DNA of 64,000 nucleotides, taken from contig NZ_JACSDK010000018.1 of the NCBI RefSeq assembly GCF_014925385.1, positions 62,001 to 126,000 of the forward strand, read 5' to 3'. The translations under genes were made by a program, and so were the position numbers. How positions within the stretch are numbered: position 1 is the stretch's first letter; the number at the start of each line of letters is the position of its first letter. The notes beneath the pieces were generated by a model. That model did no database searches and was not told the origin of the DNA. It saw nothing but the letters and a program-made list of their open reading frames with translations. This document shows, in pieces, positions 1 through 64,000 of this stretch. This stretch comes from Pelagibius marinus. Lineage in GTDB: Bacteria > Pseudomonadota > Alphaproteobacteria > Kiloniellales > Kiloniellaceae.

Positions 1-431
1 TCCACTTCGACGGTGCGGGTATCCAGATTGACCGTCAGCTTGCCGGTGGAGATCACCGAGTCAGAATGGCCCTTGGAGCGGCGGACGATGGCCTGAATGC
101 GCGCAACCAGCTCTCGCTTATCGAACGGCTTGGTCAGGTAGTCGTCGGCGCCGACGCCGAGGCCCTTGATCTTGTCATCGAGGCCGCTGAGGCCCGAGAG
201 GATCAGGATCGGTGTCTTGACCCGGGCGGCCCGGAGACGCCGCAGCACCTCGTAACCGTCCATATCCGGCAACATCAGATCTAGGATGATGATGTCGTAA
301 TCGTAGAGTTTTCCGATTTCAAGGCCGTCTTCGCCCATATCGGTCGTGTCGCACACATAGCCCTCCGACCGGAGCATCATCTCGATGCCTTGGGCTGTGG
401 CGGTATCGTCCTCGACAAGCAGAACTCTCAT
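1..431 (-). CDS. ctrA: CtrA cell-cycle response regulator (5' part)
   Basis: Translating the minus strand from the ATG at 431 gives [20 protein letters not shown], then a full receiver domain: acidic pair in LVEDD, phospho-acceptor Asp in [16 protein letters not shown], and the Lys in DDYLTKPF. The linker [10 protein letters not shown] is diagnostic of CtrA. The gene leaves the window before the winged-helix domain, so about 143 residues are visible. CtrA is the master cell-cycle and flagellar class II regulator of alphaproteobacteria (established). Here it diverges from fliI-fliJ, and the shared spacer holds CtrA-type half-sites that could serve autoregulation. Confidence 0.93.
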
Positions 432-497
432 GGTGGTGACCTAATGCCTGTATAGTTCCCCTGGGATTTGATTATTAACCATTTTGCCGAAGCATTG

Positions 498-610
498 TTA
501 ATAAATTCTTACCAGCGTTAATTATCGTTGATCGACGGTAGACAAGCGATCTCTCTCCGTTTCGGCGCCACCCCCGATCGTCGATTTTCTTAATTTTACC
601 CAACCTTAAG
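498..610 (+). promoter_or_regulatory. CtrA-type boxes between ctrA and fliI
   Basis: Two partial matches to TTAA-N7-TTAAC are visible: TTAA-TAAATTC-TTACC at 498-513 and TTTA-CCCAACC-TTAAG at 595-610. The spacer is AT-rich compared with the rest of the window. The second match lies 70 bp before the proposed fliI ATG. Both are imperfect, so this is inference from pattern and position. Confidence 0.45.
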
Positions 611-679
611 CCCGATACCCGAGACTGCCATGAAAGGTCGTTGTTCTCAGGCCAGGGGGGCCCTCAGGCGAATTACTGG

Positions 680-2239
680 ATGGTCGTTTCCACCGTCGTT
701 AAGGAAATCGGTCAACTGGCGGACTACCGCCTGTATGGCCGGGTCGCCGGGGTGCTCGGCATGCTGGTCGAGGTCGCGGGCCTCGAGCAGGCTCTTTCCA
801 TAGGTTCACGCTGCGCCATTCACGCCCAGGGAGGCCGCCGGGTGATCTGCGAGGTCATCGGCTTCCGCCAGCGCCGCGCCCTGCTGCTGCCCTTCGGCTC
901 CCTGGAAGGGGTCGGCCTGGGCTGCAAGGCGGAGGTCCTGGAGAGCGAGCCGCTGGTGCGGCCCTCCAGCGCCTGGCTGGGCCGCGTGGTCAACGCCCTG
1001 GGCGAGCCCATCGACGGCAAGGGGCCGCTGCCCGACGGGCCGGCCGCCTACAGCCTGCGCGCCTCGCCGCCGCCGGCCCACAGCCGCAAACGTCTGGGCG
1101 GCAAAATCGACCTGGGCGTGCGCGCCATCAATACCTTTCTCTCCTGCTGCCGCGGCCAGCGCATGGGCATCTTCGCCGGCTCCGGCGTGGGCAAGTCCGT
1201 GCTGCTGTCCATGCTGGCGCGCTATGCCGAGGCCGACGTCAACGTCATCGGCCTGATCGGCGAGCGCGGCCGCGAGGTGCAGGAATGGCTGGAGGACGAC
1301 CTGGGACCGGAGGGCCTGGCCCGCTCGGTAGTCGTGGTCGCCACTTCCGACGAGCCGCCGCTGATGCGCCGCCAGGCGGCCTATCTGACTATGGCGCTCA
1401 GCGAGTACTTCCGCGACGAGGGCCAGGACGTCCTCTGCCTGATGGATTCCGTCACCCGCTTCGCCATGGCGATGCGCGAGATCGGGCTTTCCGCCGGCGA
1501 GCCGCCGGCCAGCAAGGGCTATCCCCCCTCGGTCTTCGGCGAGCTGCCGCGCCTCCTGGAGCGCGCCGGTCCGGGCATCGAGGACGGCTCCGTGACCGGC
1601 CTCTTCACCGTGCTGGTGGAGGGCGACGACCACAACGAGCCCATCGCCGACGCGGTGCGCGGCATCCTGGACGGCCACATCGTGCTGGAGCGCGCGGTGG
1701 CCGAGCGCAACCGCTATCCGGCCATCAACCTGCTGCGCAGCGTCTCGCGCACCATGCCGGACTGCAACAGCGAGGGCGAGAACGCCCTGGTGGGGCGGGC
1801 GCGTAACCTGCTGTCGACCTTCGAGAACATGGCCGAGCTGATTCGCATCGGCGCCTACAAGCAGGGCAGCGACCCGGCGGTTGATGAGGCGATCCACTAC
1901 AACGACGCCCTGGAAGCCTTTCTCGGCCAGAAGAAGGACGAGATCAGCCACCTGGCGGAGGGCTACAGCCAGCTCGCCGCCTTGCTTGGCATGCCTGACC
2001 CCGCCGCTGAGGCCGCGGCGCCTCAGGCGACCCCGGAAGACATCCAGGTGATGGGGTTGGCCGCGGCCCAGATGGCGATGCCGGAGGGTGGCCTTGCCCC
2101 GGCCCAGGCTGCGGATGGTCCGGCGGATCAGGCGCCGTCGGGGCGCCAGCCGGGCGAAGGTGATTTCAAGAAACGCCGCGACCGCATGGCCGCGGCGCTT
2201 AACCTGGCCCAGGCGAAAAGCGCCGTTCCCGGCACTTAG
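680..2239 (+). CDS. fliI: Flagellum-specific ATPase FliI
   Basis: Export ATPase that, with FliH and FliJ, energises the flagellar type III secretion apparatus at the inner membrane. Visible motifs are the Walker A GSGVGKS inside [15 protein letters not shown], the Walker B region [14 protein letters not shown], and the F1-beta-like block after it. I chose the ATG at 680 ([13 protein letters not shown], then YRLYGRV) because it matches the usual FliI N-terminus. An in-frame TTG at 641 behind GAAAGG would add 13 residues. About 75 residues after the conserved core form an Ala/Pro/Gln-rich tail ending in a basic helix, longer than most FliI proteins (about 440-450 aa). fliJ follows after 46 bp. 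Confidence 0.95.
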
Positions 2240-2285
2240 AGCCTGGGCCCCCAGAGACAGTGGTTTTGTTAGGAGTTGAATTGCG

Positions 2286-2717
2286 GTGAGTGCTCTTGAT
2301 CAGTTGGTGCGGCTGCACCGTTGGAATCTGGACGAGAAGCGTCAGAAGCTTGCGGAACTGGAACGGTTCCGCGGCAAGCTGCTGGGCAACATCGAGTCGC
2401 TGGAGGCCGAGCTGGCCCGCGAGCAGGCCGCGGCCGAGCGCTCGGAGGTCACCAGCGTTTCGCTGCCGGCCTTCATCAAGGCCACCGTCGACCGGCGCCG
2501 CAAGATCGAGGGCTCCATCGACGAGGTCGATCGCTCCATCGCCCTGGCGCGCGACGAGATCGCTCAGGCCTTCCAGGAATTCAAGAAGTACGAGACGGCG
2601 CACGACAACCACCTGCGCCGCGAGGCAATGAAGCAGTCGCGCCGCGAACAGAACGCGGCCGACGAACTGGGCATCGACCTGCACCGCCGGCAGGCCGCGG
2701 GCGGCGCACAGGGTTAG
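2286..2717 (+). CDS. fliJ: Flagellar export chaperone/stalk FliJ
   Basis: A 143-residue, highly charged, almost wholly alpha-helical protein with heptad-like spacing (LDQLVRLHRWNLDEKRQKLA, then long Glu/Arg-rich coils), as in FliJ. FliJ is the central stalk of the FliI ATPase ring and recycles export chaperones (known for the family). The start is GTG at 2286. It sits directly after fliI and its stop is 17 bp from the end of the convergent fliK-like gene, with no clear terminator between them. The call rests on size, coiled coil and the invariant fliI neighbourhood rather than strong sequence identity. Confidence 0.85.
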   Translation: MSALDQLVRLHRWNLDEKRQKLAELERFRGKLLGNIESLEAELAREQAAAERSEVTSVSLPAFIKATVDRRRKIEGSIDEVDRSIALARDEIAQAFQEFKKYETAHDNHLRREAMKQSRREQNAADELGIDLHRRQAAGGAQG

Positions 2718-2733
2718 CCGGAAAAACCGAAAG

Positions 2734-4608
2734 TCAGACGTTCAGGCCGTCGTGGGGCTGGGCGGCGGACTGTGCCGCCAGCAGCTGCAGCCAGTCAGGT
2801 GAAGCCTGGAAGACGAGCTGGCCCGTGTAGCCGGCGATGGCGTTGGCTTCCGCGAAGAGGGCCATGAGGTCGCCGCGCACCAGGGCGGGCAGGGGGCGGC
2901 GGCTGCGCAGCAGCAGGTCGAAGCGCCGCGCCCGCACCAGGCCGTCGAGCTGCAGCTCGCCGTGACGCTCCAATTCCAGTTCCAGCACGAAGCGGGTGGC
3001 CTTGTCGCCGCCTTTCCCGTCCTGGCCGCCGCCGTGGTCCTGGTGGCGGAAGAAGCAACGCAGCTCGCGCAGGCCCTGCTCGCTCCACAGCGGCAGGTTC
3101 ACGAAGCGCCACTCGCCGGCCGGCGTGTCGATCGGGCGATTGAGGCCGGCGAACTCACGGCCCAGGCGTTCGAAAAGGTCGCCGTGCTCGGCGCGCTCGG
3201 CGCCGACCGTGGCCGGCGCCAGCCAGCCGCCGAGGTTGCCCTGGTTCAAGGCCGAGAGGAAGAACAGCATACCGGAGGCGAGGCGCGGGCCGACCTGCGG
3301 CAGGGCGCGGGCGACCGCCTCCACCTGCGCCGCCTGCAGGCCGTGGAAGATGGTCTGTTCCAGCGTCTCCAGGCTGGGCCAGGCGGCGGCCAGGGCGCGG
3401 GCGGCCGGAGTGTCTTGCGCGGCGGGCAGGGTGATCTGCAGCGCCAGGCTGCTGCCCGGGGGCAGGGCGGCGCGGGTGTCCAGGGTCAACGTGCCCAGCG
3501 GCGTGTGCAGGATCGGCTGGCCGCTGCTGGTGGTGGCGGTGACCAGCCCGGTCAGGCGCAGGCCCGCCCCGGAGGCGTCGCCGCCGCCGGGGACGGCCGC
3601 AGCGCCCTGAGCGCCTTGGGAGGGGCCTTGCGGGCCGCTGGGAGCACCGGCGGCACGGACCGCGGCCTCGGTGGAGAGGTTCTGCAAGGCCGAGGCGACG
3701 GAGTGTCCGGAGTTCGCGACCGGCGTCTGCGGCGCCAGGCGTAGGCCCGCCGTCGCCGCGTTCGCCGCGTTGCCTGTGCCAGGGGGGCTGGGAGCGGCGG
3801 TGCCGGGCGGCGAACTCTGCGGAGCGCCTGTGGCCGGGGTGCCGGCTTCACTGCCGGCCGACCCCGCGGCCGGGGCGCCCGCGGGCGCCGCCGGCGCCGT
3901 GGGGCCGCCGCCCTGTCCGCCCGGCTGACCCGGGGGCTGGCCGGGAAGCTGCCCGGCCACCTGACCGGCCGCCAAGCCGGGGGCTGGACCTGTTGCGGGC
4001 ACAGCGGCCGGATTTGCGGCGGTGCCGGATGGTCGCGAAGCCGCCAGCGTTCCCGGCGTGGTCCCGGCCGTTTGCGACTGCACTCCCAGCGCCAGGATGC
4101 GCACCAGCAGTTCGGCGCCCGGCTGGGCGGTCGGCAGGCCGGCCAGCAGCGGCACCGGTGGGGCAGCGTGCAGGACGCCGCGCAGCACCTGGGTGGGCTG
4201 CACCAGGTCGTGGGGATTGGGCGGCAGCGTGTGAGAGAGCGGCGCCTGTGGCGACGCGACGCCCGGCGGCGTCTGGCCCGGGGCACCGGCGTTGGACGCG
4301 GCGGCGCCGGCGCTGTCCAGCAGCAGGAGGTTTATCATCACCTGGGGTCCGACGCTGCGCACCTGCAGCACCACCTCGGTACCGACCGGCAGGGCGCGGG
4401 TCGCGGCAAGCTGCAGCACGCCGAGGCGCGTGCGCACCAGCAGGTGGCCATGGTCGTCCTTGCCGACCACCGTCCCGCGCAGGTTTTCTCCGGTGGCGAG
4501 GCGGGCCAGCTCCGGCGAGGGGTCGACCACCCGCACGGCGGTCTCACCGCTCCCGGTCGCGGCGGGACGCGTGGTTCCTGCGGCAAGCGTGGCGAAGATA
4601 TCGCTCAT
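2734..4608 (-). CDS. FliK-like hook-length-control-related protein
   Basis: A 624-residue protein with three parts. An N-terminal beta-rich segment (about 30-110) contains LRGTVVGKDDHGHLLVRTRL. A long Pro/Ala/Gly/Gln linker spans about 110-400. A folded C-terminal part (about 480-615) contains WRFVNLPLWSEQGLRELRCF and LDGLVRARRFDLLLRS. This plan resembles FliK-type rulers, but a canonical fliK with the LHPAELGRIEVKL core lies at 17736-19451, so this is a second, divergent member. It is the last gene of the fliF-flhG operon, 13 bp after flhG. A role in hook or rod length control or export switching is inference. Confidence 0.6.
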   Translation of the reverse strand: MSDIFATLAAGTTRPAATGSGETAVRVVDPSPELARLATGENLRGTVVGKDDHGHLLVRTRLGVLQLAATRALPVGTEVVLQVRSVGPQVMINLLLLDSAGAAASNAGAPGQTPPGVASPQAPLSHTLPPNPHDLVQPTQVLRGVLHAAPPVPLLAGLPTAQPGAELLVRILALGVQSQTAGTTPGTLAASRPSGTAANPAAVPATGPAPGLAAGQVAGQLPGQPPGQPGGQGGGPTAPAAPAGAPAAGSAGSEAGTPATGAPQSSPPGTAAPSPPGTGNAANAATAGLRLAPQTPVANSGHSVASALQNLSTEAAVRAAGAPSGPQGPSQGAQGAAAVPGGGDASGAGLRLTGLVTATTSSGQPILHTPLGTLTLDTRAALPPGSSLALQITLPAAQDTPAARALAAAWPSLETLEQTIFHGLQAAQVEAVARALPQVGPRLASGMLFFLSALNQGNLGGWLAPATVGAERAEHGDLFERLGREFAGLNRPIDTPAGEWRFVNLPLWSEQGLRELRCFFRHQDHGGGQDGKGGDKATRFVLELELERHGELQLDGLVRARRFDLLLRSRRPLPALVRGDLMALFAEANAIAGYTGQLVFQASPDWLQLLAAQSAAQPHDGLNV

Positions 4609-4621
4609 GCCGCAGGGCCCC

Positions 4622-5410
4622 TCAATTCTTGCTGTTGAGGCGCCCGGCCAGGGCCTCTATATCGCTTGCCGCCTGCGAGTTTGGGTGGCGGATGAGCAGC
4701 GGCACCTGGTGGCGGATGGCGTCCTTCACCTTGCTGTCGCGGCGGATCACGCCGGCCAGCGGCGGCGAGATCTTCAGGAAGGACTCGCAGGCCTTCAGCA
4801 GGGTGGCGTAGGTGCGTTCGCCCTCGGCGGGGGAGGTGGCCATGTTGATGACGACCCGCAGGTCCGCCTCGGGGTTCTGCATGTGCGCCAGCTTGATGAA
4901 GGCGTAGGCGTCGGTCAGCGAGGTCGGCTCGTCGGTTGCCACAACCAGGGTGGTGCGGGCCACGGCGGCGAGGTCGCGCACCGTGCGCTCCAGGCCGGCG
5001 CCCAGGTCCAGGATCACCCGGTCGTAGGACGGTGCCAGGTCGGTCAGGTCGCTCATAAGCTGCTTGAGGCGCACGGCCGGGATGTTGGCCAGGCTGCCGG
5101 TGCCCGAGCGCCCGGCGATGACGTCGAAGCCGCCGGTGTCGTGATGGGTCGCCGCTTCCTTCAGCTCGTAGCTGCCGTCGAGGACGCCGCCAAGGTCGTT
5201 GGAGGGGTGCAGGCCGAGCTGGATGTCGACATTGGCCAGGCCCAGGTCGCCGTCGAACAGCAGCACGCGCTTGCCGTCGCGGGCGAGCGCCTGGGACAGG
5301 GTGACCGACAGCCAGGTCTTGCCGACGCCGCCCTTGCCGGAGGCGACTGCCAGCATGTTCGCGCAGGTCTTCTGCTGCTCTTCACGTTCCATCATGGGGG
5401 CTTCGATCAT
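4622..5410 (-). CDS. flhG: MinD-like ATPase FlhG (FleN/YlxH)
   Basis: ParA/MinD-type ATPase of 262 residues. The deviant Walker A is ASGKGGVGKTWLSVTLSQAL near residue 23, with the signature Lys before GGVGKT, and the Walker A' segment is VLLFDGDLGLANVDIQLGL. It ends near IEALAGRLNSKN. FlhG proteins control flagellar number and antagonise FlhF (established). It starts 4 bp after the flhF stop, so the two are translationally linked. The usual amphipathic membrane-targeting helix at the C-terminus is short here. Confidence 0.9.
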   Translation of the reverse strand: MIEAPMMEREEQQKTCANMLAVASGKGGVGKTWLSVTLSQALARDGKRVLLFDGDLGLANVDIQLGLHPSNDLGGVLDGSYELKEAATHHDTGGFDVIAGRSGTGSLANIPAVRLKQLMSDLTDLAPSYDRVILDLGAGLERTVRDLAAVARTTLVVATDEPTSLTDAYAFIKLAHMQNPEADLRVVINMATSPAEGERTYATLLKACESFLKISPPLAGVIRRDSKVKDAIRHQVPLLIRHPNSQAASDIEALAGRLNSKN

Positions 5411-5414
5411 GCTG

Positions 5415-6383
5415 TTAGTCCGCCGCGAGAAGGGTGGTGGCCTGGAAGGGGCCTTGGGCGCTGAGCAGGCGCGCCAGGGAAACCGGATTGACGGCGATCA
5501 GGCCGCCGCCGATGTGGCGGGAAACGCCCGCCGCGAGGAAACCCATGCCGCTGACGTGGGCGGCGCTGATCAACCCGCCGAAGCGGCGCGCCGCGTCCAG
5601 GCGGGTCGGGATCAGGCTGCGAGCGCCGCTCTCGGCAAAGGCGAGCGCCATGTCCGCCGCCTCGGCCGGGTCGCCGCCGGCCGGCAGCACCAGCGCCATG
5701 GCTGCGCCAGCGGCCTCCGCGGCCTCGCGCAGGGCCTCGCGCTCGACGGCGTCGAAGGGGTTGCAGCCGACGGTGTCGATGATGGCGATCTCGTCGCCCT
5801 TGCGCGCCCTGGCCGCGGCACCCACCGCCGTGGCGTCGTCGGCGCAGACCAGCCGCGCGTCGAGCGCCTGGGTGAAAGTCTCGGCCTGGGCGCGGCCTCC
5901 GGCCTTGCCGCCGTCCATGGTGATGAGCAGGCTCCGCCCCTCGGCCAGGCGCGCGCAAGCGCAGAGCTTGGCGGCGGTAACGCTCTTGCCGGCACCGGAG
6001 GGACCGACCAGCATGATCGGATGTTCCGGTCCGATGTCGCCCAGCGGCAGGAAGCCCAGTTCGTGATCCAGCGCCGCGGCGAAGGCCATCATCCAGTCGT
6101 CCGTGCTGGTATTGACCGCGGCGTTCAGCAGGCGGTCCGTCAGGCCGCGTGGCACCCGGTGGTGGTCCAGCACCGCGGCGATGCGGTCGGCGGCCTCCAG
6201 TTCCGGCGCCTGCGCCGGCGCGCTTTCGGCCGCGGCACCGTTGGCCTGTTCCAGGGCGGCGGTGACCTTGATGCCGTCGTCGTCGTCGCTGGTCGACAGG
6301 ATGATCGCCTCTTCGCCCAGCACGTCGCGGACCTGCTGCATCGCCTCGGCGGCTGTCCTCGCTGTGAAGGTGCGCAGCAGCAT
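5415..6383 (-). CDS. flhF: SRP-type GTPase FlhF
   Basis: 322-residue signal-recognition-particle GTPase that places the flagellum, usually at a pole. The N-terminus MLLRTFTARTAAEAMQQVRD followed by GEEAIILST is the family signature. The P-loop is GPSGAGKSVTAAKL, G3 is IDTVGCNPFD, and a late element is LIPTRLDAARRFGG. The basic N-terminal (B) domain is short compared with gamma-proteobacterial FlhF. Its ATG overlaps the flhA stop by one base (TGATG), so the operon order flhA-flhF-flhG is translationally coupled. Confidence 0.93.
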   Translation of the reverse strand: MLLRTFTARTAAEAMQQVRDVLGEEAIILSTSDDDDGIKVTAALEQANGAAAESAPAQAPELEAADRIAAVLDHHRVPRGLTDRLLNAAVNTSTDDWMMAFAAALDHELGFLPLGDIGPEHPIMLVGPSGAGKSVTAAKLCACARLAEGRSLLITMDGGKAGGRAQAETFTQALDARLVCADDATAVGAAARARKGDEIAIIDTVGCNPFDAVEREALREAAEAAGAAMALVLPAGGDPAEAADMALAFAESGARSLIPTRLDAARRFGGLISAAHVSGMGFLAAGVSRHIGGGLIAVNPVSLARLLSAQGPFQATTLLAAD

Positions 6384-8485
6384 CAGATCTGACCCAGCGT
6401 CTTGATTTTCGCCTTGGCGTGGATCTCATTCTGCGAGAGCACCACGGTGGAGGGGCGGAAGCGTTCGACGATGGAGCGCACGAAGGGCCGCACCGGCGGT
6501 GAAGTGAGCAGGACAGGGCTCTCGCCCATCATGGCGTGGCGCTCGAAGATCTGGCGCACGGCGCCGATGAACTCCTGCAGGCGGGTCGGCGCCATGGAGA
6601 GCTGGCGGTCTTCGCCCTCGCCGACGATCGCCTCGGCGAAGGCCTGCTCCCATTGCGCCGAGAGGGTGATCATCGGGATGAAGCCCTCGTGGTTCACCGA
6701 ATCGTTGGAGATCTGGCGGGCCAGGCGGGCACGCACGTGCTCGGTGATGGCGGTCACGTTGCGGGTATAGCCGCAGGCCTCCGAGACGCCTTCCAGGATG
6801 GTCGGCAGGTCGCGCACCGAGACGCGCTCGGCCAGCAGGTTCTGCAGGACGCGCTGCAGTCCGCCGACGGTGATCTGCGTGGGGATCAGGTCGGCGATCA
6901 GCTTCTGCTGCTCGCTGTCCTGCTCGTCGAGCAGCTTCTGCGTTTCGGCGTAGGACAGCAGCTCGGCCATGTTGTCCTTGATCAGCTCGGTCAGGTGGGT
7001 GGTCACCACGGTTGGCGGATCGACGACGGTGTAGCCGCGGAACAGGGCCTCCTCGCGGCTGCCTTCGTCGCACCACATGGCCGGCAAACCGAAAGTCGGT
7101 TCCACCGTTTCCTCGCCGGGCAGGGGCATCTTCTCGCCGCGCGGGTCCATGACCAGCAGCATGTTGGGACGCAGCTCGCCGCGCCCGGCCTCGATCTCCT
7201 TGACCCGGATGACGTAGGTGTTGGCCGGGAGCTGCAGGTTGTCCTGGATGCGCACCGAGGGCATGACGAAACCGATCTCCTGCGCCAGCTGGCGGCGCAG
7301 GGACTTGATCTGGTCGGTCAGGCGCTGGCCGCCCTGGCCATTGATCATGGGTAGCAGGCCGTAACCCAGTTCCAGGCGGACCTGGTCGATCTGCAGGGCG
7401 TTGGCGATGGGCTCCTCGGCGATCGGCGTGGCCGTCTGGGCGGCGATGGCCTTGGACTCGGCGTCGGCGGCCGCCTTATTGCGCTTGCTGGCGAACCAGC
7501 AGCCGACGCCGGCCAGGCCGGAGAGCGCCAGAAAGGGCACCGCCGGGATCCCGGGCAGCAGGGCCAGCGACAGCATCAGGAAGGACGACAGGCCGAGGGC
7601 GCGGGGATAGCCGCCCAGCTGGCCGATCAGGGCCTTGTCCATGGACCCGGTGGACGTCGACTTGGAGACAAGCAGGCCGGCGCCGGTGGAGACGATCAGC
7701 GCCGGGATCTGGCTGACCAGGCCGTCGCCCACGGTCAGCACGGTATAGGTCTCGGCCGCCTGGCCAAAGGTCAGGTCCTGCTGGGCGACGCCGATGATGA
7801 TGCCGCCGATGACGTTGATGAAGGTGATCATCAGACCGGCGATAGCGTCGCCGCGCACGAACTTCGCGGCGCCGTCCATGGAACCGAAGAAGTTGCTCTC
7901 GTCCTCCAGCTCCTTGCGGCGCTTGCGCGCCTCGGTCTCGTCGATGAGCCCGGCGGAGAGGTCGGCGTCGATGGCCATCTGCTTGCCGGGCATGGCGTCC
8001 AGGCTGAAGCGGGCGGAGACCTCGGCGATGCGCCCGGAACCCTTGGTGATGACGATGAAGTTCACGATCACCAGGATGCCGAAGATGATGATGCCGATGA
8101 TGAAGTTGCCGCTCATCACGAAGCTGCCGAAGGCCTGAATGACCTGTCCGGCGGCGTCGGTGCCTTCGTGGCCATTGGCCAGGATCAGCCGCGTCGACGC
8201 CAGGTTCAGCGCCAGGCGCAGCATGGTTGCGATCAGCAGCACCGTGGGGAAGGAGTTGAACTCCAGCGGCTTGGTGATGAACAGCACCGTCATCAGGATG
8301 AGGACGGAGAAGGTCATGGACATCGCCAGCGACAGGTCCAGCGTCCAAGCCGGCAGCGGCAGGATGAGCACCACAAGGATGGCGACGACGCCCAGCGCCA
8401 GAGCGATGTCGCCGCGCTTCAGCGCATTGACGACCGCAGCCAGTTGGCCGCCGCCGGCGCTCGCCTCTGTGTTTGTCTCAGCCAT
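6383..8485 (-). CDS. flhA: Flagellar export gate protein FlhA
   Basis: 700 residues, the normal length. The N-terminal half has about eight membrane helices. The conserved FHIPEP cytoplasmic loop is recognisable in MPGKQMAIDADLSAGLIDE and FFGSMDGAAKFVRGDAIAGL. The C-terminal cytoplasmic domain, which docks export chaperones and substrates, starts near residue 360. FlhA forms the nonameric ring of the type III export gate. It follows flbD after 47 bp and overlaps flhF by one base. Confidence 0.97.
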   Translation of the reverse strand: MAETNTEASAGGGQLAAVVNALKRGDIALALGVVAILVVLILPLPAWTLDLSLAMSMTFSVLILMTVLFITKPLEFNSFPTVLLIATMLRLALNLASTRLILANGHEGTDAAGQVIQAFGSFVMSGNFIIGIIIFGILVIVNFIVITKGSGRIAEVSARFSLDAMPGKQMAIDADLSAGLIDETEARKRRKELEDESNFFGSMDGAAKFVRGDAIAGLMITFINVIGGIIIGVAQQDLTFGQAAETYTVLTVGDGLVSQIPALIVSTGAGLLVSKSTSTGSMDKALIGQLGGYPRALGLSSFLMLSLALLPGIPAVPFLALSGLAGVGCWFASKRNKAAADAESKAIAAQTATPIAEEPIANALQIDQVRLELGYGLLPMINGQGGQRLTDQIKSLRRQLAQEIGFVMPSVRIQDNLQLPANTYVIRVKEIEAGRGELRPNMLLVMDPRGEKMPLPGEETVEPTFGLPAMWCDEGSREEALFRGYTVVDPPTVVTTHLTELIKDNMAELLSYAETQKLLDEQDSEQQKLIADLIPTQITVGGLQRVLQNLLAERVSVRDLPTILEGVSEACGYTRNVTAITEHVRARLARQISNDSVNHEGFIPMITLSAQWEQAFAEAIVGEGEDRQLSMAPTRLQEFIGAVRQIFERHAMMGESPVLLTSPPVRPFVRSIVERFRPSTVVLSQNEIHAKAKIKTLGQI

Positions 8486-8532
8486 ATCGGGGTGCCTTCC
8501 GCTCCCTGCGCGATCGCTTCAAGCCGTCAGCT

Positions 8533-9897
8533 TCAAGCCGTCGAGCGCTCGCCCTCGCCGGGCAGGGGCACGGGCACGCCGTCTTGGCTGTACTGCTTCA
8601 ACTTGTTGCGCAGGGTGCGGATCGAGATGCCGAGGATGTTGGCGGCATGGGTCCGGTTGCCCAGGCAGTGCTCCAGGGTGTCGAGGATCAGGTCCTTCTC
8701 CACGTCGGCCACGGTGCGCCCGACGAGCTGCTTGGCCTCGCCGCCGTTCTCGTCGGTGTCGGCTTCGACCTCGGCGGCCTGCTGGTGCCGGTTCAGGTTC
8801 TGGCCGGTCAGCATGATCGCCTCGGGGCCGATCCTGCCGTCCTGGGCCAACAGCACGGCCCGGTGCATGGTGTTCTCCAGTTCGCGCACGTTGCCGCGCC
8901 AATGGTGGGCCCTCAGCACCTCCATGGCCGGCGGCGTCACATCCATCGTCGGCACACCGTTGGCCTCTGAGTACTTGGCGGCGAAGTGCTGGGCCAGGAT
9001 GGGAATGTCCTGGGGCCGCTCGCGCAGGGCCGGAAGCTGGATGTTGACCACGTTGAGGCGGAAGTAGAGGTCCTCGCGGAAGTTGCCGTTCCTGACCTCT
9101 TCCTCCAGGTCGCGGTTGGACGTGGCGATGAGGCGGATGTTCACCTTGATCGGCTGGCCGCCGCCGACGCGGTCGATCTCGCGTTCCTGGATGGCGCGCA
9201 GCAGCTTGGCCTGCAGGCGCGGATGCATCTCGGAGATTTCGTCGAGCAGAAGGGTGCCGCCGTTGGCTTCCTCGAACTTGCCGATGCGGCGGGTCACGGC
9301 GCCGGTGAAGGAGCCTTTCTCGTGGCCGAAGAGCTCGGATTCCAGAAGGTTTTCGGGGATGGCGGCGCAGTTGACGGAGATGAAGTGCTGGTTGGCACGC
9401 TTGGACTTGGAGTGAAGAAAGCGGGCCATGACCTCCTTACCGGTGCCGGACTCACCGGTGATGAGGACGCTGGCGTCCGACGGCGCAACCTGCTCCGCCA
9501 GGCGCAGCACGGCGCTGGTGGCCGGGTCGCGGAACACCAGGGTGCTGGTCTCCTCCGAAACGGCGGAGAGGACGGCGGCGATCAGCTCGGCGTCGGGCGG
9601 CAGGGGGACGTACTCCTGCGCGCCGGCGCGGATGGCGTCGGCGGCGGCGGCGGGCTCCGGGCCGATGCCGCAGGCGATGACCGGCACCGAGATCCGCTCG
9701 GACTTCAGGCTCTTGCAGAGAGTGCCGATGTCCAGGTTGACCTCGACCATGACCATGTCCGCGCCCTGGCCTGAGCGCAGCGCGGTCAGCGCCGCGTCGA
9801 TGTCGTCGACGTGGGCAACCTTTGCGCCGCTTTCCAGGGCCAGCTTGCCGGCCGTGGCGATGTGTCCGTCCAGTGTTCCCACAATGAGAAGCCGCAT
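8533..9897 (-). CDS. flbD: Sigma-54-dependent flagellar activator FlbD
   Basis: 454-residue enhancer-binding protein in three parts. Residues 1-115 are a receiver-like domain. An AAA+ sigma-54 activation domain follows, with Walker A GESGTGKE at 148-155 and the sigma-54 contact loop GSFTGA at 195-200 (GAFTGA variant). A Fis-type helix-turn-helix lies at the C-terminus ([20 protein letters not shown]). The receiver is degenerate: Glu52 stands where the phospho-acceptor Asp is expected and the Lys of a TKPF motif is absent. Caulobacter FlbD is controlled by FliX rather than by ordinary phosphorylation, and a fliX gene lies at 38922. Its likely targets are the sigma-54 promoters listed here. Confidence 0.92.
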
Positions 9898-9942
9898 GCC
9901 TTCTCTCCAAGTCCCTAAAGGTTAGTTCCGGTTCAAATCTGA

Positions 9943-10785
9943 CTAATCGAAGTAAGCAACCCGCTCGGCGGGCGGCAGGATTGTGTTCAGCATCATCTCG
10001 AGGCGCCGCGGATTCTCCTGGCGGCTGATCGAGGCCGCGCCGATGGTGTAGATCTGGCACACCGTCGACTCGATCTGCGCGTTGCGCTCCAGCTTGCTGG
10101 CCAGTGGATTGAAGACCATGTTGGCCAGCACCGCGCCGTAGAAGGTGGTCAGCAGCGCCACCGCCATGGCCGGGCCGATGGTGGAGGGGTCGTCCAGGCT
10201 GCCGAGCATCTGCACCAGGCCGATCAGCGTGCCGATCAGGCCCATGGCCGGCGCCACTTCGCCGGCACGGCGCAGCACCCCGGCGGCGCGCTGGTGGCGC
10301 TCGAAGGTCGCCTCCGTCTCGCGGCTCATCACGCGCTCCACTTCGTCGGCGGGAATGCCGTCCACGACCATGCAGATGGCGCGGTAGAGGAAAGGCGCGT
10401 AGTGCAGGCTCTCGGTGATGGTCTGCAGGGCCAGGCGACCGCGCTTGCGGGCCAGGTCGGCCAGGTAGAGCGACTGCAGGACCGCGTCTTCCGGCGAGTC
10501 GGCGTGGTAGATCGCGGCGCGGAACATCAGGCCCTGGGCCTGGCCGACTTCGGTCAGGCTAAAGGAGACCGTGGTCACCAGGAAGGTGCCGCCGATGACG
10601 ATCAGGATCGAGGGAATGTCCAGGAAGGCCGCCGCCTGGCCGCTCAGCACCATGGCGCCGGCGATCATGGCGAAAGCGCCGCCCACGCCGAGCAGCGTGG
10701 CGAAGTCGATAGACGGGCTGATCCGCGGAATCTTCATTTCCGCGGTCGGCTGCGCCTCGGCGCCGGTTGTCTGGGTATCGACCAT
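9943..10785 (-). CDS. motA: Flagellar motor stator protein MotA
   Basis: 280-residue four-helix stator subunit of the MotA/PomA family. Helices are near residues 28-50, 57-80, 172-195 and 202-225. The last pair contains APAMGLIGTLIGLVQML and AVALLTTFYGAVLANMVFNP, the helix 3/4 signature around the ion path. The cytoplasmic loop carries the charged segment RVMSRETEATFERHQR that contacts FliG. It sits between fliN and flbD, while its partner motB is about 40 kb away at 50274. Ion specificity (H+ or Na+) cannot be decided from what I can see. Confidence 0.92.
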   Translation of the reverse strand: MVDTQTTGAEAQPTAEMKIPRISPSIDFATLLGVGGAFAMIAGAMVLSGQAAAFLDIPSILIVIGGTFLVTTVSFSLTEVGQAQGLMFRAAIYHADSPEDAVLQSLYLADLARKRGRLALQTITESLHYAPFLYRAICMVVDGIPADEVERVMSRETEATFERHQRAAGVLRRAGEVAPAMGLIGTLIGLVQMLGSLDDPSTIGPAMAVALLTTFYGAVLANMVFNPLASKLERNAQIESTVCQIYTIGAASISRQENPRRLEMMLNTILPPAERVAYFD

Positions 10786-10808
10786 GATCCTGGATTCCGA
10801 AAGCCGAC

Positions 10809-11174
10809 TTAGTTGCCGCTACGGTCGACTTTGATGATTTCCGTCATGGTCACGCCGAGGTGCTCTTCCACCACGACGACCTCGCCGCGGGCGACCAGAC
10901 GGTTATTCACGTAGATGTCGATGGCCTCACCGACTTTGCGGTCCAGTTCCACGATGGCGCCGCGGCCCAGCTTCAGCAGCTGGCTGACCTGCATGTTGGC
11001 CTTGCCCAGTACCGCGGAGACCTGGACCGGAATATCGTAGACGGCTTCCAGTTCCTTGGCGTTGGTCGGCGGCCGGCCGGCCTCGGGAAGACTGCCGTCG
11101 TCCTCTTCCTGCATCTCCATCTCGGGAGTGCTTTCTTCCAGATCGGCGAGATCCAGGGTTTCGTCTTCGGTCAT
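10809..11174 (-). CDS. fliN: Flagellar switch protein FliN
   Basis: 121 residues. An acidic N-terminal tail (about 1-40, many Glu/Asp) is followed by one SpoA domain (YDIPVQVSAVLGKANMQVSQ, then LKLGRGAIVELDRKVGEAID and NNRLVARGEVVVVEEHLGVT). FliN forms the bottom of the C-ring with FliM and FliG and docks FliH during export. It lies between fliH and motA in the long operon. Confidence 0.96.
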   Translation of the reverse strand: MTEDETLDLADLEESTPEMEMQEEDDGSLPEAGRPPTNAKELEAVYDIPVQVSAVLGKANMQVSQLLKLGRGAIVELDRKVGEAIDIYVNNRLVARGEVVVVEEHLGVTMTEIIKVDRSGN

Positions 11175-11200
11175 GGAGACCTCCTAATCAACTGTCGCCG

Positions 11201-12022
11201 CTAGGCGCTCTGTGCCCGCCGGAGCGGCTCGATCTCAGCCGCGGCCTGCGGCTGGGAAGGGGATTCGGCGCTCTTGGGCGCCACTGTTTCGTCTTGCTGT
11301 GCCTGAGGCTGCCCCTCGGCCTGATCCCCGGCCTGATCCCCGGCCTGATCCTGGGGCTGCGCCGTCGGGCGCGGCGGAGCCGGGGCCATTGCGCGGGCGA
11401 TGATGGTGTCGATTTCCTTCCACAGGCCGGATTGGTCGCGCTCCGCGCCACCATCGGCCCATTCGACGCGCACGTCCCCGGCGGCAATGGTTTCGTCGAC
11501 CAGGAACACCAGCTTGCCCTCGAAGCTGCCGCGGCTGGTGCTGCTCTCGATGCGCTCGCGCAGCGGGTCCAGGTCGCAGTCGGCGCAGCGGATCAGCAGG
11601 CGCGGCTCGTCGCGCAGACGCTCCAGGCAGGCTTCCACCACCGCCCGGATCTCCTCCAGCCCGCCGTCGCGCGCCAGGCGCGGGAAGATCTTGCGGACTA
11701 CGGTGACGGCGGCATCCAGCGAGCCGCGTCGGCGCTCCGTCTCCAGCTGCTCCAGTTCCTGGGCCAGCCGGTCGAAATGCGGGGGCAGGTCGGCGACGCT
11801 GTCGGCAAGCCGCTTGGCGTGGGACTGTTCGGCCTCGGCCAGACCCGCGGCCTTGCCCTCGGCGAAGGCGGCCTGGCGCGCGGCTTCCAGTTCCTCTTCG
11901 CTGAAGGTCGGGGCAGGGGGCGCGGCGGTCGCCTCGGCCTCGGCGGCGGCACGCGCTTTCGCCTCGCGCTCGCGCTCGGTCTCGAAAGAGGTGTCGAAGA
12001 GATATTTTTCGAAGGTGCCCAT
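11201..12022 (-). CDS. fliH: Flagellar export regulator FliH
   Basis: 273 residues. A conserved short N-terminal motif (GTFEKYLFDTSFETEREREA) is typical of alphaproteobacterial FliH. A coiled, Ala/Glu-rich middle precedes the C-terminal FliH/V-ATPase-E-like domain (about 95-225), which includes SFEGKLVFLVDETIAAGDVR. FliH binds the FliI N-terminus and links it to FliN. The C-terminal tail is a low-complexity Gln/Pro stretch with a three-fold Asp-Gln-Ala-Gly repeat. It lies between fliG and fliN. Confidence 0.9.
   Translation of the reverse strand: MGTFEKYLFDTSFETEREREAKARAAAEAEATAAPPAPTFSEEELEAARQAAFAEGKAAGLAEAEQSHAKRLADSVADLPPHFDRLAQELEQLETERRRGSLDAAVTVVRKIFPRLARDGGLEEIRAVVEACLERLRDEPRLLIRCADCDLDPLRERIESSTSRGSFEGKLVFLVDETIAAGDVRVEWADGGAERDQSGLWKEIDTIIARAMAPAPPRPTAQPQDQAGDQAGDQAEGQPQAQQDETVAPKSAESPSQPQAAAEIEPLRRAQSA
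11319..11353. repeat. 12-bp tandem repeat within fliH
   Basis: The unit GGCCTGATCCCC occurs twice in full and a third time truncated. It encodes the repeated DQAG of the FliH tail. Being a multiple of three it keeps frame, so length variation by slippage would be tolerated. Confidence 0.8.
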
Positions 12023-12043
12023 GATCGCGCCGCTCCCGCCCTG

Positions 12044-13060
12044 TTAGTAGACGAGCTCGTCCTCTCCCTTATTCTCGCTGATGATGATCTCGCCCTTCTC
12101 GGCCAGGTCTTTAGCGGTGGCGACCATGTACATCTGCGCCTCGTCGACGTCCTTCAGGCGGACCGGGCCCATGGCCTGCATGTCTTCCTTCATGATCTTG
12201 GCCGCGCGCTCGGACATGTTGGAGAAGAAGAAGTCGCGCAGCGTCTCCGAGCTGCCCTTCAGCGCCGTGGCCAGCTTGGACTTGTCGGAGGCGCTGAGCA
12301 GTGTCTGCACGCCGCCCGGATCCAGGTTGCCGAGGTCCTCGAAAGTGAACATCAGGGCCTTGATGCGCTCGGCGGAATCGCGGTTGCGTTCCTCCAGCGC
12401 GGTCAGGAAGCGGGTCTCCAGGGTGCGGTCCAGGTAGTTGAAGATGTCCGCCATGAGCTCGTGGGAGTCGCGGCGGTTGGTCTTCGCCAGGTTGGACATG
12501 AACTCGTTGCGCAGGGTGCGCTCGACGTCGTCCAGCACCTCCTTCTGCACCGCCTCCATGCGCAGCATGCGCATCACCACTTCCATGGCGAAGGGCTCGG
12601 GCAGGACGCCCAGCACCTTGGCGGCGTGCTCCGGCTTGATCTTGGACAGCACCACGGCGACGGTCTGCGGGTATTCGTTCTTCAGATAGTTGGCGAGCAC
12701 CATCTCGTTGACGTTGGCCAGCTTGTCCCACATGGTGCGACCGGCCGGGCCACGGATCTCCTCCATGATGCCGTCGACCTTGTCCTTGTCCAGGACACGC
12801 ATCAGCAGGCGCTCGGTGCTGTCGTAGTTGCCGGTCACCGAGCCGGTGGTCGAAATCTGGTCGGCGAACTCGACCAGCATCTGTTCGATCAGCTCAGAGG
12901 TCACGGTGCCGAGGTTGGCCATGGCCTGTGACAGCTCGCGGATCTCTTCGTCGTCCATCATGCCGAACAGACGCGCGGCGTTCTCTTCGCCGACGGCGAG
13001 CATGAGAAGGGCGGCCTTCTCCGGGCCGCTCATGCTTTGGATGTCTTCGCGTACGCGCAT
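12044..13060 (-). CDS. fliG: Flagellar motor switch protein FliG
   Basis: 338 residues with the N-terminal FliF-binding domain ([20 protein letters not shown]), the middle domain, and the C-terminal torque domain ([20 protein letters not shown], with the charged helix [20 protein letters not shown]). The EHAAKVL motif of the middle domain is present ([20 protein letters not shown]). FliG transmits stator force and direction to the C-ring. It is 15 bp downstream of fliF. Confidence 0.97.
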
Positions 13061-13075
13061 GGGGTCTAGTCCGCC

Positions 13076-14773
13076 TTACAAGTCTGCGTGGAGCCAGCCG
13101 CGGATGATGCTCACGGCTTCTTCCGGATGCTTTTCGATAATCTCGCCAATCTTCTTGACCGAGGAGGCCCGCACGCGGCCTTCCACCTGGTTCAGGTCGA
13201 TCATCTGGTCGATTTCGCTGGCGATGTTCTTGCCGCCGCCTTCCTCACCGACGCGGGTGGCGACCACGGTGCCCGGATCACCGGGCAGGCGCGGGATTTC
13301 CCGGCCGTCCGGGCCGATCAGGGCCGGCTGCGGGCTGCCGTCCGGCAGCAGGGCGGGGCCGCCCTCGGTCAGGCTCTCTTCGTCGACCTCCAGCAGGCGA
13401 CCGAGCAGCGGGCGCACCACCAGCAGCAGTACCAGCACGGCGACCACGCCGAGGACCAGCAGCTCCGCGATCCGCATGAGGTCGGCCTTGGTCAGGCCGA
13501 AGAGGTTCTCCTCGAGCGTCCCGTCGGCGCCGGCGACCTCGATGAAGGGCATCTCGACGACCTCGATAGTGTCGCCGCGCCCCTCGTCGTAGCCCACGGC
13601 GGAGCGGACGAGAGCGGTGATCTTCTCCAGCTCCTCGGCGTTTCGCGGTTCGTAGGTGGGGTTGCCCTCGGCGTCCTGGACCGTCTTGCCGTTGACCATG
13701 ACGGCGACCGAGAGGCGGCGCACCATGCCGGCTTCGCGGATGTGCGTCTTGACCGTCTTGGTGATCTCGTAGTTGACGGTTTCCTCGGTGCGCGAGGTCT
13801 GGCTCTGGCTGCCGCTGCCGGTGTCGAGCTCCGGCAGGGCGTCTGGCAGATTGTTGCCCACCGTCACGCCGGCGGGGGCGCCGTCCTGGTTGGTCGCCTG
13901 CTCCTCCACCACCTGGGTGGAGCGCACGACCTGGCCGTCCGGATCGAAGATCTCGGCGTTTTCGGTGATACGGTCGAAATCCATCTCGGCGGAGACCTGG
14001 GCGCGGACGTTGCCGGGGCCGAGGGAGCGGGCCAGCATTTCCTCGATGGTGCGCACCAGGCGGGATTCGTAGCCGACGCGCATTTCCTCGGCGCGGCCGG
14101 CGGTCTGCGACACGTTGCCTTCTTCGGTGCCGCGGGCCAGCAGGTTGCCCTGATCGTCGATGATGGAGACCATGGCCGGCTTCAGGCCGGGCACCGCCGC
14201 GGCCACCAGGTGCTGGATCGAGCTGACCTGCTGTCCGTCCAAGGTGCGGTTGCCGCCCAGCATGAGGACGATGGAGGCGCTGGGCTCCTGGCGATTGCGG
14301 CTGAACAGCTCGCGCCGCGGAAGCACCAGATGCACGCGCGCCTGCTTGACCGAGGAGACCGAGCGGATGGTCCGGGCCAGCTCGCCCTCCAGCGCGCGCA
14401 CATGATTGATGTTCTGGACGAAGTTCGTGGTGCCCAGGCCCTCGGAGCGGTCGAAGATCTCGTAGCCGATCGAGCCGCCACTGGGCAGGCCGTCCTCGGC
14501 CATGACCACGCGGGTGCGGCCGACCTGGTCTTGCGGGACGAAGATCTTTCCGCCTTCCTCGCCGATGCGGTAGGGGACGTTCATCTGCTCCAGACGGGCG
14601 ATGATCTGTCCGCTGTCCTGCGTGTCGAGGTCGGCATAGAGCAGCGACATCTCCGGCGAGGCGAGTCGGCTGGTCAGGTAGATGAAGAATGCAATGATGC
14701 CTGCCGCGACCGCCGCCATCATGCCGAGGCGGGCCGGGCCCAGACTCTTCAGTGTCTCAAAGAGAGAGTTCAA
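13076..14773 (-). CDS. fliF: Flagellar MS-ring protein FliF
   Basis: 565 residues, the first gene of the long leftward operon. A transmembrane helix at about 17-37 is followed by the secretin-like ring-building motifs (YADLDTQDSGQIIARLEQMN, GLPSGGSIGYEIFDRSEGLG). A second helix lies near 440-460 (LLVLGVVAVLVLLLVVRPLL). The C-terminal FliG-binding tail ends VRASSVKKIGEIIEKHPEEA and GWLHADL. FliF nucleates basal body assembly. The region upstream (14774-15022) holds a 9-bp inverted repeat and a possible CtrA half-site, and it is the only plausible promoter for the ten-gene operon. Confidence 0.97.
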   Translation of the reverse strand: MNSLFETLKSLGPARLGMMAAVAAGIIAFFIYLTSRLASPEMSLLYADLDTQDSGQIIARLEQMNVPYRIGEEGGKIFVPQDQVGRTRVVMAEDGLPSGGSIGYEIFDRSEGLGTTNFVQNINHVRALEGELARTIRSVSSVKQARVHLVLPRRELFSRNRQEPSASIVLMLGGNRTLDGQQVSSIQHLVAAAVPGLKPAMVSIIDDQGNLLARGTEEGNVSQTAGRAEEMRVGYESRLVRTIEEMLARSLGPGNVRAQVSAEMDFDRITENAEIFDPDGQVVRSTQVVEEQATNQDGAPAGVTVGNNLPDALPELDTGSGSQSQTSRTEETVNYEITKTVKTHIREAGMVRRLSVAVMVNGKTVQDAEGNPTYEPRNAEELEKITALVRSAVGYDEGRGDTIEVVEMPFIEVAGADGTLEENLFGLTKADLMRIAELLVLGVVAVLVLLLVVRPLLGRLLEVDEESLTEGGPALLPDGSPQPALIGPDGREIPRLPGDPGTVVATRVGEEGGGKNIASEIDQMIDLNQVEGRVRASSVKKIGEIIEKHPEEAVSIIRGWLHADL

Positions 14774-14835
14774 AATTGACCGTCCTGATGCGTCATCGAC
14801 CTAAGCTTCGGAAGCCGTCGACCAGAGGCTTCCAC

Positions 14836-14924
14836 AAGCCAGCCGAAAACCGGTTCATCGCATTGGCTGGCTTGAATTTTTAGGCTAATTGCTCCCGGTA
14901 AAGGTCACGTTAACAGCGGGCAAT
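14836..14924 (-). promoter_or_regulatory. fliF upstream region: inverted repeat and possible CtrA half-site
   Basis: A perfect 9-bp inverted repeat, AAGCCAGCC at 14836-14844 and GGCTGGCTT at 14865-14873, is flanked by a run of T on the plus strand. Further from fliF, GTTAAC at 14909-14914 gives ATTG-CCCGCTG-TTAAC on the minus strand, a half match to the CtrA consensus. The fliF operon is a CtrA class II operon in Caulobacter (established there). Assignment here is weak. Nothing else was recognised in the 324 bp between fliF and sciP except the terminator at 15023. Confidence 0.3.
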
Positions 14925-15022
14925 AATTGCCTAGCTGATGGGAAGAATTTTCCCCCTGCTGAATCCGGGCCCGCGCGGCGCCTTGGCGAAGGTGATTAAC
15001 GGGAGCTTAAGGCCGTCAAAGC

Positions 15023-15054
15023 AAAACCCCGCCGGAAGGTCCGGCGGGGTTTTT
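15023..15054 (-). terminator. Bidirectional intrinsic terminator after sciP
   Basis: A 14-bp perfect stem (AAAACCCCGCCGGA, 15023-15036, with TCCGGCGGGGTTTT, 15040-15053) and a 3-base loop. Runs of A on the left and T on the right let it work in both directions. It lies 44 bp beyond the sciP stop and separates it from fliF. Confidence 0.9.
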
Positions 15055-15097
15055 CAAGAGAGCTGAAATTCAATGCCGGCGCGCAGCGCGCCGCTGG

Positions 15098-15448
15098 TCA
15101 GGAGCTGGAGCGGTTGTCGCTCATCTTCTCGGCCTGGCTGGCCAGATGACGACGGTACTGCTGCAGGCGCGTGGTGCGCAGTCCGCGCATGCCGTGCTTG
15201 TCGATCAGGCTCTGCCAGGACAGGAATTCCTCGACAGAGAGGTTGTAGCGTTCACAAGCCTCTTCCAAGGTGAGCAGGCCGGCGCGCACCGCAGTGACGA
15301 CCTCGGCCTTGCGGCGGATCACCCAGCGCTTCGTGGACGGCGGCGGAAGGTCGTCCAAGCTGAGCGGCTTGCCTGCCGGCCCAATCACGTTGGCTGGCCT
15401 ACCTGAACTGTCGGAATACATCGAACAGATCCTGTCTCTCAAATTCAA
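15098..15448 (-). CDS. sciP: SciP, CtrA-antagonist (DUF1153 family)
   Basis: 116 residues containing the DUF1153/SciP core: TKRWVIRRKAEVVTAVRAGL, then EEACERYNLSVEEFLSWQ and GLRTTRLQQYRRH. In Caulobacter SciP binds DNA and CtrA and blocks transcription of CtrA targets, including flagellar genes (established). The helix-turn-helix is complete. The first ATG (15448) gives about 10 residues more than usual, and the internal Met10 (15421) is an alternative start. A good CtrA box lies 55 bp upstream, which fits CtrA control of its own antagonist. Confidence 0.93.
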   Translation of the reverse strand: MNLRDRICSMYSDSSGRPANVIGPAGKPLSLDDLPPPSTKRWVIRRKAEVVTAVRAGLLTLEEACERYNLSVEEFLSWQSLIDKHGMRGLRTTRLQQYRRHLASQAEKMSDNRSSS

Positions 15449-15502
15449 TCTGTGGTCCCGCTAAGATAGGCTGGCGCTGTTTAAAATTCGCTAAATCAGG
15501 CG

Positions 15503-15518
15503 GTTAAGCTAAGATTGA
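15503..15518 (-). promoter_or_regulatory. CtrA box upstream of sciP
   Basis: On the minus strand the site reads TCAA-TCTTAGC-TTAAC, one mismatch from TTAA-N7-TTAAC with exact 7-bp spacing. It is 55-70 bp before the sciP start, in an AT-rich stretch. sciP is a CtrA target in Caulobacter. Confidence 0.6.
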
Positions 15519-15580
15519 GAGAACTTGAAGCCTTCCTTAATCTTAACGGCCGCAACAGCGCAAACCCTGGGGATGAGGGG

Positions 15581-15641
15581 TCCGGCAGCTGCCGGAGGGT
15601 CTTCCCCGGGATGAAATTTTATTTGTCATCCCGGGGAAGAC
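15581..15641 (-). terminator. Palindrome and 16-bp hairpin downstream of flgE
   Basis: Two adjacent structures. TCCGGCAGCTGCCGGA (15581-15596) is a perfect 16-bp palindrome. GTCTTCCCCGGGATGA (15599-15614) pairs perfectly with TCATCCCGGGGAAGAC (15626-15641) around an 11-base AT-rich loop. They sit 20 bp past the flgE stop. No T-tract follows on either strand, so this may protect the 3' end of the hook mRNA or act as a weak terminator rather than a textbook one. Confidence 0.6.
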
Positions 15642-15660
15642 GGCCCCTCAGGCCTCAGCT

Positions 15661-16914
15661 TTAGCGCTTAACGCGGATCAGTTCTTCCAGCATGTCATCG
15701 GCGGTTGTGATGACCTTGGTGTTCGCCGAGTAGGCGCGCTGGGTGATGATCATCTTGGTGAATTCCTCGGCCAGGTCGACGGTCGAGGATTCCAGGGCGC
15801 CCGGGGCGATATCGCCGGCGCCGCCGTTGCCGGCAAGGTTCAGCTGGAAGTTACCCGAGCGGTCGGTTTCCAGGTAGACGTTGCCGGTGCGGGCCTCCAG
15901 GCCGTTGGGATTTCGGAACATGCCCAGTGGCAGCTGGTAGATGTCCAATCTCTGCCCGTTGTCGAAGAGGGCTGTGACGATGCCTTCCTCGCTGATCGTG
16001 ATGCCGGTGTAGTTGCCGAAGCGGACACCGTCCTGATCGATGTTCGAGATTGTGAAGTTACCGGCGAACTGGGTCAGGCCGTCGGTACCGGCCACCGTCC
16101 CCAGGTCCAGGGTGACGGTCGAGTTGCCGGCACCGGTGGTGAAGCCCGTCAGGGTCACGCTGGGGGCGGCCGGCGTGAAGGACAGGGGCGTGCCGTCGGT
16201 ATCGAAGGTGATGGAGCCCGTGCCGGTAGCAGTGGCCGTGCCGACGCCCAGCATGGTCGGGTTCTGGGCGGTCCAGGACCAGGTGTTCAGCGCGGTCTTG
16301 GTGAAGGTGATGTCCATGTCGTGGGCATTACCCAGCGAGTCGAAGACCTGGGCCGTCACCGAGAAGCTGTCGGTAACCGCGGCCGTGGAGGGCAGGTTGA
16401 CGCCCAGGGAGATACCGGTCGTCGCCGCGGCGCTGCCCGAGAGGTTCGAGATGTTCACCGTCTCCAGGCCGGTGAAGGTGCTGGAGCTGGGGGGCGGGGT
16501 GGTGGTGCGCAGGTTGTAGCCCTGCAGGTAGTAGCCCGCCGCGTTCTCCAGGTTGCCGCTCTCATCCGGGTTGAAGGAGCCGGCGCGGGTGAAAAAGAAG
16601 TCGTCGCTGAACCCCGGGTTCGCCGCCTCGTTGACCACGAAGAAGCCCTGGCCGGCAACCGCAAGGTCGGTGCCCGAGGCCGAGCCCTGGAGCAGGCCCT
16701 GGCGGTCGATGAAGGAATAGGGCGAGGACATCACGCCACCCGGCGTATGGGTGGTCTGCGTCGCGGCCTGGGTGACCAGGGTCGAAAAGCGCGCGCTGGT
16801 GCCCTTGTAGCCGATCGTGTTCACGTTCGCGATGTTGTCCGAGATCATGCCCAGGGCGTTGCTCTGTGCGGCGAGACCGGACACCCCGGCAAACATGGCG
16901 CCGTAGATACTCAT
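15661..16914 (-). CDS. flgE: Flagellar hook protein FlgE
   Basis: 417 residues. The N-terminal rod/hook motif is MSIYGAMFAGVSGLAAQSNA, then DNIANVNTIGYKGTSARFST. The C-terminal D0 helix is TVDLAEEFTKMIITQRAYSA, ending ELIRVKR. The middle (about 150-330) is Thr/Ser/Gly-rich, as expected for the exposed hook domains. FlgE polymerises into the hook under a FlgD cap and FliK length control, and both of those genes are immediately upstream in the same operon. Confidence 0.97.
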   Translation of the reverse strand: MSIYGAMFAGVSGLAAQSNALGMISDNIANVNTIGYKGTSARFSTLVTQAATQTTHTPGGVMSSPYSFIDRQGLLQGSASGTDLAVAGQGFFVVNEAANPGFSDDFFFTRAGSFNPDESGNLENAAGYYLQGYNLRTTTPPPSSSTFTGLETVNISNLSGSAAATTGISLGVNLPSTAAVTDSFSVTAQVFDSLGNAHDMDITFTKTALNTWSWTAQNPTMLGVGTATATGTGSITFDTDGTPLSFTPAAPSVTLTGFTTGAGNSTVTLDLGTVAGTDGLTQFAGNFTISNIDQDGVRFGNYTGITISEEGIVTALFDNGQRLDIYQLPLGMFRNPNGLEARTGNVYLETDRSGNFQLNLAGNGGAGDIAPGALESSTVDLAEEFTKMIITQRAYSANTKVITTADDMLEELIRVKR

Positions 16915-17041
16915 GACTTCGTCTCCTTGGTTAGGGCCGGTCAGCTGCCATTTGGAGGGGCACTTCCGGGCCTGAAATCAGCTCTCTTGTTGCTCGAAAA
17001 CTCTAAATTCGTTGCATCAGCTCTGTGCGGCGGGCCGCGGT

Positions 17042-17716
17042 CTACTGCTCGATGGTCAGGACGTCGCTCAGCGCCACTTCCAGATCATCGATCTCCAGGA
17101 CGACCTCGCCGTTGACCAGCTTCACGCCGGTCACCTGGCCTGCCGTGCCCTGCACCAGCGGTACCGGGTTGTCTTCACTGTCGATCGCTGTGACCAGGAA
17201 GCCGTAAAGGCCGTCCTCGAGGGGCTCGCCGTCGTCGTCGAGGCCGTCCCAGACGACCTCGTGGTGGCCGACATCGGTGTCGGCGTCGATGGTGCGGACC
17301 GTGTTGCCCTGTTCGTCGATCACCAGGATGTTTGCCTGGGCGGCGTTGGCGCCCAGGTCGTAGGTGATTGTCGACTGGCCGTCCTGCAGCATCAGGATGA
17401 TGCCGTCTGCGCCGACCGTCTTGCCGATGTAGTTCACCGCATCGTTCAGCTGCATTCCATCCTGCAGGGCAAGCAGCTGATCCAGCTTCTTGTTCGTCGA
17501 GATCGCCTGCTCGACGCTGGTGAACTCGACCAGCTGGGAGGTGAACTCGTTGGTGTCCATCGGGTCCAGCGGGTCCTGGTATTGCAGCTGCGTGGTCAGC
17601 AGCGTCAGGAAGGTGTCGAAGGTTTCGGCCAACGACGACCCGTTGGTCAGCGAACTGGCGTCGCTGCTCTTGAACTCCACGCCGTTGACCGGCTCACGTA
17701 CGCTTTCGATCGCCAT
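17042..17716 (-). CDS. flgD: Hook-capping scaffold FlgD
   Basis: 224 residues. The N-terminal FlgD signature is FDTFLTLLTTQLQYQDPLDP, then TNEFTSQLVEFTSVEQAIST. A C-terminal Ig/Tudor-like beta domain follows (VIDEQGNTVRTIDADTDVGH, DGLYGFLVTAIDS). FlgD caps the growing hook. It lies 19 bp after fliK and 127 bp before flgE; the spacer before flgE holds only a ribosome-binding stretch. Confidence 0.95.
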   Translation of the reverse strand: MAIESVREPVNGVEFKSSDASSLTNGSSLAETFDTFLTLLTTQLQYQDPLDPMDTNEFTSQLVEFTSVEQAISTNKKLDQLLALQDGMQLNDAVNYIGKTVGADGIILMLQDGQSTITYDLGANAAQANILVIDEQGNTVRTIDADTDVGHHEVVWDGLDDDGEPLEDGLYGFLVTAIDSEDNPVPLVQGTAGQVTGVKLVNGEVVLEIDDLEVALSDVLTIEQ

Positions 17717-17735
17717 GATTCAGTCTCCTTCCGCC

Positions 17736-19451
17736 TCAGACCCGGATGTCCAGGGCGCCGTCGTGATAGGACGCCGGCTGCGGGGTGACGGGCTGGGCCT
17801 CTTCGCCGGCCCCGGCATTCCGGGCGGCGGAGTCGAAGGAACCGCGACCCGCGGCGCTGTCGCCGCCGGCCTGCTGTTCCTGGCCCTGGTTCTGGCCCCG
17901 GAGGTTGAAGTTGAGACTGCCGGAGTCGGTCTTCACGCCGGCCTCCTGCAGCGCCCGCTCGAGGCCCCGGGCATCGCGCTGAAGCAGGTCCAGGGTCTCG
18001 GACCGCTCGGCGGATATGACGGCGCGCAGGGTACCGTCTTGGTTGCTTTCAAGCTTCACCTCGATGCGCCCCAGTTCGGCGGGGTGGAGCTTGATGTTGA
18101 TCTGCTCCTGTCCGGCCACCTGGGCGCGGCGCACCTGGACGGCGATCTGCTCGGCGGGGTCCGCCGCGGCGCCGTTGCGGGCGTTGGCCAGGGTCTCGGC
18201 AAAGCTGGTGTTATGGACCGTGCCGCCGGCCGGGGCCGCGGCGCCGGTCATGGGCGTCATGCCCGCCGGCTGTTGCGTGCTGGCGCCGGCGCCGTCCGAT
18301 CCGCCGGAGGTGGCGGCCGGGCTAAGGGCCTGGGCCGCCTTGTCGCTGGCGGCTGCGGCGATGTCCTGTCCCTTGGTCGCCTGGCCGGCCTGGGGGGCGG
18401 GCTTGTTGGCGGCGGTGGCCTGCTGGGCGCCGTCGGGGGCGGCTCCGTTACCCTTGGCCTGCTTGGCGGCGGGGATGGGGGTCTCGCCGTTCTGGGCCAG
18501 GGCCGCGGTCGCCGAACCGCCGCCCAGGGTGACGCTCGGACGCGAGCTCAGACCCTCGCTGGTCTCAACGGTGACGGCCTGGCCGACAGCGGCTGCCGGG
18601 GTGCCGGCTGCCGGGCGTTTGCCGGGTTCGGCCGGCGGCGCCGGTGGGGCGCTCGGGGACTGACGGTGGGCCTCGGCGGTCGGGTTGGCGGCCTTCGAAG
18701 TCGCGGTCTCCGAGGCCTTTCCGGCAGCCTTGGCCGCCGGCGCGGCGGCGCTGGCCGGCAGGGCGGTCGTCTCTTCAGTAGTGGTCGCCGGGTCCGTCGC
18801 GCTCTGGGCGGCGGTCGCTGCGGCGTTCGCCGGTGTGCCCTGGGCCGCGGCAGCCGGGCCGGTCTTTTCGGTCTTCACGCCGGCGGGCGTGTTGGCCCTG
18901 GTGTCCTGACCCGGCACGGTGAAGGCGGCGGCATTTGCCTGCTGCGCGCCGGGCGCGCCGCTCCTGGCGGGACCGGTCGCCGGGGCACCGGCTTCCGTGG
19001 CCGCGGCTGCGGCCTCGCCATCGACCGGCGTTTCGGCCGTGGCGTCGGCGCTATCCCCGCCGTCGTCCGCAGTCGTCGCCTCGGCCGCGTCGTTCTCCTG
19101 CGACGCGTCGGCCGGGGCCGCCTCATGGGATTCGGCCTGGCTGTCGTCCGCTTCCGGCTCGCTCTCGCCGGACGCCTCGTAGTCGTCCGCCGGCTGCTCC
19201 GGCAGTTCCTCGCGCGCTTCCTCGACGGGCTCGTCGCGCAAGGCCTCCTCATGCCCGTAGTCGTCATAGGAGTCTTCATGGACCGGGCGGGTCGCCTCGG
19301 TCCTCTCCTGTGCCGAGCGGGTGTCATTTTCGTAGCGCGCTTCCTCTTCGCGGAGGAGGCTGTCAAACATCCCGTCGCCGGCGCGATCCTCTTTGTGTGT
19401 CGAGGATCGGCCGCCGAAAGGCGTATAGAAGTCCGGAGCGATAGCTTGCAT
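17736..19451 (-). CDS. fliK: Hook-length control protein FliK
   Basis: 571 residues. A long Ala/Pro/Thr/Glu-rich, poorly ordered ruler region (about 20-430) is followed by the Flg_hook C-terminal domain with the hallmark INIKLHPAELGRIEVKLESN, then GTLRAVISAERSETLDLLQR and LEQALQEAG-like residues. FliK measures hook length and switches FlhB specificity. This is the canonical copy; a divergent FliK-like protein is encoded at 2734-4608. It lies between fliS1 and flgD. Confidence 0.93.
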   Translation of the reverse strand: MQAIAPDFYTPFGGRSSTHKEDRAGDGMFDSLLREEEARYENDTRSAQERTEATRPVHEDSYDDYGHEEALRDEPVEEAREELPEQPADDYEASGESEPEADDSQAESHEAAPADASQENDAAEATTADDGGDSADATAETPVDGEAAAAATEAGAPATGPARSGAPGAQQANAAAFTVPGQDTRANTPAGVKTEKTGPAAAAQGTPANAAATAAQSATDPATTTEETTALPASAAAPAAKAAGKASETATSKAANPTAEAHRQSPSAPPAPPAEPGKRPAAGTPAAAVGQAVTVETSEGLSSRPSVTLGGGSATAALAQNGETPIPAAKQAKGNGAAPDGAQQATAANKPAPQAGQATKGQDIAAAASDKAAQALSPAATSGGSDGAGASTQQPAGMTPMTGAAAPAGGTVHNTSFAETLANARNGAAADPAEQIAVQVRRAQVAGQEQINIKLHPAELGRIEVKLESNQDGTLRAVISAERSETLDLLQRDARGLERALQEAGVKTDSGSLNFNLRGQNQGQEQQAGGDSAAGRGSFDSAARNAGAGEEAQPVTPQPASYHDGALDIRV

Positions 19452-19487
19452 CGACTGGTCCGCGTATCTTTCTAGGTCTGAGCCGAA

Positions 19488-19943
19488 TTAGGCGGCGTGT
19501 ACGTCCAGGCGGAAGCCGGCGGCTTCCAGGCGGCGCAGAATGGTGGCTTCCATCGAAGCCTCGTCCGCACCTTCGGCCATCCGCTGGTCGACTTCCTGCC
19601 AGGCATCGCGCAGGGGCTTCAGGAGATCGATGATCTTCGCTGCGCCCTCGGCGTCGCTGTGGATGTTGATGCGGATGAGCTGTGCCAGAACGAAGCGGTA
19701 GAGTTGGCCGAGCTGTTCGGCGATCTCTCCGCCCTTTTCCATGTCCAGGCTCATGTGCAGGGTGCCGACGATCTCGGTCACCACGTTGACGCGGTTGCAG
19801 CGTTCCTCGATGTCGTTCTGCTGCATGGCTTTGATCGCTGCGGTCAGCGAGAGAATGGCCTCGTTGTAGAGCATCACGACGACTTCCGTCGGACGGGCCC
19901 TCTTCACCTCGCTGCGAAAGGCATCGGTAGCGGTAAGCGGCAT
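19488..19943 (-). CDS. fliS: FliS-family flagellin chaperone (copy 1)
   Basis: 151 residues. I placed the start at the ATG at 19943, behind GGAGATAGAACC, because everything upstream in that frame is non-coding in character. FliS motifs are VVMLYNEAILSLTAAIKAMQ, LDMEKGGEIAEQLGQLYRFV and LKPLRDAWQEVDQR. FliS binds the flagellin C-terminus to prevent premature polymerisation. This copy heads the fliK-flgD-flgE operon, divergent from the flagellin genes. A second fliS-like gene (26210) follows fliD in the usual place. Confidence 0.85.
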   Translation of the reverse strand: MPLTATDAFRSEVKRARPTEVVVMLYNEAILSLTAAIKAMQQNDIEERCNRVNVVTEIVGTLHMSLDMEKGGEIAEQLGQLYRFVLAQLIRINIHSDAEGAAKIIDLLKPLRDAWQEVDQRMAEGADEASMEATILRRLEAAGFRLDVHAA

Positions 19944-19970
19944 GGTTCTATCTCCGTGTTGCTTCCCCGA

Positions 19971-19986
19971 GGCAGGGACCGCGCCA
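19971..19986 (-). promoter_or_regulatory. Sigma-54 promoter for fliS1-fliK-flgD-flgE
   Basis: On the minus strand TGGCGCGGTCCCTGCC has the -24 GG and -12 GC separated by the required 10 bp. It matches TGGCACG-N4-TTGC at most positions and ends 28 bp before the fliS1 ATG, so the leader would be very short. FlbD-like palindromes lie 180-220 bp upstream. Confidence 0.55.
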
Positions 19987-20166
19987 GGCGGCCTGACTGC
20001 TTCGGGGGCTGCGGAGCGGTGGACGGGTAACGTCCGGCCACTCCAAGTCACGGCAGATAGAACGCAAGTTGCGGGCCAAGTCGGCTGCTTGTTGAAAACC
20101 GGCTGTTTCCTGCGGTTGTCCGCAAGGCGCCGCAGGCCACGGGCCGGGGCGGGGCCTTTCCTGCCT

Positions 20167-20204
20167 GGCAGTTCTTGCAGGGTGACAGGACAAGCTTTGC
20201 CCGG
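20167..20204. promoter_or_regulatory. Pair of FlbD-like (ftr-type) palindromes
   Basis: GGCAGTTCTTGCAG at 20167-20180 and GGACAAGCTTTGCCCGG at 20188-20204 resemble the palindrome YGGCAR-N3-TTGCC that recurs before sigma-54 promoters in this window. They sit between the divergent fliS1 and flagellin-1 promoters and could serve either. The rest of the 660-bp spacer between fliS1 and flagellin 1 holds only the sites listed separately. Confidence 0.5.
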
Positions 20205-20357
20205 TCGGCCGGACCGCGGTGCGGGCGAGGCGCGCGATGGAGAGGCTGGGAGTCTTATAAGGTGTCGCTCCGGCAGGCGGTGGCCGCGCGCTGCGCCGGC
20301 GCCGGGCCGGGGCGCGCAGCGGCGCGGCCCCGCGGTGTGGCTCCACGAGCATTGCAC

Positions 20358-20373
20358 CGGGAAGTCTTTGCCC
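20358..20373. promoter_or_regulatory. Weak FlbD-like site upstream of flagellin 1
   Basis: CCGGGAAGTCTTTGCC keeps the second half-site (TTGCC) and a degenerate first one. It lies 112 bp before the flagellin-1 sigma-54 promoter, the same spacing as the better site before flagellin 2. Confidence 0.35.
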
Positions 20374-20484
20374 GCCAAGCGGTGCAGGAATTTCCAACCG
20401 GAGAAAAAATTTTCCGCCTGGAGTCGCCTCGGAAAGCTCCTCTAATCGTATGAAAAATATAGAGGAAAAGAGGATATCTAAAAT

Positions 20485-20500
20485 TGGCACGATCTATGCT
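20485..20500 (+). promoter_or_regulatory. Sigma-54 promoter of flagellin 1
   Basis: TGGCACGATCTATGCT matches TGGCACG-N4-TTGCW with a single mismatch in the -12 element. GG and GC are 10 bp apart. The expected transcript start is about 10-12 bp downstream, giving a leader of about 95 nt before the ATG at 20605. Confidence 0.8.
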
Positions 20501-20604
20501 GATGACAGGGCGCCCACCTGCTTCCGGGTCCGTCCCGGGGCAGGAGATGCTGGCAAGCAGCCAGCGCTCAGGGCTCTGCCCACTAAGGTCATTGGAGTAG
20601 TCTC

Positions 20605-21447
20605 ATGCCTACAGTAACAACGAACACGGCGGCCAACTCGGCGCTCAGGTTCCTGAACTTCAACTCGATGATGTCCGCCAGCTCGGTCTCGAAGCTGGCC
20701 TCGGGCTCGCGCATCGTGAAGGCCTCCGACGACGCCGCCGGTCTCGCCATCGGCACGCGCCTCCTGGCCGACACCACGGTGCTGCGCCAGTCGGCGGTCA
20801 ACGCCTCCCAGGGCGCCTCGGTGCTGCAGGTGGGCGACGGCGGCCTGGCGCGCATCGCCGACGTGCTGCAGCGCATGAAGGCGCTGGCCGCGCAGTCGCT
20901 CTCGGGTGTGCCCTCGAACACGGAGCGCGGCTTCATCGATGCCGAATTCCAGCAGCTGAAGGCGGAAATCACCGCTATGGCGACCACCACGCGCTTCAAC
21001 GGCAACTCGCTGCTCGACGGCAGCCCCGGGGCGGCCACGCCGATCGAATACTTCGTCGGCAGCGAAGTGGGCGACGTCATCACCGTCAACTTCGGCACTC
21101 TGTCCCCGATTGCGGGCTATACGGCGGCGGATCTGGGCCTGGCTGCGCAGAGCGCCAACACAGTGACGGCGGCCGGCAACGCGATGTCGGCGGTCGACGC
21201 CGCGATCGACCTGGTCTCGGAGGCGCGGGCGACTCTGGGCGGTCTGGTCTCGCGCTTCGAGTTCAGAGGTCAACAGATCGCCACGTCACTTGAGAACATA
21301 GACGCGGCCAAATCCTCGGTCATGGATGTCGATCTGGCGGAGGAACAAAGCAAGCTGGTCTCGTCACAGGTCCTGGTGCAGGCCTCGGTCTCGGCACTCT
21401 CCCAGGCCAACGAGCTGCCACAGGCACTCCTCAGGCTGCTGCAGTAG
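20605..21447 (+). CDS. Flagellin (copy 1)
   Basis: 280-residue short flagellin. The N-terminal D0/D1 helix is PTVTTNTAANSALRFLNFNS, then SKLASGSRIVKASDDAAGLA. The C-terminal helix includes RFEFRGQQIATSLENIDAAK, ending NELPQALLRLLQ. The central variable domain is almost absent, so the filament surface would be thin. The protein differs from copy 2 at only about five positions (e.g. Gly versus Ala before DGGLAR, Ala versus Thr near the end). The leader has GGAGTAG 4-10 bp before the ATG, and FliS would act as chaperone. Confidence 0.95.
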   Translation: MPTVTTNTAANSALRFLNFNSMMSASSVSKLASGSRIVKASDDAAGLAIGTRLLADTTVLRQSAVNASQGASVLQVGDGGLARIADVLQRMKALAAQSLSGVPSNTERGFIDAEFQQLKAEITAMATTTRFNGNSLLDGSPGAATPIEYFVGSEVGDVITVNFGTLSPIAGYTAADLGLAAQSANTVTAAGNAMSAVDAAIDLVSEARATLGGLVSRFEFRGQQIATSLENIDAAKSSVMDVDLAEEQSKLVSSQVLVQASVSALSQANELPQALLRLLQ

Positions 21448-21450
21448 ACA

Positions 21451-21470
21451 CACCTCTTTGGGCAGAGGTG
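21451..21470 (+). terminator. Hairpin after flagellin 1
   Basis: CACCTCT-TTGGGC-AGAGGTG is a perfect 7-bp stem directly after the stop codon. A second GC-rich hairpin (ACGGGGC with GCCCCGT) follows at about 21471-21500. No T-run is present, so termination strength is uncertain. Confidence 0.45.
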
Positions 21471-21565
21471 AACGGGGCGGGGGGCCAAGAAGGTGCCCCG
21501 TCCCGGACTTATTTGGGTTTCGACCTTCTTACGCCGCTTCCCCGGCCCGCCAGCCGCGCCGCACC

Positions 21566-21579
21566 CGGCAGACTTTGCC
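21566..21579. promoter_or_regulatory. FlbD-like palindrome upstream of flagellin 2
   Basis: CGGCAGACTTTGCC fits the recurrent YGGCAR-N3-TTGCC pattern in full and lies about 110 bp before the sigma-54 promoter at 21688, a normal enhancer distance. Confidence 0.55.
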
Positions 21580-21687
21580 ACAATTACCTAGAAAACTCTT
21601 CCCATCTGGACTACCGCGCAGTCTCCGCGCGCCGCATCTCTCCGCATAACTAATTGATTTTATGCGTAAAAGAGGAGGCGCAGGAAA

Positions 21688-21703
21688 TGGCACGATAGCT
21701 GCA
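21688..21703 (+). promoter_or_regulatory. Sigma-54 promoter of flagellin 2
   Basis: TGGCACGATAGCTGCA is a near-consensus -24/-12 element with 10 bp between GG and GC. It lies 103 bp before the ATG. The first 11 bases match the flagellin-1 promoter, but the flanks differ. Confidence 0.8.
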
Positions 21704-21805
21704 TAGATAGGGTCAGGCTGCGCCTAAGCCCTTTGGGCGGCGCAATTTTTACCGGCAGGAAGCCGGTTCTCGGGGCTCTGCCCCTAAGGTGATTGGAGTA
21801 GACCC

Positions 21806-22648
21806 ATGCCTACAGTAACAACGAACACGGCGGCCAACTCGGCGCTCAGGTTCCTGAACTTCAACTCGATGATGTCCGCCAGCTCGGTCTCGAAGCTGGC
21901 CTCGGGCTCGCGCATCGTGAAGGCCTCCGACGACGCTGCCGGTCTCGCCATCGGCACGCGTCTTTTGGCCGACACCACGGTGCTGCGCCAGTCGGCGGTC
22001 AACGCCTCCCAGGGCGCCTCGGTGCTGCAGGTGGCCGACGGCGGCCTGGCACGCGTTGCCGACGTGCTGCAGCGCATGAAGGCGCTGGCCGCCCAGTCGC
22101 TCTCGGGCGTGCCCTCGAACACGGAGCGCGGCTTCATCGATGCCGAATTCCAGCAGCTGAAGTCGGAAATCACCGCCATGGCGACCACCACGCGCTTCAA
22201 CGGCAACTCGCTGCTCGACGGCAGCCCCGGGGCGGCCACGCCGATCGAATACTTCGTCGGCAGCGAAGTGGGCGACGTCATCACCGTCAACTTCGGCACT
22301 CTGTCCCCGATTGCGGGCTATACGGCGGCGGATCTGGGCCTGGCTGCGCAGAGCGCCAACACAGTGACGGCGGCCGGCAACGCGATGTCGGCGGTCGACG
22401 CCGCGATCGACCTGGTCTCGGAGGCGCGGGCGACCCTGGGCGGTCTGGTCTCGCGCTTCGAGTTCAGAGGTCAACAGATCGCCACGTCACTTGAGAACAT
22501 AAACGCGGCCAAATCCTCGGTCATGGATGTCGACCTGGCGGAGGAACAAAGCAAGCTGGTCTCGTCACAGGTCCTGGTGCAGGCCTCGGTCTCGGCACTC
22601 TCCCAGGCCAACGAACTGCCCCAGACACTCCTCAGGCTGCTGCAGTAG
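21806..22648 (+). CDS. Flagellin (copy 2)
   Basis: 280 residues, about 98 percent identical to copy 1 by eye, with the same short architecture. The near-identity runs from the ribosome-binding region to the stop, about 850 bp offset by 1201 bp, and breaks down in both flanks. This indicates a recent tandem duplication or ongoing gene conversion. The leader holds GGGGC-TCT-GCCCC just before the Shine-Dalgarno, a small hairpin partly shared with copy 1. Confidence 0.95.
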   Translation: MPTVTTNTAANSALRFLNFNSMMSASSVSKLASGSRIVKASDDAAGLAIGTRLLADTTVLRQSAVNASQGASVLQVADGGLARVADVLQRMKALAAQSLSGVPSNTERGFIDAEFQQLKSEITAMATTTRFNGNSLLDGSPGAATPIEYFVGSEVGDVITVNFGTLSPIAGYTAADLGLAAQSANTVTAAGNAMSAVDAAIDLVSEARATLGGLVSRFEFRGQQIATSLENINAAKSSVMDVDLAEEQSKLVSSQVLVQASVSALSQANELPQTLLRLLQ

Positions 22649-22687
22649 CGACTTCCAGAGGAGAGGGCAGCGGGCAAGGGTCACGAC

Positions 22688-22717
22688 CGGGCGGCGCCGC
22701 AGGCAGCGCGCCGCCCG
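22688..22717 (+). terminator. GC-rich hairpin after flagellin 2
   Basis: CGGGCGGCG at 22688-22696 pairs perfectly with CGCCGCCCG at 22709-22717. There is no T-run. It is 40 bp past the stop codon, so 3'-end protection or rho-assisted termination is possible. Confidence 0.4.
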
Positions 22718-22766
22718 TCCCGGCTTCCGGGCCTGCCCGGTGTTAAGACTCTGTTCACCTTCTGGT

Positions 22767-22833
22767 CGGCAAGTCTTGCCTCGACGAGAGGTCCGACGGC
22801 AAATTTTGCCTAGCCGACCCGGCAGTTCTTGCC
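22767..22833. promoter_or_regulatory. Array of three FlbD-like palindromes upstream of flagellin 3
   Basis: CGGCAAGTCTTGCC (22767-22780), CGGCAAATTTTGCC (22797-22810) and CGGCAGTTCTTGCC (22820-22833) are three near-perfect copies of one palindrome within 67 bp. They end 90 bp before the sigma-54 promoter at 22923. Position and symmetry fit enhancer sites for FlbD, whose Caulobacter ftr sites have a similar CGGC/GCCG core (from memory, so approximate). This is the densest array in the window. Confidence 0.7.
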
Positions 22834-22922
22834 GCTTTGGGATCCCATGGAGCGCGTTCTGAATCTGAACGTTTCCATCTAAATCCCTGAAACAAAAAAA
22901 CATCGCGCAGAAATACCAAAAC

Positions 22923-22938
22923 TGGCATCCCCCTTGCG
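22923..22938 (+). promoter_or_regulatory. Sigma-54 promoter of flagellin 3
   Basis: TGGCATCCCCCTTGCG keeps TGGCA and a perfect TTGC with 10 bp between GG and GC. Transcription should start near 22948, giving a leader of about 115 nt that contains the CsrA-type hairpin at 23011-23033. Confidence 0.82.
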
Positions 22939-23010
22939 TAAGGGATGACGGAACTTTGTGCCGGCTGTGTCGGGCGCAGGGAACCACAGGCCAAGTAGGC
23001 CGCAATCCGA

Positions 23011-23033
23011 CCCTTCTGCAGGAAGCAGAGGGG
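23011..23033 (+). promoter_or_regulatory. CsrA-type hairpin in the flagellin 3 leader
   Basis: CCCTTCTGC (23011-23019) pairs with GCAGAGGGG (23025-23033), with one G-U pair, around the pentaloop AGGAA. CsrA dimers prefer GGA displayed in exactly such a loop. A second AAGGA motif forms the Shine-Dalgarno about 10 bp before the ATG, so bridging of both sites would block translation, as for Bacillus hag (established there). csrA (60607) and fliW (33257) are both in this window. Confidence 0.65.
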
Positions 23034-23062
23034 AAAACTCTTCAAGTAGAAGGAACATCACA

Positions 23063-23896
23063 ATGCCTGTTGTTGCTACCAATACGGCGGCGAACTCCGC
23101 CCTTCGTTTCCTGAACTACAATTCGTCCATGGCGCAGAGCTCGGTCAGCAAGCTGGCTTCGGGCTCCCGTATCGTGAAGGCTTCTGACGACGCCGCTGGC
23201 CTCGCCATCGGCAGCCGTCTGAAGGCTGACGTGACGGCCTTGACCCAGGCCGGCATCAACGCCGCCCAGGGTTCCTCGGTGCTGCAGGTGGCCGATGGTG
23301 GTCTCGGCCGTATCGGCGATGTGCTGCAGCGTATGAAGGCCCTGGCGGCCCAGTCGCTGTCGGGTGTGCCGACCGATACGGAGCGTGGCTTCATCGACGC
23401 CGAGTTCCAGGCGCTGTTGGCCGAAATCGACGGCATCCAGGATACCACTCGCTTCAACGGCGATGGTCTGCTCAACGGTGACGTCACGACGACCGATTAC
23501 TTCGTCGGCACCAACCTGGGTGACAACATCACGATCGACTACAGCGCCCTGTCCGGCGCCGCGACTTACGGCACGGCGGGTCTCAGCCTGACCGGCATGA
23601 GCGTGAGCACGGCTGCTGCTGCCTCTGCGGCGATGACGGCGGTCGACGCCGCGATCGACCTCATCTCTGAGGCTCGGGCGAACGTCGGTGCCCTGATCTC
23701 CCGTTTCGAGTTCCGCGGTCAGCAGGTCGCGACCTCGCTGGAGAACATCGACGCGGCCAAGTCGTCCATCATGGACGTCGACCTGGCGGCCGAGCAGAGC
23801 AAGCTCGTCTCCAACCAGGTTCTGGTCCAGGCGGCCGTTTCGGCCGTTTCCCAGGCCAACCAGATCCCGCAGTCCCTGCTGCGCGTTCTGCAGTAA
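23063..23896 (+). CDS. Flagellin (copy 3, probable major flagellin)
   Basis: 277 residues with the same D0/D1 plan (ATNTAANSALRFLNYNSSMA; C-terminal NQIPQSLLRVLQ) but clearly diverged from copies 1 and 2 in the centre. The start is the ATG at 23063 behind AGAAGGAACATCACA. Codon use differs from its neighbours: many CGT, GGT, GCT and TCC codons where the others use CGC, GGC and GCC. That suggests very high expression and hence the major filament subunit (inference). It has the strongest enhancer array, the CsrA-type leader and a very stable 3' hairpin. Confidence 0.95.
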   Translation: MPVVATNTAANSALRFLNYNSSMAQSSVSKLASGSRIVKASDDAAGLAIGSRLKADVTALTQAGINAAQGSSVLQVADGGLGRIGDVLQRMKALAAQSLSGVPTDTERGFIDAEFQALLAEIDGIQDTTRFNGDGLLNGDVTTTDYFVGTNLGDNITIDYSALSGAATYGTAGLSLTGMSVSTAAAASAAMTAVDAAIDLISEARANVGALISRFEFRGQQVATSLENIDAAKSSIMDVDLAAEQSKLVSNQVLVQAAVSAVSQANQIPQSLLRVLQ

Positions 23897-23912
23897 GCTC
23901 GGATTGTCTGGG

Positions 23913-23940
23913 CGGGTGTGGGTCTTCGGGCCCACACCCG
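23913..23940 (+). terminator. Very stable hairpin with UUCG tetraloop after flagellin 3
   Basis: CGGGTGTGGG (23913-23922) pairs perfectly with CCCACACCCG (23931-23940). The loop closes further as a T-G pair and C(UUCG)G, giving about 12 bp capped by the exceptionally stable cUUCGg tetraloop. There is no T-run, and flaG begins 38 bp later. It probably stabilises the flagellin mRNA and limits readthrough into flaG-fliD. Confidence 0.6.
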
Positions 23941-23978
23941 ACCGGTCCGGCGAGCCCACCTAAGGAGGGCTTTGGCAG

Positions 23979-24329
23979 ATGGACACGACGATCAAGAACA
24001 CTGCGCCTTCGACGGCGACACCCAACACCAAGCCAGATCTGGCGAAGGTTCCGCCGGTCGACACCAGGACGGCGACACCGGAGAAGGTTGAGAGCCCCGA
24101 GGCCGTGCAGGCCAGCGGGCGGTCCAGCAAGCCGGTGCACCAGCAGGCGGCGCCCAACTCAGCCCTGACCACCTACAAGGACCAGGACAGCGGCCGGCTG
24201 ATCGTCCGGGTCTATGACCGCCAGAACGGCGATATCCTGGTCGAATTCCCGCCGGAAAAGGCTTTCCGGAGTGTGGAGGAGGTCCTCCAGGGCGTCGGGA
24301 AGAGCCCGAAGAAGTCAATTTCGGTATAG
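23979..24329 (+). CDS. flaG: FlaG family protein
   Basis: 116 residues. A disordered Thr/Pro-rich N-terminal half (about 1-65) is followed by the FlaG core YKDQDSGRLIVRVYDRQNGD, then LVEFPPEKAFRSVEEV. FlaG proteins affect filament length and are usually encoded between flagellin and fliD, exactly as here. The start ATG follows TAAGGAGGGC, a strong ribosome-binding site. Confidence 0.88.
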   Translation: MDTTIKNTAPSTATPNTKPDLAKVPPVDTRTATPEKVESPEAVQASGRSSKPVHQQAAPNSALTTYKDQDSGRLIVRVYDRQNGDILVEFPPEKAFRSVEEVLQGVGKSPKKSISV

Positions 24330-24354
24330 CTTAAAACATTGATAACCAAGAAAT

Positions 24355-24370
24355 TTTAACGGGTTTTAAG
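24355..24370 (+). promoter_or_regulatory. Possible CtrA-type box upstream of fliD
   Basis: TTTA-ACGGGTT-TTAAG has the 7-bp spacing and two mismatches from TTAA-N7-TTAAC. It lies 52 bp before fliD in a short AT-rich spacer. fliD may instead be co-transcribed with flaG. Confidence 0.25.
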
Positions 24371-24421
24371 CAAATACCGCAGTAGTCTGGGGCGTGAAAT
24401 TGGGGGCGTAGGAGAAGTGTT

Positions 24422-26143
24422 ATGGCTCTCGCAGGAACACAAGGCACGGTTTCCTTTGTCGGGAACTCCCCGCTGCTGACCGGCTCGTTTTCCGGCCTGG
24501 ACACGGCTGCCATCATCGAGGCTTCACTCGCCGTCAAGCGCATCCCGATTGACCGGCTCGAGAACAAGATCTCGGAAAACGATACCCGCATTGCAGCCTT
24601 CAAAGAGTTCGTAAGCCTGCTGAGCACGCTGCAGTCCGCCGTCAACGGCCTGCGCAGTCCGCCTGGCTCTTCGGGCATCCTCAATAACGTCTTTGAGCAG
24701 AAGTCCGCCTTCGTCTCCTCCGACACCACCACGCCGGCGACCGATATCCTGGGCGCCACGGCGACCAACGAGGCCGTGGCCGGCAAATACGAGATCGTCG
24801 TGCAGCAGCTCGCCGAGGCCCACAAGGTCTCGGGCAGCGCGCTGGCCGATGTGTCGACCGCCCTTGGCGTGACCGAAACGCTCACGATTGGCCTTGCCGG
24901 CGGCACAACCGAGACGGTCGACATTACCGCCGGCATGACCGCCGCGGATGTCGTCTATGCGATCAATGCGGTGTCCGGCACGACGGGCGTGCGCGCCTCT
25001 TCGGTGAAGATCGCCGATGGCGACTACCGCATCGTCCTCACGGCGGAGGAAACCAACAAGGCGATCGAGATTACCGGTGACAACGGCGGTGCCACCCTCG
25101 CGGCGCTGAGTGTCTCCGCTGACAACGGTGCAACCTTCACTACCGAGCTGCAGGCCTTTCAGCCGGCGCAGCTGTATCTCGATGGCATTGCCACCGTGAT
25201 CGAGCGCGACAGCAACGAAATCGATGATCTGATCGATGACGTCACGATCGACCTCTACAAGGCCGATGTAGGCACCACGATCACGCTGGAGATCGAGAAC
25301 GATCTCTCGGCAGCGCGGGCACAGATCGAGAATTTCGTCACGGCCTACAACGACGTGAAGTCCTTCCTGCTGTCCCAGCAGGAGGTCTCGGAGGAGGGGG
25401 AGATTGACTCCGCTGCGATCCTCTTCGGCGACAACTTGCTGCGCTCCTTGGGCCGCGATTTGGGCAGTGACCTGTCGGACCTGGTAAGCGGAGTGGGGAG
25501 CACCGCACTGGCGACCCTGCGCGGCGTAGGCATCGAGTTGGATGCGGACGGGTTGCTGAACATCGACGACGGCACCCTGGATGCCAACCTGATCGACAAG
25601 CTCGACGAAGTCCGAGGTGTCTTTGAGTTCGGCTTCCAGTCCAGTTCTGCCGACATCCGGCTGGTCAGCCGTAGCCAACTGCTGGAGGTTGGAACCTTCA
25701 CGATTGTCGATCCCGGCGGCGTCATCGATGGCACCAATCTTCAGGTCGCTGGTGTCGATGCCTTTGCGGTGTCCGGAAGCACGCTGCGGGGCCTGGAAGG
25801 CACGATCTACGAGGGCATGACCCTGGCCTACGCGCGCGACACCTCTGACGCCGGCGCGGCCGCCGAGAACATCACGATCACCACGTCGACCGGCATCGCC
25901 GAGAGCCTTTACCAGCACCTCGAGAACTATGTCGGCGCCGGCGACGGCCTGATCATCGAAGAGATGAATCGCCTCTCCGCCCTGAGCGACGACTACAGCG
26001 ACAAGATCCTGGCTCTGGAGAGCCGCCTGGAACTCTATCAGACCGCGCTGATCGAAAAGTACTCCGCCATGGAGCAAGCCATAGCCCAGGCCCAGGCCGT
26101 GGCCGACCAACTCTCGGCATTCTTGAAGAGCGGCGACGACTAG
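24422..26143 (+). CDS. fliD: Filament cap protein FliD
   Basis: 573 residues. The FliD N-terminal signature is TGSFSGLDTAAIIEASLAVK, then RLENKISENDTRIAAFKEFV. The central part is beta-rich (GKYEIVVQQLAEAHKVSGSA). The C-terminal coiled coil is DKILALESRLELYQTALIEK, then YSAMEQAIAQAQAVADQLSA. FliD caps the filament and folds incoming flagellin. It is followed by fliS2 in the standard fliD-fliS order. Confidence 0.93.
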   Translation: MALAGTQGTVSFVGNSPLLTGSFSGLDTAAIIEASLAVKRIPIDRLENKISENDTRIAAFKEFVSLLSTLQSAVNGLRSPPGSSGILNNVFEQKSAFVSSDTTTPATDILGATATNEAVAGKYEIVVQQLAEAHKVSGSALADVSTALGVTETLTIGLAGGTTETVDITAGMTAADVVYAINAVSGTTGVRASSVKIADGDYRIVLTAEETNKAIEITGDNGGATLAALSVSADNGATFTTELQAFQPAQLYLDGIATVIERDSNEIDDLIDDVTIDLYKADVGTTITLEIENDLSAARAQIENFVTAYNDVKSFLLSQQEVSEEGEIDSAAILFGDNLLRSLGRDLGSDLSDLVSGVGSTALATLRGVGIELDADGLLNIDDGTLDANLIDKLDEVRGVFEFGFQSSSADIRLVSRSQLLEVGTFTIVDPGGVIDGTNLQVAGVDAFAVSGSTLRGLEGTIYEGMTLAYARDTSDAGAAAENITITTSTGIAESLYQHLENYVGAGDGLIIEEMNRLSALSDDYSDKILALESRLELYQTALIEKYSAMEQAIAQAQAVADQLSAFLKSGDD

Positions 26144-26209
26144 ATCGAATCGCCTGCCGCGGGCGGGTCGGGCAAGAAGTACGGTTGAATAGTTGAAGTC
26201 GGGAACGTG

Positions 26210-26674
26210 ATGGAACCCTACAGCGCCCTTTCTGCTTACAAGGCTGCCTCAAACATGACGTCGTCGCTGGGCGCCGTCGTCATGCTCTATGACGGCATGA
26301 TCAAGGAAGTGAACAAGGCGAAGGTGGCCATTGAAGAGGGTCGTATCGAGGATCGCTTCAATGCGACACAGAAGGCCTGCCAGATCCTGCTGGGCCTGCA
26401 GTCTCATCTCGATTTTGAGAACGGCGGCGACATCTCCCTGATGCTCGACCAGTTCTACCATACGATCTTCCGCGATCTTCAGCAGGTTAATATGTCCAAT
26501 TCCGCCAAGGCCTGCGACGAGGTCGCCAATGCCCTCGGCGAAGTGCGGGCGAGCTGGGCGGAACTGGCCAAGAGCGAGCGCCAGGCCGGGCAGGGTGCCG
26601 GTTCGGACAGCCAGGCAGCGAAGGGGGACGAGCATGACGCCCCGCAGTCCTCTTCGGTGACGCTCTCGATCTGA
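26210..26674 (+). CDS. fliS: FliS-family flagellin chaperone (copy 2)
   Basis: 154 residues from the ATG at 26210 (a GTG directly before it would add one residue). FliS motifs are MEPYSALSAYKAASNMTSSL, AVVMLYDGMIKEVNKAKVAI and the LDFENGGDISLMLDQFYHTI helix. The C-terminal 35 residues are Gly/Ser/Gln-rich and poorly conserved. It has the canonical position after fliD, so this copy probably serves flagellin. Copy 1 at 19488 is quite different in sequence. Confidence 0.88.
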   Translation: MEPYSALSAYKAASNMTSSLGAVVMLYDGMIKEVNKAKVAIEEGRIEDRFNATQKACQILLGLQSHLDFENGGDISLMLDQFYHTIFRDLQQVNMSNSAKACDEVANALGEVRASWAELAKSERQAGQGAGSDSQAAKGDEHDAPQSSSVTLSI

Positions 26675-26708
26675 GCCCCGCTGGCTGCTGCGGCCTCGCA
26701 GCGGCCCG

Positions 26709-26756
26709 GAGAGCCGAATTTTCGGCTCTCGAGGCGAAGGCCGCGGGGGTTTTAAA
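26709..26756 (+). terminator. Terminator after fliS2
   Basis: GAGAGCCGAA (26709-26718) pairs with TTCGGCTCTC (26721-26730). Flanking CGGCCTCG and GGCCGC segments can extend the structure, which ends in GGGGGTTTT at about 26746-26755. It separates fliS2 from the glycosyltransferase gene. Confidence 0.5.
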
Positions 26757-26858
26757 GGGTCTCTTAGTAAATGACTGCTTAATGTGGAGGCTGCATGCGG
26801 CCTGCGCCGGCCGGACGCCGTTGGTGCAGCAATTTCAGCCCTCTTTGAGCAGGATCGA

Positions 26859-29006
26859 ATGAGTCAGCAAGAGTCAGCTCCCGACATCGCCAAAAGCAAA
26901 CGCGCGCCGCGCGGCGGCAAGTCACGCCCCGGCGACGGCAGGCGAATCGGCTCCCAGCGCGACGTCAGCAAGATGATGGCGGTCGCCTGGGAGAAGTTCG
27001 ATTCCGGGCAGGTGAAGAGCACAATCGAGATGCTGAAGCGGGTCCTTAAGGCCGATCGCGGCAACCCGGTAGCGACCGCCATGCTCGGCTTCTGCTACAT
27101 GCGCCAGCGCCGCTTTCAGGAGGGCGACAAGCTGATGAAGCGCGCCCTGGAGGCGGCGCCGGACAACGTAGAGGTGCAGTCGATCTACGCGAAGGTCCTC
27201 TACGGGCTGGGACAGATCAACCAGGCCGTCGATGTATACAGCCGCGCGCTCGCGCTGGACCCGCACAACGGCAGCACCTATCGGGACCTTGGGATCCTGT
27301 TGATCGACGCTGGCGTTTTGGACCAGGCGGTGGACGCGCTCATCACGGCCGTGCGTCTCAACTCCAAGGACGCCAAGGCCTTCTATCATCTTGGTCTGAT
27401 CAAGAAGATGCAGGGCGATGTGTCGGCGGCGATCAACGCCTACAGCATGGCGGTGGCGCTCAAGCCGGACTACGCCGAGGCACACGTCAATCTGGCGAAG
27501 ATCGCCATCGACAACGGCAAATACGAGCTTGGGGAGAAATCTTGCCACAAGGCGATCGAAGCGGACCCCCGCATCCCGCAGGCCTATCTGAACCTCTGCA
27601 TGGTCAAACGCCAGCTGGGGGATTTCGACGAAGCCATTCGCTACGGCAAGAAGGCCATCGAGCTCGACCCTATCAGCGGTGCCGCCTATTCGAACCTGGG
27701 CAACGTCTACATGGATCAGCATCGCTATAAGCTGGCGCTGACCAACTTCCGCAAGGCCATGGAGTTCGAGCCGAGCTTTGCCAGCAGCTACTTCAACTGC
27801 GGCAACGCGCTGCGCTTGCTGCACGATCTGGACAAGGCCGGCAGCCACTACGACAAGGCGATCGAGCTGGCGCCCGACCGGGGTGAGTTCGTCCATAATC
27901 GCGGGTTGGTGTACTTCGAGCAGGGAAAGGGCGAAAAGGCCCTGGAAAACTTCCGCAGGGCCGTGGAGTTGTGCCCCAACGAGCCGGGTCTGCAGTTCTC
28001 CCTGGCGCGTTCGCTGTGGCGCAACGGCTATTTCGAGGAGTCGTGGGACTACTTCGACGCCGGTTTGACAGCCAACCTGCGCAAGCCGGTCCGTCACTTC
28101 CGGCAACCCCGTTGGCGCGGTGAAGACATCTCCGACAAACGGATAATGTTGTGGCGCGAGCAGGGCCTGGGTGACGAAATCGACTTCAGCCGCCGTTTCC
28201 CGCATATGATCGAGGTTGCCGGCGAGGTCGCCATTGAGGCTGACGAGCGCCTGCTCCCGATCTTCGCCCGCAGTTTCCCGGGTGCCGAGATACTGCCGGA
28301 CAATGTTGACGCCAAGGCGGACCTGGAGCGCACGGACTTCGATGTCCATCTTCCTGAAGGCAACCTGCTGCAGTACTTTCCCCTGACCGAGGAGGAGATC
28401 GCCTGCAAGACCTATCCGGAAGACGACATCGAGGCGGCTTTCGCTTGCGGCGAGCGCAGCAAGTCGGCCAAGGGCTACCTGGAACCGCATGCCGAGCGGA
28501 TGAAGGAGATGGCCGAGCGGGTCGCCGCTTTGCCGGATGGCTTCAGGCTCGGCATCTGCTGGCGCAGCAGCATGTCCCACCGCGATCGCGACATTCACTA
28601 TACCCGGCTGGAGATGTGGGAGCCGATTTTCCGTATTCCCGGCCTGGTTTTCGTGAACCTCTTCTATGACGAGTGCGAGGAGGAGATCGCCGAGGCCGAG
28701 GAGCGCTTCGGCATCAAGATCCACCGCTGGGACGACATCGATCTCAAGAACGACATGGAGGCGGCCTTCGCCCTGACCGCGCAGATGGACATGGTGCTGT
28801 CGACCGCGTCCTCACCCAGCCGCATCGCCGAGGCGGTCGGCAAGGAAGTCTGGCTCATGACCGCCGGCGGCAGCTGCCGCAACCAGCCGCCAAAGGGTGA
28901 GTACGGCGTGCCCCACCACATTCACTGGCAGCGCCACTGGACCGAGCCCTGGTCGGTACTGATGGAGCGTATGGCGCGTGCGCTGGAGGCCCGCCTCAAG
29001 GGCTGA
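26859..29006 (+). CDS. TPR-glycosyltransferase, FlmG-like
   Basis: 715 residues from the ATG at 26859, chosen for its ribosome-binding stretch AGCAGGATCGA. After a basic N-terminal tail there are about nine or ten consecutive TPR repeats (about 45-390; e.g. GNPVATAMLGFCYMRQRRFQ and AYSNLGNVYMDQHRYKLALT). A C-terminal GT-B-like domain (about 420-705) follows, with FRLGICWRSSMSHRDRDIHY and a nucleotide-binding region ending STASSPSRIAEAVG. Caulobacter FlmG, which transfers pseudaminic acid to flagellin, has the same TPR plus GT plan (established). Location after fliD-fliS supports flagellin as substrate. No nonulosonate biosynthesis genes are in the window. Confidence 0.78.
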   Translation: MSQQESAPDIAKSKRAPRGGKSRPGDGRRIGSQRDVSKMMAVAWEKFDSGQVKSTIEMLKRVLKADRGNPVATAMLGFCYMRQRRFQEGDKLMKRALEAAPDNVEVQSIYAKVLYGLGQINQAVDVYSRALALDPHNGSTYRDLGILLIDAGVLDQAVDALITAVRLNSKDAKAFYHLGLIKKMQGDVSAAINAYSMAVALKPDYAEAHVNLAKIAIDNGKYELGEKSCHKAIEADPRIPQAYLNLCMVKRQLGDFDEAIRYGKKAIELDPISGAAYSNLGNVYMDQHRYKLALTNFRKAMEFEPSFASSYFNCGNALRLLHDLDKAGSHYDKAIELAPDRGEFVHNRGLVYFEQGKGEKALENFRRAVELCPNEPGLQFSLARSLWRNGYFEESWDYFDAGLTANLRKPVRHFRQPRWRGEDISDKRIMLWREQGLGDEIDFSRRFPHMIEVAGEVAIEADERLLPIFARSFPGAEILPDNVDAKADLERTDFDVHLPEGNLLQYFPLTEEEIACKTYPEDDIEAAFACGERSKSAKGYLEPHAERMKEMAERVAALPDGFRLGICWRSSMSHRDRDIHYTRLEMWEPIFRIPGLVFVNLFYDECEEEIAEAEERFGIKIHRWDDIDLKNDMEAAFALTAQMDMVLSTASSPSRIAEAVGKEVWLMTAGGSCRNQPPKGEYGVPHHIHWQRHWTEPWSVLMERMARALEARLKG

Positions 29007-29044
29007 GGCGGGAACTTCCCGCGAGCCGGCAAAAAAGAAGGGCC

Positions 29045-29966
29045 GCCTGGAAGGCCAGGCGTTTACCAAACGTGGTGATTCTCCAAGAACGTCTGATGGG
29101 CACACCGCGGAAACCATAGGGTTCGGGTGAAGTCATTATGAAGCAAAAATCTTCTTGGGAGGACAGTGAGGCAAGCGAGTCCTTCGCCTGATAGATCTGC
29201 TAAGGACTTCTCACCTGGCGAGCGACTGGTGGTGCCTTTGACTATTTTTTCGGCCAAGCGACGGTTGGCGCAATTTTCTGACGGGTACAGATGATCTTCA
29301 GGAAGGAGTCTTTTGATAGCTCCTGCGCCAATGTCGAGTTGGCGATGTAGGCCTGAGCCTGAAGGCCGCAGAGACCGAAGGTTGTCGCACCAGGAGCCAC
29401 CAGGATGTCCAGGGCGGTGGAGGGCTGACACTGCGATCGTGAGAGAGTGTTCGAGCAAATCAGGACGACGGTTTTGATGGGCGCCACTTCCACCGTTGTT
29501 CTCGGCTGATCAGGTAAGACCGGAGCGTATATCTGCTGGACCGGCGGGTCTCGAAGGTGCGCCACCAGGGCGGCATCCGCCGGCGTGGCCTCAGTCGATA
29601 CGCCGGCGGCCGCTGTAAGCAGCAGGATGATCAGCGCCGCGACAGACTTCCTCGACATGAAGTCCCCCGACCGCCCGACTCGCCAATTTGACCTTGGCAT
29701 AGCAGCACCAACCGGGAGTGGTTCGTTGGCCGTTCAGCTCGACGCCTCGCGATCTTGTCGCGTTCGCCGCCTGAAGCCAGGACAACAACCTGTCATGGTA
29801 ACAGTATTTCAGAAGTTCCCTCAGTGAAAATATGGTTACATCCTGCGGTAGCGACCACCCGGCAGGCCGTTCTCGCTCATGGCGAACACTTGGGAAGAAA
29901 GCACCCGCAGAGGGGGTTGTGGCCATCACCTTCCCCACCTTTAGTAAACGGCTGGGCCTGGAAGGC
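29045..29966. mobile_element. Putative non-autonomous insertion splitting a terminator
   Basis: Direct repeats GCCTGGAAGGC lie at 29045-29055 and 29956-29966. Just inside them are imperfect 23-bp terminal inverted repeats (29055-29077 and 29933-29955, 19 of 23 matching, core CGTTTAC). Removing one repeat and the interior restores a perfect bidirectional terminator: GGGCCGCC (29040-29047), loop TGGAA, GGCGGCCC (29964-29971), then TTTTTC, with AAAAAAGAA on the left. That matches other terminators in the window. The interior encodes only a 138-residue secreted protein and no transposase. Confidence 0.55.
29242..29658 (-). CDS. Hypothetical secreted protein
   Basis: 138 residues from the ATG at 29658, preceded by CGGGGGACTTC. 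The N-terminus MSRKSVAALIILLLTAAAGV, then STEATPADA, is a clear signal peptide. The mature part has four Cys (ICSNTLSRSQC, FGLCGLQ, IICTRQ) that could form disulfides. I do not recognise a family. It is the only gene inside the putative insertion at 29045-29966, so it is likely accessory. Confidence 0.6.
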   Translation of the reverse strand: MSRKSVAALIILLLTAAAGVSTEATPADAALVAHLRDPPVQQIYAPVLPDQPRTTVEVAPIKTVVLICSNTLSRSQCQPSTALDILVAPGATTFGLCGLQAQAYIANSTLAQELSKDSFLKIICTRQKIAPTVAWPKK

Positions 29967-29996
29967 GGCCCTTTTTCTATGGCTGTTTCCTGTGCC

Positions 29997-30413
29997 TTAC
30001 AGGGTATGGCGCACTTCGTAGCGGTCGTTGGGCATGATGTACTGCCAGGCTTGGCGATTTGCCGTGTCGATGAAGATCGGCGCGCGCATGTTGACCGAGG
30101 TCTCGAAGCTGTTGCCCATGCGCCGGAAGGTGGCAATCAGCATGATGGCGCAATTCTGAACGGCGATGTTCAGGTGCTGCAGGGCAGCGTCGATGTCCTT
30201 GGGCTCGATCAGGCCGGTCGCGGGCTCGTAGGGCAGGACGATGAAGGAGAGGTCGTCCGGCTTCAGGGCCTGCAGCAGCATGAAGCTGGACTGCGTCTCG
30301 CTGGGGATCATGGCCAGGCCGAAGGAATTGTAGCCGACGAAGCCGGGAATGCCCTTCGGGAAGGTTAAGGCCTGGTTAAGGTCGAATTCGATGACGCCGA
30401 ACCGCGTCTTCAC
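29997..30413 (-). pseudogene. Truncated fliW duplicate
   Basis: 138 codons nearly identical to the C-terminal 138 codons of fliW at 33257 (about five residue changes, e.g. LKPDD for LEPDD and DIDA for DLDA). Homology stops at about 30433, just upstream of a GTG codon that is an internal Val in the full gene. The copy therefore lacks the true start, the N-terminal extension and the AAGGAG ribosome-binding site. It keeps an open frame and could be translated from GTG 30413 if transcribed, but I see no promoter. Interpreted as a fragment left by a partial duplication. Confidence 0.75.
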
Positions 30414-30746
30414 GGTCGTCGTCTGTTCCGCGCCTGGCTTTGGACCGCCGTTCCGATGCCTCCAACGGCCACAGCGGCCAGGTGCAGCTGCGCGCTTAGG
30501 CCGCGGAAAAACGGCAGAATCATGCCGCTGCGGTGCTCTCCGAAACCAAGGCGATGCAACTAACCGCGATGTCCCTGAACCCCTGTGGAGAGGACGTCAT
30601 CCTTCGCAGCGCCACTGCTGTCGAATGCACCCGGAGGTTCATGCCGACCGGGCGTGTCGTACTGCGTCGGATTCACCCATTCGACTCCCATCAGCAATCC
30701 GATCTATAATCCGCCGTCGGTCTTCCGCCAGTACCGGAGGTGCATC

Positions 30747-31226
30747 ATGCGAATTGCTTCATGGTGTGTGACTGTTGGTACGGTGATCTTTCTGTCTCCC
30801 TTGTGTTTCCAATCCACTGTCTCGGCGGGGCCGATTCATCACGCGGCCAAAGCGGGAGACGCAGAGGAGGTGGAACACCTGATCGCGTCTGGCACCCACG
30901 TGGACGAGAGAGACCTGTCAGAAAAGACGCCGCTGCATTGGGCCGCAGATGCGGGAAAAGCAAAGGTTGCTCAGCTTCTGGTGGCCAAGGGTGCCAACGT
31001 CAACGCCAGAGACTTCAACGGCTGGGCTGTGCTCTCCGCGGCGGCCCTGGCTGGCGATAAGTCAATCGTCGAGCTCCTGATCAACGCTGGAGCTGAAGTA
31101 AACTACGGTGAGGGCGCGGACATTACGCCATTGGATGACGCGACTCGCATGGGCTACGAGGACATTGTTGACCTCCTTCGACGTCACGGAGCCAGATGTG
31201 GAACCAACGCCATCTACTCCTGCTAG
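30747..31226 (+). CDS. Secreted ankyrin-repeat protein
   Basis: 159 residues from the ATG at 30747, behind CCGGAGGTGCATC. A signal peptide (MRIASWCVTVGTVIFLSPLC, then FQSTVSAG) is followed by about four ankyrin repeats, e.g. KTPLHWAADAGKAKVAQLLV and VLSAAALAGDKSIVELLINA. A short Cys-containing tail ends the protein. Periplasmic or secreted ankyrin proteins mediate protein contacts; the partner is unknown. It lies in the segment bounded by the two fliW copies. The 333 bp between the fliW fragment and this gene show no other gene. Confidence 0.75.
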   Translation: MRIASWCVTVGTVIFLSPLCFQSTVSAGPIHHAAKAGDAEEVEHLIASGTHVDERDLSEKTPLHWAADAGKAKVAQLLVAKGANVNARDFNGWAVLSAAALAGDKSIVELLINAGAEVNYGEGADITPLDDATRMGYEDIVDLLRRHGARCGTNAIYSC

Positions 31227-31383
31227 CTTGCAGTCTTCGTCCCGCGAATGTCGGCCATGAGAGCATTTCAGTCATAGAGCACGGGCCGGGCCTGGCCGGC
31301 AATGTTCGGTAGCGATCCCGCAGGCTCCTCTGGCGATATGCTTTGGCACAAACGGCCAGCTGCAATTGGCCTCGAGGAACGCC

Positions 31384-33045
31384 GTGGCACAGCCAAAAAC
31401 CAAGCACATTGCAGGTGCATCGGACGCCGGGAGCCTGGAGGCGCAACTCCATGTTGCCTTGGACAACATGCCGGGTGCGCTCGTCTACACCGACAAGGCC
31501 CTCAACATCGTCTTCTGCAATGAGCGATTCAAGCAGATGTACAGCGTGCCCGCCAAGTTGCTTCAGCCTGGGCACCCCTATCCAAGCTTTCTTCGCTTTC
31601 TGGCTGAGAATGGCTACTACGGCGAAGGCAATGTCGAGGCTCTCGTCGCTCAACGCGTCGATAGCTTGCGCAACCCATCCGGCAAGACTTTCGAGGACGT
31701 AACCCCCGACGGCCGGGTATACCAGGTTCGGCGACAACGGGTCGCCAGCGGGGGCACCGTCACGGCGATGACGGATATCACGGAGCAGAAGCAGGCCGAA
31801 CGGACCCTGGCGGAGAAAGAGAAGCAGCTGCATCTGGCCCTCGACAATATGCCGGGCGGGCTGGTCTACACTGACGCGAGCCTGGACATCATTGCGCGTA
31901 ACGACCGGATCTTGGAAATGTATCCGGCACCCAAGGAGTTACTGGAGCCCGGAAGGCCTTATGCGGAATTTCTGCGTTATCTCGCAGAGCATGGCTACTA
32001 CGGTGAGGGCGACACCGAGGCTTTGGTTGCCGAGCGGCTGGAAAGTGTCCGCAATCCGTCGGGCAGGACATTCGAAGACTTGAAGCCCGATGGCCGAACC
32101 TATCGCATTCGCCGAAGTCCGGTGGCTGGCGGCGGCACAGTTACAGTGATGACGGATATTACCGAGCAGAAACGAGCGGAGCGGGAGCTGGTGGAAGCAA
32201 AGCAGCGCGCGGAGGAAGCCAGCAAGCTCGTGTTCGAAAAGAACGAAATGCTCGAAGCCCTGTCGTCCAAGCTTGCCAAGTATCTTTCACCGCAGATCTA
32301 TAAATCCATCTTCAGCGGCGAGCAAAGCGTAGAGATCGTTTCCAAGCGCAAGAAGCTGACGATTTTCTTCTCGGATATCGCGGCATTCACCGAAACCACC
32401 GACAACCTTGAATCAGAGGAGCTGACGGCTGTCCTCAACCACTACCTGACCGAGATGTCGGCCATTGCGCTAGACTATGGGGCGACGATCGACAAGTATA
32501 TCGGTGACGCCATGCTGCTGTTCTTTGGAGACCCGGAGACCAAGGGCGTCAAAGAAGATGCCAAGGCCTGCGTCATGATGGCCATCGCCATGCAGCGGCG
32601 TATGAGAGAGCTCGAAAAGGAATGGCGCGACCGGGGCCTGGAGCGACCTTTCCGTATCCGGATGGGAATATGCACAGGATACTGTACGGTCGGCAACTTC
32701 GGCAGCCGTGACCGCCTCGACTATACGATAATCGGCAATCAAGTGAACCTTGCCGCGCGACTGGAAGCCGCCGCTGAGCCCGGGAGTATCCTGCTGGCGC
32801 ACGAAACGAACTCCCTGATTCAGGATATTGTGCTGACCGAAGAGCAGCCGCCGATGACGGTGAAGGGTTTCGTCCGGCCGATCAGTACCTACAAGGTGGT
32901 CGGCACCTATGGCGAACTCGTTGAGGAGGGCCGGGTGGTCTTGCAGGAGCGGGACGGTCTGCGGGTGTTGGTAGATCTCACAAAGCAAGACAAGGCAGAA
33001 GCTATTGCCGCATTGGAAGAGGTGCTCGCCCAGTTGAAGGAGTGA
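31384..33045 (+). CDS. Tandem-PAS class III adenylate/guanylate cyclase
   Basis: 553 residues from GTG 31384, chosen for the GAGGAA 5 bp before it (a TTG at 31366 lacks one). Two near-duplicate PAS-like modules, about 24-135 and 151-262, both open ALDNMPG-x-LVYTD and close MTDITEQK. A coiled linker follows (about 268-315), then a class III catalytic domain (about 318-510): KKLTIFFSDIAAFTE with the first metal Asp, IDKYIGDAMLLFFGDP with the second, and LDYTIIGNQVNLAARLE with the transition-state Asn and Arg. There is no membrane segment, so a cytosolic sensor cyclase is expected. The ligand is unknown. Confidence 0.88.
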   Translation: MAQPKTKHIAGASDAGSLEAQLHVALDNMPGALVYTDKALNIVFCNERFKQMYSVPAKLLQPGHPYPSFLRFLAENGYYGEGNVEALVAQRVDSLRNPSGKTFEDVTPDGRVYQVRRQRVASGGTVTAMTDITEQKQAERTLAEKEKQLHLALDNMPGGLVYTDASLDIIARNDRILEMYPAPKELLEPGRPYAEFLRYLAEHGYYGEGDTEALVAERLESVRNPSGRTFEDLKPDGRTYRIRRSPVAGGGTVTVMTDITEQKRAERELVEAKQRAEEASKLVFEKNEMLEALSSKLAKYLSPQIYKSIFSGEQSVEIVSKRKKLTIFFSDIAAFTETTDNLESEELTAVLNHYLTEMSAIALDYGATIDKYIGDAMLLFFGDPETKGVKEDAKACVMMAIAMQRRMRELEKEWRDRGLERPFRIRMGICTGYCTVGNFGSRDRLDYTIIGNQVNLAARLEAAAEPGSILLAHETNSLIQDIVLTEEQPPMTVKGFVRPISTYKVVGTYGELVEEGRVVLQERDGLRVLVDLTKQDKAEAIAALEEVLAQLKE

Positions 33046-33052
33046 GAATCGC

Positions 33053-33074
33053 TGCCGCCAGAACACTGGCGGCA
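33053..33074. repeat. Perfect 9-bp inverted repeat after the cyclase gene
   Basis: TGCCGCCAG-AACA-CTGGCGGCA, starting 8 bp past the stop codon. No T-run follows. It may stabilise the mRNA end or assist the terminator at 33207. Confidence 0.5.
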
Positions 33075-33206
33075 TCCGGACGCCGGGCAGAGGCATCGCT
33101 GGCGGAGCGGGATCTCTTCGCCTTCTCGCGCATCGCGGAGGGCCGCGCCTTTGGCGCCTCCAACAGCCACTGCCGCGGGGCCTGAGCGGCAGACCATTCA
33201 AAGAAG

Positions 33207-33237
33207 AAAGGCGGCGCCCTCAGGACGCCGCCTTTTT
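33207..33237. terminator. Bidirectional terminator between cyclase gene and fliW
   Basis: AAAGGCGGCG (33207-33216) pairs with CGCCGCCTTT (33226-33235) around a 9-base loop, followed by more T. It serves the rightward cyclase gene and the leftward flgI-fliW operon, which converge here. Confidence 0.88.
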
Positions 33238-33256
33238 CAGTGCATATCTCAACGTG

Positions 33257-33769
33257 TTACAGGGTATGGCGCACTTCGTAGCGGTCGTTGGGCATAATGT
33301 ACTGCCAGGCTTGGCGATTTGCCGTGTCGATGAAGATCGGCGCGCGCATGTTGACCGAGGTCTCGAAGCTGTTGCCCATGCGCCGGAAGGTGGCAATCAG
33401 CATGATGGCGCAGTTCTGAACGGGGAGGTTCAGGTGCTGCAGGGCAGCGTCCAGGTCCTTGGGCTCGATCAGGCCGGCGGCGGGCTCGTAGGGCAGGACG
33501 ATGAAGGAGAGGTCGTCCGGCTCCAGGGCCTGCAGCAGCATGAAGCTGGACTGCGTCTCGCTGGGGATCATGGCCAGGCCGAAGGAATTGTATCCGACGA
33601 AGCCGGGGATGCCCTTCGGGAAGGTTAAGGCCTGGTTAAGGTCGAATTCGATGACGCCGAACCGCGTCTTCACGGTCGTCGTCTGTTCCGCACCGGAGGG
33701 AGGCGCCGAGGCGTACCCGCCGTGGCTGGCTGGAGCTGCCATCCTGGCTGCCTGAGTCTCGCGGGGCAT
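33257..33769 (-). CDS. fliW: Flagellar assembly factor FliW
   Basis: 170 residues. The FliW core is VKTRFGVIEFDLNQALTFPK, then GIPGFVGYNSFGLAMIPSE and IMLIATFRRMGNSFETSVNM. A 32-residue extension precedes the usual start. I keep the ATG at 33769 because AAGGAG stands 7 bp before it. FliW binds CsrA and flagellin alternately, so free flagellin releases CsrA to repress flagellin translation (established in Bacillus and Campylobacter). It is last in the flgI-flgL operon. A truncated copy lies at 29997-30413. Confidence 0.92.
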   Translation of the reverse strand: MPRETQAARMAAPASHGGYASAPPSGAEQTTTVKTRFGVIEFDLNQALTFPKGIPGFVGYNSFGLAMIPSETQSSFMLLQALEPDDLSFIVLPYEPAAGLIEPKDLDAALQHLNLPVQNCAIMLIATFRRMGNSFETSVNMRAPIFIDTANRQAWQYIMPNDRYEVRHTL

Positions 33770-33838
33770 AGTTAACTCCTTACTCTTGAGGGCCTCATTA
33801 TCGGCCCAATCTGGTTACGAAATCGCTATTTCAGGTAT

Positions 33839-34759
33839 TTATCTCAAATAATTGAGAAGGCTCAGCTCGCTGATTCTGGACAGCGACAGATAGGAGCCCT
33901 GGAGCTGCACCTCGTCCTGCGCCAGCCGGGTCGTGGCCTCGGCGACGTCGACGTCTTCCAAGGTCGAGACCAGGTTCGTGGTGTAGGTCAGATAGTCCTC
34001 GTGGCCGTCCTTGGCGGCTTCCAGAACCTTGGAGCTGGCGCCGATCCGGCCGCGGATATCGCTGAGCCCGTCGACGGCGGACTTCATCAGGTTGTAGGCT
34101 TCCTCCAGCACCGCGTCGTCCAGGTTGGCGCCGGCATAGTCCATATAGGCGAGGGCGCGCAGCAACTCCTCGAAGGCCGGCTCGTCGGCGGTGATGCCGT
34201 AGGTCGTCTCGAAGGTCTCGTCGCTGCGCACGGCCAGCTGGAGGTTGTCGCCCTGGTAGTAGTTGAAGTCGGCGGTGAAGACGCCCGGCAGGCCCGCCTG
34301 CGGGGTGTAGGTGACGTCAGCCAGGTCGACGGCCGGGTTGTCGGTCTGTGCGCCGGCGAAAAGGAAGCGGCCTTCGTGCTGGGTGTTGAGCAGCGATTCC
34401 GCCTCCGCCAGGAAGGTGGCCGCAAATGCCTGCAGCGGCACGTCGCCGATGTTCTGGCCGGACATGGCCGAGCTGATGATCGACAGCACCTCGATCGCCC
34501 GGTCCACCATGGTGCCGACGGAGGATTCCATGATGCTCAGGCGAGTCAGGGCCTGATCGATGTTGCGGTTGAACTGCTCGGTACGGGCGACCGCGCGCTC
34601 CACGTTCACCAGCTGGTTGGAGTCGGCCGAGATGGTGGAATATTGCTGCGCCACCTTGCCGCTGGCGATCTGGATCTGCCGGTCGGCGACGTTGCCCTGC
34701 GTGCGCATGGTGTAGGACAGGGTCAGCTGGTGCTGTGCGAAGTTGGCTACCCGGAACAT
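33839..34759 (-). CDS. flgL: Hook-filament junction protein FlgL
   Basis: 306 residues of flagellin-like plan: the N-terminal helix RVANFAQHQLTLSYTMRTQG and QIQIASGKVAQQYSTISADS, a central GRFLFAGAQTDNPAVDL, and a C-terminal helix ending SLSRISELSLLNYLR. FlgL forms the second junction zone between FlgK and the filament. It lies 16 bp after flgK. Confidence 0.92.
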   Translation of the reverse strand: MFRVANFAQHQLTLSYTMRTQGNVADRQIQIASGKVAQQYSTISADSNQLVNVERAVARTEQFNRNIDQALTRLSIMESSVGTMVDRAIEVLSIISSAMSGQNIGDVPLQAFAATFLAEAESLLNTQHEGRFLFAGAQTDNPAVDLADVTYTPQAGLPGVFTADFNYYQGDNLQLAVRSDETFETTYGITADEPAFEELLRALAYMDYAGANLDDAVLEEAYNLMKSAVDGLSDIRGRIGASSKVLEAAKDGHEDYLTYTTNLVSTLEDVDVAEATTRLAQDEVQLQGSYLSLSRISELSLLNYLR

Positions 34760-34775
34760 TGGATGTCTCCTAACC

Positions 34776-36644
34776 TCAGGCCAGGCTCAAGAGGGTGTCG
34801 AACATCTCGTCGACCGCCTGGACCAGGCGCGCCGAGGCGTTGTAGGCGTTCTGGAAAATCGTCATGTTGGCCAGCTCCTCGTCGAGGTTCACGCCTGCCT
34901 CCGAGTTGAACCTGGCCTGCAGGTCCTCGAAGAAGAAGGTCTCGAAATTCAGGGCCTCATCGGCCGAGGCGGTCTGCGAGGCGTTGAACGACAGGATCTC
35001 GCCGGCATAGCCCGAGAAGGTCGTGCTGACCGCCGAGGGGCCGTTGGCGATGCTGGCATAGTCGAAGTTCTGCCCGAAGGCGTTGGCCAGCTGCTGGGCG
35101 ATCTCGTTGTCGCCGACGCCGAGGGTCAGGTTCGGCACGGTACCGCGCAGCATGCCGCGGGACAGGTAGGAGGGATCGTCGATGATCGACTGGCGCACCT
35201 GCATGGTGCTGGAGATGCCCAGATCGCTGCCCTGGTTCTCCATGGCCAGGACGCCGCCGGTCAGGGCCGGCGTCTCGAAGAGGTCGTTGAGGCCGAAGAA
35301 GTTGGAGAAGCCGAGGTAGTCCTCGGTCACCGTGTCGCCGTCGGCATCGAAGGTGATGGTGGCATCGCCCATGTCGGCGACCGGACCGTTGTCCAGGATC
35401 GCCAGGCGATAGCCGGGCTCCAGCTTGATCTCCATGCGGTTGGCGTTCCAGGCGGCCGTGCCGTAGCCGGGCGCCGTGGTCAGGAATCCGTCGATGGCCG
35501 TCTGGATGGCGTTGGGCGTGGTGGCGCCGGCGGCGATGGTCATCGGCGCGATGACGGCGTTGCCGGTGGCGTCGAGGATCGCGAAGGTCACGTCGGAGCC
35601 CAGGGTCAGCGCGCCGGCCGGGTTGGTGATCTCGCGCGAGCCATACATGGCCGCCGGGTCGCCGGCGGCGGTGCCCAGGCCGAAGGGGGTGTTGGCACCG
35701 CGGTTGTGAACCCGGTTCACCTCGTCGCGCATCTGGGCGGCGAGCTGGTCCAGTTCGTTCGTCATGGCCGGCAGGGCCTGGTCGCGCATCTCGATCAGGG
35801 CGCCGAGTTTGCCGGTGGAAATCTCAGAGGTGATGTCGTTGACCGGCCCGTTCAGGTAGATCCCGCTGATGGTCGCCGGATAGGTCTCGTTGGCGGTCAT
35901 GTAGGGGGTGATCGTGTACGACAGGGTGCTGACCGTGGCGCCCGTGACCAGGGAGCGGCCGGCGGCGGTGAACAGCCGGATCTGGCCACTGGAGTCGGTG
36001 AACTCCTGCAGGTCCATGTATTCGGAGATGGTCTTCACCGCGACATCGCGGCGGTCCTCCAGGTCGCCGACCGGCTGACCCTTGACCAGGTTGTTGGCGA
36101 TCTGGGCGTTCAGGTCGGCGATGACCTGCAGCGCGGTGTTGATGGCATCGACCGCGGCGTTGATCTCGCCGTCCGCCTGGGTGCGCAGCTGCTGGATCTG
36201 GTCGCCCATGCTGTTGAAATACTGGGCCAATTCGACCGCCTCGTTGACCGCGTCGAAGCGGTGGGCGGCGACCTCCGGGCTGTTGGCCACGTTTTCGATG
36301 GCCACCGCCAGGTCGGTGATCGAATTGCCGAGGGCGTTGTTGTTGCCCAGCGAGCCGAAGAGCGTCTGCATGCGGTTGAGGTAGTCGGCGCGCACCTCGG
36401 CGTTGCCGACCACGGTGGTCTCTTCCATCAGGTCACGGCGCAGGAACTGGTCGATGCGGCGCACGATCTGCGCGGTCTCGACGCCGGCGCCGACACCCCC
36501 CAGCACGCGGTTCTGCTGATCGTGGACCTTGCGCGCGTAGTCGGGCGTATTGACGTTCGCCACGTTGCTCGAGGTGACCTGCAGGGCCGTCTGGTTGACC
36601 TGCAGGCCGCTGAGCGCGTTGAAGAGGGCGATGCTGAGCGTCAT
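34776..36644 (-). CDS. flgK: Hook-filament junction protein FlgK
   Basis: 622 residues. The N-terminal rod/hook motif is LSIALFNALSGLQVNQTALQ, then VTSSNVANVNTPDYARKVHD. Extended variable domains fill the centre, and the C-terminal D0 helix is VNLDEELANMTIFQNAYNAS, ending DEMFDTLLSLA. FlgK is the first hook-associated protein. Its chaperone gene flgN is immediately upstream. Confidence 0.95.
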   Translation of the reverse strand: MTLSIALFNALSGLQVNQTALQVTSSNVANVNTPDYARKVHDQQNRVLGGVGAGVETAQIVRRIDQFLRRDLMEETTVVGNAEVRADYLNRMQTLFGSLGNNNALGNSITDLAVAIENVANSPEVAAHRFDAVNEAVELAQYFNSMGDQIQQLRTQADGEINAAVDAINTALQVIADLNAQIANNLVKGQPVGDLEDRRDVAVKTISEYMDLQEFTDSSGQIRLFTAAGRSLVTGATVSTLSYTITPYMTANETYPATISGIYLNGPVNDITSEISTGKLGALIEMRDQALPAMTNELDQLAAQMRDEVNRVHNRGANTPFGLGTAAGDPAAMYGSREITNPAGALTLGSDVTFAILDATGNAVIAPMTIAAGATTPNAIQTAIDGFLTTAPGYGTAAWNANRMEIKLEPGYRLAILDNGPVADMGDATITFDADGDTVTEDYLGFSNFFGLNDLFETPALTGGVLAMENQGSDLGISSTMQVRQSIIDDPSYLSRGMLRGTVPNLTLGVGDNEIAQQLANAFGQNFDYASIANGPSAVSTTFSGYAGEILSFNASQTASADEALNFETFFFEDLQARFNSEAGVNLDEELANMTIFQNAYNASARLVQAVDEMFDTLLSLA

Positions 36645-36701
36645 TTTCGGTGTCTCGCTGGAAATCCGGGCAGTTGGATCCGCTGTCTCGGGTTTCGGGG
36701 C

Positions 36702-37163
36702 TTAGAGGTGCTGGTCGATCTGCACGGAAACCGGCGGCTTGCCGCTCGACTTGCTGGTGCTGCCGCGGTTGGAATAGCCGGCGCTTTCGCTCTGCTCCTC
36801 CTCCACCGCCTTGACGATGGCGGTGGCGACCCGCTGGTTGGCGGTGCGCGCCGCGTTGATGGCCATCTCGTTCTCGCTCATCACCTCGTGCATGCGCTCC
36901 ATGACGTCGGTCAGCTCGTCACGCAGCAGCGGATCGATGGCCGCGACGAAAGCCGGATTGCTGCGCAGGTTCTCGGTCTGCTTCTCGTAGGACTGCACCA
37001 GGCCCAGCTTGTGGTCCTGCAACTCGCCGAAGTCGCGCACCCGCATGGCGCGCAGCAGCTCGACCTCGCGGCTCATCACCGCCGTCAGGTCCTCGATAAT
37101 GTGGATCACCTGACGCAGTTCCTCCGGGGTCGGCGGGGCCGCGTCGGCCTGGATCTCGGTCAT
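36702..37163 (-). CDS. flgN: FlgN-type export chaperone
   Basis: 153 residues, almost entirely helical. The FlgN-like N-terminal part is ELRQVIHIIEDLTAVMSREV, then LLRAMRVRDFGELQDHKLGL. A long second helix (residues about 60-125) and a Ser/Gly-rich tail follow. FlgN escorts FlgK and FlgL to the export gate. It overlaps flgJ by 4 bp (ATGA). The call depends partly on its place between flgJ and flgK. Confidence 0.82.
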   Translation of the reverse strand: MTEIQADAAPPTPEELRQVIHIIEDLTAVMSREVELLRAMRVRDFGELQDHKLGLVQSYEKQTENLRSNPAFVAAIDPLLRDELTDVMERMHEVMSENEMAINAARTANQRVATAIVKAVEEEQSESAGYSNRGSTSKSSGKPPVSVQIDQHL

Positions 37164-37465
37164 TGCTGATTCTCCTGCATTCTGAGGATTTCGCGTTGCA
37201 CCGTGTCTGCGATGCCGATGCCACCCGCCTTGGCGATGGCCTTGCCGTATTCCTGAACCATCAGGGAGCGGTAGATCTTCTCGCCCTGGCCGCCGCCAAA
37301 GAGGCCGCCGGTGTCGAGGTTTTCGAACACCGGGCTCAACATCTCGGAGATGAACAGCGCCTCGAACTCCTCGGCGGCCCGCTTGGACTGCTTCAGGGAG
37401 ACCGCGTTCTCAGCCGGCGAGGGCCGGAAGCGGGTGAGGGCGGCGGTGATTGCGGTCTGATCCAT
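37160..37465 (-). CDS. flgJ: Rod-binding protein FlgJ (N-terminal domain only)
   Basis: 101 residues carrying the rod-binding motif KRAAEEFEALFISEMLSPVF, then GGGQGEKIYRSLMVQEYGKA. The peptidoglycan hydrolase domain of enterobacterial FlgJ is absent, as is normal in alphaproteobacteria, so another enzyme must open the cell wall for the rod. It starts 2 bp after the flgI stop and overlaps flgN by 4 bp. Confidence 0.9.
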   Translation of the reverse strand: MDQTAITAALTRFRPSPAENAVSLKQSKRAAEEFEALFISEMLSPVFENLDTGGLFGGGQGEKIYRSLMVQEYGKAIAKAGGIGIADTVQREILRMQENQQ

Positions 37466-37467
37466 GA

Positions 37468-38679
37468 CTACAGCACCTCGATCTCGGCCTGCAGGGCGCC
37501 GGCGGCCTTGATCGCCTGAAGAATGGAGATCATGTCGCGCGGGCCGATGCCCAGGGCGTTGAGGCCGTTGACCAGCTCCTGCAGGCTGATGCCGGAGGGC
37601 ACCACGGCCAGGCGCCTGTCGCCGTCTTCGTCGACCTGGATGTCGGTGCGGTCCACCACCTCGGTGTTGCCGGTGTTGGAAAAGGCGTTGGGCTGGCTGA
37701 CCTGCGGTGTCTCGGTGATCCGGATCGTGAGGTTGCCCTGGGCGATGGCGACCGTGCTGATGCGCACGTTCTCGCCCATGACGATGATGCCGGAGGCCTC
37801 GTCGATGACCACCCGGGCCGGCTGGTCCGTGTGCACCCGAAGCTGCTCGATGTCGGTCATCAGGGACACCACCTGGCCGTTGTAGCGGGCCGGCAGGCTG
37901 ATCTGCACGGTGGTCGGGTCGACGGAGCGGGCCGAGGCCTCGCCGGTGTAGTCGTTGATCGCGTCGGCGATGCGCCGCGCGGTGGTCAGGTCCGGGTTGC
38001 GCAGGGACAGCTTCACCGTCCGCAGCTGTTCCAGCTCGAAGCCCAGCTCGCGCTCGATGATCGCGCCGTTGGCGATACGCCCGGAGGTCGGCACGCCCTT
38101 AACGATGGTCTCGGCGTTGCCCGCGGCGCTGAAGCCGGCCACCGCCACCTGGCCCTGGGCCACGGCGTAGACCTCGCCGTCGGCGCCCAGCAGCGGCGTC
38201 ACCAGCAGGGTGCCGCCCAGGAGGCTCTCGGCGTCGCCCAGGGCGGAGACCTGCACGTCGATGCGGGTGCCCTGGCGGGAGAAGGGCGGCAGGTCGGCGG
38301 TGATCATCACCGCGGCGACGTTGTCGGTGTCCAGGTCCTCGTCACGCGCGTTCACGCCCAGGCGCTGCAGCATGCCGATCAGGCTCTCACGGGTGAAGAC
38401 GGCGCTGTCCAGGTCGTCGCCGGTGCCGTTGAGGCCGACCACCAGGCCGTAGCCGACCAGCAGGTTGTCGCGCACGCCTTCGAAGTCGGCCACGTCCTTG
38501 ATCCGGGAAACGGTCTGGGCGCGGGCGGCGGTGCCGTCCAGGACCAGGCCGAGCGCCAGAACCAGGCTGAAGGCCAGCGTCAGCGCCTCAGAGAGCGCGC
38601 CGTGGAGGGACGTGCCGAGGCGGGGCAGGCGGGGCCGGAGAGCGGCGATATGAAAACGTGCAGTGGGCATCAAATACAT
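37468..38679 (-). CDS. flgI: Flagellar P-ring protein FlgI
   Basis: 403 residues. A long N-terminal signal region with its hydrophobic core near 33-50 is cleaved near ARAQ, then the conserved RIKDVADFEGVRDNLLVGYG and GLVVGLNGTGDDLDSAVFTR. It ends LQAIKAAGALQAEIEVL. FlgI forms the periplasmic P-ring bushing. ATG 38670 (Met4) has the better-spaced GGGA and is an alternative start that shortens the signal. First gene of the flgI-flgJ-flgN-flgK-flgL-fliW operon. Confidence 0.95.
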   Translation of the reverse strand: MYLMPTARFHIAALRPRLPRLGTSLHGALSEALTLAFSLVLALGLVLDGTAARAQTVSRIKDVADFEGVRDNLLVGYGLVVGLNGTGDDLDSAVFTRESLIGMLQRLGVNARDEDLDTDNVAAVMITADLPPFSRQGTRIDVQVSALGDAESLLGGTLLVTPLLGADGEVYAVAQGQVAVAGFSAAGNAETIVKGVPTSGRIANGAIIERELGFELEQLRTVKLSLRNPDLTTARRIADAINDYTGEASARSVDPTTVQISLPARYNGQVVSLMTDIEQLRVHTDQPARVVIDEASGIIVMGENVRISTVAIAQGNLTIRITETPQVSQPNAFSNTGNTEVVDRTDIQVDEDGDRRLAVVPSGISLQELVNGLNALGIGPRDMISILQAIKAAGALQAEIEVL

Positions 38680-38708
38680 TCCCAGGGCTTTGGACTCCCC
38701 AGTCTCAA

Positions 38709-38724
38709 TGCGAATCCCGTGCCA
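38709..38724 (-). promoter_or_regulatory. Sigma-54 promoter of the flgI operon
   Basis: On the minus strand TGGCACGGGATTCGCA has a perfect TGGCACG and GG/GC spacing of 10 bp, with one mismatch in TTGCA. It ends 30 bp before the flgI start, so the leader is about 20 nt. Confidence 0.8.
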
Positions 38725-38812
38725 ACTCTTGATTTCCCGGAATCTGGCGGAAATGGCGGATTTCCGGGCCCGCCGGAGGGGCGTCGGCGGGCGCCGCCGG
38801 GCCGCCGCGGCA

Positions 38813-38852
38813 AAAACCGGCCTGGGCGGGTAGGAAATTCCTGCCGGTTTTT
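38813..38852. promoter_or_regulatory. Inverted repeats between flgI and fliX
   Basis: AAAAACCGGC and GCCGGTTTTT form a 10-bp inverted repeat that encloses AGGAAATTCCT, itself a perfect palindrome. On the minus strand CGGCAGGAATTTCC partly matches the FlbD-like palindrome and lies about 110 bp upstream of the flgI sigma-54 promoter. Enhancer function is inference; the outer arms could also form a terminator-like hairpin. Confidence 0.4.
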
Positions 38853-38859
38853 CAGAGGT

Positions 38860-38875
38860 TTAACGCGTTGTTAAC
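38860..38875 (+). promoter_or_regulatory. Consensus CtrA box upstream of fliX
   Basis: TTAA-CGCGTTG-TTAAC is an exact match to TTAA-N7-TTAAC, 46 bp before the fliX ATG. It is the best CtrA site in the window and makes fliX a likely direct CtrA target, as in Caulobacter. Confidence 0.8.
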
Positions 38876-38921
38876 CGCGTGGGCGCAGTGTCTGCTCAGA
38901 AGCTCGAGCTCAGGGTTCTGA

Positions 38922-39335
38922 ATGAAGATCGATCGTTTTTCCGGCCCCAAGACCACCTCCACCTCCCGCGGCGGCCGCGCGGCCCCTTCCGGCGGCGGCG
39001 GTTTCGCCCGCGCCCTGGCCGAGGGTCCCTCGCAGAGCGCCGCGCCGGCCGGGTCTTCGCCGGTTTCGGCCCTGAACGCCCTTCTGGCGGTGCAGGAGGT
39101 CGGCGACTCTACGGAAGGCCGCCGACGCGCCCGCCGGCGCGCCGAATCCCTGCTGGACAAGCTGGAGGAACTGCGCATCGCCCTCATGCTGGGCGAGGTG
39201 CCGCTGGCCCACCTGGAAAATCTGGCCGGCATGCTGAAGCAGCACCAGGAGACGGTCGACGACCCGAAACTCGCTCAAATCATTAACGAAATTGAGATTC
39301 GGGCGGCCGTGGAGCTGGCCAAGCGGGGGCGCTGA
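38922..39335 (+). CDS. fliX: FliX, FlbD-modulating flagellar assembly protein
   Basis: 137 residues. A disordered Gly/Ser-rich N-terminus (about 1-45) is followed by the FliX core: SALNALLAVQEVGDSTEGRR, RRAESLLDKLEELRIALMLG, and the C-terminal NEIEIRAAVELAKRGR. In Caulobacter FliX couples basal-body completion to FlbD activity and so to sigma-54 transcription (established). It is divergent from the flgI operon and has a consensus CtrA box, which places it at the joint between the CtrA and FlbD tiers. Confidence 0.87.
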   Translation: MKIDRFSGPKTTSTSRGGRAAPSGGGGFARALAEGPSQSAAPAGSSPVSALNALLAVQEVGDSTEGRRRARRRAESLLDKLEELRIALMLGEVPLAHLENLAGMLKQHQETVDDPKLAQIINEIEIRAAVELAKRGR

Positions 39336-39408
39336 GGGCGCCCGGGGGCCGAATTTCCGGCGGGAAACCGCGGAATTTCGCCCAAGAAAAATTGATGATT
39401 CCAAGGAC

Positions 39409-39436
39409 TTGCCGGGCTAGGCAAATTCCATATACT
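39409..39436 (+). promoter_or_regulatory. Sigma-70-type promoter of dksA
   Basis: TTGCCG at 39409-39414 and TATACT at 39431-39436 with a 16-bp spacer form a good housekeeping promoter. The expected start is near 39443, about 29 nt before the dksA ATG. The -35 region overlaps a TTGCC/GGCAA inverted pair. Confidence 0.55.
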
Positions 39437-39471
39437 CCCGGCGCGTTTGGTACTCATTTACGGGACCAGGG

Positions 39472-39888
39472 ATGACTGTGAAGTTGCCGAAGAACTACCG
39501 TCCCAAAGAGGGCGAAGAGTTCATGAACCCGAAGATGCGTGAGTATTTCCGCCAGAAGCTGCTGCAGTGGAAGGCGGACCTGCAACGCGAATCGGGTGAG
39601 ACCTTGCAGCACCTGCAGGAGGTCTCTCTGCAAGAACCGGACATTGCCGACCGGGCGTCTCTCGAAACCGATCGTTCCTTGGAACTGCGCACTCGCGACC
39701 GCGAGCGCAAGCTGATCTCCAAGATCGACGCCGCCCTCAGGCGGATCGAGGACGAATCCTACGGCTATTGTGAGGAGACGGGGGAGCCGATTTCCCTGCG
39801 CCGCCTCGAGGCCCGGCCGATTGCCACCCTGTCGATCGAATCGCAGGAACGGCATGAGCGCATGGAACGGACCCACCGGGACGACTGA
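39472..39888 (+). CDS. dksA: RNA polymerase-binding factor DksA
   Basis: 138 residues of the DksA/TraR family. The N-terminus is YRPKEGEEFMNPKMREYFRQ. A coiled-coil pair (about 30-100) has the catalytic-tip acidic region EPDIADRASLETDRSLELRT. The C-terminal remnant zinc domain is YGYCEETGEPISLRRLEARP, then IATLSIESQERHERME. Only one of the four zinc Cys remains, as is common in alphaproteobacterial DksA. It acts with ppGpp at rRNA and other promoters. It has its own promoter and terminator, so it is a neighbour of the flagellar genes rather than part of them. Confidence 0.95.
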   Translation: MTVKLPKNYRPKEGEEFMNPKMREYFRQKLLQWKADLQRESGETLQHLQEVSLQEPDIADRASLETDRSLELRTRDRERKLISKIDAALRRIEDESYGYCEETGEPISLRRLEARPIATLSIESQERHERMERTHRDD

Positions 39889-39935
39889 GAGCCTTACGTA
39901 GGTCTGCTTTCCCCCAGAAGCAGTAACCCAGAACA

Positions 39936-39967
39936 AGAAAGGGGCGCGGCGGTGACGCGGGCCCTTT
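39936..39967 (+). terminator. Terminator after dksA
   Basis: AAGAAAGGGGCGCG and CGCGGGCCCTTTTTT form an imperfect GC stem with a short bulge and a strong T-run, about 50 bp past the dksA stop. Confidence 0.6.
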
Positions 39968-40118
39968 TTTCCTCCCTTCATGCCCCCCGGCGCCACATCG
40001 GGCCAACCCCCCCGGGCCTGCCGGCGGGGATGCAGGAGTTAACGTTCTGGTAGGGAATGACATGGGAACCTGAGGTTGAACTCCCGGTCTCCGACGCGAC
40101 GCGCTCCTGGAACTGCTC

Positions 40119-40283
40119 ATGTACCCTTCAGATTTGACGCTCCTAGTCGTCGGCCTTGTTATCGCCGTCTGTGTCACCGGCGCATTCGTCTATCGCCTGG
40201 TTCTCCACGACACGGACCCGGGTAATTTTCGGCGATGGCTTCGGGGTATCTGGGATGCCATTTCGACCATGCTGGCAATGTAG
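40119..40283 (+). CDS. Small membrane protein (54 aa)
   Basis: A short reading frame from the ATG at 40119: MYPSDLTLLVVGLVIAVCVT, then a basic C-terminal segment NFRRWLRGIWDAISTMLAM. It has one strong transmembrane helix (about 5-27). The ribosome-binding site is poor (CTGGA at 40107-40111). No family recognised. The coherent topology argues for a real gene. Confidence 0.4.
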   Translation: MYPSDLTLLVVGLVIAVCVTGAFVYRLVLHDTDPGNFRRWLRGIWDAISTMLAM

Positions 40284-40346
40284 TCCGTCTTCACTGAGGC
40301 CGGACGCGCGGGCTTTTGCTTCGGGATGCGAATTGGGGAGCTGATC

Positions 40347-40901
40347 ATGCGGGTGCTGTCGCAGACCGAGGCGAACGACCTTCTTCGGCCGCTGGGCCTC
40401 GAAATCGGTTCGTGGAACGGTCTGAATGAACTCGGGTCGGAAAAGTGCCCCTATCGGGTATATCTCGCTCCGCCAGGAGCGCTCGAGCTCTACGTCCTCG
40501 CAGGTCATCTGCTGGACTGGCTTGCTCCGAAGGATTGGGTCCTCTTCCAGGTGGACAATTCGACAGTGCCTGTGGGCGACGACGAACACCGGGTGTTCGA
40601 GCGCTTGGTCTTCAACGCCGAACAGCGGTGGGACATCGGCACGCAAAGGTCGTTCCTGTTCGGTGACGTAGCGGTCGATGACCCCAAAGCCGTCCGCGAG
40701 CAGCTCATTCTGCTGATCTTCTTTGCCCTGATGTTTCAATGGCACGTGTACCTGACTTGTGAGAACGCAGTCCCGGGCCAGCGCCTAGGGCTGCAGGATG
40801 GTGCGATATACTTCATCGGAGACGATCGCTTGATCGACCGTGCCGAGGCCCTCATTGAAAAGCTCACCGAAAACCCGCTGCGACTTTCCCAGCCCGGGTA
40901 A
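40347..40901 (+). CDS. Hypothetical cytosolic protein
   Basis: 184 residues from the ATG at 40347, preceded by GGGGAG at the right spacing (an upstream ATG at 40326 lacks one). It is rich in Trp, Phe and acidic residues (e.g. LLDWLAPKDWVLFQVDNSTV). A hydrophobic stretch near 128-142 (LILLIFFALMFQWHVYL) is more likely a buried helix than a membrane span. It might be an immunity or SMI1-like protein, but I see no decisive motif. It forms a small unrecognised cluster with its neighbours. Confidence 0.6.
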   Translation: MRVLSQTEANDLLRPLGLEIGSWNGLNELGSEKCPYRVYLAPPGALELYVLAGHLLDWLAPKDWVLFQVDNSTVPVGDDEHRVFERLVFNAEQRWDIGTQRSFLFGDVAVDDPKAVREQLILLIFFALMFQWHVYLTCENAVPGQRLGLQDGAIYFIGDDRLIDRAEALIEKLTENPLRLSQPG

Positions 40902-40947
40902 CGTCTGGAAAGCGAAGCGCAAAAGAATTTGAACAGGAGCGAGTCAA

Positions 40948-41400
40948 TTGATCCGTCTGAAAACGCTTGCTCTCGCCCTTTGCTTGATAGGACTTGGCGG
41001 AAACCATGTGGACGCTCAGGACGTCCATAGGGAGGTCTGTATGGGCGACGGTCTTTTTCTCACCTATATCACCCCTACGATCCAAACTGTAGCTGTTCGT
41101 TCACCGAGTCATGGCGGCAAGACCAGCCTGCTCAGAGGTAGGATCGAATCTATGGCGGTTGGCGACAGCTACCTCGCCGGATACTTGAGTGCTCGGTTTT
41201 TTGAGGAGGACTCGCCGATCGGTCTCACTGGCGAGAACGACAGGGAGGGCTTCTTCATTGTCGGCAAGGAATCCACCACTGTCATGTCCGGTCTAAGTGG
41301 GGCGTCATTCTTTCGGGTCATGGAAGAAGAGCACGGAGCGAAGATGATCGCCTTCTTCTTACCGACACAGGCGGTTGCTTATGCCGGTTGCGAGCGTTGA
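40948..41400 (+). CDS. Hypothetical secreted protein
   Basis: 150 residues from a TTG start at 40948, supported by AGGAG 8 bp upstream. The signal peptide is MIRLKTLALALCLIGLGGNH, then VDAQ. The mature part has two Cys (EVCMGDG near the start, AGCER at the end) likely to form a disulfide. No family recognised. Confidence 0.55.
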   Translation: MIRLKTLALALCLIGLGGNHVDAQDVHREVCMGDGLFLTYITPTIQTVAVRSPSHGGKTSLLRGRIESMAVGDSYLAGYLSARFFEEDSPIGLTGENDREGFFIVGKESTTVMSGLSGASFFRVMEEEHGAKMIAFFLPTQAVAYAGCER

Positions 41401-41441
41401 CCTTAGGTGTCGCCTCTTTTCTGCCGCCGCGGACAGTCTCC

Positions 41442-41576
41442 ATGAATGCCATCACCATCTTCGTCAGTGTGGTTCCTGTCGCAATCGCCTTTTGCGTTGC
41501 GGTTTGGATCACCGTGAAATTTCTATGGAATTTGCGCCGCGGCGATGAGCCCTCCGGCAGGAAACTGTGGCGCTAG
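41442..41576 (+). CDS. Small membrane protein (44 aa)
   Basis: From the ATG at 41442: MNAITIFVSVVPVAIAFCVA, then VWITVKFLWNLRRGDEPSG. One transmembrane helix (about 4-28) followed by positive charges, so the C-terminus is inside. It is close behind the secreted gene and ahead of a strong terminator, consistent with the last gene of a short operon. The ribosome-binding site is weak. Confidence 0.35.
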   Translation: MNAITIFVSVVPVAIAFCVAVWITVKFLWNLRRGDEPSGRKLWR

Positions 41577-41625
41577 GTCAGGGATATGGTCGACCTCTTC
41601 TGGGGTATCGGCTGACCGGCGGAAA

Positions 41626-41661
41626 GAAGAAGGGCCGCGTCCGAGGACGCGGCCCTTTTTT
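41626..41661. terminator. Bidirectional terminator between the 40-41.6 kb cluster and flgH
   Basis: GGGCCGCGTC (41632-41641) pairs perfectly with GACGCGGCCC (41646-41655), flanked by AAAGAAGA on the left and TTTTTT on the right. It lies between convergent operons. Confidence 0.92.
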
Positions 41662-41689
41662 GCCTGCGATGGAGGATGCGAAGCAGGAC

Positions 41690-42472
41690 TTAGAAGGGCC
41701 AGAGGATATCGAAGACCTGCTGCCCGTAGCGGGGCTGCTGGACGTCGGAGATCTGGCCCTGGCCGCCGTAGGCGATGCGGGCCTCGGCGATCTGGTCGTA
41801 GTCGATGGTGTTGGTCGAGGTGATGTCCTCCGGACGGATGATGCCGGCGACCTGCAGCTCGCGCTTCTCGAAGTTCACCCGCACCTCCTGGCGGCCGGCC
41901 AGCACCAGGTTGCCGTTGGGCAGCACCTGGGTGACCAGCGCCGCGACGCGCAGGTTGATCGACTCGTTGCGGTTGACCCCGCCGGTGCCGGAGCTGGAGG
42001 AATCGCTGTCCAGGTCGACCAGGTTGGTCGGATCGATGGCGTCCGGGAAGATGCGGGTGAGCTGGGTCTCGTAGCCCAGGAAGGCGCTGGCCGAGGAACT
42101 CTCCTCGTTGGCGCGCGCGCGCGTGGTGGTGTTGCTGATGGCCGCGTTGTCGGCGATCTCGATGATCACCGTCAGGATGTCGCCCACATTGCTGGCCCGC
42201 TGGTCCTTCAGGAAAGCGCGGGAGCCGGGACGCCACAGGGAGTTCGGCTGCCGCTCGATCGGCAGGGGCGCCGGCATCGGCAGGGAAACCGCCTGCGGCG
42301 CGGCCAGGGGGGCCGGGCTCTGGATGGTGGAGAGCTGCGGCTCCTCGCCGACCGCGGCCAGGCGGTTCATCATGTTGCAGGCGCTCAAAGTGAGACCGGC
42401 GGCGACGATCAGGCCGGCATTGAGGGCCAGCTTCAGGGCTTTCTTCATCTTGGGCTCGCTGTTTCGGGACAT
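41690..42472 (-). CDS. flgH: Flagellar L-ring lipoprotein FlgH
   Basis: 260 residues. A lipoprotein signal with lipobox LSAC (about residues 29-32) is followed by the FlgH core: NSLWRPGSRAFLKDQRASNV, GDILTVIIEIADNAAISNTT, and the C-terminal EARIAYGGQGQISDVQQPRY. FlgH forms the outer-membrane L-ring. Last gene of flgF-flgG-flgA-flgH. Confidence 0.96.
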   Translation of the reverse strand: MSRNSEPKMKKALKLALNAGLIVAAGLTLSACNMMNRLAAVGEEPQLSTIQSPAPLAAPQAVSLPMPAPLPIERQPNSLWRPGSRAFLKDQRASNVGDILTVIIEIADNAAISNTTTRARANEESSSASAFLGYETQLTRIFPDAIDPTNLVDLDSDSSSSGTGGVNRNESINLRVAALVTQVLPNGNLVLAGRQEVRVNFEKRELQVAGIIRPEDITSTNTIDYDQIAEARIAYGGQGQISDVQQPRYGQQVFDILWPF

Positions 42473-42486
42473 CTACCTGTCTCCCC

Positions 42487-43488
42487 TTAGCGTTCAGCGG
42501 TGACGGTGGCGGGCACCACGATCACACTGCCGCCGCCGACGACGACGGCGTTCACGACGGTATTGGACTTGGTGTTCATGACGCGCACGACGTCGCCCTC
42601 GGCGCCGTCTTCCAGCGCCCGGCCCTGGACCGTAAGCTGCATGCGCGAGGTCTGCAGGCGGATGGTCACCAGGGTGTTCTTGGTCACCATGACCGGGGAC
42701 TGCAGGTCGGTGCTGCGCACCAGGTCCTGGGCACGGATCGGCCGGCGCGGGCTCATGCCGATCATGCTGGCGACATCGACCACCGTGGTGCGGGTCAGGC
42801 GGTTGGCCTGGACGCTCATCCACTCGATGTCGCGGGCGCGGATGACCTCGCCGGGATTGACGCGGCGGGTCAGCACCGGCACCTCCGTCATTTCCAGGGC
42901 GCGGCCGGTGACCGAGAGGGTCGCCTTGGGCTCGCCGGCGGCCGGAGCCACCACGTGGGCCAGGAAGCGCCCGGAGGAGGGATCGAGGGTCAGGCGCGTG
43001 ACCCGCAGGCTGCGCTCAGCCGTGCTCGGCAGGCGCAGGCGCAGGCCCGGCTGGTCGAAGGAGAGACGCACTTCGCCATCCAGGCCCTGGTCGGCCAGGG
43101 CCGTGCGCAGGGCTTCCTCGATCTCCTCGCCGGCAATGTCGTGGCTGTCGCGGCGCAGGTTGATCCGCTCGTAGCGCGAGCGCGGCTGCCAGGGCAGGCC
43201 GTGGGCCTTGGCCACGGCGGCCAGCCAGCGCGCGCCGACGTCGATCGAGGCGCCCGGCTGCGGCGCCTTGGCCACCGGGGTCTCGGCCACCGCCGGGTCG
43301 GCGATGCCGTCGAAGAGGTCGCGCAGGCGGACCACGTCGTCCTCGATCACGCTGCCGGCGCGCAGGGTCAGCAGATCCTGCCCCGCGGAATCTGGGGCGG
43401 CGGTCTCGGCCCGGGCCTGCGGCAGCGGCAGCAGCAGCGCCGCAGCCAGCAGGGCCAGGAGAGCCAGGGAAGCTGTCGTTTTACGCAT
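42487..43488 (-). CDS. flgA: P-ring assembly chaperone FlgA
   Basis: 333 residues. The signal peptide is MRKTTASLALLALLAAALLL. A C-terminal SAF/FlgA domain (about 200-330) has PVLTRRVNPGEVIRARDIEW, RRPIRAQDLVRSTDLQSPVM and VVRVMNTKSNTVVNAVVVGG. FlgA is a periplasmic chaperone for FlgI. It is longer than the roughly 220-residue enterobacterial protein because of an extra N-terminal domain, as in other alphaproteobacteria. It is 14 bp after flgG. Confidence 0.92.
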   Translation of the reverse strand: MRKTTASLALLALLAAALLLPLPQARAETAAPDSAGQDLLTLRAGSVIEDDVVRLRDLFDGIADPAVAETPVAKAPQPGASIDVGARWLAAVAKAHGLPWQPRSRYERINLRRDSHDIAGEEIEEALRTALADQGLDGEVRLSFDQPGLRLRLPSTAERSLRVTRLTLDPSSGRFLAHVVAPAAGEPKATLSVTGRALEMTEVPVLTRRVNPGEVIRARDIEWMSVQANRLTRTTVVDVASMIGMSPRRPIRAQDLVRSTDLQSPVMVTKNTLVTIRLQTSRMQLTVQGRALEDGAEGDVVRVMNTKSNTVVNAVVVGGGSVIVVPATVTAER

Positions 43489-43502
43489 CTTCAGCCTCCC
43501 GC

Positions 43503-44288
43503 TTAGCGCAGTTGCGTTACGGTGCGCATCATCTCGTCCGAGGACTCGATGACTTTGGAGTTCATCTCGTAGGCGCGCTGGGCGGTGATCAGGTTGGTGA
43601 TCTCCGAGACCACGTTGACGTTGGAGGTTTCCAGGGCGCCCTGGATCATCAGGCCGAAGCCGGCCGAGCCCGGGGTGGCCACGGAGGCCTGGCCGGAAGC
43701 GGCGGTCTCCATCAGCAGGTTCTGGCCGACGGCGTCGAGGCCGGCCTCGTTGGCGAAGTTGGCGAGCTCCAGCTGACCGACGCGCACCGGGGCCACCTGG
43801 CCGTCCAGGTCGACGTAGACCTCGCCGCTCTCGTTCACCGTGATCGACACCGCGTCATCCGGCACCGTGATGCCGGGCTGCACCACATAGCCGTCGGCGG
43901 TGACGATGTCGCCGTCGGGGCTGAGTTGCAGGCTGCCGGCGCGGGTGTAGGCGGTCTCGCCGCTGGGCAGTTCGACCTGCAGGAAGCCGCGGCCGTTGAT
44001 CGCCAGGTCCAGCGGGTTCTCGGTTTGCTGGATGTTGCCCTGGCCGGAAATGCGGTAGATCGCCGCCGATTTCACGCCCAGGCCGAGCTGGACGCCGGTC
44101 GGCACGATGGTCCCGGCATCGGAGGAGGCGGAGCCGACGCGGCGCAGGTTCTGGTACAGCAGATCCTGGAATTCCGCCCGGTGCCGCTTGAAGCCGGTGG
44201 TGTTCATGTTGGCGATGTTGTTCGAGATGACCTCGACGTTGAGCTGCTGAGCCAGCATCCCCGTCGCGCCGATGTTCAGTGATCGCAT
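43503..44288 (-). CDS. flgG: Distal rod protein FlgG
   Basis: 261 residues. The N-terminus MRSLNIGATGMLAQQLNVEV, then ISNNIANMNTTGFKRHRAEF, is diagnostic. The body includes NPLDLAINGRGFLQVELPSG. The C-terminal helix is TNLITAQRAYEMNSKVIESS, ending MMRTVTQLR. FlgG forms the distal rod. It lies 14 bp after flgF. Confidence 0.97.
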   Translation of the reverse strand: MRSLNIGATGMLAQQLNVEVISNNIANMNTTGFKRHRAEFQDLLYQNLRRVGSASSDAGTIVPTGVQLGLGVKSAAIYRISGQGNIQQTENPLDLAINGRGFLQVELPSGETAYTRAGSLQLSPDGDIVTADGYVVQPGITVPDDAVSITVNESGEVYVDLDGQVAPVRVGQLELANFANEAGLDAVGQNLLMETAASGQASVATPGSAGFGLMIQGALETSNVNVVSEITNLITAQRAYEMNSKVIESSDEMMRTVTQLR

Positions 44289-44302
44289 CTCTCTAGCCTC
44301 GC

Positions 44303-45031
44303 TTATGCCTGAGCCGTGCCGCCGAGCGTCTGGATCGCGCGGCGTTGGCGTTCGTGTTCGTCATTGACCATGCGGCCCGTGGCGGAATAGTGCCGGACCG
44401 TCTCGATCATCCGTGTCAGTTCGATGATGCCCTGGACGTTGGAGCCCTCGATGGTGCCCTGCAGCACCTCGGCGCCTTCCGCCGGCAGGGGATCCTGGCC
44501 TTCGGCGTCATAGAGGCCGTTGGCCAGCTTCACCAGCGCCTGCTCGTTCTCGAAGTTGACCAGGCGCAGGCGGCCTGCCGGGCCCTGGTCGGTCGAGATG
44601 GTGCCGTCGCGGGTGATCGTCACGTCGCGGCTGGTCGGCGGCAGGGTGATGGCGGTGCCGCCTTCGCCCAGGACCCGCTCGCCGCTGGAGGTGACCAGCT
44701 CGCCGTCGGCATTGAGCTGGAAGCTGCCGTTGCGGGTGTAACGGGGCCCGGTGGGCGTATCGATCTCGAAGTAGGCCTCGCCGGCGATGGCGAGGTCGAG
44801 CGGGTTGTCGGTGGTCGTCATCTGGCCTTCGGTCAGGTTGCGCACCAGGGCGACGTCCTGAACGAAGCTCATCTTCTCGCCGGAATCCGAGGTTTCCAGA
44901 TACTCGACGAAAAGCATGCTCTGGCCCTTGTAGGCGGGGGTGTTGATGTTCGCCATGTTGTTGGCGATGACATCCATCTCCCGCCGCAAGACCATTTGGC
45001 GCGATAGCGCGATGTAACCGGCGTTCTCCAT
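44303..45031 (-). CDS. flgF: Proximal rod protein FlgF
   Basis: 242 residues from the ATG at 45031, chosen over longer options because the rod motif starts MENAGYIALSRQMVLRREMD, then VIANNMANINTPAYKGQSML, and AGAGGAAG stands just upstream. The body has NPLDLAIAGEAYFEIDTPTG and it ends VNDEHERQRRAIQTLG. First gene of the flgF-flgG-flgA-flgH operon, transcribed from a sigma-54 promoter 57 bp upstream. Confidence 0.95.
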   Translation of the reverse strand: MENAGYIALSRQMVLRREMDVIANNMANINTPAYKGQSMLFVEYLETSDSGEKMSFVQDVALVRNLTEGQMTTTDNPLDLAIAGEAYFEIDTPTGPRYTRNGSFQLNADGELVTSSGERVLGEGGTAITLPPTSRDVTITRDGTISTDQGPAGRLRLVNFENEQALVKLANGLYDAEGQDPLPAEGAEVLQGTIEGSNVQGIIELTRMIETVRHYSATGRMVNDEHERQRRAIQTLGGTAQA

Positions 45032-45087
45032 AGTCCTGACTTCCTCTTTTGGGCAGTGCTGGGCTTCCTGCCCGGCACCCCTCTCCA

Positions 45088-45103
45088 CGCAAGAGGCGTG
45101 CCA
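45088..45103 (-). promoter_or_regulatory. Sigma-54 promoter of the flgF operon
   Basis: On the minus strand TGGCACGCCTCTTGCG is a full match to TGGCACG-N4-TTGC. It is the cleanest sigma-54 promoter in the window, with an expected leader of about 45 nt before the flgF ATG. Confidence 0.88.
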
Positions 45104-45187
45104 GGAGCGGTCAGAGGGCGACGGCGAGGGATTCCGGGGCTTTGCCGGCCGGGCAGGCGACGGCGGGGCCGCTGTGGGCCGCCGCCG

Positions 45188-45215
45188 TGGCAGAGCTTGC
45201 CCGGCAGATCTTGCC
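45188..45215. promoter_or_regulatory. Two abutting FlbD-like palindromes
   Basis: TGGCAGAGCTTGCC (45188-45201) and CGGCAGATCTTGCC (45202-45215) stand end to end with a 14-bp repeat distance, about 85-110 bp upstream of the flgF sigma-54 promoter. They are also about 70 bp upstream of the fliL CtrA box, so activation of flgF and repression of fliL by FlbD are both possible (FlbD does both in Caulobacter). Confidence 0.65.
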
Positions 45216-45283
45216 TCCAACCCGCGAAGCCCGCCCGCGCGCGGCGGCCGGGATGGGCGCAGTCCCCAGAGAAATCAACGCTT

Positions 45284-45299
45284 TCAACCAAGTCTTAAC
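45284..45299 (+). promoter_or_regulatory. CtrA box upstream of fliL
   Basis: TCAA-CCAAGTC-TTAAC has exact spacing and one mismatch from TTAA-N7-TTAAC. It lies 60 bp before the fliL ATG. fliL is a classic CtrA class II promoter in Caulobacter. Confidence 0.68.
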
Positions 45300-45358
45300 C
45301 AACGTTCCGTAGGCTCTGACTGGGCGAAAACTCATGATAACTGAATAGGTTGACCGGT

Positions 45359-45880
45359 ATGGCCGATCAGGCGGATACACAATACCTCGGCGATATGGAG
45401 ATCGAGGCAACCCCGAAGGGTGGCCTCAATGGCAAGAAGCTGGTCTTGTTCATTATTTTGCCGCTCCTGCTGCTGATCGGCGGTGGCGCGGGGGCCTACT
45501 TCGCGGGCCTGCTGGACCCGCTGCTCGGCCTCAACAAGGAGCACGTCGAGGAAGAGGTGGCGCCGGTGGACAGCCGCGCCGTGTTTTTCGATCTGCCGCA
45601 GATGCTGGTCAACCTGAACACCGGCGGCAAGAAGAACAACTACCTCAAGATCTCGATCAGCCTGGAGCTGACCCGCGAGGAGGACCGCGCCGAGCTGACC
45701 AATCTGCTGCCGCGCGTGGTCGACAATTTCCAGGTCTATCTGCGTGAGCTGCGGGTTGAGGACCTGCGCGGTTCGGCCGGCGTGCAGCGCCTGCGCGAAG
45801 AGCTGCTGATGCGCGTCAACACCGCGGTCCATCCGATCGAGGTGCGCGACGTGCTGTTCAAGGAGATGCTGGTCCAGTAG
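45359..45880 (+). CDS. fliL: Stator-associated membrane protein FliL
   Basis: 173 residues from the ATG at 45359 (a TTG three codons upstream is possible). The single transmembrane helix is LVLFIILPLLLLIGGGAGAY (about 28-47). The periplasmic FliL domain includes RAVFFDLPQMLVNLNTGGKK, YLKISISLELTREEDRAELT and a conserved C-terminal end, HPIEVRDVLFKEMLVQ. FliL rings surround stator units. First gene of the motor/chemotaxis operon. Confidence 0.94.
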   Translation: MADQADTQYLGDMEIEATPKGGLNGKKLVLFIILPLLLLIGGGAGAYFAGLLDPLLGLNKEHVEEEVAPVDSRAVFFDLPQMLVNLNTGGKKNNYLKISISLELTREEDRAELTNLLPRVVDNFQVYLRELRVEDLRGSAGVQRLREELLMRVNTAVHPIEVRDVLFKEMLVQ

Positions 45881-45933
45881 AGGACTGGTTGTGACGAAAT
45901 TTAATTCGTTAGATCAATGGGTTAAGGGCTGAC

Positions 45934-47028
45934 ATGGCCGACGAAGAAGCGATGATGGCTGAGTGGGAAGCCATGGCCGAGGAGGGCGACGCGGAAGACG
46001 ACGCCGGCTCTGCCGACGGCGGTGGCGCTTCCGATGGCGGCGGCTCCGAAGGCGGTGGCGGCTCGACCCGCGTTCTCGACCAGAGCGAGATCGACAGCCT
46101 GCTGGGCGTCGCCGGGGCCGGCGACGACGACGGCGACGAGTCCGGCATCCAGGCGATCCTCAACTCCGCCCTGGTTTCCTACGAACGCCTGCCGATGCTG
46201 GAGGTGGTCTTCGACCGCTTGGTGCGCATGATGTCCACCTCGCTGCGCAACTTCACCTCCGACAACGTCGAGGTCAGCCTCGACAACATCACCTCGGCGC
46301 GCTTCGGCGATCACATGAACTCCATTCCGCTGCCGGCCATGCTCTCGGTCTTCAAGGCCGAGGAATGGGACAACTACGGCCTGATGACGGTGGACAGCGC
46401 CCTGATCTATTCCATCGTCGACGTGCTGCTGGGCGGCCGCCGCGGCACCGCGGCAATGCGCATCGAGGGCCGTCCCTACACGACCATCGAGCGTAACCTG
46501 GTGGAGCGCATGGTCCACGTCGTGCTTGCCGACCTCTCGGCCGCTTTCGACCCGCTGTCGCCGGTGACCTTCCGCTTCGACCGACTGGAGACCAATCCGC
46601 GCTTTGCCACCATCGCCCGGCCGGCGAACGCGGTCATCGTGGTGACGCTCCGGGTCGACATGGAGGATCGCGGCGGCCTCATCGAGCTGCTGATCCCCTA
46701 CGCCACGCTGGAGCCGGTGCGCGAGCTGCTGCTGCAGATGTTCATGGGCGAGAAGTTCGGCCGTGACTCGATCTGGGAAGGGCATCTGACCGCCGAGCTG
46801 TGGCAGACCGACGTCACCATCGACGCGGTGCTGGACCAAGTCGAGCTGCCGCTGGGCCAGGTGCTGGAGTGGATCGAGGGCAGCCAGCTGGAGCTGAACT
46901 GCACGCCCAATTCCAAGGTTGAGCTGCGCTGCGGCGACGTGCCCATGTTCCGCGGCCGCATGGGCCGGCGCGGCGGGCACATCGCCGTGCAGGTCAACGA
47001 CAAGATTGTGAGGGAGGGAGAGTCTTGA
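45934..47028 (+). CDS. fliM: Flagellar motor switch protein FliM
   Basis: 364 residues. An acidic Gly/Ser-rich N-terminal extension (about 1-44) precedes the CheY-P docking motif LDQSEIDSLL. The middle domain includes MMSTSLRNFTSDNVEVSLDN and ALIYSIVDVLLGGRRG, and a C-terminal SpoA domain covers about 285-360. FliM receives CheY-P and is part of the C-ring. It overlaps the next gene by 4 bp (ATGA). Confidence 0.96.
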   Translation: MADEEAMMAEWEAMAEEGDAEDDAGSADGGGASDGGGSEGGGGSTRVLDQSEIDSLLGVAGAGDDDGDESGIQAILNSALVSYERLPMLEVVFDRLVRMMSTSLRNFTSDNVEVSLDNITSARFGDHMNSIPLPAMLSVFKAEEWDNYGLMTVDSALIYSIVDVLLGGRRGTAAMRIEGRPYTTIERNLVERMVHVVLADLSAAFDPLSPVTFRFDRLETNPRFATIARPANAVIVVTLRVDMEDRGGLIELLIPYATLEPVRELLLQMFMGEKFGRDSIWEGHLTAELWQTDVTIDAVLDQVELPLGQVLEWIEGSQLELNCTPNSKVELRCGDVPMFRGRMGRRGGHIAVQVNDKIVREGES

Positions 47029-47672
47029 TGGCGTTGCTGCAGGACTACGGTCTTGTTTTCGATGCAGTCATCTGCCTGCTGCTGGTTGTCGCCATCGGCT
47101 ATGCCGTGGCTTTGAACCGCAAGCTCACGCTGCTGCGTGACGCGAAGCGGGACATGGAAAAGCTGTTCGCCGAGTTCGCCAGCGCGACCAACGAGGCGCA
47201 GGGCGGACTGATGGCCCTGAAGGAGGGCAGCGGCACGGCCGGCCAGGCGCTGGCCAAGAATGTCAGCGATGCCTGCCGCCTGGCCGACGAAATGGCCTTC
47301 CTCGTGAAGAAGGGCAACGAGATCGCCGACCGCCTGGAGGTGCAGATCGCCGCTTCGCGGAAGGCCAGCCAGGTGGTGGCGCCGCTGCGCAAGGAGATGC
47401 CGCAGGCGCCGCAGCCCGTGAAGCCGCCTCACTCCCAGGCTCCGCAGGCGCCCCAGGCCCAGCCCAGGGCGCCGGAGACGCTCGGCGCCGCCGCGCTGGA
47501 AAGTGGCGCCCTCGACGCGGTCAAGGCGCGCGCCGCCCAGGGCCTGGCGGATGGCCTGGCGGATGGCCTGGCGGCCAAGGAAGGCGCGCCGCGCGGTATC
47601 GCCAAGCTGGCCAAGCGCAAGTTGTCGGAGGCCGACAGCGATCTGATGCGGACGCTGCAGGCAATCCGCTGA
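47025..47672 (+). CDS. Membrane-anchored coiled-coil protein (DUF6468-like)
   Basis: 215 residues. One N-terminal transmembrane helix (GLVFDAVICLLLVVAIGYAV, about 8-27) is followed by a cytosolic helix KLTLLRDAKRDMEKLFAEFA. A Pro/Gln/Ala-rich linker follows, and then a C-terminal basic helix. The N-terminal 80-100 residues look like the alphaproteobacterial DUF6468 family found next to fliM (from memory). The linker contains a 12-bp in-frame triplication at 47541-47576. Coupling to fliM and motE suggests a motor or C-ring accessory role (inference). Confidence 0.65.
   Translation: MMALLQDYGLVFDAVICLLLVVAIGYAVALNRKLTLLRDAKRDMEKLFAEFASATNEAQGGLMALKEGSGTAGQALAKNVSDACRLADEMAFLVKKGNEIADRLEVQIAASRKASQVVAPLRKEMPQAPQPVKPPHSQAPQAPQAQPRAPETLGAAALESGALDAVKARAAQGLADGLADGLAAKEGAPRGIAKLAKRKLSEADSDLMRTLQAIR
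47541..47576. repeat. 12-bp tandem repeat in the DUF6468-like gene
   Basis: GGCCTGGCGGAT occurs twice followed by GGCCTGGCGGCC, encoding repeated Gly-Leu-Ala-Asp. It is in frame, so slippage would only change linker length. Confidence 0.75.
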
Positions 47673-47698
47673 ACCTTTTTTGACGACGAGGTACGTCG

Positions 47699-48358
47699 AT
47701 GCGTTTTCGCTTTCTGCCGGTCTTCATTCTGATCGCCGCCCTGGGTGCGGGGGTGAAGTTCGCCGGCCTGTGGCAGACCTTCAGCGCCTCGGCGCCGGCC
47801 TTCGCCGCCGGCGACCTGCCGCCGCCGCAGGAGACCGCGGCCGGCGATCCGGCCATGGCGGATGACGCCGCCGACAGCGCCGCGGGCGCAAGGCCGATCC
47901 CGGAAGAGCAGATTTCCAACATCTCGACCGACATCTTCCAGATGACCGACGAGGAGCTGGTGCTGCTGCAGTCGCTCTCCCAGCGCCGCGAGGAGCTGGA
48001 GCAGCGCGCCCGCGAAATCGACGAGCGCGAGGTACTGCTGAAGGCGGCCGAGCAGCGTATCGAGCAGCGCATCGGCGAGCTGGAGGACCTGCAGGCCTCC
48101 ATCGAGGCGCTGCTGGTTGAGCACGACGAGCAGACCGAGGCGCAGATGCAGAGCCTCGTTAAGATTTACGAAAGCATGAAGCCCAAAGAAGCCGCGCGAA
48201 TCTTCGAGGAGCTCGACATGGAAGTGCTCCTGGAGGTCGTCGAGCGCATGAAAGAGCGGAAGTCGGCGCCGATCCTGGCCAAAATGAACCCGGAAAGGGC
48301 TAAGACGGTCACCCTGGAGCTGGCCCAGCGCCGCGAGCTGCCGCTTCCCCGCGAATAG
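47699..48358 (+). CDS. MotE-like periplasmic coiled-coil protein
   Basis: 219 residues. The N-terminal signal or anchor is MRFRFLPVFILIAALGAGVK. A long coiled coil (about 95-150, LSQRREELEQRAREIDEREV) precedes an MgtE-N-like C-terminal domain, with KIYESMKPKEAARIFEELDM and ERKSAPILAKMNPERAKTVT. This is the plan of MotE, the periplasmic chaperone of the stator regulator MotC in rhizobia. Here it lies in one operon with cheY, cheZ and two motB-type genes. Confidence 0.75.
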   Translation: MRFRFLPVFILIAALGAGVKFAGLWQTFSASAPAFAAGDLPPPQETAAGDPAMADDAADSAAGARPIPEEQISNISTDIFQMTDEELVLLQSLSQRREELEQRAREIDEREVLLKAAEQRIEQRIGELEDLQASIEALLVEHDEQTEAQMQSLVKIYESMKPKEAARIFEELDMEVLLEVVERMKERKSAPILAKMNPERAKTVTLELAQRRELPLPRE

Positions 48359-48472
48359 GCCTAAAGACCGGGCTTTCTTGACGTTTTTACCGACTATTAA
48401 CGCCGATTGGCTAGCTTTTCGGCTGGTTCACAAGTGCCTTTGGCGAGCTTGATCAATTACGGGAGTAGAGAA

Positions 48473-48862
48473 ATGTCGTCTGTCGACATGGGTATGCCGA
48501 TCCTCATTGTGGATGATTATAAGACCATGCTGCGGATCATTCGGAATCTGCTGAAGCAGCTTGGTTTCAACAACGTCGATGAAGCCACCGACGGCAGCGC
48601 CGCGCTGCAGAAGCTGCGCGACAAGGAATATCATCTGGTCATCTCCGACTGGAACATGGAGCCGATGAGCGGCATGCAGCTGCTGACGGAAGTCCGTGCC
48701 GACATGAAGCTGAAGGACCTGCCCTTCATCATGATCACGGCCGAGAGCAAGACCGAGAACGTGATCGCGGCGAAGGAAGCCGGCGTCAGCAACTACATCG
48801 TCAAGCCGTTCAACGCTGCGACCCTTAAGACCAAGCTCTCTGCTGTTCTCGGCAACTTCTAA
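48473..48862 (+). CDS. cheY: Chemotaxis response regulator CheY
   Basis: 129-residue single receiver domain from the ATG at 48473, behind GGGAGTAGAGAA. Key residues are the acidic pair in ILIVDDYKTM, the phospho-acceptor Asp in VISDWNMEPMSG, Thr in FIMITAESKTENV, and Lys in NYIVKPFNAATL. No output domain. It is directly followed by cheZ and shares an operon with fliM, so it most likely acts on the switch. Confidence 0.92.
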   Translation: MSSVDMGMPILIVDDYKTMLRIIRNLLKQLGFNNVDEATDGSAALQKLRDKEYHLVISDWNMEPMSGMQLLTEVRADMKLKDLPFIMITAESKTENVIAAKEAGVSNYIVKPFNAATLKTKLSAVLGNF

Positions 48863-48906
48863 GCCCTGATCAACGAAGCTCCCGTATTTGGGCTAGGAGG
48901 CGAGTC

Positions 48907-49566
48907 ATGGCTGTCACGGCCGTAAAAGAGAAAATCGTGGCGCAGCTTCAACAGCTGCACAAGACCGAGGGGTCGCTTGACCCCGCCGAGGTCGTCACCA
49001 TCGTCGAGTCTGTTATCGACAGCATTGAGGGTGACCTCACGGCGGTCGGTCTGAAGGTCTATGCCGATATCGAGGCGCTGGCGCGCTACATCAACACCGC
49101 CCGCGCCGAGATCGCCGAGCTGCGGCCCGACGACATCAACTCCGAGCATCTTCCTGCGGCCACGGACGAGCTGACGGCCATCGTCGGCGCGACCGAGCAG
49201 GCGACGCACCAGATTTTCGAGGCTGTTGAGGGAATCGAGGCGCTGACCGAGAAGATGGAGCCGGAGATCGCCGAGCAGATCTCGGCGGCGGTGACCTCGA
49301 TCTTCGAGGCCTGTGGCTTCCAGGACATCACCGGCCAGCGCATCACCAAGGTGGTGACCGCGCTGCAGCAGGTCGAATCCAAGGTCGATGCCCTGCTGCA
49401 CGCCTTCGGCGACGATCTCAAGGTCGATGCGCCGGCCAAGGCGCCGGGTAAGAAGAAGACCACGCCGAGCGGCGCCCCGGCGCGTCCCGACGAGGATCTT
49501 CTGAACGGCCCGCAGCTGCCTGAGAACGCCATCAGCCAGGACGATATCGACGCGCTGTTCGGGTGA
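48907..49566 (+). CDS. cheZ: CheY-P phosphatase CheZ
   Basis: 219 residues. The long helical hairpin and the catalytic segment FEACGFQDITGQRITKVVTA with the active-site Gln define CheZ. The C-terminal tail ends SQDDIDALFG, the helix that docks CheY-P. A Lys/Pro-rich linker (about 176-195) joins the two. CheZ is not universal in alphaproteobacteria, and its pairing with cheY here implies conventional CheY-P turnover. Confidence 0.92.
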   Translation: MAVTAVKEKIVAQLQQLHKTEGSLDPAEVVTIVESVIDSIEGDLTAVGLKVYADIEALARYINTARAEIAELRPDDINSEHLPAATDELTAIVGATEQATHQIFEAVEGIEALTEKMEPEIAEQISAAVTSIFEACGFQDITGQRITKVVTALQQVESKVDALLHAFGDDLKVDAPAKAPGKKKTTPSGAPARPDEDLLNGPQLPENAISQDDIDALFG

Positions 49567-49573
49567 CCCGGCA

Positions 49574-50272
49574 ATGGCCGGCGTCGCAAAGCAACCCGCC
49601 TCGCGGCAGAGCAGCAGCCACATCGTCGCCCTGCTGAGCCTGAAGATTCTGCTTCTGGCTTTCTTCATTCTTCTGAACGCGCTTTCCAGCTTCGAGGAAG
49701 AGAAGCGCTCGGCTGTCGTCGACAGCGTGCGCGAAGCTTTCCAGGGCGTCTTGCCGTCAACGGTCAACCTGCGCCGCAGCCCGGCGGCCCTCGACATTTT
49801 CAAGGGCGCCGAGCAGATCATCGACGAACTGCATCAGCTTTTCGGCGGCGACCTGCCAATCGTCGAACGCCAGGACAGCCCCGGCAGTTGGACCCTGCAG
49901 GTCGACATTCCCGAAGACCAGCTCTTCGCCGAAGGCAGCCGCGAACTGCTGCCCGACGGCGCGGAGACGCTGCGCCTGATTGCCGGCGTGCTGGGCGATC
50001 CTACGGTCGCCAGGCCCAGCTACCGCCTGGACCTGCTGTACGGCCTGCAGGGCCGCAAAAGCGGCCTGGAGGGGCATCGCGAGGCTCTGGTGCGCGCCGG
50101 CGTGCTGGTGCGCGAGTTGGAGCGGCAGGGCCTGGAGGCGCCGCGCCTTTCCACCGGCCTGCTGCCGTCTTTCACAGGTCAGGTGCGCTTCTACTTCACC
50201 ATCCAACTCGACACGCCCCAGAGCGATACGTCCCGGCCCGAGGGGCCGGCGGCGGGCGCTGGGGAGAACTGA
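49574..50272 (+). CDS. MotB-like protein lacking the ion-binding Asp
   Basis: 232 residues with MotB plan. A single N-terminal transmembrane helix is HIVALLSLKILLLAFFILLN. A periplasmic part has an OmpA-like start (VDIPEDQLFAEGSRELLPDG). When aligned on the FF-x-LL of the true MotB that follows, the essential proton-binding Asp (D55 there) falls on Ser22, and a Lys lies two residues later. The typical OmpA peptidoglycan-binding motif (NxxLSxxRA) is not evident. It cannot conduct ions in the normal way, so a regulatory or MotC-like stator role is possible. It is one base from motB. Confidence 0.75.
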   Translation: MAGVAKQPASRQSSSHIVALLSLKILLLAFFILLNALSSFEEEKRSAVVDSVREAFQGVLPSTVNLRRSPAALDIFKGAEQIIDELHQLFGGDLPIVERQDSPGSWTLQVDIPEDQLFAEGSRELLPDGAETLRLIAGVLGDPTVARPSYRLDLLYGLQGRKSGLEGHREALVRAGVLVRELERQGLEAPRLSTGLLPSFTGQVRFYFTIQLDTPQSDTSRPEGPAAGAGEN

Positions 50273-50273
50273 C

Positions 50274-51080
50274 ATGGCCGGCGAGCGCAGCTCCAGAGAC
50301 GCCAAGGCGCGCGGCAAGTCCGACGAGCGCAAGGCGCCGCCCCCGGCGGGGGCGGGCTGGCAGACGATGGCCGGCAGCCTGCTGGTCTACCGCGGGCGCC
50401 AAGATACCTCCCAGGCCTGGCTGCTCACCTTCACCGACCTCGCGGCGCTGATGCTGACCTTCTTCGTGCTGCTGTTTTCCATGTCGACGATCAAGGACGA
50501 GGACTGGCAGAACCTGGTCGACGCCCTGTCGCCGCAGATGCCCAGCCTGCAGGAGGTGACCGTCGCCCTGCCGACCGCCGACAAGGCGGCCGACGCGGTG
50601 GAGCGGGTGCCGGGCACGGACCTGGACTACCTGGCCGCGGTGCTGAAGGAGCAGATGGCCGCCAACGACGTGCTGGGCGGCGCGCAGGTGCGCCGAGAGG
50701 CGGAGAGCCTCGTCATCTCGGTACCCGGCGATCTGCTGTTCCCGCCGGGCGCCATCGAGCTGGGTAAGGCCGGCGAGAAGGCGGTCTTCACCCTCAGCGG
50801 CGTGCTGCGCAACCTGCGCAACGTCATCGAGGTGGCCGGCCACGCCGACCCCAACCAGCCGCAGTCTCTCTACCCTTCCAACTGGGAGCTTTCGCTCGCC
50901 CGGGCGGCGGCGGTCTCCGGGCGCCTTACCAAGCTGGGTTATCAGGGCAGCATCGTCGTGCGCGGCTACGGCGCCGCTCAATTTCAGGACATCGACGCCG
51001 AGCTGTCTGCCGAGGAACGGCTGGCCCAGGCGCGCCGCGTCGATATCGTGGTGCACAGCTACGCCGAGGAGGTGCGCTGA
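50274..51080 (+). CDS. motB: Flagellar motor stator protein MotB
   Basis: 268 residues from the ATG at 50274. The stator helix is AWLLTFTDLAALMLTFFVLL with the ion-binding Asp55. The plug region SPQMPSLQEVTVALPTADKA follows. The OmpA/MotB peptidoglycan-binding domain (about 130-265) includes IEVAGHADPNQPQSLYPSNW and WELSLARAAAVSGRLTKLGY. Partner MotA is at 9943. The stop overlaps the next ATG by one base (TGATG). Confidence 0.95.
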   Translation: MAGERSSRDAKARGKSDERKAPPPAGAGWQTMAGSLLVYRGRQDTSQAWLLTFTDLAALMLTFFVLLFSMSTIKDEDWQNLVDALSPQMPSLQEVTVALPTADKAADAVERVPGTDLDYLAAVLKEQMAANDVLGGAQVRREAESLVISVPGDLLFPPGAIELGKAGEKAVFTLSGVLRNLRNVIEVAGHADPNQPQSLYPSNWELSLARAAAVSGRLTKLGYQGSIVVRGYGAAQFQDIDAELSAEERLAQARRVDIVVHSYAEEVR

Positions 51081-54000
51081 TGCGGGCGTTGCTCTTCGGC
51101 CTCTTCCTGATCTTTGCCGTTGCCGTGCCGGCCGGCGCCGCCGACAGCGTGGCCGTTCGCGGCGGTATTCATGAGAGCTATGGCCGTATCGTCTTCGACT
51201 GGCCGCGCCGCGTCGACTACGAGGCGCGCGTCGAGGACGGCCGCCTGGTGATTCGCTTCAGCGAGCCCGCAGACTTCCAGGGCAGGGTGATGCGGGACGG
51301 CCTGGCGGGTTATGCCGCCGCGCCGCAGGCCTCCAGCGACGGCCGGACCCTGAGCCTGCCGCTGACCGCCGGCCACGGGCTGAAGCACTTCCGCCTCGAC
51401 AACAAGGTGGTGGTCGACCTGCAGAAGGCCCCGGCCGAAGCCCCCCGGGCTGCAGAGACGGCAAAGGCCGGGCAACCGCCGAAGGACGCCGCGGCGGCGC
51501 CGAAAGCCGGGCTGCCCAAGGTACGGGTGCGCGGCGGCCAGCACGGCGGCTTCAGCCGCCTGGTCTTCGATTGGGCCGAGCCGGTGGGCAGCGTTCTGGA
51601 GGAAGCGCCCGGGCGCGCGCGCATCGTCTTCGACCGCCCGGCGGACTTCGATACCGCCGGCCTGCGTCCCGAACGCCTGGCGCAGGTCGCCGGCGTCTCC
51701 GCCGCCGAGGACGGCGTCACCGTCGAGGTGCCCGAGGGCAGCCGACTGAAGGTCACCCGCAGCGGGGCGAAGGTGGTGCTGGATATCTTCGCCGAGGCCC
51801 GGCCGGAGAAGCAGAAAGCCGCGCCGCCGGCGGCGAAGGAGGCCCCGGACGCGGCGGAGCCGAAGGTGGCGGATCTGACGCCACGCCAAACGCCGCAGCC
51901 ACAGCCTAGCGAAAAGCCTGCTGAAAAGCCCGCCGAGGCAGCGGCTGAGAAGGCCCCGGCCGTGGCGGAGAGCCCGGTGCCGACACCGCTGGTGCCCAAG
52001 ACGATGGGCGGCAAGGTGGAGGCGACGCCGCGTTCCGCGCAGCCGCCGCGCCATGCCGCGGCCGCGCCGCCGGCAGCGGCGAAGGTCCCGGCACAGGAAG
52101 CCGCCGCGCCCGCCAAGCCGAAACCGGCCACCGAGGCCGCGGCCAAGCCGGCCGCGAAAGCCGCTCAGGCCGATCCGATCAAGGCGCAGGGCGATCCGGG
52201 GAAGACCGCGCCGGCCAAGGTGGCGGCCATTCCCGACAGCGCCCGCGGCGGATTCGCCATCAAGACCGAGCCGACGCCGAGCTTCATGACCTCGCGGGCC
52301 CAGGGCCCGAAGGCGGAAGCCTTCGTGCCGGTGGTCATGACTTTCTCCTGGCAGCGCCCCACGGCGGCGGCGGCCTTCCGGCGCGGCGAGAACCTCTGGC
52401 TCGTCTTCGACCGGCCGGCGCCCAAGGACGTGGTCGAGCGCATCGCCGCATCGGCGCCGCATCTGGGCGAGGTGCGCCTGATGGAGGACGGAGGCTCGAC
52501 CATCCTGATCATCGGCGCGGCCCCCACCGTGGCACCCCGGCTCAGCCGCGAAGGCAGCCGCTGGACGGTTGACCTGCGCCCCCGCAGCCCGCTGCCGGAA
52601 CGCGGCCTGGCCGCGCCGGTCATCGAGTCGCCGACAGACGAAGCGGGAGGCGTCGCCCGCATCCGCTTCCCGGTGATCGGCGCCGGGCGCATGCTTTGGG
52701 TCAGCGATCCGAACGCCGGCGACCGCCTGGTGGTCGTGCCGACGCGCGGCGCCGGCATGGGACTGACCCTGCCGTACAGCTTCCCGCAGTTTCGCAGTCT
52801 GCAGACCCATCAGGGCATCGCCCTGCAGCCGTTGAGCCCGGGGATCGAGGTAGCCACCATCCGCAGCGGCGTCCTGGTGCGCGACCGTCACGGGCTGCTG
52901 GTTTCCAACGCGGAGGAACGCCGCAGCGCCGAGCGCGCGGCGGATCCGCTGAGCAACAGCCCGGGCCTTTTCGACCTGGCGGCCTGGCGGCGCGGCGGGA
53001 TCGAGGACTATCAGGACAACCGCCAGAGCCTGCAGCACGCCCTGCGTGGCCTGCAGGGCGAGCGCCTGGGTATCGCCCGGCTCGACCTGGCGCGCTTTTA
53101 CTTCGCCCATGGCCTGGACAGCGAGACCCTCGGGTCGATCGAGGTGATCGAGGCGGAGAACCCGCGCCTGGCGCTGGACCCGGAAGTGCACCTGCTGAAG
53201 GGCGCCAGCCAGATCCTGCTGCAGGATTTCCGCGGTGCTGCCGTCAGCCTCGCCCATCCGGCCCTGGTCGGGGAGCGGGAAGCTTTGCTGTGGCAGGCCG
53301 CGCTGGCCGCCCAGGCGGAGGACTGGCAGGCGGCGGCGACCGGCTTCGCCGAGACCCTGGACCTGATCGACAGTTATCCGCGCAACGTGCGTTTCGACCT
53401 TGGCCTGGCGGCGGCGGAATCCTTCCTGCGCGCCGGCAACCTGGAGGCCGCGACCATACAGCTCGGCGCCTTGCTGCGCGCCCAGCCCGATAAGCGGGAG
53501 CTGGCCCGGGTGAAGATCATCCAGGGCGCGCTGCGGCTTGCCAACGGCGATCCCGAGCAAGCGCGCAAGCTGTGGACCGAGGCCCGCGACGGGCCGCACC
53601 GCCCCACCCAGGCGCGCGCCCGCCTGGCGCTGATCGACCTGGGCATGGAACTGGGATCGCTGTCGTCCTCAGCGGCCATTGCCGAGCTGGAACGCCTGCG
53701 TTTCGCCTGGCGCGGCGACCTCTTCGAATTCACCCTGCTGCGCAAGCTGGCCGATCTCTACGCGCAGGAGAACCTCCATCGTGAGGCGCTCTATGCGCTG
53801 CGCGAGGCGGTCAGCAACTTCCCGGACAGTCCGGCGGCGCGCAACGCGGCGCAGCGCATGCGCGAAGTCTTCGCCGAGATCTACCGCGGCCCCGGAGACC
53901 CGGAAGTGCCGCCGCTGCGCGCCCTGGCGCTGTATCAGGAATTCATGGAGCTGACCCCTGTGGGTCCCGAGGGCGACCGCATGATCGCCGCCCTGGCCGA

Positions 54001-54664
54001 TCGCCTGGTCGAGGTCGACCTGCTGGATCGCGCCGGGGAGCTGCTGGAAGGCCAGGTGCGCTATCGCCTGGAGGGCCAGGAGAAGGCGCGCATCGGCGCC
54101 CGCCTGGCGCTGGTGCGCCTGCTCGACCGCAATCCCGAAGCGGCGCTGGATGCACTGCAGATCAGCGAGGCCGAGGATATCGGCGACAAGCTGAAGAAGC
54201 AGCGCCGCCAGCTGCGCGCCCGCGGCCTGTCGGACCTGGAGCGCACCGACGAAGCCCTGAAGTTGCTGGAAGGCGACAACAGCCTGGATGCGGAAAACCT
54301 GCGCGCCGATATCCACTGGCGTCAGCGCCAATGGCCCTCGGCGGTCACCTCCCTCGCGAAACTCATCCCCCTGCTGCCGCCGCGCCGCCCGATGGCTGAG
54401 GAAGAAAGCCAGCTCGTCGTGAACCTGGCTGTCGCGCTCATGCTGTCGGACCAGGCGGTTGAGTTGGAGGACCTGAACCGGCGCTATGGCGCGGCCATGG
54501 CCAAGGGCCCCCACGCCGACACCTTCAAGCTACTGGTCGGCGACGGCGAAAAGGTCGCGATCACCTCCATTGCCGACGAGCTCGGCAAGGTGAGCGAGGC
54601 ACAGGACTTCATGACCAATTACCGCGAACGCCTGCGCCAAGGCAACCTCAGCCAGCTCAACTAG
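51080..54664 (+). CDS. Large exported TPR protein of the motor operon
   Basis: 1194 residues. The signal peptide is MRALLFGLFLIFAVAVPAGA. Residues about 25-115 and 145-235 are two AMIN-like beta modules of similar sequence (GRIVFDWPRRVDYEARVEDG and SRLVFDWAEPVGSVLEEAPG). A low-complexity Ala/Pro/Lys linker spans about 240-390, and a third related module covers about 410-490. The C-terminal half (about 600-1190) is a long helical TPR-like solenoid. Translational coupling to motB suggests a periplasmic or cell-envelope scaffold for the stator (inference). I do not recognise a named orthologue. Confidence 0.7.
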   Translation: MRALLFGLFLIFAVAVPAGAADSVAVRGGIHESYGRIVFDWPRRVDYEARVEDGRLVIRFSEPADFQGRVMRDGLAGYAAAPQASSDGRTLSLPLTAGHGLKHFRLDNKVVVDLQKAPAEAPRAAETAKAGQPPKDAAAAPKAGLPKVRVRGGQHGGFSRLVFDWAEPVGSVLEEAPGRARIVFDRPADFDTAGLRPERLAQVAGVSAAEDGVTVEVPEGSRLKVTRSGAKVVLDIFAEARPEKQKAAPPAAKEAPDAAEPKVADLTPRQTPQPQPSEKPAEKPAEAAAEKAPAVAESPVPTPLVPKTMGGKVEATPRSAQPPRHAAAAPPAAAKVPAQEAAAPAKPKPATEAAAKPAAKAAQADPIKAQGDPGKTAPAKVAAIPDSARGGFAIKTEPTPSFMTSRAQGPKAEAFVPVVMTFSWQRPTAAAAFRRGENLWLVFDRPAPKDVVERIAASAPHLGEVRLMEDGGSTILIIGAAPTVAPRLSREGSRWTVDLRPRSPLPERGLAAPVIESPTDEAGGVARIRFPVIGAGRMLWVSDPNAGDRLVVVPTRGAGMGLTLPYSFPQFRSLQTHQGIALQPLSPGIEVATIRSGVLVRDRHGLLVSNAEERRSAERAADPLSNSPGLFDLAAWRRGGIEDYQDNRQSLQHALRGLQGERLGIARLDLARFYFAHGLDSETLGSIEVIEAENPRLALDPEVHLLKGASQILLQDFRGAAVSLAHPALVGEREALLWQAALAAQAEDWQAAATGFAETLDLIDSYPRNVRFDLGLAAAESFLRAGNLEAATIQLGALLRAQPDKRELARVKIIQGALRLANGDPEQARKLWTEARDGPHRPTQARARLALIDLGMELGSLSSSAAIAELERLRFAWRGDLFEFTLLRKLADLYAQENLHREALYALREAVSNFPDSPAARNAAQRMREVFAEIYRGPGDPEVPPLRALALYQEFMELTPVGPEGDRMIAALADRLVEVDLLDRAGELLEGQVRYRLEGQEKARIGARLALVRLLDRNPEAALDALQISEAEDIGDKLKKQRRQLRARGLSDLERTDEALKLLEGDNSLDAENLRADIHWRQRQWPSAVTSLAKLIPLLPPRRPMAEEESQLVVNLAVALMLSDQAVELEDLNRRYGAAMAKGPHADTFKLLVGDGEKVAITSIADELGKVSEAQDFMTNYRERLRQGNLSQLN

Positions 54665-56040
54665 ATTTCGCTGGGTGCCGCTGCCAAGGCTGGCGCTTCC
54701 AACGGGGCCAGCAGGCCGTCGACGAAAGCGCCGCTGTCGGCGAAGCCGTCGACCGCCCGGCAGGCGTCAACCAGCGCCGCGCATCTTCTTTCGCCCAGCA
54801 GCGGCTTCGCCAGCCCCTTGAACTTCTCTTCCAGCTCGGCATCGCTGAAAGGCGTTTCAGGATCGCCGCGCGCCGGGCAGGGCTCGGAGACCAGGCGGCG
54901 ACCGTCCGCCAGGTCGATGACCGCATGGGCCCAGCGCTCCGCCGGGAAGCGGGCACAGTAGGCGGGCTCCTCCACCAACACCATGGCCTCGCTGAGGGCC
55001 ACCACCTCCGGGTCGGCCAGGCCCGGCCCGTCGATCTCGGCGACACCCAGGCGGCCGCGCAGCAGTGCCGCGGCGACCGGGAAGGGCAGGGAGTACTGGG
55101 CTTCGTCGGTGGTCCGCGGCCGCCGGGTCGTCAGGCGCACCGCCTCGGTGAAGCTGTGGATGGTCACGCGCGCGCCGGCCTGGGACGCAATGTCATGCGA
55201 TCGCCTGAGGGACAACACCGCCTCCACCGCCGGCTGGGCCCAGCGGCAGACCGGATAGGCCTTGATGTACTGCTCCTCGATGGTCCAGCGCCGGCCGAGG
55301 TCGCGCCAGGTCGCCGCCGTCGCGTCACCGGTCACGGTCACGGCGGGTGCGCCGGTGAAGCCTTCGGCCGCCAGCAGGGCGGCACTGACGCCGGCCAGGG
55401 CACCCATGGCGGATCCGTCCTTCAGCATGGTCGGGTGGTCGATGACCCGCATCATCTGGCTGCGCGGGCCGTAGTACTCGGCGATGCCGAGGGCATGGGC
55501 GGTTTGCGGCCGGGAGAGCCCCAGTGCGCGGGCGCCGAGCGCCGCGGCGGCCAGCGCGTTCCAGGCGCCGGAGGTGTGGTAGTCGGCGACGCTGGCGTGC
55601 AGCGCGATCCCGGCGCGCGTTGCGACCTCGTAGCCCAGCACCAGGCGGGTCAGGAACTCCGCGCCGCTGCAGGGCGCCAGCTCGTCGCAGAAGGCGAGCA
55701 GCGCCGGCAGCACGGTGACCCCGGCGTGCCCCTTGGTCAGGCGGTGGCCGTCGTGGGCGTCGATGGAATCGATGCTGCCCGCCCCGGCCAGGGCCGCACC
55801 CTGGGGCGCAACCCGCCGCCCGTCGAAGAGCAGGCGCGCGCCGGCCTCGCCGGCGCCGTGGAAGCGGGCGGCATGGTCGCGCAGGATGCGGCTGGCCCGG
55901 GTGGCGCTGCCGGCGGCCGCGGTGCCCAGGGTGTCGAGCAGCAGGCGGCGTCCCGCATGGCGGGCGCTCTCCGGAATGTCGGCGTATTGCAGTGCGTGGA
56001 TGAAGTCGATGCAATCGCCGGATAGGGCTGCGTTGGGCAT
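54661..56040 (-). CDS. MmgE/PrpD family protein
   Basis: 459 residues of the MmgE/PrpD fold (2-methylcitrate dehydratase relatives). Characteristic blocks are ARHAGRRLLLDTLGTAAAGS, GSIDSIDAHDGHRLTKGHAG, VLPALLAFCDELAPCSGAEF, LTRLVLGYEVATRAGIALHA and TIEEQYIKAYPVCRWAQPAV. The substrate cannot be assigned: no prpB, prpC or acnD relatives are nearby. It converges on the TPR gene with a 4-bp overlap of stop codons, so no terminator separates them. Unrelated to flagella as far as I can see. Confidence 0.88.
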   Translation of the reverse strand: MPNAALSGDCIDFIHALQYADIPESARHAGRRLLLDTLGTAAAGSATRASRILRDHAARFHGAGEAGARLLFDGRRVAPQGAALAGAGSIDSIDAHDGHRLTKGHAGVTVLPALLAFCDELAPCSGAEFLTRLVLGYEVATRAGIALHASVADYHTSGAWNALAAAALGARALGLSRPQTAHALGIAEYYGPRSQMMRVIDHPTMLKDGSAMGALAGVSAALLAAEGFTGAPAVTVTGDATAATWRDLGRRWTIEEQYIKAYPVCRWAQPAVEAVLSLRRSHDIASQAGARVTIHSFTEAVRLTTRRPRTTDEAQYSLPFPVAAALLRGRLGVAEIDGPGLADPEVVALSEAMVLVEEPAYCARFPAERWAHAVIDLADGRRLVSEPCPARGDPETPFSDAELEEKFKGLAKPLLGERRCAALVDACRAVDGFADSGAFVDGLLAPLEAPALAAAPSEI

Positions 56041-56158
56041 GCGGGGGCCTTTGCGTGGCGGTGATGCCTCAGCCTGCCGTTTTCCCGAAAGGGCGGATTT
56101 CCGCTATGCGCCCTTCTCTGGTCCAGGCTCGCCCCGGTGCGGCTTTCCGGCGGGACCG

Positions 56159-56665
56159 TCAGCAGTCGGGGCAGCGGGTGTGCAGCACCCTGATGGGACG
56201 GTCGTCGATCTCGATATCGCCCTGGCGGATGACCTCCCAGCAATTCTGCCAACCTTGTCCGGCATAGAGCCGGTGGCAGCCTTCGCACTCGACAATGGTC
56301 CGGGCCTTCTCCGGCGTGCCGGCGGCGGGCTGCTGCTGACGGTCGAAGGCGTACTGCAGGGCGGCGACGAAGACGACCTCGCCCAGGCTGCCCGGCGCGA
56401 TGGTCATGGTCATGTGGCGTTCGACGGTGGGGGAATCGCAGCGGAAGGGAACGGTGATCGGCGCCGCCTTCTGGCGCACCTCGTGGACCATGCAGCGGTA
56501 GAGGCTGCGGTTGCCTTCGTCGGCAATGAAGTCCCAGAGCTTGTGCCCGAGGACGGCCATAGGGTCGGCAACGCCGCCGTTTTCCTCAGCGAAACGCGGC
56601 CATTCCTCATTCACCTCGGAGATGCGGTCATCCCCGTCGATGCAATAGATCACTGAACCCGACAT
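56159..56665 (-). CDS. PAS-like protein with C-terminal zinc-ribbon-like motif
   Basis: 168 residues. Residues about 1-110 look like a PAS-type sensor (VIYCIDGDDRISEVNEEWPR, then VLGHKLWDFIADEGNRSLYR). The C-terminal 50 residues have Cys pairs, ECEGCHRLYAGQ and HTRCPDC at the very end, likely to bind Zn. No output domain. A small redox or ligand sensor is plausible, but no family was recognised. Confidence 0.6.
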   Translation of the reverse strand: MSGSVIYCIDGDDRISEVNEEWPRFAEENGGVADPMAVLGHKLWDFIADEGNRSLYRCMVHEVRQKAAPITVPFRCDSPTVERHMTMTIAPGSLGEVVFVAALQYAFDRQQQPAAGTPEKARTIVECEGCHRLYAGQGWQNCWEVIRQGDIEIDDRPIRVLHTRCPDC

Positions 56666-56748
56666 CGGCCCTCAGCTGCCCAACTTCCAGGCTCCGGTAT
56701 GGCGTGTGGGGTGCAGTCTAGCACAGGGGCCAGTGCCAGATGAAGGCG

Positions 56749-56788
56749 CGCCCCACCGCACGCCCCACCGCACGCCCCACCGCACGCC
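56749..56788. repeat. 12-bp tandem repeat
   Basis: CGCCCCACCGCA is repeated three times plus a partial fourth, in the 169-bp gap between the HisA-like gene and the PAS/zinc gene. It is non-coding, and nothing else was seen in the gap. Confidence 0.85.
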
Positions 56789-56834
56789 TTGGAAGATTGC
56801 TGCGGAGCGGCAAGGCGCCGACAGAGGTTCTGTC

Positions 56835-57578
56835 CTAAAGGAACGGCGCCGGCTCCGGCACGGGTTCCCGGACGATCGCCAGCGCCTCGGCCAGCGTAAA
56901 GGCACCGCCGAAGAGGGCACGGCTGGTGATGACGCCGGAAATATTGGGGAGATGCTGGAGCACCGAGACATCCTGCAGCGACTTCACCACGCCACTGGCG
57001 ATCACCGGCGTCTTGATGCCCGCCGCCAGTTCGGTCACCTGCGACAGGCTGCTGTCCGGCTGGTCGTCGTCGCGGTCGATGTCGGTGTAGATGATCGCCG
57101 CCAGCGCCACGTCCTCGAACTGGCGGGCGAACTCTATCGGCGTGAAGATGGTCGCCTCGCGCCAGCCCTCCACCACCACGTGGCCGTCGCGCGCGTCGAC
57201 GGAGACGACCACTTGGCCCGGAAAGCTGGTCGCCGCTTCCTTGACCAGGTGAGGGGACTTCACCGCGGCCGTGGCGAGCACCACCCGCTGGGCGCCGGCG
57301 TCGATCCAGTGATGGACCCGTTCCATGGAGCGGATCGCGCCGCCCACCTGCACCGGGCAGCCGGCTTCGTCGATGATCCGTTGGATGACGTCCGCGTTGT
57401 CGCCCTGGTTGAAGACGGCATCGAGATCGACCACGTGGATCCACTCAGCGCCCTGTTTGGCGAAGTCCCGGGCCGCCTCGATAGGATCGATATCGTAGAC
57501 GATAGGCTCCTCCGAACGGCCCCGCCGGAGGTTCACACAGCGTCCCTTCTGCAGTTCGATGTCCGGATAGATGATCAT
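56835..57578 (-). CDS. HisA-like TIM-barrel protein, divergent active site
   Basis: 247 residues, close to HisA over the whole length: MIIYPDIELQKGRCVNLRRG, WIHVVDLDAVF, VVSVDARDGHVVVEGWREAT and AAIIYTDIDRDDDQPDSS. In standard HisA the N-terminal strand reads YPAIDL with catalytic Asp8; here residue 8 is Glu. Phosphate loops also deviate: GGAIRS for GGGIR, ASGVVKS for ASGGV, ITSRALF for I-GRALY. The second catalytic Asp region (VDARDG) is intact. No other his genes are adjacent. It may be an altered-specificity paralogue; conventional HisA function is uncertain. Confidence 0.72.
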   Translation of the reverse strand: MIIYPDIELQKGRCVNLRRGRSEEPIVYDIDPIEAARDFAKQGAEWIHVVDLDAVFNQGDNADVIQRIIDEAGCPVQVGGAIRSMERVHHWIDAGAQRVVLATAAVKSPHLVKEAATSFPGQVVVSVDARDGHVVVEGWREATIFTPIEFARQFEDVALAAIIYTDIDRDDDQPDSSLSQVTELAAGIKTPVIASGVVKSLQDVSVLQHLPNISGVITSRALFGGAFTLAEALAIVREPVPEPAPFL

Positions 57579-57699
57579 CGCGTCCTCCCGGCTGTTATCG
57601 TTTCGGCTTCTTTGCGAGCCTGATCACCGGATCATTGTGAAACGGTCCGGCGGGCGAGGGAAGGGAAATCGGGAGGGCGCAGCGGGGATGAAACGAGAT

Positions 57700-58371
57700 C
57701 TAGCAGACGTAGTGCTCGAACGGATTGCCGGATGCCGTCATGGGGATGCAGATCTCGCGGACCGTGATGTCGTATACGACGATATTGGGCGGCACGCCGA
57801 ATGTGGAACTGGTGACGCCATCGGTGGTGAGTCGCACAAAGACATCGTCGGGATCGGGCAGTAGGTTTTTGTACCACAAAGGGTAGTTTTCCCAAGCAGT
57901 CCTGAAGCTTTCCTCCGGCCAGTTGGCAGCATCTGGTGATCCGGGATGTAACGCCGCGAAGAGAGCCGACAGCGTCTCGAACGCCCTTCGGCTTTCCTCC
58001 TCTGAATGCTTGACGACAGGCATTAAGATTCGCAGGGAATGGATTCGCTCGTCGTCGCCGGCCATGGTCACCCAGAACGGCAGTTCCGAACCGTGCATGA
58101 CCCAGATCGAGTCCGGCGCCATTCGTTCCATTTCAGCAAGAGCTTTGCTCTCGGCCCGCTCCGCAGCCGGCGTGTCTGCGGGGCGATGGCTATCTAGCAA
58201 TTCTTTAAGCGTCCGCACGGTGGGCGGCGTGCTCTCGCTGCCTTGTGAGAGAATGTGAACTAACTCGCTTCTCTTCAGAAAAAGCCAAGTATCTTCTGTT
58301 CCGGCGGCCTTGGCAGAATGCATTCCGGCCACCGAGAGGAACAGGAGGAAGCTGAAGAAGACTCTGCACAT
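57700..58371 (-). CDS. Hypothetical secreted protein
   Basis: 223 residues. The signal peptide is MCRVFFSFLLFLSVAGMHSA, then KAAG. The mature part is mixed alpha/beta with Trp-rich stretches (FWVTMAGDDERIHSLRILMP, FRTAWENYPLWYKN) and ends in Cys (FEHYVC), with a partner Cys in REICIPMT. No family recognised. It lies between the HisA-like gene and fliP, interrupting the flagellar cluster. Confidence 0.65.
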   Translation of the reverse strand: MCRVFFSFLLFLSVAGMHSAKAAGTEDTWLFLKRSELVHILSQGSESTPPTVRTLKELLDSHRPADTPAAERAESKALAEMERMAPDSIWVMHGSELPFWVTMAGDDERIHSLRILMPVVKHSEEESRRAFETLSALFAALHPGSPDAANWPEESFRTAWENYPLWYKNLLPDPDDVFVRLTTDGVTSSTFGVPPNIVVYDITVREICIPMTASGNPFEHYVC

Positions 58372-58503
58372 GGCCCGTACCCTTCGAAGCTGTACCGGCG
58401 GCGAAGACCGGACCGATGACCAGTGAACATGCGGACTGGCAGCAGTCTAGCTTCTGCTTCAGGTTGAGCAAGAGGGGCAACCGGCGCAAGGCCCACTTTC
58501 CGC

Positions 58504-59253
58504 TCACGTTCCGTAGCTCTGCACCAGGCTGCCGGCGACCATGTACCAGCCGTCGACCAGCACGAAGAAGATCAGCTTGAAGGGCAGGGAGATCATCACC
58601 GGCGGCAGCATCATCATGCCCATGGACATGAGGATCGAGGCCACCACCATGTCGATGATGAGGAAGGGCAGGAACAGCAGGAAGCCGATCTCGAAGGCGC
58701 GGCGCAACTCGCTGATCATGAAGGCGGGGATCAGCGCGCGCATCGGCGTCGCCTCCGGTCCCTCGACCTCGTTCGCGTCGGTGAGGTCCAGGAACAGGCG
58801 CAGGTCGTTCTCGCGCACGTGCCCCAGCATGAACTGGCGCACCGGGCCCTGGGCGCGGTCCAGCGCCTCGAACTCGGTGATGTCTTCGGCGATCAGCGGT
58901 TCCAGGGCCTCGTCGTAGACCGCCTCCAGGGTCGGCATCATGACGAAGGCGGTGAGGAAGAGCGCCAGGCTCACCACCACCGAATTGGGCGGCGTCTGCT
59001 GCAGGCCCATGGCCGTGCGCAGGAACGACAGCACCACGACGATGCGGGTAAAGGACGTCATCATCACCAGGATCGAGGGCGCCAGGCTCAGGATCGTGAT
59101 GAGGGCGATGAGCTGGATGATGCGCCCAGTGGTGGTGCCGGCGGTCTCGGCGCCGAGGTCGAAGGTCAGCGCCTGGGCCAGGGCCTCGCCCGGCAGCAGC
59201 AACAGCAGGACCGGCACGACGGCGAGGGCCGCGAGGGGAGCGATGCGCTTCAC
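58504..59253 (-). CDS. fliP: Flagellar export gate protein FliP
   Basis: 249 residues from a GTG at 59253 that overlaps the fliO stop by 4 bp. A cleavable signal (LLLLLPGEALAQA) is followed by four membrane helices. The signature is SILVMMTSFTRIVVVLSFLR, and the C-terminal pair includes LLFLPFLIIDMVVASILMSM and MISLPFKLIFFVLVDGWYMV. FliP with FliQ and FliR forms the export gate; fliQ and fliR are in the divergent operon at 62404. Confidence 0.97.
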   Translation of the reverse strand: MKRIAPLAALAVVPVLLLLLPGEALAQALTFDLGAETAGTTTGRIIQLIALITILSLAPSILVMMTSFTRIVVVLSFLRTAMGLQQTPPNSVVVSLALFLTAFVMMPTLEAVYDEALEPLIAEDITEFEALDRAQGPVRQFMLGHVRENDLRLFLDLTDANEVEGPEATPMRALIPAFMISELRRAFEIGFLLFLPFLIIDMVVASILMSMGMMMLPPVMISLPFKLIFFVLVDGWYMVAGSLVQSYGT

Positions 59254-59642
59254 GGCGTCTGCCTCCGCAGCTTGCCGGCCAGGCGGGTCACCAGGGTTTC
59301 CGGGCCCGGAGCGCCCGGAGCGCCCGGGGCGGCCGTGGCGCCGGGCTGGGCTTCGGCCGGCTGGACCGGCGGTGCCGGAATATCGCTTTCGATCAGCAGG
59401 TCGCTGGCCGCGCCCAGCAGCACCAGGTGCTCGCGGTCGTCGCGGCGCAGCAGGACCAGCTTGTGCTTGGCGTCCAGCGGGCGCACCTCGACCAGGCTGA
59501 GGCGGCGCTGACCGGCGCTGCTCGGCGTCGCGGCCAGGCGCTCGCCGAAGCCCGAGCGGCGCAGCAGGGCCGCCAGGCCGGCGATGAGCACCAGCACGAA
59601 GGCCAGCGCCAGAAAAAAGCGGAAGTACTCACCGAGATCCAT
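59250..59642 (-). CDS. fliO: Flagellar biogenesis protein FliO
   Basis: 130 residues from the ATG at 59642, chosen because GGGGA stands 6 bp before it. One transmembrane helix is YFRFFLALAFVLVLIAGLAA (about 6-25). The cytoplasmic FliO domain has RRLSLVEVRPLDAKHKLVLL and EHLVLLGAASDLLIE. A Pro/Ala/Gly-rich tail follows. FliO assists FliP assembly and is always next to fliP. Confidence 0.92.
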   Translation of the reverse strand: MDLGEYFRFFLALAFVLVLIAGLAALLRRSGFGERLAATPSSAGQRRLSLVEVRPLDAKHKLVLLRRDDREHLVLLGAASDLLIESDIPAPPVQPAEAQPGATAAPGAPGAPGPETLVTRLAGKLRRQTP

Positions 59643-59687
59643 AAAGTTTCCCCAATCGCCCCCCAAGGCGGTTCGGTTGATGCGCTG

Positions 59688-60014
59688 CTAGGGCTTGTCG
59701 GTCTTCGGCGCCGTGTAGGCGGTCAGCGCCTTGCGGCGCTCGCTGGCGGCGTTCAGCAGCTGCGCCAGCTCGCCCAGGCCGGCGCGCAGGTTCTCGCCCA
59801 GCTGGTTGACCTCCTCAACCAGCCCGAAGAGGCGCGGGCGCAGCTGGCGGCTGTCGTCGGCCGACAGGGTCTCGATCGCCTTGCAGAGTCCCTTCACGTC
59901 CTCCTCAATGGGCGTCAGATCGACGATGGTGCCGGTCGACAGGCCCTGGCGCGCCTTGCGCAAGCGCGCCGTCAGGGAATGCATTTCGGACTCGATGGCG
60001 GCTGTATGGCTCAC
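59688..60014 (-). CDS. Small helical protein of the fliO-fliP operon
   Basis: 108 residues predicted all-helical (SEMHSLTARLRKARQGLSTG, GLVEEVNQLGENLRAGLGEL). No membrane segment. Length and helix content resemble flagellar export chaperones of the FlgN/FliT kind, but I see no specific signature. Position between the FlhB C-domain gene (2-bp gap) and fliO supports a flagellar role. Confidence 0.6.
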   Translation of the reverse strand: MSHTAAIESEMHSLTARLRKARQGLSTGTIVDLTPIEEDVKGLCKAIETLSADDSRQLRPRLFGLVEEVNQLGENLRAGLGELAQLLNAASERRKALTAYTAPKTDKP

Positions 60015-60016
60015 GC

Positions 60017-60394
60017 TTACTTCTCCTCGTATGTCTTGTGACCGGCGGCGGCGCCGGCTTGCTTCCCTTCAACCCTGTGGCCGCCGGCTGGCTTGCGGTC
60101 CGTCTGGTAGAGGTAGCGGAGGATCTCCGCGACCCCGGCCAGCGCGGCCAGGGGGATTTCGCTCTCCACCTCGACAGCCGCCAGGATTTCGGCCAGATCG
60201 GCGTCGGTGCGCACCTTCACGCCGCGCTCGAAGGCAATCTGCAGGATCTGCTCGGCAACCGCCCCGCGGCCGCTGGCGGTGACCCTGGGCGCCTGCGCGG
60301 CGGTGTTGCGGACCAGGCCCTCGATAGCGTCCGGCGTCACGTTCTCCAGCGCGATGGCGAGGCTGCGCTCGGGGCGGGGTTTCTGCGTCACCAT
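60017..60394 (-). CDS. Stand-alone FlhB C-terminal-domain protein
   Basis: 125 residues from the ATG at 60394. The core SGRGAVAEQILQIAFERGVK, then VRTDADLAEILAAVEVESEI and AGVAEILRYLYQTDR, matches the cytoplasmic domain of FlhB/EscU after the NPTH cleavage site (compare GxxxxAxxI...AxxxGIP...LAxxL). There is no NPTH motif and no membrane part, so it equals the FlhB-CC fragment alone. Stand-alone FlhB-C homologues occur in several bacteria and can partly substitute for that domain. Full flhB begins at 63467. Confidence 0.78.
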   Translation of the reverse strand: MVTQKPRPERSLAIALENVTPDAIEGLVRNTAAQAPRVTASGRGAVAEQILQIAFERGVKVRTDADLAEILAAVEVESEIPLAALAGVAEILRYLYQTDRKPAGGHRVEGKQAGAAAGHKTYEEK

Positions 60395-60606
60395 CGGCTC
60401 ACGGTCCGGCAATTCACGGCTCTGCCGCCGGCTCGAACAGCTCCCGGGCAGCCGCTTGGGCAGCCCGGATCGCCGGCAGTTCACCAATGGTGACCGATCA
60501 TGCTTAATGAATGGTTAGAGGAGAGCCCTCAGCGGGCCCGGAAGGGCGGAAAAAACGCCAAGCGCCAGAGGCCCTTAGAAGGTGCCCCGGCGGGACGGGG
60601 AGGGGG

Positions 60607-60867
60607 TTAAGAGCCGCCGCTCTCGCTTTTCGGCACCGCCGGCGGCGCAGCGCCCTTGAGCGCCTCGGCCAGGGCCTCGTCGTCGCCCACGGCGGCGGCG
60701 CGGTTTTCTTCCTGGATGCGCTCGAAAATCTCGCGGCGCAGGACCGTCGCATCGCTTGGAAAGGTAAATCCAAGCTTAATCGACTTGCCGCGGATATCGA
60801 CCACGGTCACCTCGATATTGTCATTTATGATGACGGATTCGCCGATTTTGCGTGTCAGATAAAGCAT
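60607..60867 (-). CDS. csrA: Carbon storage/translational regulator CsrA
   Basis: 86 residues. The CsrA fold is complete in the first 60: MLYLTRKIGESVIINDNIEV, then VVDIRGKSIKLGFTFPSDAT and VLRREIFERIQEENRAA. Conserved Arg6 and the GFTFP/RREI RNA-binding edge are present. A 25-residue Ala/Glu/Ser tail is extra compared with the usual 60-65 aa. It is head-to-head with flgB across a CtrA-type box. With fliW at 33257 and a loop-displayed GGA in the flagellin-3 leader, it probably controls flagellin translation. Confidence 0.94.
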   Translation of the reverse strand: MLYLTRKIGESVIINDNIEVTVVDIRGKSIKLGFTFPSDATVLRREIFERIQEENRAAAVGDDEALAEALKGAAPPAVPKSESGGS

Positions 60868-60946
60868 CGCCCTCTTGGCTCCCCCGCGCCGCAGACCGCA
60901 GCCTCCCCCGGCCCACGGCTATAGTTAATATACACAATTTAGCTCG

Positions 60947-60962
60947 TTTTACTGATTCTTAA
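60947..60962 (+). promoter_or_regulatory. CtrA-type box upstream of flgB
   Basis: TTTA-CTGATTC-TTAAC has exact spacing and one mismatch from TTAA-N7-TTAAC. It is 118 bp before flgB in an AT-rich island. On the other strand AATT-GTGTATA-TTAAC (60924-60939) is a weaker match facing csrA. Confidence 0.6.
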
Positions 60963-61079
60963 CAAGGCAGGCTTGATCATAGGACCCATAGGCCCCGGAA
61001 AAGTAGGGGGAGTCCTGGGGCCGCGGCCCTTGGGACGCCGGGGGCGAAAGCGGCGCTCGATGCAACTGCCAGGAACGTC

Positions 61080-61487
61080 ATGGACGGGAAACCCGGAATT
61101 TTCAGCCTGCTCGGCAAGCGAATGGAATGGCTCGGCCAGCGCCAGAAGGTGTTGGCGCAGAACATCGCCAACGCCGACACGCCGGACTATGTGCCGCACG
61201 ATCTGAAGGCGCAGGATTTCCGCCGTATGGTCGAGCGCAACTACCTGCCGACAATGAAGCCGGACGCGACCCGGGCCGGGCATATCCAGACTTCCAGCCT
61301 GAACGCCGACAATCGTGGCGTCGAACAGAAGCAGCGCTACGAGACCGCGCCTTCCGGCAACGCCGTGATCCTGGAAGAACAGCTCATCAACGTCGCTCAG
61401 ACGCAGGCCGACTACAACGCGATCACCAACCTCTACAAGAAGCAGGTGTCGATGTTGAAGATGGCGCTGCGCGGGCGCATGGGCTGA
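61080..61487 (+). CDS. flgB: Proximal rod protein FlgB
   Basis: 135 residues. The rod motif is RQKVLAQNIANADTPDYVPH, and the C-terminal helix is LINVAQTQADYNAITNLYKK, then QVSMLKMALRGRMG. The ATG at 61080 follows AGGAACGTC. First gene of flgB-flgC-fliE-fliQ-fliR-flhB. Confidence 0.96.
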   Translation: MDGKPGIFSLLGKRMEWLGQRQKVLAQNIANADTPDYVPHDLKAQDFRRMVERNYLPTMKPDATRAGHIQTSSLNADNRGVEQKQRYETAPSGNAVILEEQLINVAQTQADYNAITNLYKKQVSMLKMALRGRMG

Positions 61488-61523
61488 TCGGCCACAACGC
61501 GAAGCGCCTAGGACGCAGAAGCG

Positions 61524-61931
61524 ATGGATCTTGAGAAGTCACTGAACATCTCCGCCGCCGGCATGCGGGCGCAGGGCACGCGTCTGCGGGTGATCGCGGA
61601 GAATATCGCCAATGCCAACTCCACGGCGCAGGCGCCGGGCGGCGAGCCCTACCGGCGCAAGCTGGTGACCTTCGACAACGAGCTGAACCAGTCGCTGGGC
61701 CTGGAGACGGTACGCGTCGATTCCATCGTCGCCGACCGCAGCGCCTTCCAGCGCCGCTACGAGCCGGGCCACCCGGCGGCCGACGAGGAAGGCTACGTCC
61801 TGCTGCCGAACGTGAATTCCCTGATGGAGATGGCCGACCTGCGCGAGGCGCAGCGCAGCTACGAGGCCAACCTGAAGGCCATCGAGTCTTCGCGCACCAT
61901 GCTGCAGAAGACGATCGACCTTCTGCGCTGA
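61524..61931 (+). CDS. flgC: Proximal rod protein FlgC
   Basis: 135 residues. The rod motif is LNISAAGMRAQGTRLRVIAE, then NIANANSTAQAPGGEPYRRK. The C-terminal helix is YVLLPNVNSLMEMADLREAQ, ending SRTMLQKTIDLLR. It follows flgB after 36 bp. Confidence 0.96.
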   Translation: MDLEKSLNISAAGMRAQGTRLRVIAENIANANSTAQAPGGEPYRRKLVTFDNELNQSLGLETVRVDSIVADRSAFQRRYEPGHPAADEEGYVLLPNVNSLMEMADLREAQRSYEANLKAIESSRTMLQKTIDLLR

Positions 61932-62051
61932 GGCGCAGGCGATATCCCGCGCTGAGCCCAGCGCAACCGTTACGCGGCGCCAGGAGGGCGCCGCCGACCG
62001 CCAGGACGGCCCCCATAGGCACCCGAGGACCGGGCGCCTGAGGAGCGAGCC

Positions 62052-62363
62052 ATGACCATGAATATCAACGGGGCTGTTCAGGCCTACGACCGGATGCTGC
62101 GCCAGGGCGGTTCCGCGCCCGGCCTGGAGGCGCGCGACAGCGGCGGCGCCGATTTCTCCTCCCTGCTGCAGCGCGCCGCCGAGCGCGCCGCCGACACCAT
62201 GCTGGAAGGCGAGAAGCAGACCATCCAGGCGGGGGCCGGGGCGGCCGACCTGACCCAGGTGGGTATGGCCGTGTCCAAGGCCGGGATGACCCTGGGGACC
62301 GTGGGGGCCCTGCGCGGCAAGGTGGTCCAGGCCTACCAGGAAATCCTGCGGATGCCGGTCTGA
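62052..62363 (+). CDS. fliE: MS-ring/rod adaptor FliE
   Basis: 103 residues. The FliE C-terminal part is ADLTQVGMAVSKAGMTLGTV and VVQAYQEILRMPV, and the N-terminal half holds a helical FSSLLQRAAERAADTMLEGE. A good ribosome-binding site (GAGGAGCGAGCC) precedes the ATG. FliE joins the MS-ring and rod and is exported early. It is 120 bp after flgC. Confidence 0.92.
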   Translation: MTMNINGAVQAYDRMLRQGGSAPGLEARDSGGADFSSLLQRAAERAADTMLEGEKQTIQAGAGAADLTQVGMAVSKAGMTLGTVGALRGKVVQAYQEILRMPV

Positions 62364-62403
62364 CGGCTTTGGCGGCGTTGGCAGGCAAGGGAAGGGGGCC
62401 CCT

Positions 62404-62670
62404 GTGAACGGCACGGAAGCGATCGAGATCGGCCGCGAGACGATCCTCGTCATGCTGAAGATCGGCGCCCCGGTTATGCTGATGGCACTGGCCGTCGGCC
62501 TGGCCATCGCCCTGTTCCAGGCCCTGACCTCGATCCAGGAAATGACCCTGACCTTCGTGCCGAAGATCATCATCATCTTCGTCGGCGTGATGCTGATGCT
62601 GCCCTTCATGCTGAGTAGCCTGACGACTTTCTCCCAAGGCCTCTTCGATCGCATGATCTCCCTCGGCTAG
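62404..62670 (+). CDS. fliQ: Flagellar export gate protein FliQ
   Basis: 88 residues, GTG start behind GGGAAGGGGG. Two transmembrane helices are VMLMALAVGLAIALFQALTS and IIIIFVGVMLMLPFMLSSLT. The polar segment IQEMTLTFVPK between them is the FliQ hallmark. Confidence 0.95.
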   Translation: MNGTEAIEIGRETILVMLKIGAPVMLMALAVGLAIALFQALTSIQEMTLTFVPKIIIIFVGVMLMLPFMLSSLTTFSQGLFDRMISLG

Positions 62671-62686
62671 GGCGGGAGCCTCTCCC

Positions 62687-63454
62687 ATGCTCGCCGAACT
62701 TCTGCCGGATCAAGTCTTCGCCCTGCTGCTGGTCTTCGTGCGGCTGGGCAGCGCCATGATGCTGATGCCCGGCTTCGGCGAGAACTACATCTCCCCGCGC
62801 GTGCGCCTGCTCCTGGCGCTGACGGTGACGGTGGTGATCCAGCCGGCCCTGCCGCAAGGGGTCATCCCGGCGCTGCCCGACAGCGCCGTGGCGATGTTCC
62901 TGCTGATCCTCGGCGAGGCCTTCGTCGGCCTGTTTCTCGGCTCGCTGGCGCGCATCCTCATGGCGGCACTCTCCATCGGCGGCATGATGATCGCCACGGT
63001 GACAGGCCTGGCCAACGCGCTGACCAACGATCCCACCGCGGCCCAGCAGGGCTCCATCGCCGGCTCCTTCCTCTCGACCCTGGCGCTCTTGATCATCATC
63101 ATCCTCGACCTGCACCACCTGCTGCTGCGCGGCGTCATCGAAAGCTACGCGCTGTTCCTGCCGGGCCAGTCGATCCTGGTGGGCGACGTTTCGCAGATGA
63201 TCACCCGTGGCGTGGCGCGGGCCTTCCTGCTGGGCTTCCAGATCGCCTCGCCCTTCATCGCCGTGGGGCTGATCTTCAATCTGGGCCTCGGCCTGCTGTC
63301 GCGCCTCATGCCGCAGATGCAGGTCTTCTTCATCGCCATCCCGCTGCAGATCCTGATCGGCATGGGCATCCTGATGATCGCCCTGCCGACGCTCATCGGC
63401 TGGTTCATCTCGGGCTTCCAGGACGTCATGCTGCCCTTCGCGGGCTTGAACTAG
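62687..63454 (+). CDS. fliR: Flagellar export gate protein FliR
   Basis: 255 residues, six membrane helices. Recognisable FliR blocks are LLVFVRLGSAMMLMPGFGEN, FVGLFLGSLARILMAALSIG, LDLHHLLLRGVIESYALFLP and NLGLGLLSRLMPQMQVFFIA. It completes the FliPQR gate and lies 12 bp before flhB. Confidence 0.96.
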   Translation: MLAELLPDQVFALLLVFVRLGSAMMLMPGFGENYISPRVRLLLALTVTVVIQPALPQGVIPALPDSAVAMFLLILGEAFVGLFLGSLARILMAALSIGGMMIATVTGLANALTNDPTAAQQGSIAGSFLSTLALLIIIILDLHHLLLRGVIESYALFLPGQSILVGDVSQMITRGVARAFLLGFQIASPFIAVGLIFNLGLGLLSRLMPQMQVFFIAIPLQILIGMGILMIALPTLIGWFISGFQDVMLPFAGLN

Positions 63455-63466
63455 GGGCAGGCGCGG

Positions 63467-64000
63467 ATGGCCGGTGAAGACGACGATTCACAAAAAACAG
63501 AAGACCCGACAAGCAAACGCCTGTCCGATGCGCGCGAGAAGGGCCAGGTACCCCGCTCGCAGGAGGTCTCGCACTGGTTCATGATGCTGGCCCTGGCGCT
63601 GGTGGTCGGCATCTTCTCGCCGTCTCTGATGTCGGATATCGGCGCCCTTTTGCGGCCCTTCGTGGAGCAGCCGCACATGATCGTGCTGGACAACGGCGGC
63701 CTGCGCGACGTGCTCAGCGGGACGGCGCTGGGCATTCTCAAGGCGGCCGCGATCCCGCTGGCGATCATCCTGGTGGCGGGACTGGCGGCCGGGACGATCC
63801 AGAACGGCATCATCGTCACCACCGAGCAGATCCAGCCCAAGCTCTCCAACATCGGGTTCAAGCGCGGCTTCAAGAAGATGTTCTCCAGCCGCTCGCTGGC
63901 CGACTTCCTGAAAGGCGTTCTGAAGCTCACCGTCGTCGGGGTGGTGGTGGCGCTGATCGTCTGGCCGGACCGCGACGACGTGCTCGTCATTCCGACCATG
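63467..64000 (+). CDS. flhB: Export specificity switch FlhB (5' part)
   Basis: Partial: 178 codons to the window edge. It opens MAGEDDDSQKTEDPTSKRLS, then DAREKGQVPRSQEVSHWFMM, the FlhB signature (K-T-E-x-P-T-x-K-R-L-x-x-A-R-x-x-G-x-V). Two membrane helices follow, then KLSNIGFKRGFKKMFSSRSL with the FlhB-specific loop. The autocleavage NPTH site and C-domain lie beyond the window. Confidence 0.96.
   Translation, partial: MAGEDDDSQKTEDPTSKRLSDAREKGQVPRSQEVSHWFMMLALALVVGIFSPSLMSDIGALLRPFVEQPHMIVLDNGGLRDVLSGTALGILKAAAIPLAIILVAGLAAGTIQNGIIVTTEQIQPKLSNIGFKRGFKKMFSSRSLADFLKGVLKLTVVGVVVALIVWPDRDDVLVIPTM

Follow-up and report, generated by a model that had tools for sequence, protein, structure and literature searches.

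Results

The window analysed here, 64,000 nucleotides of the genome of Pelagibius marinus (5.44 Mb in 35 contigs), carries by Pfam match three flagellin genes, flaG, fliD, two fliS, two fliW, flgK, flhA, fliN, a gene for a sigma-54 activator, fliE and csrA (Table 1); the names flhA and fliN are our reading of FHIPEP and FliMN_C matches. A preliminary description of this DNA had placed csrA and fliW in the window and had reported flbT to be missing. Both genes are indeed present above the Pfam cut-offs, and the genome has no match to FlbT. We note that the flagellin cluster lies between the two fliS genes, and that this genome alone among 61 of its order has two fliW matches.

Table 1. Positions of the genes, sites and predicted hairpins discussed in the text
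Feature	Position	Strand	Details
sigma-54 activator	8533-9897		Pfam match
fliS	19488-20261	-	
sigma-54-type site, flagellin copy 1	20485		
Hairpin, copy-1 leader (ATG 20605)	20549-20565	+	GCUGGC-AAGCA-GCCAGC, without GGA
sigma-54-type site, flagellin copy 2	21688		
Hairpin, copy-2 leader (ATG 21806)	21751-21767	+	ACCGGC-AGGAA-GCCGGU
sigma-54-type promoter-like site, flagellin copy 3	22923-22937	+	TGGCATCCCCCTTGC; pattern match
H1, copy-3 leader	22989-23001	+	GGCC-AAGUA-GGCC; only 4 bp in its own sequence
H2, copy-3 leader	23011-23033	+	CCCUUCUGC-AGGAA-GCAGAGGGG; 9 bp, one G-U pair; folding
H3, copy-3 leader	23040-23052	+	CUUC-AAGUA-GAAG; 3' arm is first half of Shine-Dalgarno
Shine-Dalgarno, copy 3	23049-23054	+	GAAGGA
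Flagellin copy 3	23063-23896	+	Flagellin_N and Flagellin_C
fliS	26207-26674	+	
fliW copy 1	29997-30413	-	PF02623
fliW copy 2	33257-33628	-	PF02623
csrA	60607-60867	-	86 aa; PF02599, 74.5 bits, cut-off 27
fliE leader hairpin 1	61974-61994	+	GCGGCGCC-AGGAG-GGCGCCGC
fliE leader hairpin 2	62000-62010	+	GCC-AGGAC-GGC; kept in 9 of 9 leaders
fliE	62052-62363	+	PF02049

Folding of the copy-3 leader predicts three hairpins, H1, H2 and H3, of which H1 and H3, like the second fliW, were absent from the preliminary description. H2 is the hairpin that the preliminary description had singled out, a 9-bp stem with one G-U pair that displays an AGGAA pentaloop between the arms CCCTTCTGC (5') and GCAGAGGGG (3'). 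The Shine-Dalgarno sequence contains AAGGA (23050-23054), as had also been claimed, and this is a possible second contact for CsrA; GGA is present both in the H2 loop (23021-23023) and at the Shine-Dalgarno (23052-23054). A sigma-54-type promoter-like site lies upstream and similar sites precede the other two flagellin copies, the pattern being weak alone, with three matches in the window and a shuffle mean of 1.44. If the RNA starts near position 22949, as this site would imply, all three hairpins would fall within the transcript. A 34-nt piece spanning H2 has a folding energy of -16.2 kcal/mol (z -3.65), equalled or bettered by 1 of 200 shuffles, and a 58-nt piece reaching the start codon gives z -3.62 (0 of 200), while a 101-nt piece that includes early coding sequence has a z of only -1.72 (10 of 200), with H2 still in the minimum-energy fold. 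AGGAA by itself is frequent, occurring 144 times in the window against a mean of 80.5 in shuffles. C-G-closed pentaloop hairpins of the form ANGWN with a weighted stem of at least 6 number four in the window (across 40 shuffled windows the mean is 0.9 and the highest count 2), and three of these four sit in flagellin or fliE leaders.

The suggestion that flagellin copies 1 and 2 lack such a hairpin, and that control might therefore be specific to copy 3, does not stand. Both leaders have a pentaloop hairpin in the same place, with AGGAA in copy 2 and AAGCA in copy 1, and the distance from loop start to ATG is 49 nt in copy 2 compared with 43 nt in copy 3. Among the three flagellin copies of the window, it is the pair of AAGUA hairpins that is confined to copy 3. 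Leaders of copy-1/2 type in other Pelagibius and in Kiloniella have AGGAC, AGGCA, AAGCA, AAGAA or AGGAG loops, and these loops are absent from some Denitrobaculum-type leaders. By eye, copy-1/2-type leaders of Denitrobaculum-like genomes (L048, L050 and L051) have instead a hairpin near -40 whose loop is GNRA-like.

To follow the array in relatives we aligned 31 leaders of copy-3 type, drawn from 17 records of same-genus and named genomes and spanning the three hairpins, with the L056 repeats, a near copy (L057 3846), leaders cut by a contig end and all leaders of copy-1/2 type omitted. The structure for the covariation test was fixed beforehand from the loops and was drawn from the same sequences. 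Standard pairs occupy 96.2% of 584 cells, and 13 of 19 pairs, all within H1 and H2, change on both sides. Such two-sided changes fill 108 cells as opposed to 32.0 in shuffles, none of 500 shuffles equalled any of the five measures, and a shift of the partners by 1 to 3 columns lowers pairing to between 35 and 61%. Kinship among the rows and the use of a structure drawn from those rows inflate these scores; the margin is nevertheless large. In relatives H1 is a 7-pair helix (95.9% paired, with two-sided changes in six of seven pairs) and H2 is 94.7% paired, with two-sided changes in seven of eight. The stem of H3 is invariant in all 31 leaders, and its support within the family is conservation only, without covariation; in genomes from elsewhere in the class, varied stems enclose an H3-type loop.

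Covariation of the stem was one of two features that the preliminary description had asked of related leaders. The other, an invariant GGA in the loop, is not what we find. GGA is present in 22 of 31 H2 loops, in one H1 loop and in no H3 loop. The H2 loops comprise AGGAA (10), AGGAG (6), AGGAC (4), AAGAA, AUGAA and AGGAU (2 each) and five others found once; those of H1 comprise AAGUA (20), AAGAA (5) and six others found once, and those of H3 are AAGUA in 30 leaders and AUGUA in one. A pentaloop of the form A-N-G-(A/U)-N fits 86 of the 93 loops (29 in H1, 26 in H2 and 31 in H3), and the conserved element is A at position 1, G at position 3 and A or U at position 4, rather than GGA.

One alternative is that CsrA acts here in its canonical manner, reading only the GGA motifs of H2 and the Shine-Dalgarno, and that H1 and H3 serve RNA stability, folding or masking of the Shine-Dalgarno. 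The frequency of GGA in H2, a Shine-Dalgarno that is invariant in 31 of 31 leaders and the GGA loops ahead of fliE described below would all be expected of it, but among H2 loop positions 1 to 4 conservation is weakest at the first G of GGA (G in 23 leaders, A in 4, C in 2 and T in 2), with positions 3 and 4 each kept in 29 of 31. In addition, the H1 loop is kept while its stem covaries, so H1 also appears to be read by something, and the CsrA encoded in the window is without the usual Ala36, His43 and Gln29. We consider this alternative unlikely. That no protein is involved, with hairpins that serve only to cover the Shine-Dalgarno or to shield the mRNA, accords with the pairing of H3 to the first half of the Shine-Dalgarno in 31 of 31 leaders, but it leaves unexplained a loop sequence that is conserved where the stem sequence varies, and the fourth position of A-N-G loops near Shine-Dalgarno sequences, which in class and order sets is A or T for 43 of 44 loops; we regard it as very improbable.

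Tandem AGGAN hairpins also precede fliE, near csrA. In nine fliE leaders (those of the eight genus genomes and of G023) GGA is present in all 18 loops, although in one leader the first stem has just 3 ungapped base pairs. Among 20 further fliE leaders there is a clear first hairpin in 11, and our script caught none in the other nine. The first loop is ANGWN in G010, G021, G041, G046 and G059, AGGGA in G025, and AGAAA or AGAAG in five FlbT-bearing genomes; the last three loops depart from A-N-G-W-N, and this weakens the case for a strict code.

In two FlbT-bearing genomes (L181 of G033 and L184 of G029) we note three AGAACG/AGAATG stretches per flagellin leader, the last of them at the Shine-Dalgarno. 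These stretches have the same layout with another loop, and could be sites for FlbT or for CsrA. We did not accept AGAAC loops as marks of FlbT sites, given the AGAAA and AGAAG loops ahead of fliE in five FlbT-bearing genomes, which suggest that loop type may follow lineage.

Another RNA-binding protein might read the ANGWN pentaloops, leaving CsrA and FliW as bystanders. Loops without GGA are common, and within a genome the loops ahead of flagellin and of fliE are of one type (AGAAC and AGAAA/AGAAG in some FlbT-bearing genomes), as if a single factor were at work. Nevertheless, we found no candidate for such a protein in the window, FlbT, which we dismissed as the reader in this genome, is absent, and the loops are one base off the ANGGA pentaloop, which is reported to be well bound by RsmE (PMC4005645). 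We think it improbable that such a protein is the reader.

A model built from the 31 leaders (R1) recovers the complete array in 17 of the 23 genomes of the family, as well as ahead of one flagellin of G021. Its match in G023 is the fliE leader, and we dismissed as chance its matches in G000:C14 (within a coding frame), G002:C15 and G057:C55. Beyond the reach of R1, in leaders picked by flagellin position, the arrays are looser, with a strong hairpin upstream and, in many cases, UCC-AAGUA-GGA on the Shine-Dalgarno. Here we counted, by script rather than by eye, ANGWN pentaloops on at least five Watson-Crick pairs and ANGWA hairpins near the Shine-Dalgarno (SD-ANGWA). Among 24 leaders from 15 FlbT-less genomes of the order, 13 have the former (shuffle mean 0.10) and 13 the latter (0.07); one or other is found in 13 of the 15 genomes, including 13 of 13 outside the own family, and the two FliW-bearing members of that family in the set (G047 and G048, one leader each) have neither in the sampled leaders. 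Neither type was found in nine leaders from six FlbT-bearing genomes of the order. Among 38 leaders from 35 FliW-bearing genomes of the class, 16 have an ANGWN hairpin (shuffle mean 0.19) and 20 an SD-ANGWA hairpin (0.17), with either in 22 genomes and neither, in the sampled leaders, in 13. The association of leader hairpins with FliW that these counts suggest is not corrected for common descent. Seven of 39 order leaders were dropped for a mis-set start (L156, L159, L161 and L176, and the FlbT-bearing L185, L188 and L191) and one leader, that of G021 in L108, was brought in. Of 40 class regions we set aside L214, in which no ATG was found, and L231, which lies at a contig end, and some of the class rows retained may have a mis-set start (e.g. 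L201, L213, L217, L219 and L233).

Rfam covariance models gave a single match up to E 1 between 20300 and 24300, inside coding sequence, and we rejected a described Rfam RNA as the identity of the leader, since the window's leaders and nine related loci gave only chance matches at E 1 or better. This holds for flg-Rhizobiales (RF01736), a listed alphaproteobacterial structured RNA given by name in PMC2864571, where the name suggests flagellar genes; its model matched no relevant part of these sequences at E 1 or better.

The preliminary description supposed that the locus would be an unusual mixture of two regulatory systems, and the distribution of the proteins does not bear this out. In the genus, CsrA is present in eight of eight genomes, FliW in seven and FlbT in none. 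CsrA is found in 53, FliW in 39 and FlbT in 13 of the 61 order genomes, FliW and FlbT occurring together in two (G015 and G016), and in 240 genomes of the class FliW is found in 42 and FlbT in 80 (79 over the cut-off), the two together in none (P 5e-9 for exclusion, kinship ignored).

The CsrA of the window has S29, F34, T35, F36 and L43 and a C-terminal extension. S29, F34, F36 and L43 are shared by 31 of the 32 CsrA proteins read from the order, compared with Q29, V/I34, A36 and H43 in E. coli CsrA, RsmE and 5dmb, and the sole exception is the second CsrA of G038 (L122), which has the canonical Q29, A36 and H43. In three CsrA proteins taken from beyond the order, position 34 is F, position 36 is F or Y and position 43 is Y. 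CsrA proteins of FlbT-bearing genomes show the residues of the order as well, and the change is thus not linked to FliW. The usual RNA-contact residue is Ala36, which is among 19 residues involved in RNA binding by C. jejuni CsrA, and with A36V roughly double the amount of protein is required for a gel shift (PMC6692469); Gln29 of RsmE touches the penultimate pair (PMC4005645).

Discussion

Most of what is known about the control of flagellin in Alphaproteobacteria comes from FlbT and FlaF in Caulobacter and its relatives, and to our knowledge FlbT is the one known binder of flagellin leaders in this class. Our data point to a second, apparently exclusive flagellin-control system. We propose that the copy-3 leader is part of a CsrA-FliW-flagellin translation switch, a reading to which we give a probability of roughly 0.55, and that its hairpins probably let CsrA hold back flagellin production. 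We infer that CsrA is the reader, FliW its antagonist and repression the effect. A CsrA dimer would bind at least two of these pentaloop hairpins, including one that lies on or beside the Shine-Dalgarno, and bound CsrA would keep ribosomes off the flagellin mRNA; export of flagellin would then free FliW, which would remove CsrA and allow translation to start.

This proposal draws on the covariation of H1 and H2, the two-site layout formed by the H2 loop and the Shine-Dalgarno GGA, the AGGAX type of the H2 loop, the presence of CsrA and FliW with FlbT absent, the spread of the hairpins in FliW-bearing genomes and the GGA loops of fliE. Against it, GGA is missing from 9 of 31 H2 loops, 30 of 31 H1 loops and all 31 H3 loops, and canonical CsrA would not be expected to tolerate this. 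FlbT-bearing order genomes whose flagellin leaders are without ANGWN hairpins have CsrA too, and the sampled leaders of 13 of 35 FliW-bearing class genomes, and of G047 and G048, are without hairpins of either type. In addition, AGGAX is a weak ligand of RsmE, bound at low micromolar concentration (PMC4005645).

We found nothing in the open-access literature on CsrA binding to alphaproteobacterial flagellin leaders. The preliminary description likened the leader to B. subtilis hag, and the resemblance is real as far as layout goes: a two-site arrangement is reviewed for glgC and hag (PMC7652899), and the CsrA-FliW-Hag system shares with this locus an upstream site and a Shine-Dalgarno site in a flagellin leader together with csrA and fliW. 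Unlike B. subtilis, however, there are three pentaloop hairpins here, mostly with non-GGA loops, several flagellin copies and fliE have related hairpins, and CsrA binding is putative. The flaA leader of C. jejuni likewise has two stem-loops, with FliW as antagonist (PMC6692469), but the consensus there is mAwGGAs, whereas the fourth loop base here is A or U, not G, and C. jejuni CsrA keeps Ala36, A36V weakening flaA binding, where the window CsrA has Phe36. In its AGGAX loop, C-G closing pair and G-C penultimate pair H2 is like SL3 of P. fluorescens RsmZ, which is bound by RsmE (PMC4005645). Pentaloops of this variant closed by C-G, such as those of SL3 and SL4, are Csr/Rsm ligands in the low micromolar range, and strong binding is reported for ANGGA pentaloops (PMC4005645); the H2 loop is without the fourth-position G of the canonical ANGGAN/ANGGA. 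RsmZ, however, is a sponge RNA and not an mRNA leader, and AAGUA and AUGUA lie outside the set formed by SL3 and SL4. Protein control at the 5' UTR of an alphaproteobacterial flagellin gene, as proposed here, has a parallel in FlbT and fljK of Caulobacter, but FlbT is encoded in none of the eight genus genomes; a review gives the FlbT binding motif as not known (PMC4347634).

Taken together, the loops without GGA, the altered CsrA surface and the spread of both make a shifted RNA code worth testing. Many alphaproteobacterial CsrA proteins may read A-N-G-(A/U)-A instead of ANGGA, a change matched by aromatic residues at 34 and 36 and by the loss of His43, and tandem hairpins may tie the translation of flagellin and fliE to export via FliW in FlbT-less lineages; we offer this fuller account tentatively and hold it to be possible but on balance doubtful. 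Loops of H1 and H3 type differ from those known as CsrA targets in other bacteria. If CsrA does read ANGWA, an RNA regulator in wide use would have changed its specificity in nature, and both the amino-acid residues and the RNA bases concerned would already be at hand. The leader RNA is a ready assay, and G038, which has one canonical CsrA beside a second CsrA, is a possible control for the change of specificity.

Lastly, we note that a flagellin leader on a contig labelled Opitutia (L076, near 1991) contains GACGGC-AGGAG-GCCGTC, which could reflect transfer, misbinning or chance.
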